NCBI GenBank assembly: GCA_038736355.1
Contig: JAVYML010000001.1
Location: forward strand, 372,001-436,000
DNA: 64,000 bases
Direction: 5' to 3'
Source of the DNA: Candidatus Hadarchaeales archaeon
Lineage (GTDB): Archaea > Hadarchaeota > Hadarchaeia > Hadarchaeales > WYZ-LMO6
Notes under the pieces: model-generated
The model's database searches: none
The model's input: only the letters and a program-made list of their open reading frames with translations
Told to the model about the DNA's origin: nothing
Translations under genes and position numbers: made by a program
Part shown: piece after piece, positions 1 through 64,000 of the stretch
Position numbering within the stretch: the stretch's first letter is position 1
How the letters are laid out: the number at the start of each line of letters is the position of its first letter

Positions 1-1575
1 TTTGGCTGCTCTCTCCAAATAACCCTCCATCCTGTTCAAAGACCTTCGGAAGGCCTCCAAGCTGCTCTCAAGCCTTTTTAGGAGGTTTATCCTTACCACC
101 ATCTTTACCAATACCTTAAGCTGTTCCAGCTTCTCGGAAGCCATGGCCTCCGAGATGATCTTTCCGTTTGGAAGTCTCAGTTTTCCGCTCAGTTTCTCGA
201 CGGAAAAATCGTAACACTTGAAATCCATGGATCCTAGAGCCTCCATTATCTTCTCGGGGTCAAAGGGCAAAGAATAGCGGATATTGAGGAGTTTCCTTTC
301 TGGGAACTTCACCTCCTTGGAAAGTTCCTTGGCGAAAGCTCTTGAGATTCTTACCACGAACCTTCGGAGAACCTCGTCCATGTTCACAGGTTTTTCTTTC
401 AGCCACTCCTTCTGTCTGGAGGTAAAGTATCCTCTCAGGGATTCTCCTTCCAAGGCCCTATCGGGCAAATAAAGACTCAGGAGGAAATAGAGATCCATCA
501 AGCTCGTGTTGACGGGAGTGGCGGTGAGCAGAATCACATCGGCCGGACTCCTGTTGATCAACTCCGCCAAAGCCTGATAGCGGTTGGTAGAAGGATGCCT
601 GAACTGATGCGCCTCGTCCACTATGATTAGACCAAGGGGATTCTCTGGATCCAAGAATTTTTCAACCGTTCCCTCGGGGTTGCTGGACAACATCTCGGAG
701 TTGACGCTTTCCAGCTGAATGTTCATTTTCCTCATCTCCTCCCTCCAAGTGGTTTCCAGCACACTCTTGGGGGCTATGAGAAGGGTGCGGTTAGGCATGG
801 CATCGTGGGCCAGCGCCAAGGCTACCCTAGTTTTGCCCAATCCCGTGGAATCCGCGATTAAGACGCCGCCCCATCTTTGGAGCTTCAGGCGGGACTCCAC
901 CACCGAAAGACGTTGATGAGGATAAAGTTTCTCAAGAATTTTTTCCTTTTCCTCTATCTGTTCAAGTCCTTCCCTGTAGCTCTCGTAGAGGGCTTTGGCG
1001 AGCACCTCCAAGGGGGTCCAGGTGACGGTGTAGTTTTTGAGCATGGAAAGGAACTCCTCCTTGAAATCCCTTGCCATCCCCCAGACCTCTTGGAACCAAT
1101 CGAAGAGCTGTTGAACTGCCAGCGGGTCCGTGTCCACCATGTTGAGCTCACGGTTCTTGACCAGACCGGCATAGGTGAAGTTGCTGGATCCGACCACGGC
1201 CACTCCATTAGCTTCTTGCGGGCCGGAAATGCCCAGGTAAGCCTTCCCGTGAAAGAAGGGCATCTCCAGAATTCTCACTTCTACCTCCGGGGACTCAAAG
1301 TAGGATACGACTTCCTGAAGGAGCTTGAAATACTCTGGGTCGTCCTCATTCTCCTCTAGCTCCTTTAGGATTTCATCCTCCCATTTCAGGCTTTCCGTGG
1401 GTTCCTTTCCCAGCAGGAGTTTGAGGGGCTTTCCAACCAAAGCCTCTTTGATGGCACCCCAACCCCGGATGTTGAAGTAGGCCGTGGCAATCATGATTTC
1501 ATTAGCCTTCGCCAGCTCCCTTTTCAGGACCTCCGCCAAGACTTCCTTTCTATTGTCCACTATTCTGGCAGTCAA
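1..1575 (-). CDS. PLD-like nuclease fused to SNF2-family helicase (3'-partial)
   Basis: The gene runs leftward off the window edge; 525 codons are visible and the frame stays open. The N-terminal ~200 residues form a phospholipase-D-like domain with the HKD-type signature H109-x-K111 followed by G129-S-S-N132. A superfamily 2 helicase N-lobe follows: Walker A DSTGLGKT (242-249), DEAH (320-323) and motif III TATP (351-354). The second helicase lobe must lie outside the window. TTG at 1575 is chosen as start because it lies about 25 bp from a strong TATA box (1594-1605), fitting a leaderless transcript; GTG at 1560 is an alternative. PLD-helicase fusions are known in archaeal and bacterial defence islands, and this one sits head-to-head with a broken restriction gene and near a decayed integrase. 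Nuclease and translocase activity is inferred from motifs; the biological role is not shown. Confidence 0.82.
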   Translation of the reverse strand, partial: MTARIVDNRKEVLAEVLKRELAKANEIMIATAYFNIRGWGAIKEALVGKPLKLLLGKEPTESLKWEDEILKELEENEDDPEYFKLLQEVVSYFESPEVEVRILEMPFFHGKAYLGISGPQEANGVAVVGSSNFTYAGLVKNRELNMVDTDPLAVQQLFDWFQEVWGMARDFKEEFLSMLKNYTVTWTPLEVLAKALYESYREGLEQIEEKEKILEKLYPHQRLSVVESRLKLQRWGGVLIADSTGLGKTRVALALAHDAMPNRTLLIAPKSVLETTWREEMRKMNIQLESVNSEMLSSNPEGTVEKFLDPENPLGLIIVDEAHQFRHPSTNRYQALAELINRSPADVILLTATPVNTSLMDLYFLLSLYLPDRALEGESLRGYFTSRQKEWLKEKPVNMDEVLRRFVVRISRAFAKELSKEVKFPERKLLNIRYSLPFDPEKIMEALGSMDFKCYDFSVEKLSGKLRLPNGKIISEAMASEKLEQLKVLVKMVVRINLLKRLESSLEAFRRSLNRMEGYLERAAK

Positions 1576-1593
1576 GTGGCCGACACCTTCCCT

Positions 1594-1605
1594 GCTTTTA
1601 TAAGC
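1594..1605 (-). promoter_or_regulatory. TATA-box promoter of the PLD-helicase gene
   Basis: GCTTATAAAAGC on the minus strand is a near-ideal archaeal TATA element centred about 25 bp upstream of the TTG start at 1575. It lies at the very edge of the truncated GmrSD remnant, so the helicase gene kept or acquired its own promoter. Confidence 0.6.
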
Positions 1606-1607
1606 CT

Positions 1608-3204
1608 ATCCTGAATCGAATTAAAAGAAGAGATGTATCGGTAGAGAGTGAGGTCGAGTATGATATAATTGACGGCCAGCAGAGACTAACTACACTTCAA
1701 GAATTTGTGCAGAATCCACTTGTCTCCATTACGGAGTGGATCAAGAAACCCAAGCAAGATGATCCCTTTTGGGAACTCTGGGAAAGAGTCGAGCGAATTA
1801 CAAATAGGTTGAAATCGAGTAGTTCTACAAAAAGAGAGCTTAGAAAGCAGGTTATAGAGGAGGCGATAAGTCGTTATAATCGTTATAATCCTTCCCAAAA
1901 AGCTTCACGAGACATTTACAACCCCTTGCTTCAAAAAATGATAGAATTTAGGTCTCGTGTTGTAAGTAGACACGTTCCGGTTCAGATTCTTTCAACCGAT
2001 ACAGCAACCGCTGAGAAAATATATGCAACTCTTAATAAGACGGGAACTAGGCTGACTATGGGAGTTGCTTCGAGCAGATCCTCACTTCACAGAAAACGAA
2101 TATGAGGGTGATTTCCAGCGTGTGGTGAGTAAAGTAAAAGAACTCTACGAAAAAGGAAAATTTCCGCGAGAAAGGAGTAAGCTATCCATGTGGGATGCGA
2201 TGTACGCTTTAGGCGAGTATTATCAACATGTGCTAGCAGGAAAGACACCAGGGAGAGTTGAAGAACTGATTCCAGGAGAATTAAGGAAAGTTGAAATAGA
2301 TGGTTTGGGATTTCGACTTGTTAGCGCGTTTCTTTCCCACGAGGTAAACATGGCAAAGACCCAAAGAGTTCTCTCGGACTATTCAAGAGACGATGTTCAA
2401 AAGACAATCGATGTGTTGTTTCAAACTGCAAATCTTTTAGTTCAAGGAAAGGGAAGGTTTGCCCTAATTAAGCAATATTCTCAACTCAAAGGAGTAATCC
2501 TTCCGGCCTATCCCCTTGTAGGAATAATTATTTGTGCAGCCAAATTTGTGGCTAAAAATTATGCGACCCAAGGTAAATTTATTCTATCTCGGGACGATGG
2601 CAAGAAAATCAGGAGAGCTACTGAAGAAATCTTCCGAGGATATTTCCTCGGTAAATGGAAAGGAAGCGGGGACAGTAGGTTAAAGGAGTGGTTGGATAGG
2701 CACTTTAGGGAAGTCGATTCTTTCTCGAGTTGGCCTGAAACAATAATTGAGCCATTTCAATCCACTTATAATTCAAAAGAATGGCAACAAGTGTTACGCC
2801 AATTAAGAGAAACTGGAGAGAGAGTGGTAGATAGAGTATCGGCTTGCCTACTCTTTTGGATACAGTACCTCTTCAAGCGTCTCCCCAGTGGAGAGATCGA
2901 CTTCGATCACATCGTTCCCTTCGATTCCGCTTTCAGAGAAACCTCTCACCCCTTTAACATTGCTATCGTACCTAGGCAGATAAACAGGGAAAAAGCTGAG
3001 CGAACCTTTGCTGAATGGAGTGATCGAGCTTTGGAGCGAGCGGTAGAAGAATACAAACATTACGTGATGAATGATTTGGGAAAAAACTTCTTGAAACATG
3101 CTACCACTACGGGTATTCACGAGTTACTAGAAAAGAGAAGAAAGCTTTTTGAAAGATGCTTCAAGGAAAGACTCCCTCAGTGGCTAGATAACGGTGATGC
3201 TTAA
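1608..3204 (+). pseudogene. Broken GmrSD-type (DUF262 + HNH) restriction endonuclease
   Basis: The reading frame enters almost directly at the DGQQR motif (1671-1685) that marks DUF262/GmrS nucleotide-binding domains. The preceding part of the family domain is missing and there is no usable in-frame start upstream. The first frame reads to about 2060 and stops at 2103. The rest continues in another frame from about 2062 (E-L-L-R-A-D-P-H) to 3204, ending in an HNH-like FDHIVPFD motif (about 2898-2921) typical of the DUF1524/GmrD nuclease half. Restoring one T inside ATGGGAG (2058-2064) would give M-W-E-L-L-R-A and join the frames, so a single-base deletion explains the break. Base composition is visibly AT-richer than the neighbours, suggesting transfer. 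The intact family cleaves modified DNA; this copy should be inactive unless the truncation or frameshift is an assembly error. Confidence 0.75.
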
Positions 3205-3423
3205 CAGAGAAAAAAACCTTCAGATATTACTTTTCGTTTTTAGAGAAGAAAAGGATCCTGCGCGCACCCCATCTCGCACCCATATAGCATTATGATCACA
3301 CACAATCTACTTCCCCTCCTTTAAGTGAAGACCAAAGAAAGGACAGGAATTTTCCCCTTCTCGGTCAGACCGGGAGGGAGGAGGATCCCCGTGAGGTATC
3401 CCTAGCGGACTAGGAAATTCTGG

Positions 3424-4002
3424 GGCTCAGGGTGGGGGATGTTCAGTTCGACAAGGTCGAAGCCGTGGTCATCGTGAAGGGGGAAAACGGGGGAGCAGGA
3501 GGATGAGGCTCATCGAGTCCGTTCCCGACCTCCAGAGGTCATTTCGAACATGTATTTCAACTGACTACTCAAACGGCTGGCAGAGGCAGCGGAATTCAGA
3601 AGAGAGTTCATCCTCACCTCCTCAGGCACTCAAGGGCCACCCATCTGGCGAAGGTCCTGACTGAGGACCAAGATGAGGGTCTTTTTCGGATGGACCAGGG
3701 ATTTGGATGTCCCGGCCAGGTATGTCCACCTCTCGGGAAGGGATGTGGATGGGGCCCTGGCAGGCTTCTACGGTCTGGGCCGGGAGGACGGGAGGAGGGC
3801 CTGTCCGAGGTGCGGTTTCCTAACCCCCGAGGGCTCCCTCTACTGTCCCAGGTGCTCCTTCGTCCTCTCGGAAACTGAAGCCCTGAGGGTGGAGAGGCTG
3901 AAGGAAAGGGAGGAGGAAATCCTGGAAAGGGTGGTGAGGAAGCTCATCGAAGAACATCCCGATCTCCTTGGCCGGGTCCTGAGGGAGGTGGCGAGGAGTT
4001 GA
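3424..4002 (+). pseudogene. Decayed XerA/SSV-like tyrosine recombinase with C-terminal zinc ribbon
   Basis: Three frames together spell an archaeal integrase. Residues resembling LRVGDVQFDKVEAVVIVKG (from 3426) are followed, after a shift, by RLIESVPDLQR (about 3505-3537). Next comes the box II motif HPHLLRHSRATH (3609-3644) with catalytic His and Arg. After a one-base shift at 3669-3673 the frame reads FFGW and ARYVHLSGRDVD (about 3715-3750) with the catalytic Tyr at about 3721. The tail has C-x2-C pairs (about 3799-3810 and 3847-3858), the zinc ribbon common in archaeal integrases. A further shift near 3590 separates LKRLAEAA from GIQKRVHPH. The N-terminal catalytic Arg box (TGLR-like) is not visible. 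The intact 109-codon frame 3673-4002 is only the C-terminal piece. The gene points at, and ends 29 bp from, tRNA-Leu. Confidence 0.8.
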
Positions 4003-4060
4003 AAGCCGGGAAAATTGAACCGTATCAACTTGGTGCGGGGGAGGGGATTTGAACCCCCGA
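4003..4060. other. Candidate attachment-site junction at the tRNA-Leu 3' end
   Basis: The 3' end of tRNA-Leu (CCA at 4031-4033) abuts the end of the decayed integrase. In many archaea this tRNA is followed by rpl18e, rpl13 and rps9; here an integrase and restriction remnants follow instead. Tyrosine recombinases commonly recombine within tRNA 3' ends, so this is the expected place for one att half-site. No second copy of the tRNA 3' end was seen in the window, so the other boundary would lie beyond position 1. Confidence 0.35.
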
Positions 4061-4118
4061 ACCCCTACGGGACTGGCGCCTCAGGCCAGCGCCTTAGACC
4101 TGGCTTGGCTACCCCCGC
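4031..4118 (-). tRNA. tRNA-Leu (GAG)
   Basis: The minus strand folds as a class II tRNA: acceptor GCGGGGG pairs with CCCCCGC, anticodon stem CTGGC/GCCAG encloses loop CTGAGGC with anticodon GAG, there is a long variable arm, and T-arm GGGGG-TTCAAAT-CCCC. The discriminator is A and CCA is encoded. It lies just downstream of rpo3, its position in several archaeal rps13-rps4-rps11-rpo3 operons. Confidence 0.95.
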
Positions 4119-4157
4119 TCTTTTTTCTTTCTTGCCCAGAAGGTTTATCCTTTTTCC

Positions 4158-4946
4158 TCAGAGCTTTTCCACCAGCTTCTCCAGTTCCTTGCATTTGCCC
4201 GTCAAAGCCTTGATCGCCTGAAGGAAGACTTGCTCCGGCCTGAGGGAGCCATTGGTTTCAACCCTGAAGATGAACCTGCTATCATCGAAACCCACCCTCA
4301 CCGCCTCCCTCTTACATGCCCTCTCACACATCTTACACATCGTGCACCTCTCCACTTCCTTTACCTCCACTTTTCCATCCGAGGGGACGAGGATCTTCGG
4401 TGGACATACCTCCACGCAAGCTTCACATCCATCGCACTTCCTCGGATCCACCCTCACCACGGGCATGTACTTGTAGTAGGCCAGGCCAGGCTGCCACTTC
4501 GCATGCTCCCTCCCAAAGCCCAATCTGGCCAGGGCGATCAGCTCCAGCTTCTGCCCCCTCTCCAGTTTCACGATGGGTATGGAGGGACTCACGGGTACCA
4601 CCTCTTCGTCCGAGGATTGTAGGTCCCCGCTCATCACCACGCATGGGCCCTCCTTCTTCAGGGAAAAGGTAACCGTACACTTGGGGCATCTTCCCTCCTC
4701 GCATTTGCATTCCTCGGGAAGGACGTATCCCCTGAGGGGGGTACGGAGGGGGATCATCGCCAGACGATGGGCGATGATCTCGTCGTGGAGTGCGGAATCG
4801 TTCATCTTCACCTCCAGCTCATCTATCGCCATGATGGGTACTTCCCTCATGATGGCCCTCCTGAGGGAATTGGCAAAGGCAGGGGTAATGCCCTCCAGCC
4901 TGAGCTCCATCTCCTGTTCCGTGAGGGAAGTTATCTTCACCTCCAT
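4158..4946 (-). CDS. rpo3: RNA polymerase subunit Rpo3 (D) with double [4Fe-4S] ferredoxin domain
   Basis: This 262-residue protein is the archaeal homologue of bacterial alpha and eukaryotic Rpb3; with Rpo11 it forms the assembly platform of RNA polymerase. The dimerisation region is recognisable (FANSLRRAIMREVP, 24-37). An inserted domain at about 165-220 carries two complete ferredoxin motifs, C171-x2-C174-x2-C177-x3-C181 and C201-x2-C204-x2-C207-x3-C211. Two four-cysteine clusters of this kind are known in some archaeal D subunits, while others keep one or none. A separate group C80, C82, C87, C90 could bind zinc. The gene follows rps11 with no gap and precedes tRNA-Leu, the classic archaeal order rps13-rps4-rps11-rpo3-tRNA-Leu. 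Regulation through cluster occupancy is speculation; the cysteines themselves are plain. Confidence 0.97.
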   Translation of the reverse strand: MEVKITSLTEQEMELRLEGITPAFANSLRRAIMREVPIMAIDELEVKMNDSALHDEIIAHRLAMIPLRTPLRGYVLPEECKCEEGRCPKCTVTFSLKKEGPCVVMSGDLQSSDEEVVPVSPSIPIVKLERGQKLELIALARLGFGREHAKWQPGLAYYKYMPVVRVDPRKCDGCEACVEVCPPKILVPSDGKVEVKEVERCTMCKMCERACKREAVRVGFDDSRFIFRVETNGSLRPEQVFLQAIKALTGKCKELEKLVEKL

Positions 4947-5348
4947 TCAGACCCTCCTCCCCCTCCTTCCCCCCTTCCTCTTCGTACCGTCGTGGGGAAT
5001 GGGGGTAACATCCTCGATGGTGCCGATCTTGAGTCCCGCCCTGGCCAGGGCCCTGATGGCCGCCTGTGCCCCCGGACCTGGACTCCTGGGACCGCTGCCC
5101 CCCGGGGCCCTCACCTTGATGTGGACCCCCACTATCCCCTTCTCCATGGCCTCTTCCGCCGCCCTCGCCGCAGCCTGCATGGCGGCATAGGGGGAGGCCT
5201 CCTCCCTATCGCTCTTCACCACCATTCCCCCGGATTTTCTGGAGATGGTCTCCGCACCCGTCAGGTCGGTGATGTGGATGATGGTATCGTTGAAGGAGGA
5301 ATAGATGTGGGCCACACCCCATTTTCCGGTTCTGGGTTGCTCGCTCAT
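4947..5348 (-). CDS. rps11: 30S ribosomal protein uS11
   Basis: A 133-residue small-subunit platform protein that contacts the 3' major domain of 16S rRNA near the E site. The family pattern is clear: [19 protein letters not shown] near the N-terminus, a central [11 protein letters not shown] stretch, [20 protein letters not shown], and the basic tail [10 protein letters not shown]. Length is usual for archaea. Its ATG overlaps the rps4 stop by 4 bp and its stop abuts rpo3, indicating translational coupling in one transcript. Confidence 0.97.
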
Positions 5349-5851
5349 CCCTCACCTCCTTGCTGGGCCGGTCCCACGGGAGAGGGCAGGGGAAGGGTAA
5401 CTTCTATTTTTCCCTCCTCCTCCACGGGCACGAGATAACTGGGAGTCCTCACCCTCTGCTCCCCTATCTTCACATGGCCGTGGATGATCAACTGCCTGGC
5501 CTGGCGTGGGGTCCTGGCCAGTCCCTTCCTGTAAACCACCGTCTGCAACCTCCTCTCCAGCAGGTCTTCCACCGTGAGGCTGAGCACGTCGTCTAGGGTG
5601 GCATTCTCCCCCACCAGACCGTATTTCCTTAGCCTATCCAACAACTGTCTGGTCTCCAGCTCCGCCTGTTTGCCGCTCAAAGCCAACAACCTCCTGGCCT
5701 GCCTCCTCCATCCCCTGAGAATGGCCGCGGTCTTCCATATTTCCTTCTTCCTCCTCAAACCGTACTTCCTGAGGAGGACATCCTCCGCATCCATCCTCTG
5801 TTTGTCCCAGGGATGGCGCGGTCTGCTGTATTTCTTCCTCTGCCTCTTCAC
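5345..5851 (-). CDS. rps4: 30S ribosomal protein uS4
   Basis: A 168-residue primary 16S rRNA-binding assembly protein. The N-terminus [17 protein letters not shown] is archaeal and eukaryotic in type. An S4 RNA-binding domain follows (about 100-150: [13 protein letters not shown], then [13 protein letters not shown]). A short acidic/proline tail ends the protein. It starts 4 bp after rps13 and overlaps rps11, so it is co-transcribed with both. Confidence 0.97.
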
Positions 5852-5855
5852 TCCC

Positions 5856-6368
5856 TCACCCCTTCTTTTCCTCCTTCTTCTTTTCCTTCTTCTCCTTGGC
5901 CTTCGCAGCCTCCTCCTTTATCCTGGTCTCCTTCCTCTTCACACCCACCGTCATTCCCTTCCTACCGGTAGTCCTGGTCCTCTGACCCCTCACGGGGAGT
6001 CCCAACTCATGCCTTATTCCCCTCCTGCTCCTGATCTTGCGCTCCAATCCTATGTCTCCCTGGATGGCCATCTCCAGGTCAGGTCCTATGAGATGGAGGT
6101 CCTTTCCCGTTTCATAATCTTTTCTCCGGTTGAGCATCCAGGAGGGGATCCCATATTTGGCGGGATCCCTGAGCACCTCTTCCAGCTTTTTCAGGGTCTC
6201 CTCATCCAGAGAACCCAGCTTTTCCGAGGGATTCACCCCCACGGCCAGGGCAGCGGCCCTGGCAAAGGCCGGCCCCACTCCCTTCAGTTCGGAGAGGGCC
6301 CACTGCACGGATTTCTCTCCCGGCAGATCCTTGTAAATCATCCTCACGATGTGTTTGAACTCAGCCAT
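5856..6368 (-). CDS. rps13: 30S ribosomal protein uS13
   Basis: A 170-residue head protein of the small subunit that contacts uS19, tRNA and the B1 bridges. It has the helix-two-turns-helix region ([18 protein letters not shown]) and the basic [19 protein letters not shown] motif. The tail is very lysine/glutamate-rich ([13 protein letters not shown]). The start at 6368 ([10 protein letters not shown]) is chosen because homologues begin there; an upstream in-frame start at 6389 would add seven unconserved residues. It is the first protein gene of the operon, downstream of tRNA-Ser. Confidence 0.95.
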
Positions 6369-6420
6369 TACGAAAACTCTAAAAACCAAAACTTATAAGA
6401 CAATACCCTTCTCCCCAAGG

Positions 6421-6505
6421 CGCCGGGGGAGGGATTTGAACCCTCGAGACCCAAAGGGTCACACGCTCTCCAGGCGTGCGCCTTACCTGGCTAGGCTACC
6501 CCGGC
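6421..6505 (-). tRNA. tRNA-Ser (GGA)
   Basis: A class II tRNA on the minus strand: acceptor GCCGGGG/CCCCGGC, anticodon stem CACGC/GCGTG around loop CTGGAGA with anticodon GGA, a long variable arm (GACCCTTTGGGTC) and T-arm GAGGG-TTCAAAT-CCCTC. The discriminator is G. CCA is not encoded (CCT follows). It lies about 50 bp upstream of rps13 on the same strand and may share its transcript. Confidence 0.95.
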
Positions 6506-6570
6506 CCACTCCCTTCGGTGAGGCAGAGTAAAAAGGCTAACTTTAAACTTTGCCTTTCGAAGGGAGGGGG

Positions 6571-7746
6571 ATGCGGATAGCGGTACTGGGGGGAGCCGGA
6601 CACATAGGCTCGGGTGTGGTACGGGAACTCTCCAGACTTGCACCGGAAGTCGACCTCGTCGTGGCCGACAAGGACCTGGAAAGGGCCAAGAGTCTTTGCG
6701 AGGAAGTGGGGGGTCGTGCCTCCCCCAAGCAGGTGGATGCCAATGACTTCTCCAGTTTGGCGGAGGTCTTGAGGGGGGTGGATGTGGCCGTGAACACCAT
6801 AGGACCCTATTACCTGTATGGGGCCAAGGTTCTCCGTTCCGCCATCAAAACGGGTACCTGCCTTGTGGATGTGGACGATGATTACGACGCCACGGAGGAA
6901 TGCCTCTCCCTACACGGGGAGGCCGAGAGGGCGGGTGTACTCGCCATCATAGGACTGGGGGCCACCCCCGGTCTCCTGAACCTCCTCGCTAAGTACGGGG
7001 CGACGGGACTGGAAGTGGAGGAGATACACACCGCTTGGGCTTGGACGGGAGTGGATCCGGAAATGGGTCCAGCCATCATCTCCCATTACTTCCATGCCAT
7101 CACCGGTGAAATCGTGACCTATCGGGAGGGAAAGTGGGAGAAGGTAAAGGCCCTTTCCGAACCGGAAGTGGTGGCCTTTCCTCCTCCCGTGGGTGAGCAA
7201 AGGGTCTATCACGTGGGACATCCCGAACCCGTAACGCTCCCCAGGTACATCCATGGGGTAAAGACGGTCACCAACAAGGGAACGATTTGGCCCTCTTTCC
7301 TCGCGGACCTGGCCAAGACTTTCGCCGAGGTGGGCCTCACCAGCCTGAAGGAATTGAGTTTGAGGGGGGTTTCCGTTCCCCTCCGTGAAATCCTGGTCCA
7401 GCTGACGCTCAACCTGACCGACTTCGCTCCCCCGGAGCTCTTGGAAAGGGCCCAGGAGGAACTGGAAAAGCTGGGAGAGTACTCGCTGGGCGTGGCCTTG
7501 AGGGCCGAGGTCAGGGGGAAAGAAGGAGGGAAAAGGGTGAGAAGGATCTACGGGATAGTCTGCCCTTCCGCCGTGGTCGCCACGGCCCTTCCAGCCGCCC
7601 TTGGGGCTTTGGGGATTGCCAGGGGAGGGATCGAGGGAAAGGGGGTCTTCCCACCCGAGGGGATCATCGAACCACGGAGTTTCCTCCGCGAGGTGGGGAA
7701 AAGGATAGAGATCTTCGAAACGGAAGAAAGGTGGGGGAAGCTCTAA
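6571..7746 (+). CDS. Saccharopine dehydrogenase-like NAD(P)-dependent oxidoreductase
   Basis: A 391-residue protein with an N-terminal Rossmann fold: the glycine-rich GGAGHIGSG loop (about residues 8-16) followed by an Asp-containing second strand (LVVADKD). The saccharopine dehydrogenase/Lys9-like layout continues with VNTIGPYYLYG, a DVDDDYDA segment and GLGATPGLLNLLA. The last third matches the family's C-terminal substrate domain. The start at 6571 (MRIAVLGG) is preferred over 6550 because a G-rich SD (AGGGAGGGGG) directly precedes it and the Rossmann strand begins there. The family covers saccharopine, carboxynorspermidine and related imino-acid dehydrogenases, so the substrate is not assignable. 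It lies between two translation clusters usually adjacent in archaea and converges with the TPR gene (4 bp tail overlap). Confidence 0.85.
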   Translation: MRIAVLGGAGHIGSGVVRELSRLAPEVDLVVADKDLERAKSLCEEVGGRASPKQVDANDFSSLAEVLRGVDVAVNTIGPYYLYGAKVLRSAIKTGTCLVDVDDDYDATEECLSLHGEAERAGVLAIIGLGATPGLLNLLAKYGATGLEVEEIHTAWAWTGVDPEMGPAIISHYFHAITGEIVTYREGKWEKVKALSEPEVVAFPPPVGEQRVYHVGHPEPVTLPRYIHGVKTVTNKGTIWPSFLADLAKTFAEVGLTSLKELSLRGVSVPLREILVQLTLNLTDFAPPELLERAQEELEKLGEYSLGVALRAEVRGKEGGKRVRRIYGIVCPSAVVATALPAALGALGIARGGIEGKGVFPPEGIIEPRSFLREVGKRIEIFETEERWGKL

Positions 7747-8369
7747 TCCCTTCCGAGATTTTCCACTTCCTTTCGTCTCCCTTCCACAACCCTTAGGGAC
7801 TCGAAGTCACCCACCCTTCTGAAATACCTTTCCGCCCTCTCCAATGCCCAAAGGGCATCGGAAAGATCTCCCCTCTTCATGTGCCCTTCGGCACATTTCA
7901 TCCAGGCTTCCCCAGGCTTACGATAATTTTTCCCCATCCCCACGAGCTCGGCCGCCCTTTCATAGGAATCCGCGGCCTTAAAGAAATCTCCCCTCTTCTC
8001 CCACTTCTCAGCCAAGACCTCATAAACTTCAAAGGCCCTTCCCTTCCTTCCCGCCCTCCTCCAGCATCTGGCGGCTTCCAGCAGGAAAAGGGCCGCAAGC
8101 TCCATACTCCCGCCCCTCTCGGCCATCCCCGCTGCCTTCCGGTATATCCCAGCCGCCGCCCCCCACCTCTCCTCCTTCTCCAACAACCTACCCAGTTGGC
8201 AAAGTCCGTAGGAGGCAAGGAAGTAGCTACCCTTTTTCCCTTTGAGTCTCGCATAATTCCTCCAAAGCTTCTCCGCATCCTTCAGTTCTCCCCTTCCCTC
8301 GGCTTCCAGTGCCTCCCTCTCTTCCTCCCTAGAACGTTCGTAGTCCCCACGGGTTTTTCCCCCGGGCAA
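7743..8369 (-). CDS. TPR-repeat protein
   Basis: A 208-residue, strongly basic and helical protein with several degenerate tetratricopeptide repeats: ARLKGKKGSYFLASYGLCQLGR, a WGAAAGIYRKAAGMAERGG unit, AAADSYERAAEL-type units and DLSDALWALERAERYFRR. TPR folds are protein-binding scaffolds; no catalytic motif is visible. The start is TTG at 8369, with no in-frame ATG or GTG near it, so the N-terminus is uncertain. It follows cbf5 by 4 bp and is the last gene of the long ribosomal operon, which hints at a link to ribosome or pseudouridylation machinery, but that rests on context alone. Confidence 0.7.
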   Translation of the reverse strand: MPGGKTRGDYERSREEEREALEAEGRGELKDAEKLWRNYARLKGKKGSYFLASYGLCQLGRLLEKEERWGAAAGIYRKAAGMAERGGSMELAALFLLEAARCWRRAGRKGRAFEVYEVLAEKWEKRGDFFKAADSYERAAELVGMGKNYRKPGEAWMKCAEGHMKRGDLSDALWALERAERYFRRVGDFESLRVVEGRRKEVENLGRD

Positions 8370-8373
8370 AGGC

Positions 8374-9360
8374 TCACTTCCATTTCCTCGGATAGGTACC
8401 GGGAGACATCACCACCCTCTCGGGCTTCGCCACTATTCCATGGTCTGCTTCCCAAATCTGTTTGGAGGTTTGCGTGGCCCTCGCCAGGCAAACGAGTTCC
8501 CCCTTCAAGGTCATCACCGCCACCAGATCACCGGGTGAAATCCCCGTCTCCACCCTGAGCACGCCGGGAGCAGCCAGGGCCGCACCATGACAGAGGGCAT
8601 CCACCGCCCCATCCCTTATCACCAGCTTGGGGAGGTGACCCACTGCCGCTTCCACGGGTAGCACGGTTTTCCTCAACCATTTTTCCTCACCTTCCTCCTT
8701 CCAGAAGGCATAGGCATCGGCAACATCCTGCAGCTTCACCAGCGTACCGTCCTCGGTGAAGGGTCCCGTCCTCGTCCTCCTCAGCTCCTTCATGTGGGCA
8801 CCGCAGCCGAGGGCAAGCCCGAGGTCAAAGCAATACTTCCTGAGGTAGGTACCCGCCTCACATCCCACCCTCAGGAGGACGTTCCTCCCCTCCCTTTCCA
8901 GGATCTCGGCATAGTAGATCTTCCTCTTCCTGAGCTTCCTCCTCACCGCCGCCCTCATGGGGGGACGCTGGTAAATCTCCCCCTCGAACTCCCCAATTAC
9001 CTCCCTCAACCTCGCTTCCGGAACATCACCGTGGAGATGGAGGAGGCAAACGTACTCCTTACCGGCGGGTAGGAGGGCCTGGAGGACCTTGGTGGCATCC
9101 TCCAGGGCTATGGGGAGAATGCCGCTCACGGAGGGGTCCAGAGTACCCGAGTGACCCGCCTTTTTCCTCTCCATTATCGTCTTGACCCAGGAAACCACCT
9201 CGTGGGAAGTGGGACCCACGGGCTTGTCCAGGTTCAACACCCCCAGCCTGAGATGGTCCGTGATGGGGCGCTGGGAAGGGGGACAGCCGTACCTCTCGTC
9301 CGTTACGTCCTCGGCCCTGACCAAAACTTCCCTCTTGGAGAGGAAGGGTAGCTCCTTCAA
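8374..9360 (-). CDS. cbf5: Cbf5, catalytic subunit of H/ACA RNP pseudouridine synthase
   Basis: A 328-residue archaeal Cbf5/TruB-family enzyme that converts uridine to pseudouridine in rRNA and tRNA, guided by H/ACA RNAs with Nop10, Gar1 and L7Ae, and can modify tRNA U55 alone. The catalytic motif HSGTLDPSVSG contains the nucleophilic Asp (D75), with LNLDKPVGPTSHEVV upstream. RPPMRAAVRR and the GTYLRKYCFDLG segment are also typical. A C-terminal PUA domain starts near residue 240 (KLVIRDGAVDALCHGAAL). Overlap with eL14 (4 bp) and position after cmk-eL14 match the usual archaeal order. Confidence 0.97.
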   Translation of the reverse strand: MKELPFLSKREVLVRAEDVTDERYGCPPSQRPITDHLRLGVLNLDKPVGPTSHEVVSWVKTIMERKKAGHSGTLDPSVSGILPIALEDATKVLQALLPAGKEYVCLLHLHGDVPEARLREVIGEFEGEIYQRPPMRAAVRRKLRKRKIYYAEILEREGRNVLLRVGCEAGTYLRKYCFDLGLALGCGAHMKELRRTRTGPFTEDGTLVKLQDVADAYAFWKEEGEEKWLRKTVLPVEAAVGHLPKLVIRDGAVDALCHGAALAAPGVLRVETGISPGDLVAVMTLKGELVCLARATQTSKQIWEADHGIVAKPERVVMSPGTYPRKWK

Positions 9361-9608
9361 GCACCTTTCCCCTTCTCCCCTGCACTCGAGAGGGCTTCTT
9401 CCAGGAGTCTTATCACCTCTCCGTCATCCACCTTGGGGGGAAGGTCCAGCTTCAGGTTCAGGGGTTCCAGATGCTTGACGTTGCACCTCCTCCTCTTCAC
9501 CCCCTTTCCCACCACCACCACGTAGGTATCGTCCAGTACCTCCACCACCACGCACTTCCTTCCCGCCTCCTTTCCCGCCAACTTAACACACACCCTTCCC
9601 ACTTCCAC
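9357..9608 (-). CDS. rpl14e: 50S ribosomal protein eL14
   Basis: An 83-residue large-subunit protein with a KOW-like SH3 barrel: EVGRVCVKLAGKEAGRKCVVV, then DDTYVVVVGKGVKRRRCNVKHLEPL. Length is normal for archaeal eL14. The start is GTG at 9608, inside the 3' end of cmk (26 bp overlap). It sits between cmk and cbf5 as in many archaea. Confidence 0.95.
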   Translation of the reverse strand: MEVGRVCVKLAGKEAGRKCVVVEVLDDTYVVVVGKGVKRRRCNVKHLEPLNLKLDLPPKVDDGEVIRLLEEALSSAGEKGKGA

Positions 9609-10122
9609 TTTCCTTCCTCCTCGCCAATCTTTCCAGTATTTCCACTTCCTCCTCCACCTCCAACCTGGCGGTGTTGATCACCAGGTCGAAAATGGAGAGA
9701 TCGTCTATATCTATGCCGTAGAGCTCCTTAAACCGTTTTCTCTCGCTTTCCTCCCTCGCCAGCGTCTCCTCCCTCACCTCCTGCAGGTCCCTCCCTTCCC
9801 TCTCCGCTATCCTCCTCACCCTCACCTCAAGGGGGGCCGTGAAGAGGACCCTGAGATCCGCCCCCTTCACCATCCATCCCGCGAGCCTTCCATCCACCAC
9901 TGCCTCCCCCTTCACCTCCCCCAGCCTCCGGTCTATTTCCAAGTCTATCTCGGGATGTTTTTCCGCATATTCCGAGAATTCCTTGAGATCCATCCCCTTC
10001 TCCTCCGCCATGCGCCTGAAGATCTCCCCTGCGGAGAGGTGCCTGAGTCCCAGTCTCTTTGCCAGTTCCTTAGCCACCGTGCTCTTTCCCGCTCCGTGAT
10101 CCCCGCTTATGGCGATGAGCAA
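9583..10122 (-). CDS. cmk: Cytidylate kinase
   Basis: A 179-residue P-loop kinase that phosphorylates CMP/dCMP with ATP in pyrimidine nucleotide recycling. The P-loop GDHGAGKST spans residues 7-15. The family's acceptor region (LSAGEIFRRMAEEKGMDL) and the DGRLAGWM segment follow. A lid rich in Arg (EREGRDLQEVREETLAREESERKR) and a YGIDIDDLSIFDLVINT closing strand complete the fold. The compact length is typical of archaeal Cmk. It lies between eL34 and eL14 in the conserved operon. Confidence 0.94.
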   Translation of the reverse strand: MLIAISGDHGAGKSTVAKELAKRLGLRHLSAGEIFRRMAEEKGMDLKEFSEYAEKHPEIDLEIDRRLGEVKGEAVVDGRLAGWMVKGADLRVLFTAPLEVRVRRIAEREGRDLQEVREETLAREESERKRFKELYGIDIDDLSIFDLVINTARLEVEEEVEILERLARRKESGSGKGVC

Positions 10123-10129
10123 GCTTCAC

Positions 10130-10378
10130 CTACCTCACGAGGCTCCTCAGGGCCTCCCTCGAGCACTCGGAACAGAGATCCGAGAAGGGTCTGTTTGCCC
10201 TCCTGGAAGAGCGGGGAAGACTTCCCGCCCTCCTGGGACTTCCGGGTAGGGGCCTTCCGCACTCCCTGCATCTGGGGAAGTCTCCCCTCCTATCCTCGTA
10301 CCTTATCTTGGTCCTCCCCCCGGGAAGCCTGACGGGAACCTTCCTCTTGGCCCCCGTCCTCAGCCTGCGCGCCGGCAT
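10130..10378 (-). CDS. rpl34e: 50S ribosomal protein eL34
   Basis: An 82-residue basic protein with archaeal eL34 features: RTGAKRKVPVRLPGGRTKIRYE at the N-terminus and a zinc-binding C-R-E-C pair followed by a C-S-E-C pair. Its start directly follows the DUF106 stop. The stretch GSPRRAGSLPRSSRRANRPF between the cysteine pairs is unusually Arg/Ser-rich. Confidence 0.93.
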   Translation of the reverse strand: MPARRLRTGAKRKVPVRLPGGRTKIRYEDRRGDFPRCRECGRPLPGSPRRAGSLPRSSRRANRPFSDLCSECSREALRSLVR

Positions 10379-11242
10379 TCAATCACCTATGAGCAGTCTC
10401 CTCCAGAGATGAGAGAAGGAGAAATAGGTTATAAAAAGCCACCCCACGAAGCCGCAGGAGGACCACTCCCCAAAGAAGGGGAGGGGAAGGGAAAAGGGGA
10501 GCCAAGCCATCACCCAACCCACATAGATCCTACTCAGGAGGGCCCAAAGGAGGAGCCAGGGAAAGAGGTAAACGAGCGTGGGACGGAAGCTCTCCCTCAT
10601 CATTTCTCCCTGGAGGGAGAGGATGCGTCCCTGCTCCAGCATCATCTTGTGGACCTTCTTCATATCCTTCTTGCGTTGTGCCTCCCTCAGTTCCGCCTGC
10701 CAGGAAGCCACCTCCTCCCTTATCCTCCTCACCTTTTCCCAATTCACCATCCTCCTCGTGAGAAGGGTGACGAAGAGGGAAAAGAGGAGGGAGATGAGGA
10801 GCACTAAAGAGGTGGCATGTCGGTAGGTGAGGGGAACCTCCAGCCCCATCTTCGAAATCCCCTTCTCCAGCATGGAACGCAGGGAGAGGATGCCCCTTTC
10901 CGAAGGTTTGGAGAGGAGGTTTTCGAAGGTTTTGAGGATCTCGTTGTCCAGTTCGGGATCGAGGTTCTCCAGTACTGACCTCCAAGTCTGGTACTCCTCC
11001 TTTGCCCTTCCCAGGTGGTCTTTGGCCCCTTCCTCACTCCCATGTCTCAGGGAGAGGAGGGACTGATCCACCTCCCCCAGCATCGCCTTGGCAGGAGTTT
11101 CCTCCCGATGGGAAAAAACCGCCCACAGGATGGAGGAGAGCGCCAGGAGTACCAGGAGGAAAACGGATATTTCCAGCAGCCTTCCCCCCTTGGCAGGGGA
11201 GGGCTGGGGAGGAGTGACTTCGGAGGACATGCTCTCACTCAC
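10379..11242 (-). CDS. DUF106 (EMC3/Oxa1-YidC superfamily) membrane protein
   Basis: A 287-residue integral membrane protein next to secY. It has an N-terminal TM helix (about 25-45), an extracytoplasmic segment of about 90 residues, a second TM (about 145-165), a positively charged helical hairpin (EEVASWQAELREAQRKKDMKKVHKM) and C-terminal TM helices (about 220-285). This plan matches archaeal DUF106 proteins, related to EMC3/TMCO1 and YidC insertases; a role in membrane protein insertion with SecY is inferred from family and location. The start is GTG at 11242 overlapping secY by 8 bp; ATG at 11230 is an alternative. In many archaea adkA separates secY from this gene; here it is absent. Confidence 0.88.
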   Translation of the reverse strand: MSESMSSEVTPPQPSPAKGGRLLEISVFLLVLLALSSILWAVFSHREETPAKAMLGEVDQSLLSLRHGSEEGAKDHLGRAKEEYQTWRSVLENLDPELDNEILKTFENLLSKPSERGILSLRSMLEKGISKMGLEVPLTYRHATSLVLLISLLFSLFVTLLTRRMVNWEKVRRIREEVASWQAELREAQRKKDMKKVHKMMLEQGRILSLQGEMMRESFRPTLVYLFPWLLLWALLSRIYVGWVMAWLPFSLPLPFFGEWSSCGFVGWLFITYFSFSHLWRRLLIGD

Positions 11243-12587
11243 CCAACAACCTCCTCAGGGCTGGGAACATCTCACTCACCCGCTCCCTGGCTATTTCTTC
11301 GTAGAGGCTATAAGTAATGCCCACCGCCAGCAGGATACCCGTTCCCGATCCCAGGGCTCCCAGGAAATCGGCCAGGGCGGAAAGGGAACCTATGACCAAA
11401 CCACTCAGGATCGTGAGACCCCCGATGTACCTGGAGAGGAACTGTTCCATCACCCTCACATCCCTCCTGAAACCCGGGATGAGGAAACCGGCTTCATCCA
11501 GACTCTCCGCCACTTCCCTCGGTCCCATTCCCGCCAGGGAAACCCAAAGGACACTGAAGGCCACGCAAAGGGAGACCAGGAGGAGGAAATAGATGAGGGT
11601 CCTCATCGGGTCTCCGAGGACTTCCGTGAGTCCTCGGGGAGCGTTCAGGTAGGGATCCATGAAGCGGAGGCGGGGAAGGAAATAGGTCAAGAGCCTGAGA
11701 TTGGCAAAAACCGCCATGGCCAGGATCACGGGTATAACCGAGGTGTACATGAATTTCAGGGGATACCTCCCCCTGATCCCCCCGAACCTCCCGTAGGCAA
11801 GGGGTATCTCCACCCTCATGCTCTCCACGTAAACCGCCACCAGGAAGACTCCCACGGTAGCTATTACCCCGAGCATATTCGCCCCTCCCCTCGTGAAGGC
11901 CTCCGACAGGGGACCTCCCGAGAGGAGGGTGCTGAAGAAGAAGGGAAGGGCCCCTATCAGCTCCCCTCCATAGGTGAAGGGGGAAAGGGCCTGCCAGATC
12001 ACCTCCGTGGCCACCCCGCCCACGATGAACAAACCTATCCCGCTTCCAAAACCGTACTTGGAAACCAGCTCGTCCAAATACATCACCACCACTGCCCCGA
12101 GTACGAGCTGGCCGAGTACGAGCATCTTCGTCTCGAGGGGAAGGGGATTCCCTCCACGGGTGTACCATCCCCCCATCACCAGTGCCCCTCCTTGGAAGAT
12201 CGCCATGAAGATGGCGAAGAGCTTCTGTACACCCGTGAAGAGGGCCCTATCCTCCCTCTCCCTCAGATCCAAACCTATGAGTTTTGCCCCCACCAGCAGT
12301 TGCATGATGATGCCCGCCGTCACGATGGGTCCTATTCCTAGCTCCACCAGGCTTCCGGCATGGCTCGCCAGCACATACCTGAGGGCCCCGAAGAAGCTCT
12401 GAATGGGTTTTTCTACCCCATAAAGGGGGATCTGGGTCATCACCAGGAAGAGCAGGAGGGCGAGAGCACTCCAGAGGAACTTCTCCCTGAAGGAAACATG
12501 CCTCTTGGGAACCTCCACCTCGGGGAGGAATCTCAGGACGGGCTTGAAAACGTAGAGTCTGGACTTAGGCTTCGCTTCCTGATTCAT
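11235..12587 (-). CDS. secY: Protein translocase subunit SecY
   Basis: A 450-residue, ten-helix channel subunit of the Sec translocon (Sec61 alpha homologue). Recognisable parts are the cytoplasmic N-terminus PEVEVPKRHVSFREK, the plug region after TM1 (VEKPIQSFFGALRYVLAS), GIGPIVTAGIIMQLLVGAKLI (TM2b) and RFGGIRGRYPLKFMYTSVIP with SVIPVIL (TM7 region). The C-terminus is short (SEMFPALRRLLGE). It is translationally coupled to uL15, overlapping it by 23 bp. Confidence 0.97.
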   Translation of the reverse strand: MNQEAKPKSRLYVFKPVLRFLPEVEVPKRHVSFREKFLWSALALLLFLVMTQIPLYGVEKPIQSFFGALRYVLASHAGSLVELGIGPIVTAGIIMQLLVGAKLIGLDLREREDRALFTGVQKLFAIFMAIFQGGALVMGGWYTRGGNPLPLETKMLVLGQLVLGAVVVMYLDELVSKYGFGSGIGLFIVGGVATEVIWQALSPFTYGGELIGALPFFFSTLLSGGPLSEAFTRGGANMLGVIATVGVFLVAVYVESMRVEIPLAYGRFGGIRGRYPLKFMYTSVIPVILAMAVFANLRLLTYFLPRLRFMDPYLNAPRGLTEVLGDPMRTLIYFLLLVSLCVAFSVLWVSLAGMGPREVAESLDEAGFLIPGFRRDVRVMEQFLSRYIGGLTILSGLVIGSLSALADFLGALGSGTGILLAVGITYSLYEEIARERVSEMFPALRRLLGE

Positions 12588-13023
12588 CGGCCGACTCCCC
12601 TATCACCAGACCTCCAGCCCCTTCTATCTTGGCCCTCGCCAGCTCGGTCACATAGGGTGCCTTGAGTTCCAGTGCGTGCTCCACCTTTCCCCCTCCAAGC
12701 ACCTTCTCCACCCCAAGCTTCGTCACATCCACCGCTATCCTCTCCCCCTTCCTCTCGGCGATACCCTTCTCCAGGAGCTCCTCTATCCTCTCGTCTATCT
12801 CCCCCACGTTGATGGCCACCGGTTCGGGTCTCTCCACGGGAACAAAGCCATGTTTACCGAAGTGATCGGGGAAATACTTCAGGATGTAGCTCCACTTCTG
12901 TTTGTGTCCCCCGCTCCATCCCTTTCCACCCTTTTCTCCACTCCCCCTTCCCCTCTTCGCGCATCCCCGTCCATGCGTTCTTCCGTCGTACTTCCTGGCC
13001 TTCCTCCTCCTCCTGACCACCAT
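12565..13023 (-). CDS. rpl15: 50S ribosomal protein uL15
   Basis: A 152-residue large-subunit assembly protein. The long Gly/Arg-rich N-terminal extension (KYDGRTHGRGCAKRGRGSG) is archaeal and eukaryotic in type, followed by the globular domain with VEHALELKAPYVTELARAKI. It begins 9 bp after uL30 and overlaps secY. Confidence 0.96.
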   Translation of the reverse strand: MVVRRRRKARKYDGRTHGRGCAKRGRGSGEKGGKGWSGGHKQKWSYILKYFPDHFGKHGFVPVERPEPVAINVGEIDERIEELLEKGIAERKGERIAVDVTKLGVEKVLGGGKVEHALELKAPYVTELARAKIEGAGGLVIGESADESGSEA

Positions 13024-13032
13024 CCTCCCACC

Positions 13033-13500
13033 TCAGATCATCCTCATGAGCAGCTCGTTGATGGCCTCCCCCCTATAACCCAGGTCCCCCCCTTCCTTCA
13101 CCGACTTCTTGATGGCCCTGTAGCCTCCCCTCGGGGGGTGAAGTCTGAAAACCTTCTTGAGTCCGGGCAAATCCTTCACCCAAACCTTACCACCCAGCAG
13201 GGCATCGGCCAGTTCTTCGAGGGAAGAAAATCCCCATTCCCTCACCCTCTCCTCCGTGAGGGGAAGTTCCCCCCTTATTCTCCCCCTCTTCTTCAGCAGG
13301 TGGAGGAGGGTTTCCCTGTTGATCTCCCCCCAAGTCACCATATCCTTAACTTTCTTCAACATTCCCTTCTCCGAGTCCCCTCCCCTGAGCAGGACACAAT
13401 GGTTCACCCTCGTAAGGCCCAGCATCCTGAGGGTATCCAGCATCTCCCTTCTGACCTTGATGTTCCCCCTGAGCCTCACCACTGCCAAAAGCTCAGCCAC
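13033..13500 (-). CDS. rpl30: 50S ribosomal protein uL30
   Basis: A large-subunit protein of the longer archaeal/eukaryotic uL30 (L7-like) form, about 155 residues. Motifs: LLAVVRLRGNIKVRREMLDTL, LRLTRVNHCVLL-type strand and VWGEINRETL. GTG at 13500 is preferred: it sits at the family's usual start and overlaps the uS5 stop by 8 bp, with GGGGAGA as SD. An ATG at 13524 would add eight residues inside uS5. It lies between uS5 and uL15 in the usual archaeal order. Confidence 0.93.
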   Translation of the reverse strand: MAELLAVVRLRGNIKVRREMLDTLRMLGLTRVNHCVLLRGGDSEKGMLKKVKDMVTWGEINRETLLHLLKKRGRIRGELPLTEERVREWGFSSLEELADALLGGKVWVKDLPGLKKVFRLHPPRGGYRAIKKSVKEGGDLGYRGEAINELLMRMI

Positions 13501-14167
13501 CGGTCTCCCCTCCCGATCCCTCACCCGTGGGGCCCAGGTGGATCCCCTTTTTCCTCCCCACGAGTGCTATCCTCGTAATGTTTTTGAGGGCTTCCAGCGT
13601 GGCCATGGAAAAGTTGATGGTGGTCCTAGTTTCCCCCCTCGAAAAGGTCCAGGCATCCTTTACCCCCGCCAGCTCCAACACCGTCTTGGGAACTTCCGAG
13701 GCCACCAGACCCAAGCCCCTGGGGGCGGGTTTTATGGTGATCTCCACACTTCCCCACTTCCCCTTTCCCTGCACGGGCACGGAATGGGGTCTGTCACACA
13801 TGCACTCCCAGCTGCCACATCCCCTCGCTATCTCCACCAAGTTCATCTTTGCCGTGACGGTGGCCTTCCTTATCGCCTCCCTTATCTCCCTCGCGCTGTT
13901 GTGTCCCACCCCTACCAGGCCATCCTTATTCCCCACCGCCACCAGCACCCTGTACTTCGTCCTCCTCCCCGACTTGTGCATGCGCTGTACGAAGCTTATG
14001 GAAAGGATCCTCTCCTCCAAGTTGGGGGCCAAAAATTCCACTATTTCCGGTTCCTTGATGGGTATACCCTTCCTGAGGATCTCGGAAAGACTCTTCACCC
14101 TTCCCTCCTTGACCTCCCTTCCCAACGCCGTCTTCGGTTCCCAAGTCTCCAAGGTAGGTTTCTCCAT
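13493..14167 (-). CDS. rps5: 30S ribosomal protein uS5
   Basis: A small-subunit decoding-fidelity protein of about 224 residues. The archaeal N-terminal extension (WEPKTALGREVKEGRVKSLSEIL) precedes the dsRNA-binding-like fold with VLVAVGNKDGLVGVGHNSA and the Gly-rich loop PAPRGLGLVAS. ATG at 14167 follows a GGGTGA SD; GTG at 14179 overlapping uL18 is an alternative adding four residues. Confidence 0.95.
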   Translation of the reverse strand: MEKPTLETWEPKTALGREVKEGRVKSLSEILRKGIPIKEPEIVEFLAPNLEERILSISFVQRMHKSGRRTKYRVLVAVGNKDGLVGVGHNSAREIREAIRKATVTAKMNLVEIARGCGSWECMCDRPHSVPVQGKGKWGSVEITIKPAPRGLGLVASEVPKTVLELAGVKDAWTFSRGETRTTINFSMATLEALKNITRIALVGRKKGIHLGPTGEGSGGETGG

Positions 14168-14171
14168 CACT

Positions 14172-14744
14172 TCACCCACCCAACCTTTCCACCAGGACCT
14201 TTTTTATCTCCTCGAAATGGTCCGGGAGTTCCTCGGGGGGAAGACCCCTCCTGAGATACTCCGAGAACCTCCTGGAATACTCCCTTTCCCTTTCTTCCTT
14301 CAGGAGTCTCGCATACTCGGCGATGTGTTCTCCCCTTATCCTTTCCTCGGAGGGAAGTACCTGCTCCGAGTGGGGAATCTTCAGACCCGCATCCAGTGCC
14401 CCCTTGAGCACGGCAAAAACCTTGGAAGAGGGAACGGGAGTATGCAAACCTATGTCCAGCACGCACTCCTCCACTCCCGCCTTCTTGGCCCTCAAACCGC
14501 ACATCAAACCCACCAGGTAGGCGGCCGGAGTATTGGAGGTACCTCCCTTCCAGCCGAACTTCTTGAGTTCCCCGGAAAAGGCCGATGCCTTCACCTTATC
14601 ACCTTTGGCGTTGAACTCCACCACTTGGGCCCTCACGTGGTTCAGGGAAACCCTTGCCACCAAACGGGGCTTTCCGGACTTGAGGAGCCTGAACCTGAGC
14701 CTGTAGTCGGTCCTTCCTTCCCTCCTCCTCCTGAAGTTCCTCAC
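14172..14744 (-). CDS. rpl18: 50S ribosomal protein uL18
   Basis: A 190-residue 5S rRNA-binding protein of the archaeal/eukaryotic long type. Key stretches: RRRREGRTDYRLRFRLLKSGKPR at the N-terminus, AYLVGLMCGLRAKKAGVEECVLDIGL in the core, and a charged helical C-terminal extension. Its start overlaps the eL19 stop by 4 bp. Confidence 0.96.
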   Translation of the reverse strand: MRNFRRRREGRTDYRLRFRLLKSGKPRLVARVSLNHVRAQVVEFNAKGDKVKASAFSGELKKFGWKGGTSNTPAAYLVGLMCGLRAKKAGVEECVLDIGLHTPVPSSKVFAVLKGALDAGLKIPHSEQVLPSEERIRGEHIAEYARLLKEEREREYSRRFSEYLRRGLPPEELPDHFEEIKKVLVERLGG

Positions 14745-15172
14745 TTCCCCTCACCCTCCCTCTCCTTCAGATAGGCCTCCAGGTGGGCTTTGCTCCTGAA
14801 GTAACCCCCACTCACCTTCCGGTATAGCCTGCGGTATTCCGATCTGGAAATCTTGCCACTGTCCCTCAGTTCCCTGAGCTTCTTCCTCAGGGCCCTTACC
14901 CTCCTTATCCATCTCTCCTTTTTCGGGAGCCTCGCCCCCCAGGAACCCTTCTTGCTCCCGGGCCCCCTCTTCCTCTCCTTTCCCCTCTTCCTCCCCCTGC
15001 TTATCCCCTTCACGGGCTTCGCCCTTATCGCCCCCTCCTTTATCAGGCGTTCCACATCCCTCCTCGTTATGGCGGAAGCGATCTCCTCAAGCCTGGAGGG
15101 ATCCATCCAAATCCTGTTCTCCCCCACCCCAAGCAAGCTCGCCGCCAACCTGCGCTGGGTGCTGAGCTTCAT
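14741..15172 (-). CDS. rpl19e: 50S ribosomal protein eL19
   Basis: A 143-residue large-subunit protein with the typical N-terminus [20 protein letters not shown] and a long basic helix ([20 protein letters not shown]). It overlaps eL32 and uL18 by 4 bp each, implying coupled translation. Confidence 0.96.
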
Positions 15173-15525
15173 CCTCCCCTCCCCGGATTGAGCACCTTAA
15201 GGCCCAGCTCCTTGGCCCTGGAAAGGATTTGCTCCCTTTTCTTCTTCCCCACCGTGGAAGAAATCCTCACCGCATGGGTGGAGGGATCTATCCCTTCCAG
15301 ATCTTCCGGACGGCTCACCAGAACCTCCCTCAAACCGCAGGGATGCAAGCCCCGCAGTTCCCTGGGGTTCCTGTATCCTATCTTCACCACTGCAGGCTTG
15401 CCCTTGATCTCCAATCTCATCTTGCTGTCCTTCCCCTTTGGTCTCCTCCACTTCTCCCCCACCCTCTTGTACCTGAACCACTCCTGCCTCCTGAACTTCG
15501 GAAGTTTCCTCTTCTGCATCCTCAT
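15169..15525 (-). CDS. rpl32e: 50S ribosomal protein eL32
   Basis: A 118-residue large-subunit protein. [21 protein letters not shown], then [19 protein letters not shown] and [14 protein letters not shown] are characteristic. ATG at 15525 overlaps the uL6 stop (ATGA) and begins [14 protein letters not shown]; an upstream start at 15546 lies well inside uL6 and is less likely. Confidence 0.94.
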
Positions 15526-16043
15526 CCCCTCTCGAAAAGGTAACATCCGTCCTGAAAGACCCTCGGGTCCCTTCCCTTCACCCTGCTCGCCTGTTCTATG
15601 TTGAGGGCGGTCTGCCCCACCTCCTCCTTGTCCACACCTTCCACTATGATCTCATCACCCACCACCCTCACCTGTGCCCTTCCCATGATCTTCGCCACCC
15701 TCGGGACCTTTTCCCCCAAGAGGTTATGGATGGTAACCCTGTCCCCCTCCACCTTCACCGTGATGGGGAAGTGGGAATAGACGATTTTGAGCTTGTACAC
15801 AAAACCCTGGGTTACGCCCTTGAAGGCATTGCGCAGGTGGGCCTTGATGGTACCGATCATGGCCTTGACCCTCCTCTTTTCCGAGGGGGAAGAGATCTTG
15901 ATCCTTCTCCCTTCCATTCTCAGCTGTATGTCCCTGAGGTTGAAGGTCCTGTAAACCGTGCCCTTGGGTCCGCTGACCTCCACCCTTCCACCCTCCATCT
16001 TCACTTCCACCCCCTCCGGAATCTCTATTTCTTCCTCGGGCAT
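15522..16043 (-). CDS. rpl6: 50S ribosomal protein uL6
   Basis: A 173-residue protein near the factor-binding region of the large subunit, with two similar alpha/beta domains. It begins [20 protein letters not shown] and contains the archaeal [20 protein letters not shown] segment. ATG at 16043 is chosen because GGTGAT lies 5 bp upstream; GTG at 16052 would place the start against the uS8 stop. Confidence 0.95.
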
Positions 16044-16052
16044 GGCCATCAC

Positions 16053-16430
16053 CTAGTAAACGTAGGCCAAAAGCTTCCCACCCACCCCCCTTTCCTTGGC
16101 CTGGGAAAGGGAGATCACCCCTTGGGAAGAGGTGATGACGATGGTTCCCAGACCGCTCGCGGGAAGGAACCTCTTCTCCCACTTCTCGTATTCTCCCTTC
16201 TTCACGGAGTGTCTGGGTTTGATGGCCCCACACCTGTTGATCCTCCCCCTGAGTTTCACGCGCAGGGTATTCCCTTCCCTCACGAAATCCTCGATGTATC
16301 CCTCCTCCTTGAAAACCTCTAGGACCCTCTCTATCAATCTGGAGGTGGGATAAACCACCACTTCCTTCTTCCCCGCCTTTTCGCAGTTGTAGATCTTGGA
16401 GAGGGCGTTGGCTAGGGGATCGAGTAACAT
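16053..16430 (-). CDS. rps8: 30S ribosomal protein uS8
   Basis: A 125-residue primary 16S rRNA-binding protein. It opens with MLLDPLANALSKIYNCEKAG and ends with the conserved SSQGVISLSQAKERGVGGKLLAYVY. The start at 16430 is set by this N-terminus and by the AGGTGTGGAG SD in the 8 bp gap after rps14. A longer frame to 16487 runs inside rps14 and is not used. Confidence 0.96.
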   Translation of the reverse strand: MLLDPLANALSKIYNCEKAGKKEVVVYPTSRLIERVLEVFKEEGYIEDFVREGNTLRVKLRGRINRCGAIKPRHSVKKGEYEKWEKRFLPASGLGTIVITSSQGVISLSQAKERGVGGKLLAYVY

Positions 16431-16438
16431 CTCCACAC

Positions 16439-16582
16439 CTAATGGTATTTCTTGAAGCCCAGTTTGGGGGCCAGCTCCCTGAAGCATCTCCTACAAAGGT
16501 AGAGTCCATACCTAGTGAGGACTGGGCCCGACCTTCCGCATTTCCTGCACTTGTGAGCCCCCTTTCCGAAGACCCTCTTCAT
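16439..16582 (-). CDS. rps14: 30S ribosomal protein uS14 (zinc type)
   Basis: A 47-residue protein too short for most ORF cut-offs. It reads [20 protein letters not shown], then a Leu/Tyr-rich middle and [19 protein letters not shown]12, C15, C30 and C33 form the zinc site of archaeal uS14 in the head of the small subunit. Its ATG overlaps the uL5 stop by 4 bp and it precedes rps8 by 8 bp, matching the conserved uL5-uS14-uS8 order. Confidence 0.97.
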
Positions 16583-17088
16583 TCCACCACCGTTACTCCC
16601 AACTTTTCAGTCACGAATTTTATGGCTTCCTCCTTTCCTATCCTGTGGGAAGGTGGTATTTTCGCCCTTTGTCTCTTCCTCCTCTTCACCCTGAATCCCG
16701 GCCTCTCCAAGGAAACGCACACATCCATCCCGAACATGCCCAGCTCCGGATCGTACTTCACCCCAGGAATATCGATGTATTCCCTTATGCCGAAGGAGAA
16801 GTTACCGTTCCCATCGAAACACTTGGAGGAAAGACGGTTGTCCACGGCCTGGAGGAGCCTCACCAGCATCTCCTCCGCCTTCTTCCCCCTCAGGGTAACC
16901 TTCACGCCCACGGGATCCCCCCTCTTCATGCCGAATTCCCTTATGGTCTTCTTGGCAAGCGTGCGGAAGGGTTTCTGCCCACAGAGCCTCTCGAGGAGGG
17001 TTTCCGCCTTCGAAAGTTTTTCTCCCCCTTCCCCCACCCCTATGTTGAGGGTAACCTTTTCTATCCTCACTTCCCTCATGGGGTTCAA
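16579..17088 (-). CDS. rpl5: 50S ribosomal protein uL5
   Basis: A 169-residue 5S rRNA-binding protein contacting P-site tRNA. Motifs: [22 protein letters not shown], then [29 protein letters not shown], and a C-terminal [17 protein letters not shown] stretch. It overlaps eS4 and uS14 by 4 bp each. Confidence 0.96.
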
Positions 17089-17774
17089 GCCTTCACCTCC
17101 AGGGGCTTATCCAGCGGAAAGACGTAATCGAAGGGAGCCTGAAACCTGCCTCCATCCTCTTCCAGCTCCACCTCCCTTCCCTCCACTTTCGCGATCCTTC
17201 CCACCTTTCCCACGTTCTTCCCTCCCGTTACGAGCGCCCACACACCCGGTTGGAAGGGTATCCTCCCCACCACCCTGTAGTCGGGAAGGGAGAGTTTGAG
17301 GGTGTCACCCACCTTTACCTCGTTGTAATCCCCCAACACCGTCTTACCGTCGTGGAGGGAGAGCTGGATTTTCCCCCCCTTCACCATCCTCTTTCCCGTC
17401 ACCCTGCAGAGTTTGAAGGAAGTTTCTTCGGCGGGAAGGGGAATGAGCCTCCCGTTCCTATCCATGGAGATCAGGTAGGAAGTGCCCAGGGAGGGAAGGG
17501 AGACGAGATCCATCAGTCCCACGGGAAAGCGATGGTCTGTCCTCACCCTCCCATCCACCAGTACTTTCCTTTCGGCCAGTACCTTCTTGGTTTCCGAAAG
17601 GGTGGAGGTCAGACCCAAGAGATCCCTCAGGAGGATGGCGAGGGGAAGGGCCCGGTCGGCAGGATGGGGTCCTGGTCCAGCCTTCACTGCCCAAGGAAGG
17701 GACTTCCTTGGAAGCTTCACCGCCCGCGGTACCGCATACCGTTTGAGATGCCTCTTCGGACCCTTCTTTACCAT
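17085..17774 (-). CDS. rps4e: 30S ribosomal protein eS4
   Basis: A 229-residue archaeal/eukaryotic-type small-subunit protein. It starts [22 protein letters not shown], contains an S4-like segment ([23 protein letters not shown]) and a C-terminal KOW-like region ([20 protein letters not shown]). It is the first gene of the leftward operon. In many archaea uL24, uL14, uS17 and others precede it; here the operon begins at this gene with its own promoter, so the S10-like half must be elsewhere. Confidence 0.96.
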
Positions 17775-17800
17775 TTTCGACCTCTATACCTTCCTCTTCC

Positions 17801-17812
17801 CTCTCTTAAAGG
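17801..17812 (-). promoter_or_regulatory. TATA-like promoter of the rps4e operon
   Basis: CCTTTAAGAG on the minus strand is centred about 32 bp upstream of the eS4 start, the usual position for a short-leader archaeal promoter. The 93 bp between the divergent eS4 and MoaD-like genes hold nothing else. Confidence 0.45.
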
Positions 17813-17837
17813 TGCTGAACCGGTTTTTTCTCCCAAC

Positions 17838-17846
17838 TTTTTTATT
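17838..17846 (+). promoter_or_regulatory. TATA-like promoter of the ubiquitin-fold/AOR gene set
   Basis: The TTTTTTATT run is centred about 26 bp before the ATG at 17868. That spacing predicts a leaderless transcript for the first MoaD-like gene. Confidence 0.45.
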
Positions 17847-17867
17847 CCCCCTTCCTTCTCTTTTTGA

Positions 17868-18140
17868 ATGGTCAAGGTCAAATTTTTCGCCAAGTTCAGG
17901 GAACTGGCTGGCGGGGAAGAAATGGAAGTGGAAGCCGAAAATGTACGTTCCCTCCTCCTAATCCTCAAGGAGAAGAGAGAGGGGCTGGGAAAAGCTTTGC
18001 TGGAAGAAGGGGGAAAGGACCTCAAAAAAACGGTAAAGGTGCTGGTCAACGGAAGGGAAGTCCGTTGGCTCAAAGGACTCGATACCCCCCTCAAAAAGGG
18101 GGATGTGGTTTATCTCTTCCCACCAGTGGGTGGGGGATAG
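17868..18140 (+). CDS. MoaD/ThiS-like ubiquitin-fold protein 1
   Basis: A 90-residue beta-grasp protein of the MoaD type: KVKFFAKFRELAGGEEMEVE at the N-terminus and a conserved VLVNGREVRWLKGL-type strand, ending GDVVYLFPPVGGG. The terminal Gly-Gly is the site adenylated and thiocarboxylated in MoaD/ThiS/SAMP proteins, which donate sulfur for molybdopterin or modify proteins. It is the first of three such genes in a row before an AOR homologue, so a role in tungstopterin sulfur transfer is likely but not proved. The 3' end lies 4 bp before the next gene. Confidence 0.88.
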   Translation: MVKVKFFAKFRELAGGEEMEVEAENVRSLLLILKEKREGLGKALLEEGGKDLKKTVKVLVNGREVRWLKGLDTPLKKGDVVYLFPPVGGG

Positions 18141-18144
18141 TGGG

Positions 18145-18351
18145 ATGAAAATAAGGGTGAGGATTCTGGAGGAGCTGGAGGAAAGGGAGATAGAGCTTCC
18201 GGAGGGGGCCACGGTGGAAGCCCTCCTTTCAAAACTGGGTTTGAAGGAACAGGGGATAGTGGTGATCAGGGAAAAGAAAATCATCGAAGGAAAGGAGGAG
18301 TTGAGAGAAGGTGACAGGATTCGGATCCTACCGGTGGCCATAGGTGGATGA
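18145..18351 (+). CDS. MoaD/ThiS-like ubiquitin-fold protein 2
   Basis: A 68-residue beta-grasp protein with the compact ThiS-like form: MKIRVRILEELEEREIELPE, then TVEALLSKLGLKEQGIVVIR, ending GDRIRILPVAIGG. ATG at 18145 is chosen because the fold begins there and it sits 4 bp after the first protein's stop; a start at 18103 would overlap that gene out of frame. Length and the V-I-R-E-K-K-I-I-E central strand look more like ThiS/SAMP2-type proteins than MoaD. It ends in Gly-Gly like its neighbours but is very different in sequence from both. Confidence 0.85.
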   Translation: MKIRVRILEELEEREIELPEGATVEALLSKLGLKEQGIVVIREKKIIEGKEELREGDRIRILPVAIGG

Positions 18352-18387
18352 ACCTGATTTATTTAGAAGCTATCTCAAAATACTGTG

Positions 18388-18660
18388 ATGCCGAGGGTCA
18401 GGGTCAAACCGGGTCTCCTCCTCACGGAGAAGATAGGGGAAGTGGAGATAGAAGGAAACACGGTTGGGGAGATCCTCGGGGAATTCGAGAGGAGATTCTC
18501 GAGGGAACTGGAAGAGTTGGAACTCTTGGAGAATGGAAAACTTCCCTCCTCCTTCATCCTGCTCCTGAACGGAAGGAACGTCAAACTCCTCGAGGGAGAA
18601 AGAACGAGGGTAAAAGAGGGCGACCTGCTGATGATCCTCCCTCCGGCCGCCGGTGGGTGA
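18388..18660 (+). CDS. MoaD/ThiS-like ubiquitin-fold protein 3
   Basis: A 90-residue beta-grasp protein: VRVKPGLLLTEKIGEVEIEGN, TVGEILGEFERRF, FILLLNGRNVKLLEGERT, ending EGDLLMILPPAAGG. ATG at 18388 is used; a GTG lies one codon upstream. An AT-rich element TTTATTTA about 25 bp upstream could give it a private leaderless promoter. Its stop is directly followed by the AOR start at 18661, so these two are the most tightly coupled pair of the set. It keeps the terminal Gly-Gly. The likely role is as sulfur or protein-modifier carrier; the partner activating enzyme (MoeB/UbaA-type) is not in the window. Confidence 0.85.
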   Translation: MPRVRVKPGLLLTEKIGEVEIEGNTVGEILGEFERRFSRELEELELLENGKLPSSFILLLNGRNVKLLEGERTRVKEGDLLMILPPAAGG

Positions 18661-20700
18661 ATGGAAAGCCGAGTAGCCTTTCTGAACGCTGGCAAGAAGG
18701 AGCTTCGGATCTCGGAAGTGAAGGATCCGAACCTTCTGGGGCCAGTGGACTGGGGCCTCTATTGCCACCTCGAACTCTATCGAAGTTACCTCTATCCCCC
18801 CTACGACGAACACAACGTACTCTGCCTGGGAATGGGCAAACTCGCTGGAAGTTGCATACCGGGGACCCATCGTCTCACCCTTTGCTTCCGCTCTCCCCTT
18901 TGGGAGGGCTTCTTCTTTTCCACCATAGGAGGGGCAGCCTATGCCTTCCGTCACCTGGGAGTTGAATACCTGGCCCTAGAGGGAAGGGCGGAAACTCCCC
19001 TGGCGGTGGCCCTGAAGGGTTCCCCCTCTGGATTGGAGATGAAGTTCAGGGAACTTTCTCCGGGTGAGCTCCAGGAGATTTACAAGGGATACGAAGGTGA
19101 GGAAGGTGTTTACGCCCTGCACGAATTCCTGCTCGAGGAATTCGGTGGATGGTACAGGAAGAGGGGAAGCCAGCTGGAATACCGCGTGCTCTGTGTGGGC
19201 CCCGCCTCCCTCCACACGAATCTGGGGGGAATCTTTTCCTCGGCCGTGAAGGGGGAGAAAAAGGACGTGGGGGCCGAGGATTGGGCGGCCAGGGGGGGCC
19301 CTGGCTCCGTGATGGCTAGGGCCCATGGGGTGATAGCCCTGGTGCTGGGGGGAAGGAACGAATGGAGGAAGTTTCCAGGAGTCAACCTAGCGGATCCGGA
19401 GGAGGCGGAGGAAGTCTTCAAGAAACTCCTTGGGAAGGGGATGATGAAGGTGGCCTCGGAAGCCACCGTCAAATACAGGTACGACGAAGCGGTGGGATCG
19501 GGAGGAACCTTTGGGGTAAACTACTTCGTGCTTAGGGAACTGGCGATCATGTTTGGTTGGAGTTCCGTGAACCTTCCCAAGGAGAAGAGGCTGGAACTCT
19601 ACGAAAGGCTGATCCGGACCAAGTACCTCAAACAGTTCGACCAAGAAATCACCTCCAGGAAGCACCTCCGTCCTTCCCTGGAGATTCCCTCCACGTTCTC
19701 GAGACCGTGGGTGAGGGTGAAGGTGTGGAAAAACTGCGGGGAACCCTGTCCAGGGGTGTGTAAGAAGGTGAGGGATAGATACAAAAAGGATTATGAACCC
19801 TACGAAGCCAACGGTCCCAACTGCGGGATCTTCGATCAAAGGGCTGCCGAAAGGGCCGTGTACAAGGTGGATTCTCTGGGTTTTGACGGCATAGAGTTCG
19901 GAAACACCTGCGGATGGATCTTCGAATGTCTCCATTCCGGGCTACTACAACCCCACGAACTGGGACTGGAGGAAAATCCTTCCTTCGACCCCTCCTCCTT
20001 CCATCCCTCCGATTCCTGGAAAAATGCAACCCTTCTGGAAAAACTGGCCGAGGCCGTGGCCTACCGCGAGAACGAGCTTTCGGGTTTGATAGGGGAGGGG
20101 GTGAGAAGGGCAGCGAAGGAATTCGATCGAAGGTTTGAGGAAAGGGTGAGGAAAACGGGAAAGAGGTTCGAGGATCTGGCAGTTTACGTGGCCTTCGGGA
20201 GGGACGGTTCCATCACCCCTGCCATGTACTGGAGTCCGGGTAACCTCATGCCCGTACCCATCCAAGGGAAATACTTCACCTTCTATCACTCGGAGTTCAA
20301 GGAACCGGAAGAATTCGCGGAACTCTGTTATCAAAGGGCGGTCAAGGAGATGTACTCGGAAAACAACGGCCTTTGCAGGTTTCACAGGGGATGGAGCGAG
20401 CGCATCCTTCCCCGCCTTCTAGAGGAAGCTTGGGGGATAAAGGTGGACTACGATGCCCACTGCAAGGGAATACTGAAGAGGATCGTAGAATACAACAGGA
20501 AGGCGGGTGTGGGGCCTGTTTTCTTCGAGGGAGAGAGGATAGTGGATGTGGTGGCCACCATGGCCAGGGAACTCTCGGAGAAGAACGAAAGCGGGAGGAA
20601 GTGGTGGGAGAAGTTTCAAAGGGACAAGTGGGGGGCGGCGAAGGAATACTGGGAGAGATTCCTGAGGAAGTACGAAGAACTAGTCTTGGGATCTATTTGA
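18661..20700 (+). CDS. Aldehyde:ferredoxin oxidoreductase-family tungstoenzyme
   Basis: A 679-residue divergent AOR-family protein. The N-terminal cofactor-binding fold is recognisable (HRLTLCFRSPLWEGFFFSTIGGAAYAFRHLG-like region, about 70-100, and RGGPGSVMARAHG, about 211-223). The Fe-S cysteines are C359-x3-C363-x3-C367, with C572 in ENNGLCRFHRGW as the likely fourth ligand. In Pyrococcus AOR the corresponding ligands are C-x2-C-x3-C plus one distal Cys; the x3-x3 spacing here resembles more remote branches such as the WOR-type enzymes. The family oxidises aldehydes to acids with ferredoxin using a tungsto-bispterin cofactor. It starts immediately after the third ubiquitin-fold gene. The substrate is not predictable. 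Its last 21 bp overlap the convergent membrane-protein gene. Confidence 0.88.
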   Translation: MESRVAFLNAGKKELRISEVKDPNLLGPVDWGLYCHLELYRSYLYPPYDEHNVLCLGMGKLAGSCIPGTHRLTLCFRSPLWEGFFFSTIGGAAYAFRHLGVEYLALEGRAETPLAVALKGSPSGLEMKFRELSPGELQEIYKGYEGEEGVYALHEFLLEEFGGWYRKRGSQLEYRVLCVGPASLHTNLGGIFSSAVKGEKKDVGAEDWAARGGPGSVMARAHGVIALVLGGRNEWRKFPGVNLADPEEAEEVFKKLLGKGMMKVASEATVKYRYDEAVGSGGTFGVNYFVLRELAIMFGWSSVNLPKEKRLELYERLIRTKYLKQFDQEITSRKHLRPSLEIPSTFSRPWVRVKVWKNCGEPCPGVCKKVRDRYKKDYEPYEANGPNCGIFDQRAAERAVYKVDSLGFDGIEFGNTCGWIFECLHSGLLQPHELGLEENPSFDPSSFHPSDSWKNATLLEKLAEAVAYRENELSGLIGEGVRRAAKEFDRRFEERVRKTGKRFEDLAVYVAFGRDGSITPAMYWSPGNLMPVPIQGKYFTFYHSEFKEPEEFAELCYQRAVKEMYSENNGLCRFHRGWSERILPRLLEEAWGIKVDYDAHCKGILKRIVEYNRKAGVGPVFFEGERIVDVVATMARELSEKNESGRKWWEKFQRDKWGAAKEYWERFLRKYEELVLGSI

Positions 20701-21198
20701 CCTGAGGCCTATCATCCTCCCGTTCCTCAGGAAACTCTTGAGGGATTCCCTGTTGGAATAGAGCTTGAGGGAAAGGAGGAAAAGGGTTACCACCAGGGCT
20801 CCCATGTAGAGCCAGAAGGGAGGGAAGAGGGTGAGGAGGCCCAAAGCTCCCAGGGTCCAGAGGATCCCGCTCGCCACGGCGCAAGGGGCGATGATGGGAA
20901 AGGCCTTCCTTCCCACACCCAACCCATAGGCGGTCATCACCGCCACCATCGAACCCAGGGAAAAGGCCAGCAGGCCAAGGGAGGTAAGGGTTGATCCCTT
21001 TCCAAGGTGAAAGAGGGGCTTCAGCCTGCGGAAGAGGAGCTCCGCCAAGAGGAGCCACAGGAAGGCTATGAGAACATTACAGAAGGAAATGAGGAGGAGG
21101 ATCTCCTCTGCCTGAAAGCCCTCGAGCGAAGCACAGGCCGTACCACCCACTGGACCAAAGAACCAAGTGGAGAAGAAGATGTAAAGGAATTCCCTCAT
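20680..21198 (-). CDS. Small integral membrane protein, unknown function
   Basis: A 172-residue protein with four to five predicted TM helices (about 5-20, 32-52, 70-95, 100-125 and 127-147) and a short basic C-terminus (KLYSNRESLKSFLRNGRMIGLRSNR). No catalytic motif was recognised. Its ATG overlaps the stop of the M16 peptidase gene by 4 bp, so the two are probably one transcript. Confidence 0.7.
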   Translation of the reverse strand: MREFLYIFFSTWFFGPVGGTACASLEGFQAEEILLLISFCNVLIAFLWLLLAELLFRRLKPLFHLGKGSTLTSLGLLAFSLGSMVAVMTAYGLGVGRKAFPIIAPCAVASGILWTLGALGLLTLFPPFWLYMGALVVTLFLLSLKLYSNRESLKSFLRNGRMIGLRSNRSQD

Positions 21199-22391
21199 CC
21201 CCCCGCCTCCGGAAGGAGGAGGTAAAGGGAATAGTCCTTGAGTCTCCCCAGCTCCCTCACCTCCTCCAGTTTCACCTCGGAAATCCTCTCTTCGTACTTG
21301 TAGAACTCCTCGGCCGATCCCGCCAGCTCCTCGTAAACCAGAGCTAGGGCCACCCTGTAGCTGTTCTCCATCATCAACCTGTGCTGACCTATGAGCTGCT
21401 CCTTGGCCTCCTCCAGTTCCTTCCTCTCAAGCTCGCACATCCCCTTTATCTCGGAAAGCATGAGGTCCCTCACCTCCTCCACCTTCCCAGCCTCCGTTCC
21501 CGCATAGAGGGCCACGTAACCGTAGTTCCTCCCCACGTTGAGATGGGCGGAGACCTCGTACGCCAGACCCCTTTTGTCCCTGATCTCCTGGAAGAGTCTG
21601 GAGGAAGCACCGTCTGCCAGCACCGCCAAGAAGGACTGAAGGGCATACCTCCTTCTATCCCTCAAGGTAGGGGTGTGGAAACCCAGAGCCACATGGGCCT
21701 GTTTGAGTTCTTCCCTCCTCTCCACCCTCTCCCCCCTCCTCTCCCTCACCCGGATATCCGGCTCCTCCCTTTTGGGGAAGGGAAGATACCTCTCCGCCAA
21801 TTCCACCACCTCCTCCGGATCCACCTTCCCCACCACCGAAAGGATGGGGCGGTTGTATTTCTCCAGGAAGTTCCTCAACGAGACTTGGGAGAGCCTCCTC
21901 ACCGTTTTCACTGTACCCAGCACCTCCACGCCAAAGGGTTTTTCATAGAGGAGGGATTTGATTTTTCCCAACACGTGACTCTTCGGATTGTCGTGGACCA
22001 TCTTCACTTCCTCCAGCACCACTTTCTTCTCCTTTTCCAGCCTCTCGGGATGGAAGGCGGGATGGAAGAGCATGTCACCCAAGAGCTCCAAACCCAGATC
22101 CAGATATTGGGAGGGAAGTTTCATCCAGAAGGCTGTGAGCTCCTCCGCCGTGAACCCATTCAAAGTCCCACCCTTCTTCTCCACCGCTGCCGAGAGCTCC
22201 TCGGAAGAACGGGTTTCCGTTCCCTGGAAGAGACAATGCTCCAAGTAATGGGCCACTCCCTTTTCTTCCTCCGGCTCGTGGGCCGCACCAGCCCTCACGG
22301 CGAGCACGCAGGAGAAAAGGGGAAGCTGTCTTCGCTCCACCAGGATGGTCATGCCGTTCTCCAGTTCCCTCCTGTAGAACTCAGCTTCCAT
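21195..22391 (-). CDS. M16-family zinc peptidase (pitrilysin/processing-peptidase-like)
   Basis: A 398-residue single-chain M16B-type metallopeptidase. The inverted zinc motif H48-x2-E51-H52 (HYLEH) lies in GVAHYLEHCLFQGTETRS, with the distal Glu near residue 127 (KKVVLEEVKM). The second, inactive half carries RDKRGLAYEVSAHLNVG (about 265-285), the usual Arg/Tyr substrate region. Homologues cleave peptides or processed fragments and often act as dimers. Upstream, a GGTTAAGCC element lies between this gene and the divergent HDAC-like gene (59 bp apart). Confidence 0.9.
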   Translation of the reverse strand: MEAEFYRRELENGMTILVERRQLPLFSCVLAVRAGAAHEPEEEKGVAHYLEHCLFQGTETRSSEELSAAVEKKGGTLNGFTAEELTAFWMKLPSQYLDLGLELLGDMLFHPAFHPERLEKEKKVVLEEVKMVHDNPKSHVLGKIKSLLYEKPFGVEVLGTVKTVRRLSQVSLRNFLEKYNRPILSVVGKVDPEEVVELAERYLPFPKREEPDIRVRERRGERVERREELKQAHVALGFHTPTLRDRRRYALQSFLAVLADGASSRLFQEIRDKRGLAYEVSAHLNVGRNYGYVALYAGTEAGKVEEVRDLMLSEIKGMCELERKELEEAKEQLIGQHRLMMENSYRVALALVYEELAGSAEEFYKYEERISEVKLEEVRELGRLKDYSLYLLLPEAGG

Positions 22392-22450
22392 CCTTTTTTC
22401 TCCGTGGAGGAAGGGTTAAGCCTTTTTCTGAAGCCGAGAAGGGGAAAGGG

Positions 22451-23518
22451 ATGAGAAGTGCTCTGGTCTATGCGGAAGGATACTTGAAGTACCACTTTGG
22501 CCCCTTCCATCCCTTCCAACCCGAAAGGGAAAGGAAAACCGTGGAAAAACTGAAGGAGCTGGGAGTGCTGGAGGGGTATGCCAAGCTGGTGGAGCCCGAA
22601 CCGGCAAGGGAGGAGGACCTCCTCATGGTCCATTCGAAGGAATACGTGAACTTCGTGAAGAGGATGAGCGAAAGGGGGAGGGGTTTCCTGGATTACGGGG
22701 ATACTCCCGCCACCAAAGAACTCTACGAGGGAGCCCTATGGGTGGTGGGTGGTTCCCTGAAGGGGGCGGAGCTGGTACTGAGCGGGGAAGTGGAACATGC
22801 CTTCAATCCAGGGGGAGGACTGCATCATGCGGGCAGGGAACATGCGGCGGGCTTCTGCGTTTTCAACGATGTGGTCCTTTCCGTGAGATATCTTCAAAAG
22901 AAGGGTGTGAAGAGGATCGCGGTGATAGACACGGATGGACACCATGGAGACGGAACCCAGGATCTCCTCTACGAGGAACCCCTGTTGAAGATTTCCTTCC
23001 ACAGGGAAGGAATCTATCCAGGAACCGGATACCCCTGGGAAAAGGGAAAGGGGGAGGGTGAAGGCTATTCGGTGAACGTTCCCCTTCCAGCAGGGACCTC
23101 GGACGATGCTTACCTCTTCGCCTTCGAGGAAGTGGTCCCTCCCCTCCTGAGAGCCTATCGGCCGGAGATCCTCATCCACCAATTCGGAGTGGATGGGCAC
23201 TTCAGGGATCCCCTCGTGGGATTGGGCCTAACGACCCACGGTTATCTCAGGCTCTCCCAGCTCGTTCATGAGCTCTCCCATGAGCTCTGTGGGGGTAAGT
23301 ACTTGGTGCTGGGGGGAGGAGGATATAGCTCCTCCGACGTCTGCCGGTGCTGGACCATCATGTTCTCCTCCCTCTCAGGCTTCCCCCTCGAGAAACTGGA
23401 AAACTTGATGGACGAGAAGAGAACTTCCCCCCCTTCCGTTTGGAAAGGGGTGAGGGAAGTGGTGGAGGAGGTGAAGGAGAACATTTTTCCCTACCACGGA
23501 CTGGAGGTAAGGGAATGA
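22451..23518 (+). CDS. Histone-deacetylase superfamily protein (AcuC/class I-like)
   Basis: A 355-residue zinc hydrolase of the arginase/deacetylase fold. All catalytic positions are visible: His pair H125-H126 in GGGLHHAGREHAAGF, zinc ligands D162 and H164 in DTDGHHGDG, third ligand D248 in GVDGHFRDP and the transition-state Tyr Y292 in LGGGGYS. These enzymes deacylate lysines, acylpolyamines or small amides; no histone gene is in the window. The 4 bp overlap (ATGA) with the downstream luciferase-like oxidoreductase suggests a coupled two-gene unit. A second family member lies at 41718-42554. The substrate is unknown. Confidence 0.92.
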   Translation: MRSALVYAEGYLKYHFGPFHPFQPERERKTVEKLKELGVLEGYAKLVEPEPAREEDLLMVHSKEYVNFVKRMSERGRGFLDYGDTPATKELYEGALWVVGGSLKGAELVLSGEVEHAFNPGGGLHHAGREHAAGFCVFNDVVLSVRYLQKKGVKRIAVIDTDGHHGDGTQDLLYEEPLLKISFHREGIYPGTGYPWEKGKGEGEGYSVNVPLPAGTSDDAYLFAFEEVVPPLLRAYRPEILIHQFGVDGHFRDPLVGLGLTTHGYLRLSQLVHELSHELCGGKYLVLGGGGYSSSDVCRCWTIMFSSLSGFPLEKLENLMDEKRTSPPSVWKGVREVVEEVKENIFPYHGLEVRE

Positions 23519-24324
23519 AGTTCGGGGTAATCTATCCTGCCTACGGAGAGTACTCCCATCCCTCCCTAGCGGTGGAAATGGTCAGGGAAGCCGAACGCAG
23601 GGGGGCGGAGGCCTTCCTGGTTTGGGACCACTTCCTCCTTCCCATGCAGGGTGGGGAGAGGACCCTGGAAGCCTATACCCTTCTCTCCTTCCTGGCCGCC
23701 AAAACCGAGAAAATAAAACTGGGAACCTGTGTGACCCCCCTCCCCCTCAGGAATCCCCTCCTCCTCGCCAAGATGATCTCCTCCCTGGACCATCTGTCCG
23801 GAGGAAGGTTGATAGTGGGGGTGGGGGCGGGATGGCACATAGACGAATTCCAGATCTACGCCCAATGGGAAAGTGCGGGAACGAGGGTGAGGAGAACGAG
23901 GGAAGCCTTGGAACTCATGGTGAAAATGTGGACGGAGGAAAGGGTGGATTTTGAGGGTGAGTTTTACTCCGTCAGGGGTGCCATCCTGGAACCCAAACCC
24001 CTCCAGAAACCCCATCCACCCCTATGGATAGGGAGCACCGGAAAGCGTATGCTGGAACTCACCCTCCGCTACGGTTCTGGCTGGATTCCCGCCGCCCTTT
24101 CTCCCGAACGATATGGAAAGCTGGCTCGCTTCCTGAAGGAAAATCTGCCCAGGGAAAGGAGGAACTCCTTCGTCTTTTCCCTTCAGGATTGGGCTACGGC
24201 CGAAGAGGTGGGGGAGAGGGCTGAGGAATTCGGGAAAAGGGGATGTCAGGTCTACTCGGTGGTATTGCCCGAAAGGAGGGAGGAAGCCCTGGAGGTTCTG
24301 AAGAGGTTGGGGGAGCTCGGGTAG
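23515..24324 (+). CDS. Luciferase-like (LLM) F420-dependent oxidoreductase
   Basis: A 269-residue TIM-barrel protein of the bacterial luciferase/F420 superfamily: FGVIYPAYGEYSHPSLAVEM at the N-terminus, the AFLVWDHFLLP strand, KLGTCVTPLPLRNPLLLAKM and LSGGRLIVGVGAGWH, and PPLWIGSTGKRMLELTLRYG. These are hallmarks of F420-dependent LLM enzymes. ATG at 23515 overlaps the upstream HDAC-like stop, and the fold starts there; an earlier in-frame start lies inside that gene. F420 rather than FMN is inferred from the archaeal context. The substrate is unknown. Confidence 0.9.
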   Translation: MKFGVIYPAYGEYSHPSLAVEMVREAERRGAEAFLVWDHFLLPMQGGERTLEAYTLLSFLAAKTEKIKLGTCVTPLPLRNPLLLAKMISSLDHLSGGRLIVGVGAGWHIDEFQIYAQWESAGTRVRRTREALELMVKMWTEERVDFEGEFYSVRGAILEPKPLQKPHPPLWIGSTGKRMLELTLRYGSGWIPAALSPERYGKLARFLKENLPRERRNSFVFSLQDWATAEEVGERAEEFGKRGCQVYSVVLPERREEALEVLKRLGELG

Positions 24325-25479
24325 TCATTCCCAGATGAATTTTTCTAAGAGTCTCTCCTCCAACCTGTGATCCTTTTCCCTCTCCCTGCTCCTCATGAGC
24401 CTCCTTTCCAAGTGTTCCATGGCGGCGGAAAGGGCCTGTGCGAAACCCCATCCCTCCCCCACCCCCACCAGCTGGCTCTTCCCCTTCACGGTGAGCCTAC
24501 AGCTCACGAGGGGCTTATCCTTGCCCTTGCTTCCTATCCTCTTGAAGTGGGCGGAGATCATTCCTCCCCTCACCAGCGTGGCATACTTCCTCACGAAACC
24601 CTTCAGATCCGAGAGCATGCGTTCGTATTCCAAATCGTCCACCGAGCTCCTGTCGAGGGAAAGCTGGAGATAAACCCCTCCCCTTTCCTCTTTCCTCGCC
24701 AAGAAGGAAAGGAGATCGCTCTTCGTGAGGATTCCTTCCAGCCTTCCGTCCTCCATCACCACCAAAGAAGCCACGTCCCTTTCCGCCATCAACTTCACCG
24801 CTTCCCTGAGGGTGGTTTCGGGACGAACCCAGAGGAGGGGCTCACTCATCAAACCCCTCACGGGAGTGCCGAGGGGTTTGGGCTTTTCCCCAGCCAGATC
24901 CCCGAACCTCACCTGATCCTTGGGTCTTATGACGTTCACCACCAGATCGTGCATGGTGATGATGCCCACCGGTTTGCCCTTCCTCGTCACGGGAAGCCTG
25001 GAGATTCCTTCCTCCCTCATCACCGCTAGGGCGGTGGCCAAAGTTTCGTTCTCGTCTATTGTCCTCACCTCCTTCGTGGCCACCTCCTTGACCCGCCTCA
25101 AACCCTCCTCCCCCTCCACCATCTTCTGAAGGATGGCCATGTCCGTCACCACCCCCACGATCCTTCCCCCCTCCACGACCGGGAGATGCTTGAGGTCGTT
25201 TTCAACCATCAACCTCGCCGCTTCCTCCACCCTTTCTTCGGGTGAAAGGAAGGGGGAGGGACGGTAGACCGCCTTCACTTTGGTTTTACTGGGGTCCAGT
25301 CTGGACCTCACGATCATGCGCTCGGTGAGTACCCCCTTACATTTTCCCCTCCCATCCACCACGAGCAAGGCCCCTCCCGGTCTCACCTTTCCCTCCCTGA
25401 ACATCCCCACCGCCTTGGAGAGGAAGTCCTCCTCTCCTATGGTCTGAAACTCTTTCGAAACCAGGTCCCTCACTTCCAT
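24325..25479 (-). CDS. Four-CBS-domain protein with C-terminal hibernation-factor-like domain
   Basis: A 384-residue protein. Four CBS motifs are visible in two Bateman pairs: VRDLVSKEFQTIGEEDFL, HLPVVEGGRIVGVVTD, VRTIDENETLATALAVMREE with LPVTRKGKPVGIITMHDL, and VRGLMSEPLLWVRPETTL with GRLEGILTKSDLLSF. The last ~110 residues (DLKGFVRKYATLVRGGMI, AHFKRIGSKG, GWGFAQALSAAMEHLERRL) resemble ribosome hibernation/S30AE-type proteins. CBS pairs usually bind adenine nucleotides, so energy-dependent ribosome binding is a reasonable inference, not shown. The start at 25479 lies where CBS homology begins; longer frames upstream would run through the promoter. Confidence 0.85.
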   Translation of the reverse strand: MEVRDLVSKEFQTIGEEDFLSKAVGMFREGKVRPGGALLVVDGRGKCKGVLTERMIVRSRLDPSKTKVKAVYRPSPFLSPEERVEEAARLMVENDLKHLPVVEGGRIVGVVTDMAILQKMVEGEEGLRRVKEVATKEVRTIDENETLATALAVMREEGISRLPVTRKGKPVGIITMHDLVVNVIRPKDQVRFGDLAGEKPKPLGTPVRGLMSEPLLWVRPETTLREAVKLMAERDVASLVVMEDGRLEGILTKSDLLSFLARKEERGGVYLQLSLDRSSVDDLEYERMLSDLKGFVRKYATLVRGGMISAHFKRIGSKGKDKPLVSCRLTVKGKSQLVGVGEGWGFAQALSAAMEHLERRLMRSREREKDHRLEERLLEKFIWE

Positions 25480-25508
25480 CCCAAATCCTCCCCTTCCTCC
25501 ACCATCAA

Positions 25509-25519
25509 GCTTAAAAAGG
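25509..25519. promoter_or_regulatory. Shared bidirectional TATA promoter
   Basis: GCTTAAAAAGG sits about 24 bp before the rightward start at 25538 and, read on the other strand, about 33 bp before the leftward start at 25479. One AT element may thus serve both genes in a 58 bp gap. Confidence 0.45.
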
Positions 25520-25537
25520 TGGAGGGAAAGTGGAAGG

Positions 25538-26017
25538 ATGAAGTATTGGGGAATCCTGCTGGTCCTCGTGGTAGTGGTGGTGATAGCCGCTTCTTCCTTC
25601 GTGGTTTTCCGCTCTGAAAAGGAGGAAGGGGGAACTCCCCCAGGTTTTCCCACCGAGTATTTTTCTATCGATAGGGTCTACTTTGACGACTGGATCGATT
25701 TCATGGGTAACGTCTCACCCTACGACTTCGCGGTGGTGGTGGAGATCACGAGTGGAGGAAGGGGGGTCACCTCCTGGTCGGTGGGCATCGATTACGGGAA
25801 CGGCATAGGGTTCGTGGACAACGTCATCGAGACCGACTTCGGGGGCTTTCCCTCACCGGAGAACCACAAAATCGTGCTGAAGGAGGATATGGCGAAGTGG
25901 AACCTTCCGGGAGGGGAGCATCCCCAGAGGGGAAGACAGTACTACGTGAAGGTCCACCTCACCCTCAGCGACAATTCCTACCGCTCCTGGGAGGGCTACA
26001 CGGGCTATCTCAGCTAA
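25538..26017 (+). CDS. Membrane-anchored extracytoplasmic protein, unknown function
   Basis: A 159-residue protein with one N-terminal TM helix or uncleaved signal (residues 4-24, LLVLVVVVVIAASSFVVF) and an otherwise hydrophilic outer domain rich in Tyr, Trp, Asp and Gly. There are no cysteines in the outer part and no motif I recognise. Beta-rich segments (DFAVVVEITSGG, QYYVKVHLTLSDNS) suggest an Ig-like sandwich. Its 3' end overlaps the convergent gene by 4 bp. Confidence 0.65.
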   Translation: MKYWGILLVLVVVVVIAASSFVVFRSEKEEGGTPPGFPTEYFSIDRVYFDDWIDFMGNVSPYDFAVVVEITSGGRGVTSWSVGIDYGNGIGFVDNVIETDFGGFPSPENHKIVLKEDMAKWNLPGGEHPQRGRQYYVKVHLTLSDNSYRSWEGYTGYLS

Positions 26018-27114
26018 AGCTTCTTCAGTCTCTCCAAGGTTTCCTCGGCTTCCCTCATTATCCTCTCCACGAGTTCCTTCACGGTGGGAAGATCGTTGAT
26101 CCTTTGGGCGCACTCACCTCCCGCGGTTAAGGCCCTCTCCCTGTCCCCGGCATAGGTTGCCATGAAGCCCTCCATCTCCTTCATGAGGACCTCCACGGGA
26201 ACGGTCGTAAGGTCGTCGGGCCTTCCGATGTAAACTCCCGGGGAATACTTCGCCGTCACTTCGGCCATCTCCTCCGCGAAGGGGGTCCTGATGTACCTGG
26301 CGGGACCCACTATTCCCCTGGCCACGATCGTTCCCCTGTCTCCCGCCTTCAGGATACTCTCCTTCCAGAGATCCACGAAATCGCTCTCCTGGGTACACAG
26401 GAACCTCGTCCCCATCTGCACCGCTTGGGCTCCCAGGGCCAGGGCCGCCACGAGCGTTTTCCCATCGCAAAAGCCCCCTGCACCCACCACCGGAACCCCG
26501 GGACATGCCTCCACCACGGCGGGCAGGAGGACCATGCTGTGTAAGGGTTCCCAAGCCACATGGAAACCACCCTCATGCCCGGAAGCTATGATCCCATCCA
26601 CCCCCGCCTCCAGGCACTTCTTGGCCGCCCTCACGGAAGGTACCACATGCATCCAGAAGATATCGGAGGACTTTACCAGTTCCCTCCACGGAACCGGGTT
26701 GCCCGCGGAAGTAACCAGCACCCTGAGCCTCTTCTTCATCTCCGGATCTTCCTCCCTCACCTCCAGCGTGGCCCGGATCATCTCCTCGGCCGGCCCCCTC
26801 ACCTCTTCGGAAACCATCACGTTTACCCCGAAGATCCCCTTCGACTCCCTGGTTTTCTCCAGGGTATGCCTGAAAATGTTCTTCAAGGTCTCCGCGGGGG
26901 TGGGACCCTCCATTCCAGGCTCAAAGGTCCTCTTGAACATCTCGTAGGTGTCCTCGGACATGAACTTGAACTCCAGCGCACTCGCACTTATCAATCCCAA
27001 CACACCGGCATTGGCTGCAGCCACGGCCAGTTTATTGGTACCAAAGGGCCCCATCCCTGCCTGGATGATGGGGTATTTGATTCCCAGCTCCTCACAGAGC
27101 TCCGTTCTTATCAA
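26014..27114 (-). CDS. Nitronate monooxygenase / 2-nitropropane dioxygenase-like FMN oxidoreductase
   Basis: A 366-residue TIM-barrel flavoprotein: KYPIIQAGMGPFGTNKLAVA at the N-terminus, AGVDGIIASGHEGGFHV and VVGAGGFCDGKTLVAALALGAQAVQMGTRFLCT, the standard FMN-phosphate-binding signature. The family includes nitronate monooxygenases, enoyl-ACP reductase II (FabK) and uncharacterised archaeal members; the real substrate is uncertain, and FabK-like acyl chemistry is not excluded. The start is TTG at 27114, where homology begins. Confidence 0.85.
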   Translation of the reverse strand: MIRTELCEELGIKYPIIQAGMGPFGTNKLAVAAANAGVLGLISASALEFKFMSEDTYEMFKRTFEPGMEGPTPAETLKNIFRHTLEKTRESKGIFGVNVMVSEEVRGPAEEMIRATLEVREEDPEMKKRLRVLVTSAGNPVPWRELVKSSDIFWMHVVPSVRAAKKCLEAGVDGIIASGHEGGFHVAWEPLHSMVLLPAVVEACPGVPVVGAGGFCDGKTLVAALALGAQAVQMGTRFLCTQESDFVDLWKESILKAGDRGTIVARGIVGPARYIRTPFAEEMAEVTAKYSPGVYIGRPDDLTTVPVEVLMKEMEGFMATYAGDRERALTAGGECAQRINDLPTVKELVERIMREAEETLERLKKL

Positions 27115-27167
27115 GCTTCTTTCCTTTGAGAGGAGGCAAAAAAGGCTTTCGAACGTTGGAGGGGAGG

Positions 27168-27178
27168 AATTAAAAAGG
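27168..27178 (+). promoter_or_regulatory. TATA-box promoter of lysA-lysC-dapA
   Basis: AATTAAAAAGG is centred about 31 bp upstream of the GTG start at 27204, and a GGGAGGAA SD lies just before the start. Confidence 0.5.
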
Positions 27179-27203
27179 GAGATAAAAAGGAAGAGGGAGG
27201 AAC

Positions 27204-28502
27204 GTGTTCGGGAACTTCTGGGTGGATGGGGAAGGGCGCCTGAGAGTGGGTGAGCTCAGGGTCTCGGAGCTGGCGGAAAGATTCGGAACCCCACTTTTCG
27301 TGATGGACGAGAACAGGATAAGGGAGAATTACAGACGCTTCAGGGAAGCCTTCGCAAGCAAATGGGAAAAAGTGATCGTGGCCTATGCCTATAAGGCCAA
27401 CTCCCTCCTGGCCGTATGCAGGGTGCTCAGGGAGGAAGGGGCGGGGGCGGAAGTGGTTTCCGAGGGAGAACTCAGGATGGCCCTCAAGGTGGGTGTCCCC
27501 CCGGAGCTCATCTTCTTCAACGGAAACGCCAAGAGCGAGGCCGAGATAGAGCTGGCGGTGGAGAAGGGAATAAGGATCAACCTGGACAGCTTGGAGGAAG
27601 TAGAGGTGGTGGGGAGAATCTGCAGGAGAATGGGGAAGAAGGCTGGGGTGGGATTGAGGGTAAATCCGGGCATAGAGGTTCCAACCCATCCCTACATAGC
27701 GACGGGGGTGAAGGAGAGCAAGTTCGGAATGGAACTGGAAACGGGGGAGGCGTTGGAGGGTTTCCGTAGGGCGAAGGAAGAGGGGCTGAGAATAGAAGGC
27801 ATCCACTTCCACCTGGGCTCCCAGTTGCTGGATCTGAGCCCCTTCGAGGAAGGGGTGAGGAAGGTGATGGACTTCCTGCTCCTCCTCAAGGAAAAACTGG
27901 GAATGGAGCTGGAATTCGTGGATATGGGTGGTGGGCTGGGGGTACCGGAAAGACCTGGGGAGAAGGGGCCCTCCCCAGAGGATCTGGCCTCAAGGGTGGT
28001 CCCCATCTTCAGGGAATATGTGGGGAAGGGACTGAAACCCTTCACGCTGGTCCTCGAACCGGGAAGGTATCTGGTGAACGATGCGGGAATCCTCCTCCTC
28101 AGGGTGGAATACGTGAAACCCAGGAGGGGAAGGCCCACCTGGCTCTGCGTGGACGGTGGTACCAACCTCCTCCTCCGTCCCGCCCTCCTCGGAACCTACT
28201 ACCACATGGAGCTGGCGGATAGGATGGGGGAGGAGGAGAGGGAAACCGTGAACGTGGGGGGACCCCTCTGCCAGGCGGGCGACGTCATAGGAAGGGAGAG
28301 GAAGTTGCCCAGGGCAAAAAGGGGGGAGGTGTTGGTCGTTTTTAACGCCGGAGCCTATACCCTCACGATGGCCAACCAATACAACTCCAGACCCAGGGCC
28401 GCAGTGGTGATGGTGAAGGGGGAAAGGGCTGAAATAATAAGAAAAAGGGAGACCTGTGAGGATCTATGGAGGTATGACCTCCTTCCGAGTTGGTTGGGAT
28501 GA
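27204..28502 (+). CDS. lysA: Diaminopimelate decarboxylase
   Basis: A 432-residue PLP enzyme of the alanine-racemase-like fold that decarboxylates meso-diaminopimelate to L-lysine, the last step of the DAP pathway. The PLP lysine is K64 in VAYAYKAN. Other motifs: FNGNAKSEAEIELAVE, HFHLGSQLLD, EPGRYLVNDAG, and CQAGDVIG with the second-half Cys. GTG at 27204 follows a GGGAGGAAC SD. It opens a three-gene rightward operon with aspartate kinase and dapA, each overlapping the next. Confidence 0.94.
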   Translation: MFGNFWVDGEGRLRVGELRVSELAERFGTPLFVMDENRIRENYRRFREAFASKWEKVIVAYAYKANSLLAVCRVLREEGAGAEVVSEGELRMALKVGVPPELIFFNGNAKSEAEIELAVEKGIRINLDSLEEVEVVGRICRRMGKKAGVGLRVNPGIEVPTHPYIATGVKESKFGMELETGEALEGFRRAKEEGLRIEGIHFHLGSQLLDLSPFEEGVRKVMDFLLLLKEKLGMELEFVDMGGGLGVPERPGEKGPSPEDLASRVVPIFREYVGKGLKPFTLVLEPGRYLVNDAGILLLRVEYVKPRRGRPTWLCVDGGTNLLLRPALLGTYYHMELADRMGEEERETVNVGGPLCQAGDVIGRERKLPRAKRGEVLVVFNAGAYTLTMANQYNSRPRAAVVMVKGERAEIIRKRETCEDLWRYDLLPSWLG

Positions 28503-29728
28503 GGAGAATCGTGGTAAAGTTCGGTGGGACCTCCCTCGGGAACGGGGAAAGGATCAGGCTGGCCGCCAAATCCGTGGAAAGGGAATGGAGGAAAGGTGCT
28601 GAAATAGTGGTGACGGTTTCCGCGATGGGCCATACCACGGACGAGCTCTTGGAGGTGGCGAGGAAAGCTTCCGGGGAGAACCTCACGGCCAAGGATCTCG
28701 ATGACATCCTCGCCATGGGGGAAAGGACCAGCGCCAGGATCTTCGCCGCCGCCCTGCGCAGCTTGGGGGTGAAGGCCAAAGCCATAGATCCCGAGATGAA
28801 GGAATGGCCCATCATCACGGATTCCTCCTTTTCGAAGGCAAGGGTGGATGAGAAGAGGACGGAGGAAAGGGTGAAGAAATACCTGGAACCCCTCCTCAAG
28901 GAGAGGATAGTACCGGTGGTCTGTGGCTTCCTGGGCAGGAACCTCAAGGGGGAGATCACCACCTTGGGGAGGGGTGGAAGCGACACCACCGCTTTCATCC
29001 TCGGGAAATACCTCAGGGCCTCCGAAGTGATCATCGTCACGGATGTGGAGGGTGTGATGACGGCAGATGTTAACGAATTCAAGGATGCCAAGCTGCTGAA
29101 ATCCCTCACGGCCCTAGAGTTGAGGGAACTGGGAAGGTTTGGAGCCAGGGTGATGCACCCAGCTGCCATGAACTACAAACTCCCGGAAATGGATGCCAAG
29201 GTCATACACTTCAGGCATGGAGATTTATCTGCTCGGGGAACCACCATAAAGGGAGGCATCATGGAAAATGGAAAGATGAAGATCACCCTCCACGAAAAAC
29301 CGATCGGGATGCTCACGGTGGTGGGGGAGGGAATGCAGGAAACGCCCGGTGTGCTCCTGCAGGCCATCTCCCCCCTGAGCAAGAGGGGTCTGAACATCCT
29401 GGGGGTATCCATAGGTCCCAGATCCTTCTCCCTCTACGTCTGGCAGAGGGATCTGAGGAAGGCCGTGGAACTCGTTCACCAGCAGGTGAAGAGGAGCAAG
29501 GTGATGAAGTCGGTGACCAGCGAAGACAACCTGGCCTTGGTGGTGGTGGAGAGCGAGAAGTTCATAGACACTCCGGGAATGATCGCCAAGCTCACCGCCC
29601 CCCTTGCCAGGGAAGGAATCAACATCGTGGAAATCCTTTCCAGCAGGGCTTCCATAAGCTTCTTCTTCAGGTGGGAGGATAGGGAAAGGGCGGTGGAAAC
29701 CCTCCGCAGGAGCTGTCTGGATGTTTGA
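28499..29728 (+). CDS. lysC: Aspartate kinase
   Basis: A 409-residue amino-acid kinase that phosphorylates L-aspartate, the entry step to lysine, threonine and methionine. It begins RRIVVKFGGTSLGNGERI, contains GRGGSDTTAFILGKYL and EVIITDVEGVMTAD-type nucleotide and aspartate-binding stretches, and has two C-terminal ACT domains (about 268-405), which normally mediate feedback inhibition by lysine or threonine. ATG at 28499 overlaps the lysA stop (ATGA). No fused homoserine dehydrogenase is present. Confidence 0.95.
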   Translation: MRRIVVKFGGTSLGNGERIRLAAKSVEREWRKGAEIVVTVSAMGHTTDELLEVARKASGENLTAKDLDDILAMGERTSARIFAAALRSLGVKAKAIDPEMKEWPIITDSSFSKARVDEKRTEERVKKYLEPLLKERIVPVVCGFLGRNLKGEITTLGRGGSDTTAFILGKYLRASEVIIVTDVEGVMTADVNEFKDAKLLKSLTALELRELGRFGARVMHPAAMNYKLPEMDAKVIHFRHGDLSARGTTIKGGIMENGKMKITLHEKPIGMLTVVGEGMQETPGVLLQAISPLSKRGLNILGVSIGPRSFSLYVWQRDLRKAVELVHQQVKRSKVMKSVTSEDNLALVVVESEKFIDTPGMIAKLTAPLAREGINIVEILSSRASISFFFRWEDRERAVETLRRSCLDV

Positions 29729-30602
29729 GGGTGTGCTCACGGCAATGGTTACCCCTTTCCTCGAGAACGGGGAGCTGAACGAGGAGGGTCTGAAGAAGAA
29801 TGTGGAGTTCCAGATAAGGAGCGGAATAGACGGCCTCGTGCCGGTGGGGACCACGGGGGAATGCTCCACCCTGAGTTACGAAGAACACCTAAGGGTGGTG
29901 GAGATAGTGGTGGAGGCGGCAGGGGGAAGGGTACCCGTGATCGCGGGGACGGGGAGCAACAGCACGAGGGAGGCCCTCATGCTCACGCGGGAAGCCAAGG
30001 AGAGGGGAGCCGATGGGGCACTGGTGGTGGTCCCCTACTACAACAGGCCGACGCAGGAAGGTCTTTACCAGCACTTCAAGCGCCTGGCCGAAGAGGTGGA
30101 TATACCCCAAATCCTCTACAACATTCCTTCCAGGACGGGCGTGAACCTAGCCCCCGAAACCGTGGCCAAGCTGGCCAAGCTGAAGAACGTGGTGGGGATA
30201 AAGGAAGCCAGCGGAAACTTCGACCAGATCTCCAAGATCATAGAGCTAACGAAGGGGGAGGACTTCATGGTGACCTCCGGAAACGATTCCCACACCCTAC
30301 CCATGATGGCCCTTGGGGCCGTGGGAGTAATCTCCGTGGCTTCCAACCTCGTTCCCTCCCAAATGGTGAGGATGGTGAGGGCCTTCAGGGAAGGGAGGGT
30401 GGAAGATGCCAGGAGGATCCACTACGAACTTTCTCCCCTCTTCGAAGCCCTTTTCCTCGAAACCAATCCGTGCCCCGTGAAGGAAGCCATGGAAATGGTG
30501 GGTCTCCCAGCCGGTCCCCCCCGCCTTCCCCTCGTAAGGGTGGGAGAGGGAACTAGGAAGAGATTGAGGGAAGTTCTTTCGGGTTTAGGACTCCTTAAGT
30601 AA
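29721..30602 (+). CDS. dapA: 4-hydroxy-tetrahydrodipicolinate synthase
   Basis: A 293-residue class I aldolase-type TIM barrel that condenses pyruvate with aspartate semialdehyde. The Schiff-base lysine is K161 in GIKEASGN. The catalytic Tyr Y133 lies in YNIPSRTG and the pyruvate-binding threonine pair in GTTGECSTL (about 43-51). It overlaps lysC by 8 bp. With lysA and lysC it gives three steps of DAP-type lysine synthesis; dapB and the remaining enzymes are not in the window. Confidence 0.95.
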   Translation: MFEGVLTAMVTPFLENGELNEEGLKKNVEFQIRSGIDGLVPVGTTGECSTLSYEEHLRVVEIVVEAAGGRVPVIAGTGSNSTREALMLTREAKERGADGALVVVPYYNRPTQEGLYQHFKRLAEEVDIPQILYNIPSRTGVNLAPETVAKLAKLKNVVGIKEASGNFDQISKIIELTKGEDFMVTSGNDSHTLPMMALGAVGVISVASNLVPSQMVRMVRAFREGRVEDARRIHYELSPLFEALFLETNPCPVKEAMEMVGLPAGPPRLPLVRVGEGTRKRLREVLSGLGLLK

Positions 30603-30610
30603 CCTTGGGG

Positions 30611-30622
30611 CATATATTTTTA
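30611..30622 (+). promoter_or_regulatory. TATA-box promoter of atpA-atpB
   Basis: CATATATTTTTA is centred about 35 bp upstream of the TTG start of atpA in the 48 bp gap after dapA, giving a short leader. Confidence 0.55.
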
Positions 30623-30650
30623 CGATCCTCACCCACTTCTTTAGATTGAC

Positions 30651-32408
30651 TTGGGCAAGATAGTGAGGATCACGGGTCCTGTGGTTCTGGCCGACGACAT
30701 GAGGGGATCGGGGATGTACGAGCTCGTCAGGGTGGGAGAGGAGGGTCTCATGGGTGAAATCATAGGACTGCAGGGCGAGAGGGCCATCATCCAGGTCTAT
30801 GAGGAAACCTCGGGGCTGAAACCGGGAGAAAAGGTGGAGAGGACGGGAAGACCCCTCTCGGTCGAGCTCGGTCCTGGACTGATAGGTACCATCTACGATG
30901 GGGTACAACGACCCCTCACGGAAATAAGTAAGAGGGTGGGCGAGATGGTGAAAAGGGGAATTTACGTCCCCGCCCTGGACAGGGAGAAAAAATGGGAGTT
31001 TGAGCCGAGGGTAAAGAAAGGGGATGAGGTGGTGGAGGGGGACGTGGTGGGGGTGGTGAAGGAAACCGAACTGGTGGAGCACCGCATCCTCGTCCCCCCG
31101 GGGATGAGGGGAAGGGTGGTGGAAGTGAGCGAGGGAAAACACACGGTGGAGGAGACGGTGGTGAGGGTGGAGGGACCGAAGGGGGAGGAGGAAGTGAAAC
31201 TGATGCAGCTCTGGCCCGTTCGTAAGCCTAGGCCCTATAAGGAAAAGCTGGATCCGAGGGAACCCCTCCTCATAGGGCAGCGCATAGCGGACACCTTTTT
31301 CCCCATAGCCAAGGGGGGAACGGGAGCCATCCCTGGAGGCTTTGGGACGGGGAAGACCGTTTTCCTCCATCAGGTGGCCAAGTGGGCCGACGCCAACATC
31401 GTGGTTTACGTGGGGTGTGGGGAGAGGGGAAACGAGATGTGCGATGTGTTGGTACACTTCCCGGAGCTGAGGGATCCGCGTACGGGTAGGCCCCTGATGG
31501 AGCGTACGGTGCTCATAGCCAACACCTCCAACATGCCCGTGGCGGCCAGGGAGGCCAGCGTCTACACGGGCATCACCTTGGGCGAGTACTTCAGGGACAT
31601 GGGATACGATGTGGCCCTCATGGCCGACTCCACCTCCCGCTGGGCTGAGGCCATGAGGGAGATCTCGGGGAGGTTGGAGGAGATGCCCGGGGAGGAGGGC
31701 TTCCCGGCCTACCTTGCCTCCAGGCTGGCGGAGTTCTACGAGAGGGCGGGATGGGTGAAGACCCTGGGGAGCGAGGAGAGGTATGGCTCCCTCACGGTAT
31801 TGGGGGCGGTCTCGCCACCGGGAGGTGACCTCTCCGAGCCCGTTTCCACCAATACCCTCAGGATCGTGAAGGTTTTCTGGGCCCTCGACACCGCCCTCGC
31901 CTACCGCCGTCACTTCCCCGCCATCAACTGGCTCACCAGCTATTCCCTCTACGTGGATGGCGTGGAAGAGTGGTGGAGGAAGAGGCTAGGGGAGGACTGG
32001 AAAGCCTTGAGGGCGGAAGCCATGGCCCTCCTCCAGAAGGAGGCGGAGTTGGAGGAGATCGTGAAGTTGATAGGGGCGGATGCCCTTCCGGAGCCGGAGA
32101 GGGCCGTCCTCGAATCCGCCAGGATGATCAGGGAGAACTTCCTGCAACAATTCGCCTTCGATGAGGTGGACAGCCACTGTCCGCCGGAGAAGCAGCTCGG
32201 AATGCTCAAGCTCCTGCTGAGGTTCTACCGGAAATGCATGGAGGCCGCAAGGGAGGGAATTTCCGTGACCGAGATAAGGAAGTTGCCGGTGAGGGAGGAA
32301 CTCGCAAGGATGAAGAAACTCCCCCTTGCGGAGTTCAAGAAGGTGGAAAAGGAACTGGAGAGGAAAATAGATGAACAGTTCGAGGGATTGAGGAGGGGTA
32401 AGGGTTGA
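30651..32408 (+). CDS. atpA: A-type ATP synthase catalytic subunit A
   Basis: A 585-residue catalytic subunit. The N-terminal barrel starts [16 protein letters not shown]. The A-type non-homologous region precedes the P-loop GGFGTGKT (229-236). Further motifs are [11 protein letters not shown] with the catalytic-carboxylate region, [20 protein letters not shown] and [12 protein letters not shown]. The start is TTG at 30651: an in-frame stop lies three codons upstream and the family N-terminus begins exactly here. It overlaps atpB by 4 bp. Only A and B are rightward; all other subunits are on the opposite strand at 34439-39957. Confidence 0.97.
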
Positions 32409-33799
32409 AGGGTGAAAGCAAGGGTCTGGAGTATCTTTCGATAAAGGAGGTATCCGGTCCTCTCCTGGTGGTGGAGGGAGTGAGGGGGGTGGCCTATGGG
32501 GAGGTGGTGGAGATCATTACCCCCACCGGGGAAAGGAGGAGGGGACAGGTTTTGGATGCCAGGGAGAACCTCGCGGTGGTGCAGGTTTATGAGGGGACGG
32601 GAGGAATAGACACCTCCAAGACGAAGGTGAGGTTCACGGGAGAAACCGTCAAGTTTGGAGTGGGAATGGATCTGGTTGGAAGGATCTTCAACGGAAGGGG
32701 GGAACCCATAGATGGAGGACCCAAGCCCATTCCCGAAGATGAATGGGATGTCCACGGGGCCCCCCTCAATCCAGCCGCGAGGGAATACCCATCCGAATTC
32801 ATCCAGACGGGGATTTCGGCCATAGATGGGATGAACACCCTCGTGAGGGGACAGAAGCTTCCCATCTTTTCGGGCTCCGGTCTCCCCCACAACGAACTGG
32901 CTGCCCAAGTGGCGAGGCAGGCAAAGGTGCTGGGGGAGGAAGAGAAGTTCGCGGTGGTCTTCTGCGGCATGGGCATCACCCATGAAGATGCCTCCTTCTT
33001 CATCAGGGACTTCGAGAGGACGGGCGCCCTCGAGAGGGCCGTGGTCTTCCTGAACCTGGCCAACGACCCCGCCATAGAACGCATCCTCACCCCCAGACTC
33101 GGTCTCACCACGGCAGAATACCTGGCCTTTGTGCAGGGGATGCACGTCCTGGTAATCCTGCTGGACATGACCAACTACGCGGAAGCCCTGAGGGAGCTCT
33201 CCGCTGCGAGGAGCGAGGTCCCGGGCAGGAGGGGCTATCCCGGCTACATGTACACGGACCTTGCCACCATCTACGAGAGGGCTGGGAGGGTGAAGGGAAA
33301 GAGCGGTTCCGTGACCCAAATGCCCATCCTCACGATGCCCGGAGACGACATCACCCATCCCGTCCCCGATCTCTCGGGCTACATCACGGAAGGACAGCTC
33401 GTGATGGAGAGGGAACTCCATCGAAAGGGGATCTATCCACCCATCAACGTCCTTCCCTCCCTTTCCAGGCTCATGAAGGATGGAATAGGGAAGGGAAAAA
33501 CGAGGGAAGACCACTCGGATGTTTCCAACCAGCTCTATGCTGCCTATGCCGAAGGCAGGGACTTGAGGGCCCTCGTGGCGGTGGTGGGGGAGGAAGCCCT
33601 CACGGAGAGGGACAAGAAGTACTTGGAGTTCGCCGATGCCTTCGAACGCAGGTTCGTGAACCAAGGGAGGGACGAGGACCGATCCATAGAGAAGACGCTG
33701 GACCTGGGTTGGGAGCTGCTCAGCATGCTTCCCGAGGATGAGCTCACGAGGGTGGATCCCAAGTTCATCTCCAAGTACTTGCACAGGAAGGCTGCATAG
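32405..33799 (+). CDS. atpB: A-type ATP synthase regulatory subunit B
   Basis: A 464-residue non-catalytic nucleotide-binding subunit alternating with A in the hexamer. It has [36 protein letters not shown], the altered P-loop region [19 protein letters not shown], and [30 protein letters not shown]. The start is TTG at 32405, overlapping the atpA stop, the only in-frame option near the conserved N-terminus. Confidence 0.97.
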
Positions 33800-34075
33800 T
33801 CAAAGGAGGGGTAGGAGGGAAAGGAGGGAAAGCAGTCCGAGCGTGAGGATGAAAAGGAAGAAGAGTCTTTCGAAACCGAACTTCCTGAGGATCCTGCGCG
33901 CCATCAGGTAGACGGAGAGGAAGGAAGCGAAGTAAAACCAGAGGACACACGGTACCAGGATTCTCTTCTCCACCCCCGCCAGGAGGAGAAGGAAGGCCAG
34001 AAGACCCGTCATCACCGTGACGAAGGAGAAGGGATAGAAGAGGAGGAGAAAGACCGACCATTTCCTTTCGCTCAT
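33800..34075 (-). CDS. Small membrane protein, unknown function
   Basis: A 91-residue protein that is mostly three hydrophobic helices (about 5-30, 38-58 and 68-90) separated by short basic loops. No family was recognised. It begins inside the DUF61 gene's tail (4 bp overlap) and runs to the atpB stop, at the end of the leftward ATP synthase strand. Alternative frames here are less plausible because this one has coherent TM pattern and an ATG start. Confidence 0.55.
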   Translation of the reverse strand: MSERKWSVFLLLFYPFSFVTVMTGLLAFLLLLAGVEKRILVPCVLWFYFASFLSVYLMARRILRKFGFERLFFLFILTLGLLSLLSLLPLL

Positions 34076-34461
34076 GGAAGGAAGAGGTAATGGGTGGTGG
34101 TGGGAAGCTTTCTCCTCACTTCCAAGAGCTCAGGACGATAGATGACCAGTTCCCCACCCCCCACCTCCTTCCCCAGCAGCTTCCCTATCGCCCTTGCCCC
34201 CAGTTTCTCCCCTATCCTCACCGCCCCCCTACCCAAGCCCGGATCCAGGACTAGGAGGATGGGGAGTCTCAGGAGTTCCCTCTCCTCCTCCGGAACCAGT
34301 TTGGCGAGGAGCTCCAGCTCCTCCCTTTTGAAAACTAGGAAATCCCCGTTGGTCAGGGGAACACCCGGCCTCTCGCTGGAAAGGGCTTGCCTGAGGGAAA
34401 TCCTTTCCTTCGGAAAGGGGGAATTGAGCTTGGCCAGCTCAGCCTTGAGTACTTCCTCCAC
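34072..34461 (-). CDS. DUF61 family protein
   Basis: A 129-residue archaeal protein of unknown function. The family signature LPILLVLDPGLGRGAVRIG is clear, with ELVIYRPELLEVRRKLPTTTHYLFLP at the C-terminus. It overlaps atpD by 23 bp on the same strand, so it may be co-transcribed with the leftward ATP synthase genes. No function is known to me. Confidence 0.8.
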   Translation of the reverse strand: MEEVLKAELAKLNSPFPKERISLRQALSSERPGVPLTNGDFLVFKREELELLAKLVPEEERELLRLPILLVLDPGLGRGAVRIGEKLGARAIGKLLGKEVGGGELVIYRPELLEVRRKLPTTTHYLFLP

Positions 34462-35092
34462 CTCCCTCCCTCCTCTCGAGCATGGCCTTAATCCTCTTCA
34501 ACCTGAAGAAGTGCTCCCTTTCCATTTCGTCCAGCCTCATCGCTATGAACTTGAGTGCCGCCTCCAGTCTCGGGATGAGGATATACTCCAAGGCGTTGAC
34601 CCTCCTCCTCGTCCTCTCCAGTTCCCAAGCCAGGGCCCTAGCGGCTTCCTCGAGTTCTGCCACCTCCACCAAGAGCTTGAGGGCCCTCTCGAAGTCCTCC
34701 GAAGCCCTATCCAGAAGGGAGGGGGAAGGATGGAGGGAATATCCTCTCCCAAAAGCGTTGCGCACCGTTTCACCCATTTCCACCATGGGCACGGGTACCC
34801 CCATGATGTACCTCAGGGAGGTTTCCAGGCCCACTTCCTTCCTCGCTTCCCTTGCCGCCTGTTCGGTCTCGGCCGTTCCCCAGACCGCCATGCAGGCGGA
34901 AAGGGAAAGATGGGCCCTGGCCAGTTGCTCGAAGGCCTTCTCCCTCGCCTCGTATACCTTTCTCAGAACCTCGAAGAACTCCATCACCAGAGCATCCATT
35001 TTTTCCCTGAGGAGATCGTGGCCTCTCTTGGCTAGGGCTATCCTCCTCCTCAGCTTGAGAAGCTCCATCCTGGTGGGAGAGAGGGCCATCAT
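34439..35092 (-). CDS. atpD: A-type ATP synthase central stalk subunit D
   Basis: A 217-residue coiled-coil central rotor subunit. PTRMELLKLRRRIALAKRGHDLLREKMDALVMEF-like N-terminal helix and the RRRVNALEYILIPRLEAALKFIAMRLDEMEREHFFRLKRIK-like C-terminal helix form the long antiparallel pair. In the common archaeal order D follows A and B; here it directly follows F on the minus strand and A-B lie inverted beyond it. Confidence 0.95.
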   Translation of the reverse strand: MMALSPTRMELLKLRRRIALAKRGHDLLREKMDALVMEFFEVLRKVYEAREKAFEQLARAHLSLSACMAVWGTAETEQAAREARKEVGLETSLRYIMGVPVPMVEMGETVRNAFGRGYSLHPSPSLLDRASEDFERALKLLVEVAELEEAARALAWELERTRRRVNALEYILIPRLEAALKFIAMRLDEMEREHFFRLKRIKAMLERREGGGGSTQG

Positions 35093-35427
35093 TCCTCTTC
35101 CCTCCTCAGCACCACCTCCGCCCCCACCGTTCTCTTGACCATTTCCTCCAGCTCATCCCTTTCGGGACGGTAGCCCCTTCCATCCGGGATCCTGAGCACC
35201 ATCGGAAAAGGACCCTTTTCCCTCACCATCCTCTCAAACTCCTCCCCCAGCTCCTCCGCCACCCTGTGGGTGAGGAGGATGAGACCCACCTTCTCCTCCT
35301 TAAGCAAATCCCTGAGGAGCTTAAGGGTCTCTTCCTTGGAGGAGTGGAGATACACCCTGCTCACCCCAGCCAGGGCGAAGCCCACCACCGTCTCCCTTTC
35401 CCCCACCACGACCACTTCACGCCTCAA
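35089..35427 (-). CDS. atpF: A-type ATP synthase subunit F
   Basis: A 112-residue Rossmann-like central-stalk subunit associated with D. EVVVVGERETVVGFALAGV and GLILLTHRVAEEL are typical, with FPMVLRIPDG closing the core. It overlaps C upstream (11 bp) and D downstream (4 bp). Confidence 0.94.
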   Translation of the reverse strand: MRREVVVVGERETVVGFALAGVSRVYLHSSKEETLKLLRDLLKEEKVGLILLTHRVAEELGEEFERMVREKGPFPMVLRIPDGRGYRPERDELEEMVKRTVGAEVVLRREEE

Positions 35428-36535
35428 GTCCAGGCACCCTCACGAGCAGTTCCTTTATGCGTTCGGGTGGCGCCCCCTCCAGTTTGAGCCTGAGCAGGAG
35501 ATGGAGGTTCCTCACCTCCACCTCCTTCCTCCTCACGTACGAATAGATGGGGGCAAGCGTGAAGGGTTTGGTGAGGGAGGCCCATCTGCAGAGCCTGAGG
35601 TGTTCCTCCTCCAGCGCCCTTTCCAGCGGGAAGAGGTCCCCCGCCTCCAGCTGGGGGAGGAGGGGGGAGAGGATCCTTCCGTAGGGGGTGTGGGAGAGGA
35701 GCTCCACACAGGTCCTGAGGTCCTCGGCGGAGATGAGGGCCTTCAAGAGTTCCTCCCCGAGCTGGTAGGGTGGACGGAGGCGTATTACGAGGGCATCTAT
35801 CCTTTCCGGTGGAACCCCTTCCCTCTTCAGTCTGAGGATGAGCCTGAGGTTGAGGGAATCTATCTCGAAACCCACGAGGGGAACCAGAACGGACCTCTGC
35901 GCCTTCTTCCCCACCACCTCCTCCCAAAGGCGCGAATAATAGTGACGGTCGAGGGCGAAGAGGAGGGGGGAGAGACCTTCCCTCCCATATTCCTCCAGGG
36001 CGGAGGAGAGCACCCCGTAATACTCGCTCTCCTTCAGGAATTCCAGCAACTGTTCTAGGGTCTCGGCGGAAGCGAGGAACTCCAATCTTTCTTTGGGGAG
36101 GGTGGGACAGGGGAGGAGGCGCTTCCTCCTCTCCTCCTTGGATTCCTTCAGATGGAGGGAAGTGAGGATGGCCTTCAGGTTCCAAACCTCCATTCTGGCC
36201 AAGATCCTGCGTACGGTCTCCCTCCTTTCCTCCGGCACCATTCCCAGGAGTTCCGCCAGCCTACCGCTGGAGACCTCGAGGAGGGACCTCTCCAGTTCCA
36301 TCGGATCCATGCTCTCGGGGAGGGGATAACCCGCCTCACCCAAGGAGGACCTGAGCTCCTCGAACCTTTGAACTTCCGCCAGCTCCAACAGTCGGGCCTC
36401 GGGGAAGAGTTTGGCCTCCCAAGTACTCACCACCGCATTGCAGTAGAGGTATCCGACCGTCCTCCTGGCGTGTAGGATGACCAGGAGGAAGAAGAAACCC
36501 ACGAGGAAGAAAACGAGGAGGGGAACGGCGAGCAT
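35417..36535 (-). CDS. atpC: A-type ATP synthase subunit C
   Basis: A 372-residue subunit linking the central stalk to the membrane rotor ring (V-type d homologue). It has an N-terminal TM-like segment (residues 3-22) followed by the family's helical repeats: YCNAVVSTWEAKLFPEARL, WNLKAILTSLHLK, EIDSLNLRLILRLKREG and EVRNLHLLLRLKLEGAPPE. The N-terminal hydrophobic helix is worth noting because most archaeal C subunits are soluble. It abuts atpE. Confidence 0.9.
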   Translation of the reverse strand: MLAVPLLVFFLVGFFFLLVILHARRTVGYLYCNAVVSTWEAKLFPEARLLELAEVQRFEELRSSLGEAGYPLPESMDPMELERSLLEVSSGRLAELLGMVPEERRETVRRILARMEVWNLKAILTSLHLKESKEERRKRLLPCPTLPKERLEFLASAETLEQLLEFLKESEYYGVLSSALEEYGREGLSPLLFALDRHYYSRLWEEVVGKKAQRSVLVPLVGFEIDSLNLRLILRLKREGVPPERIDALVIRLRPPYQLGEELLKALISAEDLRTCVELLSHTPYGRILSPLLPQLEAGDLFPLERALEEEHLRLCRWASLTKPFTLAPIYSYVRRKEVEVRNLHLLLRLKLEGAPPERIKELLVRVPGLEA

Positions 36536-37146
36536 CAGGATCCTTCGAAGAGAAGCTTGGCAACCCTCACGCGGAGGGTTTCCCTCTCCCTCCTCATCCT
36601 GTTTTCTAGGGTCTCGTCGAGCTCTATCCTTCCATCCTTGGACCTCAGCCTTATCCCGCCGAGGGTTTCCAGTGGTCCACCGAAGGAAAGCCTTACCCCT
36701 TCCAGCCTCCTCACCAGCTCCTCCTCCCTTTCCTTCAGCCTCCGTAGATCCCTCTCGTTGGCTTCCACCACCACTTCCGTCGAACCCAATCCCTTACATG
36801 CCCTCACGGTGAGCTCCACCAAGTCCCTTTCGTATTCCTTGGAAGAAACGTACTTCCTCAGCCTCTCCTCCGCCTTCCTGAAGACCTCCTCTATCAACTC
36901 TTCCTTCTTCTTCAGTATTTCCTTCCTCCCCTCCACCCTTCCCTTCGCCACCCTCTCCTCGTACTGCTGTCTGGCCTTCTCCCTCATCCTCCCCAGTTCT
37001 TCCTCCCCTTCCCTCCTTCCCTCCCCTTCAGCCATCTCCAGCAGGGAGGAGGCTTCCTTCCTAGCCCTTTCCAGAATCTCCTCGGCCCTCTTTCTGGCCT
37101 CACCCAAGATATCCTGGGCTATCAGCTGGGCCCCCCTCTCCGCCAT
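36535..37146 (-). CDS. atpE: A-type ATP synthase subunit E
   Basis: A 203-residue peripheral-stalk subunit. The first ~110 residues are a charged coiled coil (AQDILGEARKRAEEILERARKEA) that pairs with subunit H. The C-terminal globular domain holds LGSTEVVVEANERDLRRL and LGGIRLRSKDGRIELDETLENRM, which contact the A3B3 head. Confidence 0.94.
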   Translation of the reverse strand: MAERGAQLIAQDILGEARKRAEEILERARKEASSLLEMAEGEGRREGEEELGRMREKARQQYEERVAKGRVEGRKEILKKKEELIEEVFRKAEERLRKYVSSKEYERDLVELTVRACKGLGSTEVVVEANERDLRRLKEREEELVRRLEGVRLSFGGPLETLGGIRLRSKDGRIELDETLENRMRRERETLRVRVAKLLFEGS

Positions 37147-37158
37147 TTCCTCCCTCCT

Positions 37159-37629
37159 TCACAAGGCCCCTATGAAGGTCAGGAGAAGGATGGTGGCGAG
37201 GAGTCCCAGGATGGCGTAAATCTCCACCATCACCGTGTACATCATGCCAGCCGCGAAAACCTCAGGTCTCTTGGCGAAGGAAGTGGCACTGGCCGAAGCC
37301 ACCATTCCCTGCGGGTAAGAGGTGAAGCCCTGGAGGATGGAGGGTATGGCCGCACAGAGAACCGCCAATCCCGCTACTTCCGGTTTAACCGCTGCCCCCT
37401 TCGAAAGCCCAGTGCCCAAGATGATGAGGAAACCGGCCACGAAGCCATAGAAACCCTGCGTCCCAGGCATCACCTCGTACACGAAGACCCTGTATGCCTT
37501 TTTGGGATCCTCCCCCGCAATGGCTGCACAGGTAACACCGGTCATGCCCACTCCGAGTCCTGCCATTACTCCGGGTACGGCAATGGCGAGGGAAGCCGCT
37601 AGAACCACCCAAACGCCTTCTGCTACCAT
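37159..37629 (-). CDS. atpK: A-type ATP synthase rotor-ring subunit K, predicted Na+-binding
   Basis: A 156-residue proteolipid with four TM helices in two hairpins. Only the second hairpin has the ion-binding carboxylate, E136 in MVEIYAILG. Hairpin 1 has M54-P-G-T57-Q58-G, and helix 3 has Q107 in SYPQG. These correspond to L61, T64, Q65, Q110 and E139 of Enterococcus hirae NtpK, with the same 29-residue Q-to-E spacing, a set known to coordinate Na+. A Na+-coupled synthase or pump is therefore predicted. One carboxylate per four helices lowers the ion/ATP ratio relative to ordinary c subunits, but ring size is unknown. Confidence 0.93.
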   Translation of the reverse strand: MVAEGVWVVLAASLAIAVPGVMAGLGVGMTGVTCAAIAGEDPKKAYRVFVYEVMPGTQGFYGFVAGFLIILGTGLSKGAAVKPEVAGLAVLCAAIPSILQGFTSYPQGMVASASATSFAKRPEVFAAGMMYTVMVEIYAILGLLATILLLTFIGAL

Positions 37630-37630
37630 T

Positions 37631-39652
37631 TTATCTCCTCTTTACTCGTGTGAACATCCTTTTAACCTTGAAGGGTGAGAACTTTTCCCCTCCTCCCTCG
37701 TAGAACTTCGAAAAGAACTCCACGTAGTGGAGACGCATGGTATGGATGAAGGCCCCAAGGCTCTGTACGAAGAGGTTGAAACAGTGTCCCAAGAAAAAGA
37801 CCAAGACCAACACGGCGAGGAAGAGGATGACCAGAACGGGGGAAATTCCCTGCAAGGGGGGAGCTATGCTCTCGTAGATCCAGCCCAAGATGTAGTTGAT
37901 GGCGAAGGCTATGATGCTCGAGGAAATGCAGAGGGCGGTAAGCCTGGTGTAGGAGGCGGCATCCGCCACCAAACCCGTAATGCCGTAGGCGAAGTTGACG
38001 GAACTACCCACTCCGGAGAGAAGGGAGCCGGCGGTGAGGGCCGAACCCAGCATACCCAGGAAGAGTCCCAGGTAGAAGAGGAGTCTGAAGAGCGGGACGG
38101 GGGAGGGAGCGGGGGAAAGGGGGCTGAAGGCCTCCACCAGGCTCAGCTTGGGAAAGCTGAAGGAAAGACCGAATTCCCTGAGACCCACGCCCAGGGAGCA
38201 AAGGGCCAAACCGAAGAAACCGAGCACCAAGAAGAGCTGGGGGAGATGCACTAGGAAGAGTCTGGTCCATTCCTTCCTGAACGCATCCTTCAAACAGGCT
38301 CCCCCCACCACTCCCCACACGATCTGAAGGATGCCCAGGAAGACCGCGAGCTTGAGGATGGGGATGGGATTCTTCAGGGGATCCACCCAAAGGGGAGGGG
38401 CCCTGCCAAAGAGCCCACCGAACCATCCTCCCAGTAAGCACCCAACGGGAACGGTGAGAAGGGAACCGGCGAGCACGATCTTCCTGAGCCTGGGAGGGAA
38501 GATCTTCGCCACCCAAAGGCCCGAGCCCATGACCAAAGCGAGGAGGAGGCCATAGGCTGCATCGGAAAGGCAGATGGCGAAGAAGAGGGGAAAGGTCAGG
38601 GCGAGATAGGGGGTGGGATCCACCTCATCGTAGCGGGGAAGGCCATAGGTCTCGGTAAGGAGTTCGAAGTTCCTGAGGCCCGGAGGATTCTCCAGTTTCA
38701 CGGGTGCCTCTCCCTCGGGTTCGTAAGTACGGAAGATCATCCTGCCGGAGGTGAGGGAACGAAGGAGGCCCTCCAAGCCCTCCTCCCTTGCGGGTACCCA
38801 TCCTTCCAGAAGAACCGTGCTTTCGGTGTATCCCAAGAGGGAGGAGGCCCTGAGCCTCTCCACGTGGATCTCCAACAATTCCATCAGGGAACTCACCTCC
38901 CCGGCCCATTTCTTGGCCAGCTCCCTCCTCTTCCCCTCCAGCTCCTCCCTCTTCCCCTCCAGCCTTCCCAGTTCTTCCTCGATCTTTTTGAGAGCCTCCA
39001 CCGGAGTCTCTTCCAGCGGAGGAAGCTCGAGGAGCTCCAACTCGAACCTGTAGATCAGGGGAGAAAGTTTCTGTTTCTCTCCTGTCCTACAAACCACCAC
39101 CACCGTCCTCTTTTCCCCCTTCCCGACACTCCTCACGATGGCCCTCCCCTCCAGTGCCCCCTCCACCTCCCTGGAAAAGTTCACCACCTTCTCCGCCGCC
39201 ATCCTTCCCACCAAAACGTGGATTTCCTGGGTGGAACGGAGGAGGTTCATCGGAACCTCCAGCTCCCTTATCCCCTCCAAGAGTTCCCTCCTCTTCAGGA
39301 GTTCTTCCCTCTCCCTCTCCAGTTCTTGCCAGGCGGACTTGAGGGGTCCCCACTTGTCCTCCAGCTTTGAGAGGAGTTTTTCCGCCCTCTTCGCCGTTTG
39401 TTCCCCCGAGAGGGGTTTCACCTCGACCGGTCTGGAGGGGGGTCCCAGTGCCTCGTGTATCTCCCTCAACCTCACTAGGAGGGAAGAAAGTCTTTGCAGC
39501 TCCTCACCCGGAAACCTCCTACCCACCGCTGGCTCCGTCACTTCCTTGAGTTGAACCACACCCCTTTCATGCAGGGCTTCCAACACCCTTTCCCTGAAAC
39601 GCTGGGGGAAGAGGACCCTGAACCTCCTCATCCTACAGGGTCTGAGCATCAT
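37631..39652 (-). CDS. atpI: A-type ATP synthase membrane subunit I (a-type)
   Basis: A 673-residue stator subunit. The cytoplasmic N-terminal half (about 1-340) contains coiled coils such as RLEGKREELEGKRRELAKKW and a conserved VLLEGWVPAREEGLEG segment. The C-terminal half has about eight TM helices, including LTFPLFFAICLSDAAYGLLLA and, late in the chain, DAASYTRLTALCISSSIIAFAIN with the ion-channel arginine. It is co-transcribed with H (4 bp overlap) and precedes K by one base. Confidence 0.95.
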   Translation of the reverse strand: MMLRPCRMRRFRVLFPQRFRERVLEALHERGVVQLKEVTEPAVGRRFPGEELQRLSSLLVRLREIHEALGPPSRPVEVKPLSGEQTAKRAEKLLSKLEDKWGPLKSAWQELEREREELLKRRELLEGIRELEVPMNLLRSTQEIHVLVGRMAAEKVVNFSREVEGALEGRAIVRSVGKGEKRTVVVVCRTGEKQKLSPLIYRFELELLELPPLEETPVEALKKIEEELGRLEGKREELEGKRRELAKKWAGEVSSLMELLEIHVERLRASSLLGYTESTVLLEGWVPAREEGLEGLLRSLTSGRMIFRTYEPEGEAPVKLENPPGLRNFELLTETYGLPRYDEVDPTPYLALTFPLFFAICLSDAAYGLLLALVMGSGLWVAKIFPPRLRKIVLAGSLLTVPVGCLLGGWFGGLFGRAPPLWVDPLKNPIPILKLAVFLGILQIVWGVVGGACLKDAFRKEWTRLFLVHLPQLFLVLGFFGLALCSLGVGLREFGLSFSFPKLSLVEAFSPLSPAPSPVPLFRLLFYLGLFLGMLGSALTAGSLLSGVGSSVNFAYGITGLVADAASYTRLTALCISSSIIAFAINYILGWIYESIAPPLQGISPVLVILFLAVLVLVFFLGHCFNLFVQSLGAFIHTMRLHYVEFFSKFYEGGGEKFSPFKVKRMFTRVKRR

Positions 39653-39957
39653 CCCACCAGGGCCTTCAGGAGTTCCTTCACCGCCTCCTCCATCCTTTCC
39701 CTGGCCCTTTTCTCTATCCTCTGCTTCTCCTTCTCCGTCTCTTCCCTCAGTTTCTCCAGTTCCCTTTCCGCCTTCTCCTCGAACTTCCTCCTCAGTTCCT
39801 CCCCCTTCCTCCTCATCTCCTCCCTTATCTCCTCCCTCCTCCTCGCGGCCTTTTCCCTCGCCTCCTCCAAAAGCCTGGCGGCCTCCCTCTCCGCCCCTTC
39901 CACGATTTCCCTGGCCTTCTTCTCTGCTTCGAAAACTAGGCGTAGGTCCTCCTCCAA
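39649..39957 (-). CDS. atpH: A-type ATP synthase peripheral-stalk subunit H
   Basis: A 102-residue, almost entirely coiled-coil protein of Ala/Glu/Arg/Lys with heptad repeats (EREAARLLEEAREKAARRRE). It pairs with subunit E in the peripheral stalk. The start is TTG at 39957, the first gene of the leftward HIKECFD operon; a TATA-like TTTTTAAC (39988-39999) lies about 37 bp upstream. Confidence 0.88.
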   Translation of the reverse strand: MEEDLRLVFEAEKKAREIVEGAEREAARLLEEAREKAARRREEIREEMRRKGEELRRKFEEKAERELEKLREETEKEKQRIEKRARERMEEAVKELLKALVG

Positions 39958-40046
39958 CCCATCAACCTGCTAAGATAGAGAAGGAAGTGTTAAAAAGATT
40001 ACAAAGGAAAGGGGCTGAAGCAGCGAACCAAGCTTTGTCCCCTGGA

Positions 40047-40307
40047 TCACTCGAGATGGGTATCGAAGGCTGTGAGGGTGATGGTCTTCATGACGTTGGG
40101 GAGCTTCCTTATCGCGAGCACGGCCTTGTCTATTTCCTCATAACTGCCCTCCAGAACACAAACCACATCGTACTCCCCGTGCACGAAATCGGAGAGCTTC
40201 ACGTTTGGAACCCTCTCTATTTCCGAAACCACCGAAGCTTCGTATCCAGGCCTGACCGTGACCAATACGTAAGCCCTCTTCTTGAAGGCCGCCAACCCTC
40301 CAGCCAT
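40047..40307 (-). CDS. Stand-alone AsnC/Lrp ligand-binding (RAM) domain protein
   Basis: An 86-residue alpha-beta domain with no HTH: RAYVLVTVRPGYEASVVSEI, VKLSDFVHGEYDVVCVLEG and VLAIRKLPNVMKTITLTAF. This is the Lrp/AsnC effector domain found alone in many archaea, where it may bind amino acids or pair with full-length regulators. ATG at 40307 begins the domain; longer frames upstream run antisense through adk. It sits between the ATP synthase operon and adk. Confidence 0.9.
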   Translation of the reverse strand: MAGGLAAFKKRAYVLVTVRPGYEASVVSEIERVPNVKLSDFVHGEYDVVCVLEGSYEEIDKAVLAIRKLPNVMKTITLTAFDTHLE

Positions 40308-40418
40308 CGTTATAGAATGGGCTTTCACCTTTAAAATCATTTGGGGCGCTCCGCACTCAACATCCTCATCACCCTTCAGCTCAGCCTCTTCATCGCGCCC
40401 CAACCCCATCGGAAAAGT

Positions 40419-40429
40419 AATTAAAAAGC
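40419..40429 (+). promoter_or_regulatory. TATA-box promoter of adk
   Basis: AATTAAAAAGC lies about 23 bp before the adk ATG at 40447, predicting a leaderless or near-leaderless transcript. Confidence 0.45.
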
Positions 40430-40446
40430 TTGATTCAGGGGTAAAG

Positions 40447-41085
40447 ATGAGGCTCATCATCTTTGGTCCTCCGGGCGCAGGAAAGGGAACGTACGGAAAG
40501 AAAATCTCTGAAAGGTATGGCATTCCCCACATAGCCTCTGGGGACCTGATAAGGGAGGAGATAGGAAAGGGAACTCCCCTGGGAAGGAAGTTCAAGGAAT
40601 ATGTGGAAAAGGGATTGCTGGGACCGGACGAGGATGTCATAGAACTCGTAAAGGAAAGACTTTCCCTTCCGGACTGTTCCAAGGGATTCATCCTGGACGG
40701 TTTTCCCCGGACGCTCCGCCAGGCGGAGACCCTCGAACTCCTCTGTCCCCCCGACCTCGTACTCAACCTCGACGTGGGGGAGGAAATCCTCGTGAAGAGG
40801 CTCTCTTCCCGCAGGATTTGCAGCAAATGTGGGGCCATCTACAACCTCGTCTCCCTTCCCCCCAAGGAGCCCGGGAAGTGTGATAGGTGTGGGGGGGAAC
40901 TCTATCAACGGGAGGACGACAAACCCGAAGTCATCAGGAAAAGACTGGAGGAATACCAGAAATTGACCAAACCCCTCTTGGACTTCTACGCACGTAAGGG
41001 CATTCTGAAAACCATCACCCTGCATGAGGAAGTAGGGGTGGAGGAAGGTGTGGCAAGGGTGATGAAGGTTTTGGAAGGGAGATGA
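40447..41085 (+). CDS. adk: Adenylate kinase, bacterial/eukaryal type with zinc lid
   Basis: A 212-residue kinase catalysing AMP + ATP to 2 ADP. The P-loop GPPGAGKGT is at 7-15, the AMP-binding region SGDLIREEIGKGTPLG follows, and DGFPRTLRQAE (84-94) is the Adk signature. The lid (about 122-155) carries C125-x2-C128 and C145-x2-C148, a structural zinc site. This is not the archaeal AdkA type normally encoded between secY and DUF106, which is missing from the ribosomal operon in this window. ATG at 40447 is set by homology and promoter spacing. Confidence 0.95.
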   Translation: MRLIIFGPPGAGKGTYGKKISERYGIPHIASGDLIREEIGKGTPLGRKFKEYVEKGLLGPDEDVIELVKERLSLPDCSKGFILDGFPRTLRQAETLELLCPPDLVLNLDVGEEILVKRLSSRRICSKCGAIYNLVSLPPKEPGKCDRCGGELYQREDDKPEVIRKRLEEYQKLTKPLLDFYARKGILKTITLHEEVGVEEGVARVMKVLEGR

Positions 41086-41556
41086 TCATTTTACCCTTAT
41101 TCTTCCCACCCGAACATCTAGCAAACGATCGAACTTCAGCTTCCTGTTCCATCCCCTCTTTTCTAGGACGCCCATGAAGCTGAAGCCCACCACTTTACCT
41201 CCCTTCTTCAAAAGGGAGGGGAAGAGCCCCTTTATTTTTTCCACCTCCACTCCGCTCGCTGGAAGGGCCAAACCACCCATCACCACCAGGATGTCCGCCT
41301 TTCCTGGTTTGACCCTTCTCCCCGTCTGGAAACCGTAAGGTGACCTGTACCTCAGCTCCACCGCCTTTCCCGGCTCCCCGCCGGGGGCGAAGTAGAAGGA
41401 GTCTCCCAGGTCCCTGCAGGCGTACGCCAAGAGTTCGGCGAAGGGAAGACAGACGGCCTCGGAGCCCAAGAAAAGAATCTTCTTTCCGGTTCCAAACTCC
41501 TCCATCATCTTTCTAAAGGCCTTGGTCATTCCCGCTATCCCCTTCTGACCACCCAT
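41086..41556 (-). CDS. DUF2124-like archaeal protein
   Basis: A 156-residue protein with an alternating alpha/beta pattern: KKILFLGSEAVCLPFAELLA, DSFYFAPGGEPGKAVELRY and KADILVVMGGLALPASGVEVEKI, then KKGGKVVGFSFMGVLEKRGW. This matches the small archaeal DUF2124 family, of unknown function, which looks Rossmann-like. ATG at 41556 fits the family N-terminus (GIAGMTKAFRKM). A longer frame upstream crosses tRNA-Arg and is rejected. Confidence 0.75.
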   Translation of the reverse strand: MGGQKGIAGMTKAFRKMMEEFGTGKKILFLGSEAVCLPFAELLAYACRDLGDSFYFAPGGEPGKAVELRYRSPYGFQTGRRVKPGKADILVVMGGLALPASGVEVEKIKGLFPSLLKKGGKVVGFSFMGVLEKRGWNRKLKFDRLLDVRVGRIRVK

Positions 41557-41597
41557 CTTCTCCCGCAGCTTAATACTCCCAGTCCCAAAAAAATAAG

Positions 41598-41674
41598 GGG
41601 CCCGTGGTCTAGCCTGGATAAGACACAGGCCTGCGGAGCCTGCAACTCGGGTTCGAATCCCGACGGGCCCGCCA
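41598..41674 (+). tRNA. tRNA-Arg (GCG)
   Basis: Acceptor GGGCCCG/CGGGCCC, D-arm GTCT/AGAC, anticodon stem CAGGC/GCCTG with loop CTGCGGA (anticodon GCG), T-arm TCGGG-TTCGAAT-CCCGA, discriminator G and encoded CCA. It lies between the divergent DUF2124-like gene and an HDAC-like gene. Confidence 0.96.
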
Positions 41675-41717
41675 GTACAAACGGAAACCTTTTCAACCGT
41701 CATGCGTAGAAAAGGGG

Positions 41718-42554
41718 GTGAAGCTGGTCTTCTCGGAAAAGTGTCTGGAGTACGGTAGCCCGTATCACCTGGAAAACCCGAGGAGACTGAAGAAGGCCTA
41801 TGAAATCCTGAAGGAACTGGGGTACGAATTCGTGGAACCCAAACCCGCAAGCGAGGAGGACCTCCTCCTAGTCCACTCCAAGAGATACATAGATATCATA
41901 AAGAGCGGGAAGTTCTTCGACCCCGACACCCCCGCCTATCCCAACATCTACGAATACGCCAGACTGGCTGTGGGAGGGGCCATCAAGGCCTCCGAGATCC
42001 AAGGTTTTTCCCTCATGCGTCCTCCCGGACACCATGCGGGAAGGAATGGACTGGCACTGGGTGCACCCACCCTAGGCTTCTGCTACTTCAACAACATAGC
42101 CGTGGCTGTAAAGAAATTGGGCCTTTCCACCCTCATCGTGGACATAGACGGACACCATGGAAATGGCACCCAGGAAATCTTCATGGGAGATCCCAAGGTA
42201 AGGTTCCTTTCCCTCCACAGGATGGGAATCTATCCGGGGACGGGATGGGACTCCGGACCCAACTTCGTAAACATTCCTTTGGATGAGGTTGGAGATGAAG
42301 GTTACCTCAGATGCCTCGAAAAGGGACTGAGAAAGGTGAGGGCTGAGGAATGCGAGGTGATAGGAATTTCCGCGGGTTTCGATTCCCACGCGGGGGACCT
42401 CTCCTCTCTCGGTCTCACCCCCGAAGGCTTCAGGAGGATAGGAAAGAAGCTTGCAGAATATGGAAAACCCATCTTTGGAGTGCTGGAGGGGGGATACGTG
42501 GGGGAGAACTTGGCCAGGAGTTTACACGCCCTCATCGAGGGACTGGAAGACTAA
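41718..42554 (+). CDS. Histone-deacetylase superfamily protein (second copy)
   Basis: A 278-residue deacetylase-fold hydrolase, shorter than the copy at 22451. Catalytic residues: H105-H106 in RPPGHHAGRNG, D144 and H146 in DIDGHHGNG, D222 in SAGFDSHAGD and Y260 in LEGGYV. The SAGFD/RPPGHH form is closer to class II HDACs and acetylpolyamine amidohydrolases. The start is GTG at 41718 directly after a GGGGG stretch. The next gene (HTH) converges with a 4 bp overlap. The substrate is unknown. Confidence 0.92.
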   Translation: MKLVFSEKCLEYGSPYHLENPRRLKKAYEILKELGYEFVEPKPASEEDLLLVHSKRYIDIIKSGKFFDPDTPAYPNIYEYARLAVGGAIKASEIQGFSLMRPPGHHAGRNGLALGAPTLGFCYFNNIAVAVKKLGLSTLIVDIDGHHGNGTQEIFMGDPKVRFLSLHRMGIYPGTGWDSGPNFVNIPLDEVGDEGYLRCLEKGLRKVRAEECEVIGISAGFDSHAGDLSSLGLTPEGFRRIGKKLAEYGKPIFGVLEGGYVGENLARSLHALIEGLED

Positions 42555-42889
42555 ACCCCAGAACATTCCTTGAGGATCCTTTCCAATCTCTCCCTCTTCT
42601 CCTCCAAGATCCTCCCCACACCCTCCAGGAACTGGATCAGGTCGAGGGAATAGAAGCATACCTTCCTCCTTTTCTCCGTCCTTCCCATCCTCTTCCTGAG
42701 AAGCCCCATCCTCACCAAATGGCCCAGATGTTGGCGCAGGGCCCTTTCAGACCTCTTCGTTTTCTTCAGGAGATGGGAGATGGGGAGCTCCCTGCCTTCC
42801 CTAACCAGCACCAGGAGGAGGAGCTGGGCGGTGGGTGGCAAACCCAAAAGGAGGGAAGCCTCCCTCACCGCTCTATGCTTCCTGTCCAT
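42551..42889 (-). CDS. Winged-helix transcriptional regulator (MarR/ArsR-like)
   Basis: A 112-residue DNA-binding protein: a helix-turn-helix at about 35-62 (ISHLLKKTKRSERALRQHLGHLVRMG) and a basic wing (KRMGRTEKRRKVCFYSLDL), then a C-terminal coiled coil (VGRILEEKRERLERILK) for dimerisation. It is divergent from the radical SAM gene at 42943, separated by 53 bp, which makes that gene its most likely target. Confidence 0.82.
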   Translation of the reverse strand: MDRKHRAVREASLLLGLPPTAQLLLLVLVREGRELPISHLLKKTKRSERALRQHLGHLVRMGLLRKRMGRTEKRRKVCFYSLDLIQFLEGVGRILEEKRERLERILKECSGV

Positions 42890-42942
42890 CTCCTCCCTTC
42901 CTCATCATCCTTTTAAACTTCTCTGCAAAATCTTTTGCATAG

Positions 42943-44424
42943 ATGCCTGAGGTAGTTCTGACCGCCGACCGCAACCTGATGTCGGATTATGGGGGATCCG
43001 TGTTCGTGGGCTTTGCCGCCTGTGCCCCCAAGCTCCTACCCGACCCACTCTTCCGTCTCTTCCTCTGTCCTCCCGTCCCCCACCGAAAAGGGGTGGCACT
43101 CTTCGCCCCTTCAGGAACTAGGAAGATCGAAGCCGTTCTCTTGGAGGAAGGTTTTGATGTGGTGGTAGGGCATCCGGAGCACCTGGAAGAGGTGGTGGAT
43201 GAAAGGACCAGGGCCATAGGGATTACCACCAACGATCCACTGGGACTGGGACCCGCCTCTTCCACCTTCAGCAGCTTGGTGGGTAGGGAGACCTATTCGG
43301 CCATTCACTTCAGGGAACTGATCACCCATAGGATCTTCCGGAGGAAGGACCTGAAGGTAATCGTGGGTGGACAGGGTGCCTGGCAACTGGCAGAGAGCAG
43401 GATGATGGCAAAGTATGGAATAGACTGCGTAGTGCTTGGAGAAGGAGAAACCGTGGCACCGGAGCTCTTCCGCAAGGCGGTAAGGGGTGAACCCCTTCCA
43501 CCCATCGTTCAGGGAGGACCGACTCCTCTCGAGAAGATTCCCGCCATCAAGAACCCCACCGTGGATGGAATAGTGGAGGTGGCTAGGGGATGCGGAAGGG
43601 GATGTAAGTTCTGTGTCCCCACCCAGCGCTACCTGCGCTCCCTCCCCCTCGAGAAGATCAGGGAAGAAATGAGGGTGAACGCGGTGGTAGGTCACCTCGT
43701 AATCCATGCGGAGGATGTGCTGAGATATGGGGCAAACGGCATCCTGCCGGAGGAAGAGAAGGTGATGGCCCTTTTCCAGGAAGTGGCCAAGACGGGAATG
43801 GACGCCAGCGTTTCCCACGTTGCCTTTGCCTCCGTGGTCTCCGCCCCTTCCCTGGTACAGAAAATCACGGAACTCTTGGGCATAGGGACCAAACAAAAAC
43901 CCTTTTTCGGGGTCCAGATGGGGATAGAAACGGGATCCCCTTCCCTGATCGAGAAGCACATGAGGGGGAAAACCCTTCCCTTCAAACCAGAGGAATGGCC
44001 GGAAGTGGTGGTAAAGGCCCACCAGATCCTGGCGGATCACCACTGGGTTCCCTGCTCCACGCTGGTAATGGGTCTTCCCGGAGAAACCCCCGAAGATGTG
44101 GAAAGGACGAGGGAACTCGTGGAAAGGCTGAAGGAGTTCAAATCCCTGATCGTCCCCCTCTTCTTTGTTCCCCTGAGCTTCCTGAGCGGGGAGAGGTTCT
44201 TCACCGCAAAGGACATGAGGGAGGAGCACTGGAAACTCTACGCCGCTTGCCTCAGACATGACTTCAAATGGATAAAGGAGCTCGCAAGGGACCACTTCAA
44301 AGACAGCAGGATCAAGAGGATGATGATGGGAATTCTGACGAACTTCATCAGGAAAAGACTGGAACCTTATCTCAAGCTGATGGAAGAGGGAAAAAGCCCC
44401 TTCAGAGACGGGAGCAGCGCCTGA
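42943..44424 (+). CDS. B12-binding-like radical SAM protein
   Basis: A 493-residue radical SAM enzyme. The N-terminal ~190 residues form a Rossmann-like domain (LKVIVGGQGAWQLAESRMM and GIDCVVLGEGETVAPELF) typical of cobalamin-binding radical SAM families, though no DxHxxG cobalamin motif was found. The [4Fe-4S] motif is C217-x3-C221-x2-C224 (CGRGCKFC). A PFFGVQMGIETGSPSLIEKHMRGK barrel strand follows. The family includes methyltransferases, methylthiotransferases and lipid enzymes; substrate unknown. An HTH gene is divergent upstream. Its 3' end overlaps the convergent LLM gene by 23 bp. Confidence 0.85.
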   Translation: MPEVVLTADRNLMSDYGGSVFVGFAACAPKLLPDPLFRLFLCPPVPHRKGVALFAPSGTRKIEAVLLEEGFDVVVGHPEHLEEVVDERTRAIGITTNDPLGLGPASSTFSSLVGRETYSAIHFRELITHRIFRRKDLKVIVGGQGAWQLAESRMMAKYGIDCVVLGEGETVAPELFRKAVRGEPLPPIVQGGPTPLEKIPAIKNPTVDGIVEVARGCGRGCKFCVPTQRYLRSLPLEKIREEMRVNAVVGHLVIHAEDVLRYGANGILPEEEKVMALFQEVAKTGMDASVSHVAFASVVSAPSLVQKITELLGIGTKQKPFFGVQMGIETGSPSLIEKHMRGKTLPFKPEEWPEVVVKAHQILADHHWVPCSTLVMGLPGETPEDVERTRELVERLKEFKSLIVPLFFVPLSFLSGERFFTAKDMREEHWKLYAACLRHDFKWIKELARDHFKDSRIKRMMMGILTNFIRKRLEPYLKLMEEGKSPFRDGSSA

Positions 44425-45502
44425 CCACCTCGTCTATGAGCCTGTAGGAGGTTCCAGTTTTGGAGGGATCAGCGAAGGGGGTCTGGTTCCAGAGCACCAC
44501 TACCTCCGCCCCCTTCTCCGCATAAAGCTTAAGGGTCTCCACCACCTCTTCCGGAGTACCGTAAACGAAGCTCTCCGCGGCGAGATCGGTGGGTATGTGC
44601 TGTACCGCCTCCACCACCCTTTCGGAGAGTTCGGTGAAGATGAAATCGGCAAAGGGGTTGAAACGTTCACCCAGAGGATGTTTCAGTCCCCTACGCTCGT
44701 AGGCGGAAGGTGGGAGGGTAAGGGCATATCCCTTGAGTACGGGATTTTCCATCATCTTTAGACACTCCTCTCTGGTCTCCGCTATGACGAGGGGGGCGTA
44801 GAGGGCCAGAGTGATTTCCGCGGCCTTCCTTCCCACCCTCTCAGCTGCTTCCCTTATCACCTCCGCCTTCTCCCCGTACTCCTGCGGGGTCATCATCATG
44901 GGCAACCAACCATCCGCAAGTTCCCCCACCACCTTCAGCATTCTGGGACCATGCGCTGCCACCCAAATGGGTGGGGGTTTTTCTCCGTAAGGCAAGAGAT
45001 CGAAGGGAGCGTTCTTCAGCTTCCAAAATTTTCCCTCAAAGTTCACCAAGTTTCCCCTACCCGCCTCCCAGCTGAGCCTTATGATCCTCAGGGCCTCCTC
45101 GAATTTTCCCACCTGTTTTGAGTACTCCATCCCATAGGGGGTGTAGTTCATGGCTTCACCCGTTCCCAAACCGAAAATACACCTTCCCCTGGAAATGTGG
45201 TCCAGGGTTAGCATACTCTGGGAAAGCATCACTGGGTTCCTCCTGATGGGATCGGTGACGGAGGTCCCTATTTTGATCTTTTCGGTTCTGGAAGCCACGA
45301 AGGCCAGGGTGGCTATGGGATCATAGAAATCGTGGGGCGGGAACCAACCCATTAAATGATCCGCGTACCAAACCGAATGATATCCCTTTTCCTCACAACT
45401 CTTAGCTACCCTCCAAACGGTATCTACTTGGGGACGACCTTGCTCGTCCACCCGGAAAAGGGAAGGATTGATAGGACCCACCGTCCCTATTCCCAGCCCC
45501 AT
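44402..45502 (-). CDS. Luciferase-like F420-dependent oxidoreductase (Mer/Adf-like)
   Basis: A 366-residue LLM protein: SVWYADHLMGWFPPHDFYDPIATLA at the N-terminus, IKIGTSVTDPIRRNPVMLSQSMLTLDHISRGRCIFGLGTGEAMNY-like core, and PPPIWVAAHGPRMLKVVGELADGW. This arrangement fits the F420-dependent methylene-tetrahydromethanopterin reductase/secondary-alcohol dehydrogenase group. ATG at 45502 is chosen: GGAGGAAA lies immediately upstream and a TATA box (45528-45539) about 32 bp away; the longer in-frame start runs through both. The true reaction is not determined. Confidence 0.9.
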   Translation of the reverse strand: MGLGIGTVGPINPSLFRVDEQGRPQVDTVWRVAKSCEEKGYHSVWYADHLMGWFPPHDFYDPIATLAFVASRTEKIKIGTSVTDPIRRNPVMLSQSMLTLDHISRGRCIFGLGTGEAMNYTPYGMEYSKQVGKFEEALRIIRLSWEAGRGNLVNFEGKFWKLKNAPFDLLPYGEKPPPIWVAAHGPRMLKVVGELADGWLPMMMTPQEYGEKAEVIREAAERVGRKAAEITLALYAPLVIAETREECLKMMENPVLKGYALTLPPSAYERRGLKHPLGERFNPFADFIFTELSERVVEAVQHIPTDLAAESFVYGTPEEVVETLKLYAEKGAEVVVLWNQTPFADPSKTGTSYRLIDEVVRRCSRL

Positions 45503-45527
45503 TTCCTCCCCCTTTTTCCAGTCGGAG

Positions 45528-45539
45528 CATATATATTCC
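45528..45539 (-). promoter_or_regulatory. TATA-box promoter of the LLM oxidoreductase gene
   Basis: GGAATATATATG on the minus strand is centred about 32 bp from the ATG at 45502, with a GGAGGAAA SD between. This combination decides the start. Confidence 0.6.
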
Positions 45540-45668
45540 TCACCTAAAAAGGAGTTTGCTTTTGCCAAGAGGAGTTCAAGATAAGCCTTTTCAAAAGGAA
45601 AAACAAAATTATTTTGGGGAACGAGACCGCAAGACCCTCTCGAAGGAGGTGATAAAAGGGCAAACGAT

Positions 45669-46070
45669 ATGAAATTCGGAGTAAATCAAGTGGGAATAGT
45701 GGTGGAGGATTTGGATAGGGCGAGAGAGGCCTGTATCCAGTTCTTTGGGGAAGAAAGTCTTCCTCCGCTGGAGTTCGAGACGGGTGGTGCCAGACTGAAA
45801 TTGGCTTTCTTTCAGGCGGGTGAAATACAATTGGAACTCATCCAAGTGCTGGAAGGAGAAACCATCCATTCCAAATTTTTGAAGGAAAAGGGTGAGGGTT
45901 TGCACCATCTCGGATACTTCGTGGAAGATCTGGAAAAGAGTCTCTCACTCCTCGAGAAGGAAGGGATAAAGGTTCTTTGGAAGGGGGAAGTGCCGGGGGC
46001 TGCGAAGTTCGCCTATTTGGACACGGAAAAGATGCTGGGTATTGTACTCGAACTCATCCAGTTGGGATAG
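45669..46070 (+). CDS. VOC-superfamily protein, methylmalonyl-CoA epimerase-like
   Basis: A 133-residue vicinal-oxygen-chelate protein with two beta-alpha-beta3 modules. Methylmalonyl-CoA epimerase-type positions are seen as Q in EIQLELIQ (about 55-61), H in GLHHLGYFVEDL (about 77-88) and E in GIVLELIQLG at the end. The first metal ligand, usually His in an I-D-H-x-G-I motif, is replaced by Gln (VNQVGIVVEDL). The function may therefore differ from epimerase; glyoxalase-like activity cannot be excluded. No mutase gene is nearby. Confidence 0.7.
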   Translation: MKFGVNQVGIVVEDLDRAREACIQFFGEESLPPLEFETGGARLKLAFFQAGEIQLELIQVLEGETIHSKFLKEKGEGLHHLGYFVEDLEKSLSLLEKEGIKVLWKGEVPGAAKFAYLDTEKMLGIVLELIQLG

Positions 46071-46082
46071 TCAAACCTAAAT

Positions 46083-46110
46083 TCTCCCCTTCAAAAAAGA
46101 AAAGGGGAGA
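46083..46110 (+). promoter_or_regulatory. Hairpin abutting the start of the ThDP-enzyme gene
   Basis: TCTCCCCTT (46083-46091) and AAGGGGAGA (46102-46110) form a perfect 9-bp inverted repeat with a 10-nt A-rich loop. The 3' arm contains the only SD-like sequence and ends directly before the TTG start at 46111. Confidence 0.5.
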
Positions 46111-47823
46111 TTGCCCGTCCTGACGGGAGGGGAGATCCTAACCAAGTGTCTGGTCCAAGAAGGAATAGACAAGGTCTTCGGTGTGCCCGGTGGGGAGCTC
46201 ACCCCTTTCCTGGAAGCCCTGAGGAAGGAACCGGGCATAGATTTCTTCCTCACCAGGCATGAACAGGCTGCCGCCCATATGGCTGACGCCTGTTACCGCC
46301 TCACGGGAAAGGTGGCCGCCTGCGTGGGAACGGTTGGACCAGGGGCCGCCGACCTGGTTCCAGGAGTTTACCCTGCCTTCGCCGATGGCATCCCCCTGAT
46401 AGTACTCACCGCCCAACACCAGAGCTGGAAGTGCTACCCGGACAGGGCAAGTATGCAGAGCCTAGACCAGCTTCAGCTTCTCAAGGCCGTCACCAAATGG
46501 AGTGCCGTGATCTATCATGGAGAAAGGATTCCAGAGCTTCTGGACAGGGGACTGAGGGCAGCCTTCCGCGGGAGGACGGGACCTATCCATTTGGATCTCC
46601 CCGTGGACTTGCTCTTCAAGCGCTTTGAGGTCCCTTCCGATCAGTTTATCCCGCCTTCTCACCGATACGATGCTCTCCAGCCACCGGTGGGAAGGAAAGA
46701 GTTGGTGGAGAAGGCCGTGGAAATGCTCCTACAAGCGGAGAACCCCCTCATCCATGCCGGGGGAGGAGCCCTGTGGTCCGGAGCCTACGAAGAGTTGAGG
46801 GAACTGGTGGAGTACCTCTCCATTCCCCTCACCCCAAGTCATGCTGCTAAAGGAATCCTTCCCGAAGATCATCCCCTCTATCTCATACCAGATTCTCCGG
46901 CGGCATTGGGAGCCCAAGCGAGTGCGGATCTGGTGCTGGTGGTGGGATGCAGGATGGGGGACCTGGACTTCTTCGGCAGACCCCCCGCTTGGGGTGAACC
47001 CGGTGTCCAGAAGGTGGTCCAGATCGATTTGGATCCCGAAAATCTGGCCTTAAACCGGCAGGTGGACTTGGCCATCTTGGGAGATGCGAAAGCCACCCTG
47101 AGACTCATGTTGGAAGAAGTGAAAAAGAGGAGCGATCCCAGGAAGAGAGACCTTTCTCACTGGAAGAGGGAAGAGGAGGAGTGGATTAAGGAGAACGAAA
47201 GGATAGCGTTGGGAAGTTATGAGGGTGTTCATCCGATGAGGGTGGTGTACGAAGTAAGGAAATTCTTCCCAAGAAACGCTATCACGGTGGTAGATGGAGG
47301 AAACGTGGGGCTTTGGGCCCATTATCTGAACCGTGTCTACGAACCAAGAACCTTCCTTTGGGCGGCCGATTCCGGTCACCTCGGTACCGGATTGCCCTAC
47401 GCCATTGCAGCCAAACTCGTTCGTCCGGAGAGGGAGGTCTATCTCCTCACGGGTGATGGTTCCCTCATGTTCAACGTACAGGAAATGGAAACGGCTGCAA
47501 GGTTGGGGACCAAAATCTACGTGATCGTTCTCAACGATCGTTCCTACGGAATGATAAGGGGGGTCCAACACCTTTTGTATAAAGGTGAGTATTATGGAGT
47601 GGATTTCTCGGACGTGGACTATGCGAGAGTGGCAGAAGGAATGGGATGGTTCGGGAGGAGAATAAGGGAGCCCGAAGAAATCCCCAGGGCACTGGAAGAA
47701 GCCAAGGCCCAAAATAAGCCTGCCCTCTTAGACGTGATCAATCCAAAGGAGCTCAGCATGCTCCCCCCAGACCTGGAGATGCTGGGTGCCATCTGGATGG
47801 AGGGAGTGGAGTTTCCCACTTGA
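46111..47823 (+). CDS. Thiamine-diphosphate enzyme, acetolactate-synthase-like
   Basis: A 570-residue ThDP-dependent enzyme with the three-domain layout of the acetolactate synthase/oxalyl-CoA decarboxylase group. The ThDP-activating Glu is E51 in TRHEQAAAHMA. FGVPGGELTPFLEAL opens the Pyr domain. The Mg-ThDP motif is GDGSLMFNVQEMETAARLG with N-D about 30 residues later (VLNDRSYG), near residues 447-480. No small regulatory subunit gene is adjacent, so it may not be a biosynthetic AHAS; other pyruvate/acyl-ThDP chemistry is possible. The TTG at 46111 is the only start consistent with homologous N-termini and sits at the base of a hairpin. Confidence 0.85.
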   Translation: MPVLTGGEILTKCLVQEGIDKVFGVPGGELTPFLEALRKEPGIDFFLTRHEQAAAHMADACYRLTGKVAACVGTVGPGAADLVPGVYPAFADGIPLIVLTAQHQSWKCYPDRASMQSLDQLQLLKAVTKWSAVIYHGERIPELLDRGLRAAFRGRTGPIHLDLPVDLLFKRFEVPSDQFIPPSHRYDALQPPVGRKELVEKAVEMLLQAENPLIHAGGGALWSGAYEELRELVEYLSIPLTPSHAAKGILPEDHPLYLIPDSPAALGAQASADLVLVVGCRMGDLDFFGRPPAWGEPGVQKVVQIDLDPENLALNRQVDLAILGDAKATLRLMLEEVKKRSDPRKRDLSHWKREEEEWIKENERIALGSYEGVHPMRVVYEVRKFFPRNAITVVDGGNVGLWAHYLNRVYEPRTFLWAADSGHLGTGLPYAIAAKLVRPEREVYLLTGDGSLMFNVQEMETAARLGTKIYVIVLNDRSYGMIRGVQHLLYKGEYYGVDFSDVDYARVAEGMGWFGRRIREPEEIPRALEEAKAQNKPALLDVINPKELSMLPPDLEMLGAIWMEGVEFPT

Positions 47824-48186
47824 TTAAGCTCTTTTTCTCCCTTTACCCGTTTTGGGTTTCACGACCTCGGCCTTCTTTTTCTCGATGAGCGCCCTCAGCT
47901 TTTGGATATCTCTTTCACCCCTCTCCAGCAAAGGACCTGAAGGGTGGAAGAGTCTGCGATAACGTTCCAACAAGGCCTCGGACTTTTCCATGGAGCTCCT
48001 CCACCTTTCCAGCTTCCTGATCCTCCTTTCCAACCTTTCCAATTGGGCGGAGAGTTTCTTTTCCAGCAACCTTTCAGAATTCCCAAGAAAGATGACCCTC
48101 CTTTCTTCATCCACCTTCCAATAAGGGGAGAGCCTCTTGCTGATCTCCTCTAGGCTCCTCTCCCACCCAGAAATCTTTTCACCCAT
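47824..48186 (-). CDS. Coiled-coil protein, unknown function
   Basis: A 120-residue, very basic and helical protein (LERLERRIRKLERWRSSMEK, RDIQKLRALIEKKKAEVV) ending in KPKTGKGRKRA. ATG at 48186 with GGGAAGGGT upstream is preferred over a start nine codons earlier. No family recognised. Its 3' end abuts the convergent ThDP-enzyme gene. Confidence 0.55.
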   Translation of the reverse strand: MGEKISGWERSLEEISKRLSPYWKVDEERRVIFLGNSERLLEKKLSAQLERLERRIRKLERWRSSMEKSEALLERYRRLFHPSGPLLERGERDIQKLRALIEKKKAEVVKPKTGKGRKRA

Positions 48187-48317
48187 TCCATTCTTACCCT
48201 TCCCTGCTCTCAAAAAGGGGTCGTGGATTTCCAGTCCGAAAAAGGGATGTGTCTTTCAGTTTCGTAACACTTGCTCCCTTGTTGTCTTTCTGTTTATCTT
48301 TGTTTATTCCACAGGAC

Positions 48318-48335
48318 AATAAAAAAAGAAAAAAA
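48318..48335 (-). terminator. Oligo-T terminator of the tautomerase gene
   Basis: On the minus strand, TTTTTCTTTTTTTATTG follows the tautomerase stop directly. Long U-tracts without a hairpin are the usual archaeal intrinsic terminator. Confidence 0.6.
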
Positions 48336-48539
48336 TTAGGGAGGCATCACTTCTTTCAATTTTTCGCTGGCCTGTTCTCCACTAACACCCCAGTTCTCCT
48401 TTGGGATCTCGTGGAGAATTACCTCCACTGCCTCTGCGGGTACCCCCATATCGGTGAAGACCTTAGTAATACCTCCTATCACCCTTTTCTTGGCGGCATT
48501 AGAAAATCCCTTCCAAACCATTACATGAACCACGGGCAC
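48336..48539 (-). CDS. 4-oxalocrotonate tautomerase-family protein
   Basis: A 67-residue tautomerase subunit. Starting at GTG 48539 it reads (M)PVVHVMVWKGFSNAAKKR, exposing Pro1 as the catalytic base after Met removal, and ends EVILHEIPKENWGVSGEQAS, which is typical of the family. A longer frame upstream crosses tRNA-Phe and is not used. A TATA box (48559-48569) 25 bp upstream implies a leaderless transcript. Members act on small enol/keto acids; substrate unknown. Confidence 0.85.
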   Translation of the reverse strand: MPVVHVMVWKGFSNAAKKRVIGGITKVFTDMGVPAEAVEVILHEIPKENWGVSGEQASEKLKEVMPP

Positions 48540-48558
48540 GTGTTTAACTCTACATCCG

Positions 48559-48569
48559 GTTTTAAAAAG
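48559..48569 (-). promoter_or_regulatory. TATA-box promoter of the tautomerase gene
   Basis: CTTTTTAAAAC on the minus strand is centred 25 bp from the GTG at 48539, which fixes that codon as the start of a leaderless mRNA. Confidence 0.5.
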
Positions 48570-48593
48570 ATGCATAAAACCTAACTCGTTGAG

Positions 48594-48667
48594 TGCGGGG
48601 GGTGGGATTTGAACCCACGACATTCCGGTCTTCAGCCGGACACTCTCCCAGGCTGAGTTACCCCCGC
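48594..48667 (-). tRNA. tRNA-Phe (GAA)
   Basis: Minus-strand cloverleaf: acceptor GCGGGGG/CCCCCGC, D-arm ACTC/GAGT, anticodon stem TCCGG/CCGGA with loop CTGAAGA (anticodon GAA), T-arm GTGGG-TTCAAAT-CCCAC, discriminator A. CCA is not encoded (CTC follows). Confidence 0.96.
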
Positions 48668-48724
48668 CTTTTTTCTTTCAATGCACCGAAAAAAATACTT
48701 TCCGGGGGGGAGAAAAAGAAAAGA

Positions 48725-49474
48725 ATGGTAGAGATACTGGTGGGGTGCTGTGGGTACCCTTGCTCTCGCCCCAAGTATTACGAGAAATTCAAAACCGTGG
48801 AAATTCAATCCACCTTTTATAAGCTTCCCAAACCCGAGACCGCTTCCAAGTGGAGGGAGGAGGCCCCCGAAGGGTTCGTCTTCACCTTCAAGGCCTTTCA
48901 GGGCATCACCCATCCCACCACCAGTCCAACTTGGCGTCGTTCTGGTCTAAGCCAGGAAGAACTGAAGGGCAAAGAATATGGATGGCTGCGTCCCACCGAA
49001 GATAACTTCGAGGCCTGGGAAAGAACGGTGGAGATAGGGGAACTGCTCGGTGCGAGGGTATGTGTGGTCCAGTGTCCACCCAACTTCAAATACACGAAGG
49101 AAAATGTAGAGAACATGAAAAAATTTTTCAAGAAGGTGAAGAGGAAGTTTTCCATAGCCTGGGAACCGAGGGGGGATTGGGAGAAGTATCCGGAAGAAAT
49201 ACGAAAACTCTGCAGGGAGCTGGACCTCATCCATTGCGTGGATCCCTTCCGTCAGGAACCCCTCCATTTCTCCAGGGGCATGGCCTACTTCAGGCTCCAT
49301 GGCCTAGGCAAGCCTTCCATATACAAGTACAAGTTTTCCGATGGGGAATTGGGGGAGCTCGCCGAAAGGGCAAGGAAAATGGAAAGGGAAGTGAAGGAAG
49401 TCTATTTCATGTTCAACAACGTTTATATGCTGGAGGACGCCCTTCGGTTCCTCAAGCTTATGGAAGGTGCTTAA
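48725..49474 (+). CDS. DUF72 family protein
   Basis: A 249-residue TIM-barrel-like protein. VGCCGYPCSRPKYYEKFKTVEIQSTFYKLPK at the N-terminus and APEGFVFTFKAFQGITHP are classic DUF72 features, followed by CVVQCPPNFKYTKENVENM and AYFRLHGLG with YFMFNNVYM near the end. The family's biochemical function is unknown. ATG at 48725 is preferred; a longer frame upstream crosses tRNA-Phe. It precedes an MFS gene by 37 bp. Confidence 0.93.
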   Translation: MVEILVGCCGYPCSRPKYYEKFKTVEIQSTFYKLPKPETASKWREEAPEGFVFTFKAFQGITHPTTSPTWRRSGLSQEELKGKEYGWLRPTEDNFEAWERTVEIGELLGARVCVVQCPPNFKYTKENVENMKKFFKKVKRKFSIAWEPRGDWEKYPEEIRKLCRELDLIHCVDPFRQEPLHFSRGMAYFRLHGLGKPSIYKYKFSDGELGELAERARKMEREVKEVYFMFNNVYMLEDALRFLKLMEGA

Positions 49475-49511
49475 AAGGGATTATAACCTCCCTCATCCTT
49501 TCCCTCTGAAC

Positions 49512-50591
49512 ATGAAAACCGCCTACCTCCTCACCCTGCTTTCCAACACGGGAGTGGCCTTCTCCTCCATCCTCATTCCCCTCCTGAGCAAAGAGTTGGG
49601 ACTCTCCTTTTTCCAACTGGGTCTGGTGGTGATGGGGTACGGTCTAGCCTCCGCCCTTTCTTATTTTATTTTCGGGAGGTTTTCGGACGCGATAGGAAGA
49701 AGGACCATCTTCGTTAAGATGGGTCTGCTCCTCTGCTTCCCAACCTTTCTTTCCCAAGTACTGATAAGGGGCTTTGGCTCCATGCTCCTCATAAGGACCC
49801 TGGCCGGCTTTTGTTTGGGGATAGGTACTTTCCCCCTCCTAGCCTACCTTTCGGGGCTTCCGAGATACGAAGCCAGGGTTTGGCTCTTTGCAGGTTTCAC
49901 CTCTCTGGGCTGGGCAGTGGGATATTTGGGCGCAGGTTTTCTTCCGAGTTATGGAGCGGCCTTCTTCCTTTCCTCCCTTTCCTTCCTCCTGGGCTTCTTC
50001 TTTTCCCTCTCTTTACCCGAAGTAAGAGCGGAGAGGAAAAATTTCTCTTTCCTAGCGGTGGTCAGGCGCAACTCAAAGATCTACCTCCATTACCTGTTGA
50101 GGCATACGGGGGCCCAGTGCGTTTGGACGGTCTTTCCCATCTACCTGGTGGAACTGGGGGCAAGCAGGGGCTGGGTAGGCCTCCTCTATGCGCTGAATTG
50201 CGGCCTTCAGTTCTTCATCATGGCGGCCTTCAGCAGGATGAGGGAACCCCCAGACGACAGGATGCTGGTGAGGACGGGACTCATTCTTTCCACCGTCACC
50301 TTTTTAGCCTATTCCCTCGCCACTTCCTACCTCCACATCCTTCCCGTTCAGCCAGTGTTAGCCATCGCCTGGAGCACCCTCTATGTAGGTTCGCTGCTCT
50401 ACCTCCTGAGGAGGAACGTGGAAAAAGCCACCTCCACGAGCCTCTTGGGATCCACCATCAGCGTGGCTGGGGTGATAGGACCCTTTTTGGGGGGTGCAGT
50501 TTCAGAGGTCTTCGGACTCAGAGCAGTGATGTTGACTGCCTTCGGTCTGAACTTAACAGCCACTTTACTGGCCCTTGGGGAAAAGGGCTAA
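49512..50591 (+). CDS. MFS transporter
   Basis: A 359-residue major-facilitator permease with about 11-12 TM helices. The loop 2-3 signature is visible as FGRFSDAIGRRTIFVK. A central cytoplasmic loop (LPEVRAERKNFSFLAVVRRN) separates the halves. The start at 49512 (MKTAYLLTLL) follows a TTATAA element about 26 bp upstream; an earlier in-frame start overlaps DUF72. Substrate unknown. Confidence 0.88.
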   Translation: MKTAYLLTLLSNTGVAFSSILIPLLSKELGLSFFQLGLVVMGYGLASALSYFIFGRFSDAIGRRTIFVKMGLLLCFPTFLSQVLIRGFGSMLLIRTLAGFCLGIGTFPLLAYLSGLPRYEARVWLFAGFTSLGWAVGYLGAGFLPSYGAAFFLSSLSFLLGFFFSLSLPEVRAERKNFSFLAVVRRNSKIYLHYLLRHTGAQCVWTVFPIYLVELGASRGWVGLLYALNCGLQFFIMAAFSRMREPPDDRMLVRTGLILSTVTFLAYSLATSYLHILPVQPVLAIAWSTLYVGSLLYLLRRNVEKATSTSLLGSTISVAGVIGPFLGGAVSEVFGLRAVMLTAFGLNLTATLLALGEKG

Positions 50592-50623
50592 GCCTTTAAG
50601 CTTTTCTCTATCTTTCTTTACTG

Positions 50624-51055
50624 ATGCCCGCAGTTGTCATTTACTATTCCAAAACGGGCAACACCAAGAAGATAGCGGAGGCCATAGCGAGGGGTGCCAA
50701 GGCTAGATGCGAACCCGTGGAAAAAGCAGAGGAAGTCATGAAGGGGGCCGACCTCTTCTTCATAGGCACCCCCGTCCACTCCTTTGGACCTTCCAAGCCC
50801 ATCCTGGAGTTTCTGAGGAAGACGGACTGGAGTGGAAAGAAGGTGGCCCTTTTCTGTACCTATGCTGGTCTGGGCAACAAGAGGACCCTGGGGAAGATGG
50901 CCAGGGAAATAGAGAAGAGGGGAGGGAAGGTAGTGGGGGAGTTCTGGTGCAAGGGGAGGTTCAAGTTCCTTAGGAAGGGAAAACCCGACGCGGAAGACGA
51001 AAGGAAGGCGGAGGAGTTCGGTAGGAAAGTGGTCTCCGGTCAAGGAACATCCTGA
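50624..51055 (+). CDS. Flavodoxin-like protein
   Basis: A 143-residue flavodoxin-fold protein. VVIYYSKTGNTKKIAEAIA is the FMN-phosphate loop, DLFFIGTPVHSFGPSKPILEFL and VALFCTYAGLGNKRTLGKM follow. Probably a low-potential electron carrier or small FMN oxidoreductase. It converges with the DUF134 regulator (16 bp overlap). Confidence 0.88.
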   Translation: MPAVVIYYSKTGNTKKIAEAIARGAKARCEPVEKAEEVMKGADLFFIGTPVHSFGPSKPILEFLRKTDWSGKKVALFCTYAGLGNKRTLGKMAREIEKRGGKVVGEFWCKGRFKFLRKGKPDAEDERKAEEFGRKVVSGQGTS

Positions 51056-51363
51056 TCCGACAAGATCACTATTCCCCTTCCCTCCACCAGCGCCCTCGCC
51101 AGCTTTTCCCTGGCGCCCTCCACCAGCCTCCAGGCCGTGTTTCTGGAGACCCCCATTCTCTTTCCCACCTCCTCTAGGGGGAGCTTCTCCAGCTCCGTCA
51201 GCCTGAGGGCTTCCACCTCCGCCACCTCCAGCGAGATAGGATCCCCACCGCAGCGTGGGAAGGGATGAAGCCTGCGAAGGGGAGGTAGGCATCCTACAAC
51301 CACGGGCTTGGGGGGTCTTCCCACCCCTTTCCCACACCTCCTGCACCACCTGGGTCCCATCAT
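51040..51363 (-). CDS. DUF134 family HTH protein
   Basis: A 107-residue protein with a zinc-ribbon-like N-terminus (GPRWCRRCGKGVGRPPKPVVVG) and a sigma-factor-like HTH (LPLEEVGKRMGVSRNTAWRLVEGAREKLARALVEG). DUF134 proteins are predicted DNA-binding regulators often beside NifX/DIMC-type and DUF5320 genes, as here. ATG ATG at 51363/51360; a TATA box (51381-51392) 23-26 bp upstream fits a leaderless start and excludes the longer frame. Two GKGA-N4-TCAC repeats flank its promoter and may be its own operators. Confidence 0.88.
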   Translation of the reverse strand: MMGPRWCRRCGKGVGRPPKPVVVGCLPPLRRLHPFPRCGGDPISLEVAEVEALRLTELEKLPLEEVGKRMGVSRNTAWRLVEGAREKLARALVEGRGIVILSDQDVP

Positions 51364-51366
51364 ATT

Positions 51367-51419
51367 GGGATTTATCACAAAACTTAAAAACCCCTCCGAG
51401 AACTTATGTGAAATATCAC
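51367..51419. promoter_or_regulatory. Paired GKGA-N4-TCAC operators and promoter between DUF134 and DUF5320
   Basis: GGGATTTATCAC (51367-51378) and GTGAAATATCAC (51408-51419) share a dyad GKGA-N4-TCAC plus an A-rich 3' flank, with centres 41 bp apart, about four helical turns. The leftward TATA (51381-51392) lies between them. This is the layout expected of an autoregulated divergent promoter. Confidence 0.5.
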
Positions 51420-51434
51420 GAAAGAGGGGAGAGA

Positions 51435-51638
51435 ATGTGGTGGGAGAAAAGGGGATGGTGGTGCCCCAGACATCCCTGGCCCCCGGCCTGGGCAAGGTGC
51501 TGGCAGCCTGGATGGTACCCGCCCGCCTACCCTAGCAAGGAGGAGGAGCTGAGGGTCCTCGAGGAGATGAAGGAGGAACTGGGGAAAGAACTCAGGGAGA
51601 TAAGCAGGAAAATAGAGGAACTGAAGGGCGGGAAGTGA
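51435..51638 (+). CDS. DUF5320 family small protein
   Basis: A 67-residue protein with a Trp/Pro/Cys-rich head (MWWEKRGWWCPRHPWPPAWA) and a coiled-coil tail (LRVLEEMKEELGKELREISR). This two-part architecture matches DUF5320, commonly linked with DUF134 regulators and iron-molybdenum-cofactor-like proteins. ATG at 51435 follows GAGGGGAGAG. Function unknown; metal or redox sensing is guessed from context. Confidence 0.75.
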   Translation: MWWEKRGWWCPRHPWPPAWARCWQPGWYPPAYPSKEEELRVLEEMKEELGKELREISRKIEELKGGK

Positions 51639-51713
51639 ATGCTGGTGGCGGTGGCGACGCTGGACAAGGAAGGTCCGGAGGCTAGGATTTCCCCCGAATT
51701 CGGGGGGAGGTAG
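51639..51713 (+). pseudogene. Truncated NifX/DIMC-like (dinitrogenase Fe-Mo cofactor family) stub
   Basis: Only 24 codons: MLVAVATLDKEGPEARISPE followed by F-G-G-R and a TAG stop. The pattern M-x-V-A-V-A-T...S-P-x-F-G-R is the N-terminus of the NifX/NifY/VnfX family, normally about 100-120 residues long. No continuation was found in other frames before the permease start at 51742. It overlaps nothing and starts right after DUF5320, its usual neighbour. Confidence 0.6.
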
Positions 51714-51741
51714 GGCCTGGGGGTCGAACCAGGGGAAAAGG

Positions 51742-52769
51742 ATGCCGAACCGCAAGACTCTCCTGACCGTACTCGCCTGGTTCCTCCTCCTCTTCGGTCT
51801 CTTCACCATAGTTTACCACAGGGTAACGGGACATCCCCTCGCACCCGTCTACAGGTACGGGGACCTAAAGTCCTACCACCCCGTTCTCATTCCCTTCGTG
51901 TACCTCGCCAGCTACCTCACCAGAGCCTGGGGGGCCTTCCTCTTCGCCTTCATGCTGGGGGGCATGATAGAGGCCTTCGTCCCCAGGGAGAAAATGAAGG
52001 GCTACCTCTCAAGCAAGAGCCTCAGGTCCTACGTGCTGGCCGCCCTCTTCGCCCCCGTTCTGGCCGTGTGCTCCTGCGCCATGATTCCCATCTTCGGGGG
52101 CATCCTAGCCGCGGGAGCGGGCATAGGGCCGGCCCTGACCTTTCTCCTGATGGCCCCCGCCGGAAACTTCCTCGCCATCCTGTTCACCTCCGAGCTCATC
52201 TCCCCTGTAATGGCGGGAGCACGCTTCGCCTTCGCCTTCCTGGGAGCCGTCTTTTCATCGGCCTGCTGACGGCCAGGACGAACTGGGCCAAGAAAGTAGA
52301 GGAGAAGTTCGCCGGGATTTCCATAGCGAAAGCGGAGGAAATGGGGGAAAGGGACTTCCGAGAAAAGTCCATCAGCTCCCTATACGAGGCGTACGCCCTT
52401 CTGAGAATGATCCTGCCCTACCTGCTCCTGGGAGTGGCGGTGGTGAGCTTCATCGACGCCTACCTTCCAAGGGAGGCTGTGGGGAACTACCTGAGGGGAG
52501 GCCTAGGCATCTTTCTAGGGGCGACGATAGGGGTTCCCCTCTACACCCCCACGCTGGTGGAGGTGTTCTTCGTAAAGGCCCTTCTGAACTCAGGGATGTC
52601 TTCCAGCGCCGCCCTGGCCTTCCTGCTCGGTGCCCCCATGTCCTCCGTGCCCTCCATGATGGGGGTCTCGAGGATCGTGGGGTGGAGGACGGTGGCGACC
52701 TATGCCCTGCTCGCAGTCCTCTGGGCCATGATAGCGGGCTTCGCATACTTCATATTAACAGAAGGATAG
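51742..52769 (+). pseudogene. Permease (DUF318/COG0701 type), split by a frameshift
   Basis: The first frame (51742-52269) encodes about four TM helices and the family signature VCSCAMIPIFGG...FLLMAPAGNFLAI, then stops. The second half (about 52240-52769: IGLLTARTNW, then LLRMILPYLLLGVAVVSFIDAYLP and SSAALAFLLGAPMSSVPSMMG) is in another frame. The break is at GTCTTTTCATC (about 52249-52259); adding one T to the T run restores A-V-F-F-I-G-L-L-T-A. The intact protein would have eight TM helices. Homologues include ArsP and other metal/oxyanion exporters, often paired with a thioredoxin-like protein like the next gene. Whether this is decay, a sequencing error or slippage cannot be decided here. 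Confidence 0.78.
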
Positions 52770-52785
52770 AAGGGAGGTGAGAGGA

Positions 52786-53022
52786 ATGAAAATAGAAGTC
52801 TTCGGAGTGGGATGCCCCAAGTGCAAGAAGACCGAGGAGAACTGCAGGCGAGCGGTGAAGGAACTGGGTCTCAAAGCGGAGGTAACGCACGTGTACGACC
52901 AAGCGGAGATGGTGAAGAGGGGGATCACGAGCAGCCCCGCGGTGGTGATCGACGGGAAGCTGAAGGTGGCTGGAAGGGTTCCTGAGGTGGAGGAAATCAA
53001 GAAGTGGCTGGCCTCCAAGTAG
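52786..53022 (+). CDS. Thioredoxin-like redox-active disulfide protein
   Basis: A 78-residue thioredoxin-fold protein with the C-P-K-C active site (VGCPKCKKTEENCRRAV) and ITSSPAVVIDGKL cis-Pro region. ATG at 52786 follows GGGAGGTGAGAGG; a GTG three codons upstream is less likely. Such small proteins typically accompany COG0701 permeases, as here. Confidence 0.88.
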   Translation: MKIEVFGVGCPKCKKTEENCRRAVKELGLKAEVTHVYDQAEMVKRGITSSPAVVIDGKLKVAGRVPEVEEIKKWLASK

Positions 53023-53087
53023 AAACAACTTGGGGTGAGGGGGAGGAGTACCAGAGTCTGAGGGTCTGGCCGGCTTAAATCTCGGGA

Positions 53088-53099
53088 TTTTATTTATAC
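53088..53099 (+). promoter_or_regulatory. TATA-box promoter of the DUF5661-alcohol dehydrogenase pair
   Basis: TTTTATTTATAC is centred about 26 bp before the ATG at 53120, in a 97 bp gap, predicting a leaderless transcript. Confidence 0.55.
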
Positions 53100-53119
53100 T
53101 CTAAGCCCTCAGGCAGGAG

Positions 53120-53410
53120 ATGGTGAGAAAAAAGATCAGTCTGGAGGAGGCGAGGAAGATCGGGGAGCAACTGGGACTGGACTGGAAGGACTTCGACGTG
53201 GAGCAGTTCAGGTACGGAATGGAGGTGGAGCTAGAGCATGGAAAGAGGGATCCCGAAACCAATGTCACGAACGACGACCTTCTCCTCACCGGAAAAATCG
53301 CCCTGGCCCACCTGCGCGAGTTCCCCGACTACTACTTCAGGCTGAAGAAGATGGAAAAGGAAGCAGAGGAGTACTGGAAGAGGAGGAAGGGTCGAGGGAA
53401 AAAGAAATGA
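53120..53410 (+). CDS. DUF5661 family protein
   Basis: A 96-residue protein: KKISLEEARKIGEQLGLDWK, VEQFRYGMEVELEHGKRDPET, NVTNDDLLLTGKIALAHLRE, FPDYYFRLKKMEKEAEEYW. This is the DUF5661 pattern, common in archaea and phages, function unknown. It overlaps the alcohol dehydrogenase start by 4 bp. Confidence 0.85.
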   Translation: MVRKKISLEEARKIGEQLGLDWKDFDVEQFRYGMEVELEHGKRDPETNVTNDDLLLTGKIALAHLREFPDYYFRLKKMEKEAEEYWKRRKGRGKKK

Positions 53411-54423
53411 GGGCGGCGGTCCTCAGGAGGACGGCCCCAGCGGAGGAGTCCCCCCTCTCGCTGGAGGAGCTTCCCACGCCTTCACCCGATGAGGGGGAGA
53501 TCCTGATCAGGATCTCGGTGTGTGGAATTTGCAGGACCGAGCTCGACGAGGTGGAAGGAAGGCTCAAACCAAAGCTTCCCGTCATCCCCGGGCACCAGGT
53601 GGTGGGGAGGGTGGAGGAACTGGGTCGGGGTGCCTCGGGTTACGAGAAGGGGGAGAGGGTGGGGGTAGCCTGGATCTACTGGGCCTGCGGGAAGTGCAGG
53701 TTCTGCACCCGGGGGATGGAGAACCTCTGTCCCGAGTTCATGGGGACGGGGTGTGATGTCGATGGGGGGTACGCGGAGTACATGGTGGTACCGCAAGGTT
53801 TCGCCTATCCCCTTCCACCCACCTTTCGGGACACGGAGGCTGCCCCCCTCCTCTGCGGAGGGGCCATTGGGTACCGGGCCCTGAGACTGACGGGAATGAA
53901 GGATGGGGATATCATAGGACTATACGGATACGGTTCCTCCGCCCATCTCGTCCACCAACTCATCAGATACCTCTTTCCTTCTTCTGAGGTCTACGTTTTC
54001 ACCAGGAGGAGAGGGGACGGGCCGAGTGAGCTGGCTAGAAGGCAAGGGGCCGATTGGGTGGGGGAAACGGGGGATACACCCCCCAAGAAACTCCACTGCG
54101 CCATCGACACCACTCCGACCGGAGAAACGGTGAAGGAGGCCCTGAGGAACCTGGAAAAGGGAGGAAGGTTGGTGATGAACCTGATAAGGAAGGAAACACC
54201 CATCCCCGAACTCGACTATACCTCACACCTCTGGGAGGAAAAGGAGATGAAGAGCGTCGCCAACATCACCAGGGAGGATGTGAAGGAGTTCCTGAAGGTT
54301 GCCGCGGAAATCCCCTTGAGGCCAGAGGTGAAGGAATTCAGGCTGGAGGAAGCCAATCGGGCCCTGCTCGCCTTGAAGAGGGGGGAATACAGGGGGAGCG
54401 GGGTACTGAGGATAAGGGCTTAA
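53407..54423 (+). CDS. Zinc-dependent alcohol dehydrogenase family (MDR) protein
   Basis: A 338-residue medium-chain dehydrogenase. Catalytic-zinc residues: C-G-I-C-R-T-E (about 38-44), PGHQVVG, and C-G-K-C-R-F-C...N-L-C forming the structural zinc lobe. The NAD(P) loop is GLYGYGSSAHL, where the usual GxGxxG reads G-Y-G-S-S-A. It probably oxidises or reduces alcohols/aldehydes; substrate unknown. Followed 15 bp later by a radical SAM fusion protein, possibly in one operon. Confidence 0.9.
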   Translation: MRAAVLRRTAPAEESPLSLEELPTPSPDEGEILIRISVCGICRTELDEVEGRLKPKLPVIPGHQVVGRVEELGRGASGYEKGERVGVAWIYWACGKCRFCTRGMENLCPEFMGTGCDVDGGYAEYMVVPQGFAYPLPPTFRDTEAAPLLCGGAIGYRALRLTGMKDGDIIGLYGYGSSAHLVHQLIRYLFPSSEVYVFTRRRGDGPSELARRQGADWVGETGDTPPKKLHCAIDTTPTGETVKEALRNLEKGGRLVMNLIRKETPIPELDYTSHLWEEKEMKSVANITREDVKEFLKVAAEIPLRPEVKEFRLEEANRALLALKRGEYRGSGVLRIRA

Positions 54424-54438
54424 GCTCCTCCCAAAAAT

Positions 54439-55659
54439 ATGGGGAGGAAATTTTCCGGGAAGTTCAAGATTTCGAACCGACTCGACTCCTGCCTGGATTG
54501 TGGCTTCTGCACCCTTCAAATCGCCTGCCCTGGAGAGAGCAAGTGCACCGGTTGTGGTGCCTGTGTATTGGCTTGTCCCCACTCCTCCAAGGTATTGGAA
54601 GAAAGGGAAGAGGAAAGGGAAGGTGTGAGGATCTCGGTAAACGGTGAGAGTTTCCATGTTCCGGAGCGTGTGACGGTTTTGAGGGCTTTGGAGTTCCTCG
54701 GATTCAAGGTCTCCTCCCTCCCTTGGGAGGAAGGGATTTTCGCCCCCTGCAGGACGGGAGGTTGCTGGGCCTGCTCGGTGGTGATCGATGGGGAACTCAA
54801 ACCCAGCTGTATTACCCCCGTTCGTGAGGGTATGTCCATCCTGACGGATACTTCAGGCTTCAAACCCCTCCGCCTGGTTTCGGGTTTTCAGGGGCATCCC
54901 GTTGGAGGGGTGGGGACACCTTACTGGCTCAAGTCGGGACTCAGGTATGTGGAGGCTGCTTGCTTCGCCCACGGATGTATCCTGCGCTGCCCCAGCTGCC
55001 AGAACTGGCACCTCACCTATTCCTCGATCGAGAGCCCGCTCACCCCGGAAAGAGCGGCTGCCCTCATGAAGAAAACGAGGGAAAGGTTTGGGGTGAACAG
55101 GATGGCCATAAGCGGTGGGGAACCCACCCTTAACAGGAAATGGTTACTCGAGTATCTCAGGAATCTGAAGGGGATGAACCAGGATCCCGAGGCCAGATTG
55201 CACGTGGATACCAATGCGACGGTACTGACGAGGGACTACATAGACGAACTGGTTGAGGCCGGCATGACCGACATAGGGGTGGATCTCAAGGGATTGGAGC
55301 TGGAGACCTTCTGCAGGATAACGGGGGTGGAAGAAAGGCTTGCCCGTGAACTCCAAAAGACCGAGTGGAGTGCGGCCGAATACTTCATCAAAGAATACTA
55401 TCCAGAAGTCTTCGTGGGGATAGGGATTCCCTACAACCCTTCCTTCATCTCCCTCGAAGAGGTGGAGAGGATGGGGGAGAAAATAGCCAAGTGGGACCCG
55501 GAGGTTCAGGTCTGTGCCCTCGATTACAGGGCCGAGTTCAGGGCCAGGGGACTCAGAAAACCCACTTATCAGCAAATGCTGGAAGTCAAGAGGGTTTTAG
55601 AAGAAGCCGGATTGAGATGTGTCATCTGTCAGACGGAGCGCGGTCATGTCGGTCCTTGA
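54439..55659 (+). CDS. Ferredoxin - [2Fe-2S] - radical SAM fusion protein
   Basis: A 406-residue three-module protein. Module 1 (10-50): C18-x2-C21-x2-C24-x5-C30 and C36-x2-C39-x2-C42-x3-C46, a dicluster ferredoxin-like set. Module 2 (about 62-130): a beta-grasp [2Fe-2S] ferredoxin with C104-x4-C109-x2-C112 and C124. Module 3: radical SAM barrel with C180-x3-C184-x2-C187 followed by Q-N-W-H, and ISGGEPTLNR. The CxxxCxxCQNW form is near PflA-activase/AmmeMemoRadiSam relatives. Built-in low-potential clusters could feed electrons to the SAM cluster. Substrate unknown. It overlaps nothing and shares its 3' end region with the sirtuin start. Confidence 0.85.
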   Translation: MGRKFSGKFKISNRLDSCLDCGFCTLQIACPGESKCTGCGACVLACPHSSKVLEEREEEREGVRISVNGESFHVPERVTVLRALEFLGFKVSSLPWEEGIFAPCRTGGCWACSVVIDGELKPSCITPVREGMSILTDTSGFKPLRLVSGFQGHPVGGVGTPYWLKSGLRYVEAACFAHGCILRCPSCQNWHLTYSSIESPLTPERAAALMKKTRERFGVNRMAISGGEPTLNRKWLLEYLRNLKGMNQDPEARLHVDTNATVLTRDYIDELVEAGMTDIGVDLKGLELETFCRITGVEERLARELQKTEWSAAEYFIKEYYPEVFVGIGIPYNPSFISLEEVERMGEKIAKWDPEVQVCALDYRAEFRARGLRKPTYQQMLEVKRVLEEAGLRCVICQTERGHVGP

Positions 55660-56398
55660 AGGTTGGATGGAAAGGCTGGGCTTGAAACCCAGCCGGAAAC
55701 TCGTGGCGGTGGTGCTAACGGGGGCCGGGGTTTCGGCCGAAAGCGGGGTACCCATCTTCAGGGGACCCGGATCCCTTTGGGAACTTCCGGAAGCGAGAAA
55801 ACTCGCGGCCAGGGCCAGACCCCCTTGGAACAACCGGGGCACTTGGGAGTTTTACGAGTGGAGGAGGCAGCTCGTTTCCAGATGTAAACCCAATCCTGCC
55901 CATTTGGTGATAGCGGAGATGGAAAGGTACTTCGAGGATTTCACCCTGATCACCCAGAACGTGGACGGTCTCCATCAGAGGGCGGGAAGCAGGAGGGTTT
56001 TCGAGTTACATGGGAGCATGTGGAAGGGAAGGTGTCCGAAGTGCGAGGAAATCGTGGATCTCCCGGAAACCCCCCTTCCCGAGCTTCCTCCCAAACACTC
56101 CTGTGGAACCCCCATGCGACCCCATGTGGTCCAGTTCGGGGAACCCGTCGATCGGCTGGCCCTCACGGAAGGAATAAAAGCCAGCTCCAAGGCCGACCTC
56201 TTCTTCGTGGTGGGTACCTCGGCCGTTGTTCACCCGGCCGCTGGACTCCCCTTCCTAGCCCTGGAAAGCGGGGCAAAGGTGATAGAAATCAATCCCACGG
56301 AAACTCCCCTAACCCCGTACGTCACCCTTTCTCTGAGGGGGAAGGCTGGGGAAATCTTGCCCAAGCTCTGGAGGGAATTCCTTTCGAAGGAAGCCTGA
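55646..56398 (+). CDS. Sirtuin (Sir2/CobB-like NAD+-dependent protein deacylase)
   Basis: A 250-residue sirtuin: LTGAGVSAESGVPIFRG (24-40), TQNVDGLHQRAG (103-114), catalytic H122 in FELHGSM, and VVQFGEPV. The class III residues are present: Y70 and R73 in FYEWRRQL, the Tyr-x-x-Arg pair that lets CobB and SIRT5 bind succinyl/malonyl groups. The zinc site is odd: C130 and C133 are normal, but the distal pair is HSC (C153 only; the expected Cys at 150 is Lys, with His151 adjacent). ATG at 55646 lies within the last codons of the radical SAM gene. It lies next to acyl-CoA enzymes and may remove acyl groups from their proteins. Confidence 0.92.
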   Translation: MSVLEGWMERLGLKPSRKLVAVVLTGAGVSAESGVPIFRGPGSLWELPEARKLAARARPPWNNRGTWEFYEWRRQLVSRCKPNPAHLVIAEMERYFEDFTLITQNVDGLHQRAGSRRVFELHGSMWKGRCPKCEEIVDLPETPLPELPPKHSCGTPMRPHVVQFGEPVDRLALTEGIKASSKADLFFVVGTSAVVHPAAGLPFLALESGAKVIEINPTETPLTPYVTLSLRGKAGEILPKLWREFLSKEA

Positions 56399-56405
56399 GG
56401 CAAGA

Positions 56406-57641
56406 TCACTCGTAGACCTTTTCCTCGGTTCTATCTGCCTCTGCAGCATCGGCCTCCACATCCCTAGAAGCTTGGGGGGCCTGCAAGAATTCCCTGTAGA
56501 ATTCGTGTTGGATGATGAGATCCATGATCTCGTTAGTTCCCGTCCAAATCATGGCCAGCCTCATGTCCCTCAACAGGCGTTCCACGGGAAAGACCGTGGT
56601 GTAACCTATCCCCCCGAGGATCTGCATGGCATGGTTCACCACCTGCCAAGCGGCCTCTGTGGAAAACTTCTTGGACTCAGAAACCAACCTCCTCACACGT
56701 CCAGGTTCTTCCCCCGCATCTATGGCCCTAGCGGTGAGATGGACCAAGCCCCTAGCCGCATCCAAGAGGGTGAGGCTATCCGCTATCTTGAAGCTCACCG
56801 CCTGAAAACTCCTTATCTTCTGTCCGAAGGCCTTTCGCTTGTCGGCGTACCTAGCAGCCACCTCGAGGGCTGCCCTCGCCATGCCGATGGAACCTGCGGC
56901 CGTGGTCATCCTTTCCGGGATCATCATGTGCCAGAACACTTCCGCCCCACCGTTTTCCTTCCCTATTATGTTCTCCGCCGGTACCTTCACATCCCTGAAG
57001 TATACCCTTCCGGCACCCCCTCCCCTCGTACCCATCAGTCCATAGATGTACTGAACCTCTACGCCGGGCCCCCTTTCCACCACGAAACAGGTAAGGGCCT
57101 TGTGGGAGGGTGCGGAAGGATCCGTACGGGCGTAAACGAGGAAGAGATCCGCCCCTTCGGCTCCTACGATGAAGCGCTTCTGTCCGTGAAGAATATAGGT
57201 ATCTCTCTCCTTTCTGGCGACGGTAGTGGTCCCAAAAAAATCCGAACCTCCCCTGGGTTCCGTGAGGGCCTCGGCCACCGTCAACTTTCCCTCCAGCACG
57301 GGACGCAACCATTTTTCCTTCTGCTCCGGGGTACCGAACTTGTTCAGGGCCTCACCCACGATGCTCACAAGGGAATAGAGACAGGCCAGGGAGGCTCCCA
57401 GCACCCCCACTTCCTCCAGCGCTATGACTTCTTCCTCCCATCCCAGTCCCCTTCCTCCGTATTCCTTGGGGAAACGAAGACCCAGTAGCCTGCGACGGGC
57501 AGCCTCCTCCAGGAAGACCCTGGGATAACGCACCCTTTCGGCATCCATGTCCAGGAGAAGTTGTCTGGGAACCCATTTCACGAACTCACGCACTTCTTCC
57601 CTGAGCTTTCTCTGCTCCGGTGAGAGGAGGGCTTCAATCAT
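56406..57641 (-). CDS. Acyl-CoA dehydrogenase
   Basis: A 411-residue flavoprotein of the ACAD family. FAD/substrate motifs: [12 protein letters not shown] (123-134), [32 protein letters not shown], and [20 protein letters not shown]. The usual base in the Y-E-G-T motif is Thr here (WTGT), so catalysis probably uses E243 in IPERM, as in isovaleryl-CoA and long-chain dehydrogenases where the base sits in the earlier helix. It is divergent from the 4-hydroxybutyryl-CoA dehydratase gene with a GATAAATATC TATA box (57667-57676). A two-carbon-further oxidation of acyl- or enoyl-CoA is likely; substrate not certain. Confidence 0.92.
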
Positions 57642-57666
57642 TCTCCCAAGTTCAAAACCGTTGGAG

Positions 57667-57676
57667 GATATTTATC
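57667..57676 (-). promoter_or_regulatory. TATA-box promoter of the acyl-CoA dehydrogenase gene
   Basis: GATAAATATC on the minus strand is centred about 31 bp from the ATG at 57641. The rest of the 237 bp divergent gap holds no convincing gene; a nine-codon frame from 57703 with a good SD is too short to call. Confidence 0.5.
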
Positions 57677-57842
57677 CCTATTCCATAGAAAGGGAGGGGA
57701 GCGATGAAGAGAAGAGGGTTAGGCGATCCATGAGCTCGCAAGGTATTTCTGAGCTCCCCTTCTAACAAATCGTTTATCGCCATCATCCAAACGAGGATTA
57801 AGGCTGTGATCTTCGGGAATACGGAACGTCCAATTCCTCAGC

Positions 57843-57851
57843 ATTTTATAC
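57843..57851 (+). promoter_or_regulatory. TATA-box promoter of the 4-hydroxybutyryl-CoA dehydratase gene
   Basis: ATTTTATAC is centred about 32 bp before the ATG at 57879, with an AGAGGAAC SD between. Confidence 0.5.
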
Positions 57852-57878
57852 ACCATTTCCAAAGGTAAAGAGAGGAAC

Positions 57879-59357
57879 ATGGGAAGGCTGATGAACGGAA
57901 GGGAATACATCCAGAGCCTCAGGAGGCTGAAACCCACCCTCTACTTCATGGGGAGGAAAATCGAAAGCGTGGCGGACGAGCCCATGCTCAGGCCGCATGT
58001 GCAGGCGGCTGCCATGACCTATGAACTGGCGCACGACCCAAGGTATGAGGAGATCATGACTGCCGTTTCCCACCTCACGGGTGAAAGGATCAATCGCTTC
58101 ACCCACATTCACCAGAGCACAGAGGATTTGGTGAAGAAAGTCATGATGATGAGGCTTCTGGGAAGGAAGACGGGAAGCTGCTTCCAGAGGTGTGTGGGGC
58201 TTGATGCCTTGAACTCCCTCTACATCGTCACTTACGAGATCGACCAGAAACTTGGAACGGATTATCACCGCCGCTTCGTGGAATACCTGAAAAAGGTGCA
58301 GAGGGAGGATCTGATGTGCACGGGCTCCGTCACCGATGTAAAGGGCGATAGGAGCTTGAGACCCCATCAGCAACCTGATCCGGATCTCTACGTCAGGGTG
58401 GTAGAGAGGAGGGAGGATGGAATAGTGGTGAGGGGGGCCAAAGCCCATCAGACCGGGGCCGCCAATTCCCACGAAGTAGTGGTCTTACCCACTCGCGCCC
58501 TGGGTCCAGAGGATAAAGACTACGCTGTGGCCTTTTCCGTTCCCATCGATACACCAGGTCTCATCCAAATCTTCGGAAGGCAAACCAACGATACTCGAAG
58601 ATTGGATGGAGAAATAGATTGCGGAAACCCGAACTACGGAATCGTGGGGGGAGAAACCCTGATGATCTTCGACAACGTTTTCGTACCCTGGGAGAGGGTG
58701 TTCATGTGCGGGGAGTACGAGTTCGCCGGAAGGTTGGTAGAAGTCTTCGCTACCTTCCATCGTCAAAATTACGGTGGATGTAAGGTGGGCGTCGCCGATG
58801 TCCTCATAGGTGCTTCCGCCTTGCTGGCGGAGTACAGCGGAATAGCGGGCTCCTCCCATGTGGAGGACAAGCTCACGGAAATGGTCCATCTTTCCGAGAC
58901 CTGCTGGTGTTGCTCGCTGGCTTGTTCTTACCTAGGGCACAGGACCCCATCCGGAGCCTATCTGGCCGATCCCCTGCTGGCCAACGTGGTGAAGCTCAAC
59001 ATCACTAGGTTACCCTACGAGTGGTCCAGACTGGCACAGGATCTGGCAGGGGGACTGGTGACCACCGCACCTTCGGAGAAGGATCTGAAGAATCCAGAGA
59101 TAGGGAGGCTGGTGGAGAAGTACTTGGCCAGGAAAAAGGGGGTACCCACAGAACACATCCTCAAGCTCTTCAGGCTGATAGAGAATCTTTCCCTTGGAGG
59201 ACAGCTTCCGGAATGCATGCATGGGGCCGGTTCACCCCAAGCCCAGAAGATCGTGATAAGGAGGAGGGCCGGAATCGAGGAAAAAAAGGAGTTCGCCAAG
59301 AAAATCGTGGGTTTGGAAAGGGACGAACACTTGGAAAAAATCAGGGGGTCCAAATAA
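57879..59357 (+). CDS. abfD: 4-hydroxybutyryl-CoA dehydratase / vinylacetyl-CoA isomerase
   Basis: A 492-residue FAD/[4Fe-4S] enzyme that dehydrates 4-hydroxybutyryl-CoA to crotonyl-CoA through a radical mechanism. The four cluster ligands of the Clostridium enzyme (C99, C103, H292, C299) align as C101, C105, H294 and C301 (GSCFQRC and FHRQNYGGC), all offset by two. FAD-region motifs TGSVTDVKGDRS and AKAHQTGAANSHE are present. It operates in 4-aminobutyrate/succinate fermentation or in the archaeal 4-hydroxybutyrate CO2-fixation cycles; a close homologue subfamily has uncertain function. The divergent ACAD and the sirtuin are its neighbours. Confidence 0.93.
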   Translation: MGRLMNGREYIQSLRRLKPTLYFMGRKIESVADEPMLRPHVQAAAMTYELAHDPRYEEIMTAVSHLTGERINRFTHIHQSTEDLVKKVMMMRLLGRKTGSCFQRCVGLDALNSLYIVTYEIDQKLGTDYHRRFVEYLKKVQREDLMCTGSVTDVKGDRSLRPHQQPDPDLYVRVVERREDGIVVRGAKAHQTGAANSHEVVVLPTRALGPEDKDYAVAFSVPIDTPGLIQIFGRQTNDTRRLDGEIDCGNPNYGIVGGETLMIFDNVFVPWERVFMCGEYEFAGRLVEVFATFHRQNYGGCKVGVADVLIGASALLAEYSGIAGSSHVEDKLTEMVHLSETCWCCSLACSYLGHRTPSGAYLADPLLANVVKLNITRLPYEWSRLAQDLAGGLVTTAPSEKDLKNPEIGRLVEKYLARKKGVPTEHILKLFRLIENLSLGGQLPECMHGAGSPQAQKIVIRRRAGIEEKKEFAKKIVGLERDEHLEKIRGSK

Positions 59358-59373
59358 TCCGGTGCGGTGGGGA

Positions 59374-60459
59374 CTAGAGGAAGTAATAGAATTCGAGGGG
59401 ACGAAGTTCCCTGAATTCTTTCGTCTGTTTTACGAGGTGTCTCCGGATATCGAGGCAGAGGTGACACGCCGAAACATATCCCTCCTTCCTCTCCCTATAA
59501 CCATGTTCCTTTCCAAGTTCCAACAGTTTTCCCAGACTGGTGGCCAAGGCCCGGAGAACGGGAAAATCCTCCAACTTTAGCTCTGCTGGAAACTCCAGAT
59601 GTCTAGCATCACCCAGCGAAATTCCACCACAATAGCCGGGAAGATAGTTGAAGTAATTGTCCACATGCACATGCCAGGGTCTGGTAAGCTCTCCCAAACA
59701 GGAACGGTGGAGAAAGTGTTCGGCTGGATAGTGAGCACAGAGGTGTCCCAATCTGAAGGGAAACCTACCCATCGGTAAAAGCTCCAGTTCTGCTAGGATT
59801 TCTTCCCCCTCCAACTCCAACAGCTTCTCCAGTCTGAGGATTCCACGAAAGCCCCTCCTGAAAGCCCAGCGGAAAAAACCTTCCTGGTAAACCAGCAAAT
59901 TCCTCCCGAAGATCTCCCCTCCCACCCTCACCGCCAACTCGGCACGCTCGAAGGGAACGTGCTCCAAAACGAAGGGATTGGTGCTTACCAGCAAACCGTC
60001 CAGTCCTTCCTCCTTGAGGGCGAGGAGCCTCTCCTTAGTTTCCTCTTCCTCCACACACCAGAAGGCGTTGGTTTCAACAAAGGTGGCCGGAATCTCCAGC
60101 TCACTCGCTATCTTCACCAACTTACGGAGAAGGGAGAAATTGAGAAAGGGTTCCCCACCCGTGAAGTGTAGACCAAGGTTCACCCCCACCCTGCTGAAAC
60201 CAGGTGGATATTGCTCCCGGAAAGCGGCTGCAAGTTTGGCGAGGACCTTCTCGGCTCCAGTTGGATCGATCCAATCCTCTTTCCTGTGCGGGGAACAGGC
60301 GTACATGCAATGCCTGCATTCACCCACGCACCTGTACGTGAGGAAAAGTCCGCAGGAGAAAGGTGGAGGTATTCTCAGGACCTGCATCCTTTTTTCTCGA
60401 AGACCCAAAAGAAGAGCCTTCCTAAAGGACTGGATTGGATCTGATCTTCTCAAATTCAT
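59374..60459 (-). CDS. Radical SAM protein with SPASM-like C-terminal cysteines
   Basis: A 361-residue radical SAM enzyme. The cluster motif is C44-x3-C48-x2-C51 (CVGECRHC); the barrel motif HFTGGEPFLNFSLL follows. Late cysteines (C-G-G near 290 and C-H-L-C near 340) could hold an auxiliary cluster as in SPASM/twitch proteins, which often modify peptides. No peptide precursor is obvious nearby. The start is uncertain: ATG at 60459, or ATG at 60387 preceded by AAAAAAGG. It is divergent from the PLD membrane protein gene. Confidence 0.82.
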   Translation of the reverse strand: MNLRRSDPIQSFRKALLLGLREKRMQVLRIPPPFSCGLFLTYRCVGECRHCMYACSPHRKEDWIDPTGAEKVLAKLAAAFREQYPPGFSRVGVNLGLHFTGGEPFLNFSLLRKLVKIASELEIPATFVETNAFWCVEEEETKERLLALKEEGLDGLLVSTNPFVLEHVPFERAELAVRVGGEIFGRNLLVYQEGFFRWAFRRGFRGILRLEKLLELEGEEILAELELLPMGRFPFRLGHLCAHYPAEHFLHRSCLGELTRPWHVHVDNYFNYLPGYCGGISLGDARHLEFPAELKLEDFPVLRALATSLGKLLELGKEHGYRERKEGYVSACHLCLDIRRHLVKQTKEFRELRPLEFYYFL

Positions 60460-60506
60460 GCGGAGCTCCGAGTTGCTTTTTTTTTACTCTAGATAGAAGT
60501 GAGGAA

Positions 60507-61082
60507 GTGGAGCCTTCCCCCATTAGGGTGGGAAAAGGAGCTGGTGAAGAAGTTCTAAAGATAATTCAACAAGCCAACAAGAGTCTCTTCGTGGTCTCGC
60601 CCTGGATTTCACCTTCTTTGGCAGACTTGTTGGTCAGAAGGGAGAGGGAAGGAATCAGGGTTGAAGTGGTTACCCTAAACGATCCTTCAACCAATAAAGA
60701 GGCTCTACGCCGCCTTTTCCGCACGGAAAGGAAATTAAGACTTCCCTTGTTAATCTGTGGTAGTCTCCTTACCCTGCTCGGTCTGGTCTTTCTACAGAAG
60801 TTTCTTTACCCGAGCTTACTCCTCCTGTTTACAGGACTTTTCGCGATGCTCTTGGGCAGGGGAAAAGGCAGGATGATTGCGAATGTCACGCGTGCTGTTG
60901 TCCTCCCACCCTCTTCCGGCCTCCATGCCAAAATTTACTTGGCCGATGAAAACGTCCTCCTCGTAGGCTCCCCAAATCTGACAATAGCTGGAATCCGCTC
61001 TAACCTAGAAGCTGTAGCAAAGCTGAAAATCTCGGAGGAAGAGGCGAAGAAAATTAGGGCAATATTCTTTCCTCAGGGTTGA
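60507..61082 (+). CDS. PLD-like protein interrupted by a TM hairpin
   Basis: A 191-residue protein from GTG 60507. The N-terminal part has a PLD-like core strand (SLFVVSPWISPSLADLLVRR, 26-45) and VEVVTLNDPS. A hydrophobic hairpin of two TM helices (about 77-117) follows, then the HKD motif GLHAKIYLADENVLLVGSPN (about 140-160). PLD-like nucleases and synthases pair two such motifs; a lone motif implies dimerisation. A TM hairpin inside the catalytic domain is unusual. GTG at 60507 lies about 27 bp after an AT-rich TTTTTTTTTACT tract that may be its TATA; an ATG at 60435 would overlap the divergent gene's start. Confidence 0.75.
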   Translation: MEPSPIRVGKGAGEEVLKIIQQANKSLFVVSPWISPSLADLLVRREREGIRVEVVTLNDPSTNKEALRRLFRTERKLRLPLLICGSLLTLLGLVFLQKFLYPSLLLLFTGLFAMLLGRGKGRMIANVTRAVVLPPSSGLHAKIYLADENVLLVGSPNLTIAGIRSNLEAVAKLKISEEEAKKIRAIFFPQG

Positions 61083-61342
61083 TTTTTAGTCAAGTAAAGA
61101 GAATCCACTATCCCTACCAAGCAAGACTCGGAGGTTATCGACCGGTGACTCATAGTCCCCCTTAACCCCGGAGGCCGAGACACAGTTCTCCACCACTCCT
61201 CCACTCCCTCTCCTGGAATTTCCTCGAAGTGGACAAAGTTCCTCTGAACACAAGCTCGACATCCTGGCCCAGAAGACCAATGGATGAGTTTGTCGAAGGT
61301 CCAGTCGCTTAGAAGGAATAATAAAACAGGGAAAAAGAAGAG
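61083..61342. other. Intergenic region with promoter-like element
   Basis: About 260 bp without a convincing gene. An AATAATAAAACAGG element (about 61316-61329) lies 20-25 bp before the next ATG and is a plausible TATA. A 64-codon open frame on the minus strand has no recognisable content and is not called. Confidence 0.4.
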
Positions 61343-62227
61343 ATGATGCGGAAGTTCCTGAAGACGGTCGCCGGGATCCTGGCCTCCGGGGCAGTCTTCT
61401 CCCTCTCCCTCCTCCTCCTGGTCCGGCTCTTCGGCTGGCCCGGGCTCACCCCTCCCCTGATGGGGATGCTGGCGGTGGCCTGGGTGGCCGGGGCCTCGGC
61501 GGGAGGGAAGCTGGCCGGGGGATGGGCTGCCGGGATCAGCCTCCTGCTGGCCGTGGGGCTGGTGGGGGCGGTGGCCTACCGGGCCTGGAGGGAGGAGGCA
61601 GGGGAGCCGGTGACCTGGAGGGTGGATGCGACCTTCGCCTACGTGGGCTCACCGGAGAACAAACCGCTCGAGAACGTGGCCGTGTTCTTCCCCGTTCCCA
61701 GGGCGGAGAACGGGGGTCCGGTGGGTGAGTACTTCATAGGGTGGAAGCTCTACAAGGTGGACGAGAACGGGGTCTGGCACCTCCAGCACACCTGCAACTA
61801 CGACAACTCTTACGAGCCCGTGAACCTCTATCCTCCGAGGGAGAGCCTGCTGGTGGAGATCAAGGGGGGAACAGGGCCAGGTGGTACTACGAATGGTCTT
61901 AGAATGATGGAGGGCGGTTTCTATTTCGACAGGCTCTACCCCGGCGAGGTTATTTGGGCTTACGGATGGACAGTAACCCGCAAAAAGAAGGTAACCTTGC
62001 GCCTCCCCAACGACAACAGGAGCGGAGGAGGAATGCTTGGTTTTGCCACTCTAGGAGAGTTCAGGAGGTTTGAGTTTCCTGTCCACGTGATCATTTGGGC
62101 CAGCCTTTCAAAGCTTGTCAAAGGCGAGAACGGGATGTACTTCCAAAAAGTGGAAGGAGAAGAATACAGGAGGGAAGTGGAGGACCACACTGGGGAAACT
62201 GGCTTCTACCTTTACTTATACAAATAG
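61343..62227 (+). CDS. Membrane protein with extracytoplasmic domain, unknown function
   Basis: A 294-residue protein. Three hydrophobic helices (about 8-30, 38-55 and 60-82) are followed by a ~210-residue outer domain that looks beta-rich (VTWRVDATFAYVGSPENKPL, KVTLRLPNDNRSGGG, EFPVHVIIWASL). No catalytic motif and no known family was recognised. The strong Gly/Val/Leu/Ala GC-rich start differs from the outer domain. It converges with a large surface protein gene; both stops overlap by 16 bp. Confidence 0.7.
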   Translation: MMRKFLKTVAGILASGAVFSLSLLLLVRLFGWPGLTPPLMGMLAVAWVAGASAGGKLAGGWAAGISLLLAVGLVGAVAYRAWREEAGEPVTWRVDATFAYVGSPENKPLENVAVFFPVPRAENGGPVGEYFIGWKLYKVDENGVWHLQHTCNYDNSYEPVNLYPPRESLLVEIKGGTGPGGTTNGLRMMEGGFYFDRLYPGEVIWAYGWTVTRKKKVTLRLPNDNRSGGGMLGFATLGEFRRFEFPVHVIIWASLSKLVKGENGMYFQKVEGEEYRREVEDHTGETGFYLYLYK

Positions 62228-64000
62228 GGTGGATTTTCTATCGCCTCTCTCTCAGCCATTTCCCTCAGCGCAGGATCCCAGTAGTTCAGGTAGACTATTG
62301 TACCCTCGGGCGGGTTGGAGATGCGGGGATCACCCGGCAACAGGTACTCGACCTTCCCGGTCCGCAGGTCTTTGAGCACATACGGGAGGTCCCAGTTTAT
62401 GGCTTCCGCCTGGGTGGGCGGACCACCGGCCGTTCCCCCGTCGTAGACGCCCAGGAGCCGCTTGAACTGGTCATCCGGAGGAACAACGGTGCCTCCAACA
62501 CCCCTTCCCTCCACCCACATGGTGATCTCGTAGTTGTCGTCCGGCAACAGGTTTTCCACCCCCACGAACCTGGAAGACCCCTCGGCCGTCACCTGGAGGG
62601 AGGAAGAAGCCACCTCCCTCCTCCTCCCGCTCAGGTCCACGGCGTAGGCCTTCACGGTTGCCGTGTAGGTGCCCGGAGAACCCGGGGAAACGGTCAGGAT
62701 GGTGGAGGCGGGACTGGAGAACCGGAGCTCGGAGTCCTTCAGGCTCCCCCCCGAGGCCTCCAGGTAGACCGGTCCCGCGTACCCGTTCTTCGGACTCACG
62801 GTCACGGTGGCGGAGACCGGTGACCAGGAGGCGGGGACCTCGTAGACTTTGTAGGCGGTGTAGTTCTCCGTCTCCACGATGGGGATCTTCACGACCGTGT
62901 AAACTTCCTGGAGCTCCGTCACGTACCCGGGCTGGGGTGGCCCCACCTCAAAGGTGGCAGGGTACTCCACCTTCCCGTTGGAAACCCTTCCTATCCGGCC
63001 GTTGTCGCCGGAGAAGGTGATGGGTTCCCAATAAACGGTCCCGTCAGCCGGCGGGCGCTCGCTCCTCCTCTCCACCCACCCGTAGACCGGCTCCGCCCTA
63101 GTGGCCAGGTAGCCGGTGAGCTCCTGCCTGGTGGAGGAGGTGACGTTCCGGTAGTCCCACCCGTTCCCGCTCACCGGTGGGGAGGAGAAGGTCTGCCTCC
63201 CCTTGAAAACCCAGTCGTAAACATCCACCGTGATGATGTCCCTTGAGTAGGTGTCGTATCCGTAATTGTAATAGGTGCGAACGGTGGTCTCGGTATAGGT
63301 TCCAAGGTATTGATACACTACCTTGTCCTCCCCCTTCAGAAAGTCCCCTCCCTGGGTGAAGGAAGAACCTCTGTATTCGGTGAAGAGGACCGTTCCGCTT
63401 TCAATTGGCTCCCATCCGGCATAGTACCAGTCCCACCTGTACCTGGTGTACTGATACCTGTAGTAGGTGGTGCCTACGACAGTTTGATAGGAGGTCATCC
63501 ACCACCTCAGGGCCGAAGTCGAGGAGTAGTATTCCCACCTTTCGCTGGTTGAAAGGGGAGGACTGGTGAGGTTGGTACCGAGAACGACGGTGGATGTCCT
63601 GTACCATGGACCGTATTCGGTTCTCGTACCCACCTTCTCCCAGTGGTAGACGTCCGCTTGATACTCGGTAACGATCCGGTACTGGGGAGTAACGGTCCAG
63701 CCCTCGGCCTTTAGAACCTCCACCTCGTTCCTTTCCTCCCGGTAGGTGTCGTAAAGGATCCCGCTGTCTATCTTCACCCATCTGTATCCGTCAGGAAGGG
63801 GGGGAAGGGAATCCAGGATCTTGGCCTTCTCGTAGGTTCTCCCGGTGGGCACCCAATTTCCCGCTTCCGGTTCCAGGCTCCGGCTTTCGGTCCTGGTTCC
63901 CGTCTGGGCCCACTCCTTCCACCTCCAGCCCGAGGCGATTTTCTCCTCTCGATAATCCGTGACGATGAGTCTAGCGGTTTGGAAGGGAATTTCTACCCTT
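62212..64000 (-). CDS. Tyr/Trp-rich repeat surface protein, 5'-partial
   Basis: An open frame of 595 codons running off the right edge, so the start is not in the window. The first ~350 visible residues are extremely aromatic and polar, with two related units around W-x3-(A/V)-x-x-G-T-R-T-E (HWEKVGTRTEYGPW and KEWAQTGTRTES), DYREEK/TYREER, and a stretch with many Tyr (TTYYRYQYTRYRWDWYYAG). A later domain (about residues 365-470: VSATVTVSPKNGYAGPVYLE, STILTVSPGSPGTYTATVKA) resembles an Ig-like/PKD sandwich. Cysteines are absent from the visible part. No TM anchor is visible at the C-terminus (ENPPYLYK). Likely secreted or S-layer-associated; function unknown. Confidence 0.75.
   Translation of the reverse strand, partial: RVEIPFQTARLIVTDYREEKIASGWRWKEWAQTGTRTESRSLEPEAGNWVPTGRTYEKAKILDSLPPLPDGYRWVKIDSGILYDTYREERNEVEVLKAEGWTVTPQYRIVTEYQADVYHWEKVGTRTEYGPWYRTSTVVLGTNLTSPPLSTSERWEYYSSTSALRWWMTSYQTVVGTTYYRYQYTRYRWDWYYAGWEPIESGTVLFTEYRGSSFTQGGDFLKGEDKVVYQYLGTYTETTVRTYYNYGYDTYSRDIITVDVYDWVFKGRQTFSSPPVSGNGWDYRNVTSSTRQELTGYLATRAEPVYGWVERRSERPPADGTVYWEPITFSGDNGRIGRVSNGKVEYPATFEVGPPQPGYVTELQEVYTVVKIPIVETENYTAYKVYEVPASWSPVSATVTVSPKNGYAGPVYLEASGGSLKDSELRFSSPASTILTVSPGSPGTYTATVKAYAVDLSGRRREVASSSLQVTAEGSSRFVGVENLLPDDNYEITMWVEGRGVGGTVVPPDDQFKRLLGVYDGGTAGGPPTQAEAINWDLPYVLKDLRTGKVEYLLPGDPRISNPPEGTIVYLNYWDPALREMAEREAIENPPYLYK

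Follow-up and report, generated by a model that had tools for sequence, protein, structure and literature searches.

The question raised by this locus is why three small proteins of different kinds, all ending in Gly-Gly, should be encoded in a row immediately ahead of an AOR-family enzyme, and whether any of them is dedicated to that enzyme. The window, i.e. the whole stretch of DNA analysed, comprises 64,000 nucleotides (contig C1:372001-436000) of a 1.27 Mb archaeal genome (G000) that, among named genomes, is related most closely to Hadesarchaea metagenome genomes. The locus is composed as follows (positions within the window):

17775..17867, no strand: divergent intergenic region between a ribosomal-protein operon (minus strand) and Ubl1, from the sequence, read by eye
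17868..18140, plus strand: Ubl1, MoaD-type sulfur carrier, 90 aa, C-terminus PPVGGG, from Pfam ThiS, moaD_arch and clade
18145..18351, plus strand: Ubl2, small carrier of ThiS/SAMP2/TtuB type, 68 aa, C-terminus VAIGG, from Pfam ThiS and clade
18388..18660, plus strand: Ubl3, MoaD-type carrier tied to the enzyme, 90 aa, C-terminus PAAGG, from Pfam ThiS and AlphaFold2
18661..20700, plus strand: predicted AOR-family tungsten enzyme, GAPOR-like, 679 aa, from NCBIfam, cysteines and fold

This succession of three MoaD/ThiS-family beta-grasp Gly-Gly genes before an AOR-family gene is real. The genes are separated by 4 bp (Ubl1/Ubl2), 33-36 bp (Ubl2/Ubl3, with the Ubl3 start at GTG 18385, giving 91 aa, or at ATG 18388, giving 90 aa, and its end at 18660) and 0 bp (Ubl3/enzyme), the ATG of the enzyme directly abutting the Ubl3 stop codon. 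In comparisons between genomes, the four genes have a dN of about 0.10-0.33 and a dS that reaches saturation from values of about 0.5 upwards in the cases for which it is computable; because dN is far below dS, all four are under purifying selection and represent maintained genes rather than chance frames. Read by eye, a TATA-like AT-rich stretch lies about 27 bases 5' of the Ubl1 start, and an AT-rich stretch is found at a similar distance before Ubl1 in three relatives. In the window, both the start of Ubl1-Ubl2 and that of Ubl3-enzyme have an AT-rich stretch about 25-30 bases upstream, which makes them candidate promoters by eye.

The three small proteins all score above the Pfam ThiS cut-off, with E-values of 1.1e-16 for Ubl1, 8.2e-12 for Ubl2 (45.9 bits for a cut-off of 22.5) and 2.9e-9 for Ubl3, and have sequence matches to beta-grasp proteins of known structure, 1vjk in the case of Ubl1 and, as best match, P. 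furiosus SAMP2 (1.2e-5) in that of Ubl2. The AlphaFold2 model of Ubl3 (pLDDT 90.7) has a predicted beta-grasp fold whose top Foldseek match is SAMP1 of Methanosarcina (TM 0.82), with further matches to CysO, MoaD and Urm1. These matches and this model agree with an earlier note on this DNA, which had described three divergent beta-grasp Gly-Gly proteins; in evolutionary kind, two are of MoaD type and one is of ThiS type. Ubl1 scores well above the cut-offs of the NCBIfam models moaD_arch (80.6 bits, cut-off 49.5) and SAMP1 (75.8 bits, cut-off 60), and Ubl3 is barely above that of moaD_arch (49.9 bits). Ubl2 stays below the archaeal MoaD model TIGR01687 (21.5 against 49.5 bits) and below the curated equivalog cut-offs of thiS (32.7 against 37.45) and SAMP2 (16.3 against 70 bits). 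The same note held that the three barely resemble each other, which is correct for Ubl2 as another kind of protein but overstated for Ubl1 and Ubl3, which are 37% identical. By pairwise identity, Ubl2 is nearest (48%) to a fourth carrier, Ubl4, encoded elsewhere in the genome.

A tree was built from 98 Ubls of the phylum together with references; the proteins are short and many forks stay open. In it, Ubl1 clades with MoaDs of a sister family that adjoin MoaE or are fused to E1 (support 96/87), Ubl2 forms its own family-specific clade in the ThiS half (100/99), and Ubl3 forms its own clade in the MoaD half (100/100) with no resolved sister. The reference labelled HvSAMP1_2m19 in this tree is HVO_2177, known as SAMP3, which leaves the conclusions as they are. 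In the relatives, genomic partnership with MoaE/MoeB was seen for the Ubl1 clade but not for Ubl3. Family, clade and MoaE/E1 partners mark Ubl1 as the ordinary, general MoaD of the lineage, with a predicted activity as the pterin-sulfur carrier that had been expected among the three proteins.

The best NCBIfam model of the enzyme is by far GAPOR_Arch, matched over its full length (628 bits, E 1.5e-188). We nevertheless call it “GAPOR-like”, because 628 bits falls below the 1300-bit equivalog cut-off of GAPOR (NF040818): it shares with GAPOR a full-length match better than that to any other NCBIfam model, but reaches about half the bits of the curated equivalog, has a substrate that is a prediction, and is encoded alongside an ordinary GAPDH gene. 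It harbors the Pfam domains AFOR_N and AFOR_C (79 and 72.2 bits), two pterin-side motifs (DSLGFD and ENNGLC) and four cluster cysteines (C359, C363, C367 and C572) that are invariant in 32 homologues, and its structural model (pLDDT 90.1) retrieves AOR-family enzymes only among Foldseek matches at E<=0.001. Domains, cysteines and predicted fold thus identify it as a member of the AOR family of tungsten enzymes, lying directly after the third Ubl as had been noticed earlier. Homologues with 34-46% identity are found in Methanophagales, DPANN archaea and many bacteria. Four of the DPANN genomes (G033, G034, G035 and G039; L055, L056, L058 and L064) have a GAPOR-type gene and no detectable ThiS/MoaD protein; either these genomes are incomplete or the cofactor comes from a host. 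Three more AOR-family genes are present in the window genome, none with an adjacent Ubl.

The full-length GAPOR-like enzyme is present in four genomes of the family, belonging to two genera, and absent from the other 24 genomes of the phylum. In all four, Ubl3 lies directly upstream of the enzyme, with a gap of 0 bp in the three genomes of one genus and of a few bp in G025, from the other genus; the enzyme gene of G026 is frameshifted and runs off its contig. The four-gene block that the earlier note proposed to look for in relatives is only partly conserved there, and is contiguous in the window genome only. In G026 and G027, of the same genus, a tight Ubl1-Ubl2 pair is followed by three opposite-strand genes (PhaC-like, PhaE-like and MaoC-like, named by reading rather than by profile search) and then by Ubl3-enzyme. 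In G025, Ubl1 and Ubl3 precede the enzyme and Ubl2 lies intact elsewhere, at about 1.2 kb from E1 and with a cysteine desulfurase gene 1.0 kb further on. Because an insert splits the block in two relatives and Ubl2 is located elsewhere in a third, the block consists of two modules, Ubl1-Ubl2 and Ubl3-enzyme, and codon composition fits this division (GC3 of 0.59-0.62 for the former and 0.69-0.71 for the latter). Ubl2, a paralogue of ThiS type, is as a rule accompanied by Ubl1. The Ubl3-enzyme linkage is a single evolutionary event in one clade, and its occurrence in four genomes therefore does not represent four independent pieces of evidence.

Two minor features of these genomes may be mentioned. 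A decayed, frameshifted Ubl1 copy precedes the intact Ubl2 of G025, between E1 and the cysteine desulfurase gene (L133:5895-6525), and reflects duplication followed by decay. A gene for an FdhD-like sulfurtransferase, named by reading without a profile, is convergent with the GAPOR-like gene of G025 (L036:5471-6202), and another, named in the same way, lies near a cysteine desulfurase gene in the window genome (G000:C1:151313-152002, L225).

The window genome encodes five ThiS/MoaD-type proteins, i.e. those of the block, Ubl4 and Ubl5. The main components located outside the block are:

C1:451239-451718: MoaE, single copy, overlapping E1
C1:451633-452394: E1 of MoeB/UbaA type, single copy, overlapping MoaE
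C3:335495-335695: Ubl4, ending in Gly-Gly, immediately before a TtuA-like tRNA thiolase gene
C3:225904-226203 (L043:9905-10204): Ubl5, MoaD-type, without a Gly-Gly end

E1 and MoaE lie about 59 kb from the block, and the genome also has one MoaA, at least one clear cysteine desulfurase and one JAMM-type (Prok-JAB) protease. In the tree, Ubl5 falls among those MoaDs of the sister family that lie beside AOR genes (100/99). It was also found at L134, L137 and L140; its Gly-Gly end is missing throughout the family of the window genome and is retained by its sisters beside AOR genes, some sister-family copies lacking it too. No true ThiG was detected in the window genome, where the profile matches are partial and of the type of TIM-barrel cross-matches, and a thiamine role for Ubl2 was rejected on this ground. 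Ubl2 is not beside TtuA; the TtuA-like gene adjoins Ubl4, a pairing conserved across the phylum.

A MoaD gene beside an AOR gene, which the earlier note gave as known, has indeed long been described (PMC1779556; PMC2948915), and molybdopterin supply to the tungsten cofactor has been proposed as the function of such AOR-linked clusters (Iyer, Burroughs, Aravind 2006, PMC1779556). As in those clusters, a MoaD-type gene here directly adjoins an AOR-family gene (Ubl3, in 4/4 genomes of the family). The present locus differs from them in the number of Ubls, three against one, with a ThiS-type protein among the three, in an enzyme of GAPOR type, and in having E1 and MoaE outside the cluster. The closest functional comparison is with UblA, UblB and UblC of Thermococcus kodakarensis, likewise three Ubls of MoaD and ThiS type, where the MoaD-type UblB alone matures the tungsten cofactor of GAPOR (GOR) and requires its Gly-Gly for this, the other two being dispensable; all three contribute to other tungsten enzymes with partial redundancy, and the ThiS-type Ubl serves tRNA thiolation (PMC11323500). 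The ubl genes of T. kodakarensis are scattered, the one needed for GAPOR being with E1; here, three are lined up ahead of the GAPOR-like gene, and a fourth, located elsewhere in the genome, encodes the tRNA-type carrier. A single E1 and a JAMM protease with several MoaD/ThiS-type Gly-Gly proteins are also common to the SAMP1/2/3 - UbaA - HvJAMM1 system of Haloferax volcanii, in which protein modification has been demonstrated, whereas the window system is known from its genes.

Among the best 80 GAPOR-type loci, a Ubl occurs near the enzyme in the family of the window genome only, and none was found at the other 77 within the stretch around each enzyme, several of these flanks being short; a widespread GAPOR-Ubl block is thereby rejected. 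With coordinates judged by eye, no two Ubls lie within 1 kb of each other in 18 genomes with distant homologues, nor in a set of 50 genomes of the phylum taken around a Methanophagales genome. Tandem Ubl pairs do recur in the phylum of the window (G006, G013 and G014, besides the studied family). A literature search, with subscription journals mostly outside its reach, retrieved no description of tandem Ubls before a GAPOR-type gene or of a GAPOR-linked SAMP. The trio represents a new variation on the MoaD-AOR theme, confined to one lineage.

As established for MoaD/MoeB and SAMP/UbaA, carriers are activated at their Gly-Gly end by one E1 and obtain their sulfur from a desulfurase. We propose, as a reading about evenly poised between right and wrong, that the block is a sulfur-supply module with the GAPOR-like enzyme, in which Ubl3 is dedicated, Ubl1 is the general MoaD and Ubl2 a further carrier. 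The single E1 would adenylate the Gly-Gly end of each carrier, which would receive sulfur from a cysteine desulfurase as a thiocarboxylate, and Ubl1 would act with MoaE to make molybdopterin. Ubl3 may be a MoaD that has diverged and serves only the pterin cofactor of the enzyme to which it is linked, and would be made in step with that enzyme because the two genes abut; by analogy with UblB of T. kodakarensis, it is probably the sulfur supplier for the tungsten cofactor. Ubl2 may be a duplicate of ThiS/TtuB type that is served by this E1 and joins Ubl1 as a supplier or a reserve, instead of taking part in a TtuA-linked tRNA reaction.

Sulfur supply is favored by the presence in the genome of the genes for E1, MoaE, MoaA and cysteine desulfurase, by an enzyme that is of GAPOR type over its full length and retains the cluster cysteines and pterin-type motifs, and by the purifying selection on all four genes. 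For a dedicated Ubl3 speaks its adjacency to the enzyme, which persists where Ubl1-Ubl2 is separated from it, and against it speak its marginal MoaD score, the absence of any resolved relative among the MoaD-type branches of the tree, and the single MoaE, with which a second MoaD is not strictly needed. The position of the enzyme under the GAPOR equivalog cut-off and the 77 loci without a Ubl argue likewise against dedication to GAPOR. The G025 gene between E1 and cysteine desulfurase is consistent with Ubl2 as a carrier on this E1, although this role draws on one neighbourhood in one genome.

The tandem pairs elsewhere in the phylum, the separation of Ubl1-Ubl2 from Ubl3-enzyme in two relatives and the partial redundancy of the T. 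kodakarensis Ubls for other tungsten enzymes (PMC11323500) would all suit simple redundancy, in which duplicated MoaD/ThiS genes were retained beside the enzyme by chance at the edge of a ribosomal-protein operon. We regard this as rather unlikely, with an adjacency of Ubl3 and enzyme that survives across two genera and a neighbouring insert, and with long divergent branches and a dN/dS of about 0.15 that suggest kept, distinct roles. It is unlikely that Ubl3, perhaps with Ubl2, is mainly a SAMP-like modifier that is attached through its Gly-Gly to lysines of MoaE or the GAPOR-like enzyme and switches their activity until JAMM removes it. Conjugates have been reported for all three T. kodakarensis Ubls (PMC11323500) and for SAMP1, where they inhibit MPT synthase (PMC4443979), and E1 and one Prok-JAB protease are available; however, these components equally serve sulfur transfer, no target is apparent in the sequence, nothing points specifically to conjugation of the enzyme, and strict pairing with a pterin-dithiolene enzyme suits a carrier as well or better. 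The division proposed in the earlier note, one Ubl for the pterin, one for tRNA/Fe-S sulfur and one conjugated to the enzyme, appears very unlikely. The TtuB/ThiS type of Ubl2 would agree with it, but it is not supported as stated, because the tRNA-sulfur carrier is Ubl4, a separate gene beside the TtuA-like gene, and a tRNA-sulfur role within the block was rejected. That reading is thus partly supported, with a division of roles different from the one proposed.

With a low probability, Ubl3 could also be an enzyme-specific partner acting beyond molybdopterin synthesis, in sulfuration or insertion of the tungsten-bispterin or through reversible switching conjugation, in which case one E1 would feed several single-purpose carriers. 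Whereas in T. kodakarensis one of three scattered Ubls alone matures GAPOR, the window lineage ties a MoaD-type gene physically to a GAPOR-like gene while keeping it distinct from the general MoaD (Ubl1) and the tRNA carrier (Ubl4). With one E1, one MoaE and four Gly-Gly carriers, it offers a compact natural set in which to ask how sulfur is targeted to one tungsten enzyme and whether an enzyme can have a private carrier.

Finally, MoaD domains also occur in other arrangements. In the sister family, an in-frame fusion that places MoaD ahead of E1/MoeB and has a Gly-Gly in its interior (..FPPVAGGKLTPDELKRYSRQ..) is encoded in several loci (L143:1832-2842, L152:2952-4061, L158:1096-2115, L169:2337-3356, L173:1903-2916, L195:1544-2560, L198:1718-2737 and L209:2333-3352), where the end of the carrier would need to be released by cleavage or else work in cis. 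A second type of fusion was found at L162 and L178. Further MoaD domains are fused to an apparent HD-domain phosphohydrolase (L174:942-2489, 515 aa) and to an apparent PrmC/HemK-type methyltransferase (L199:884-1807).
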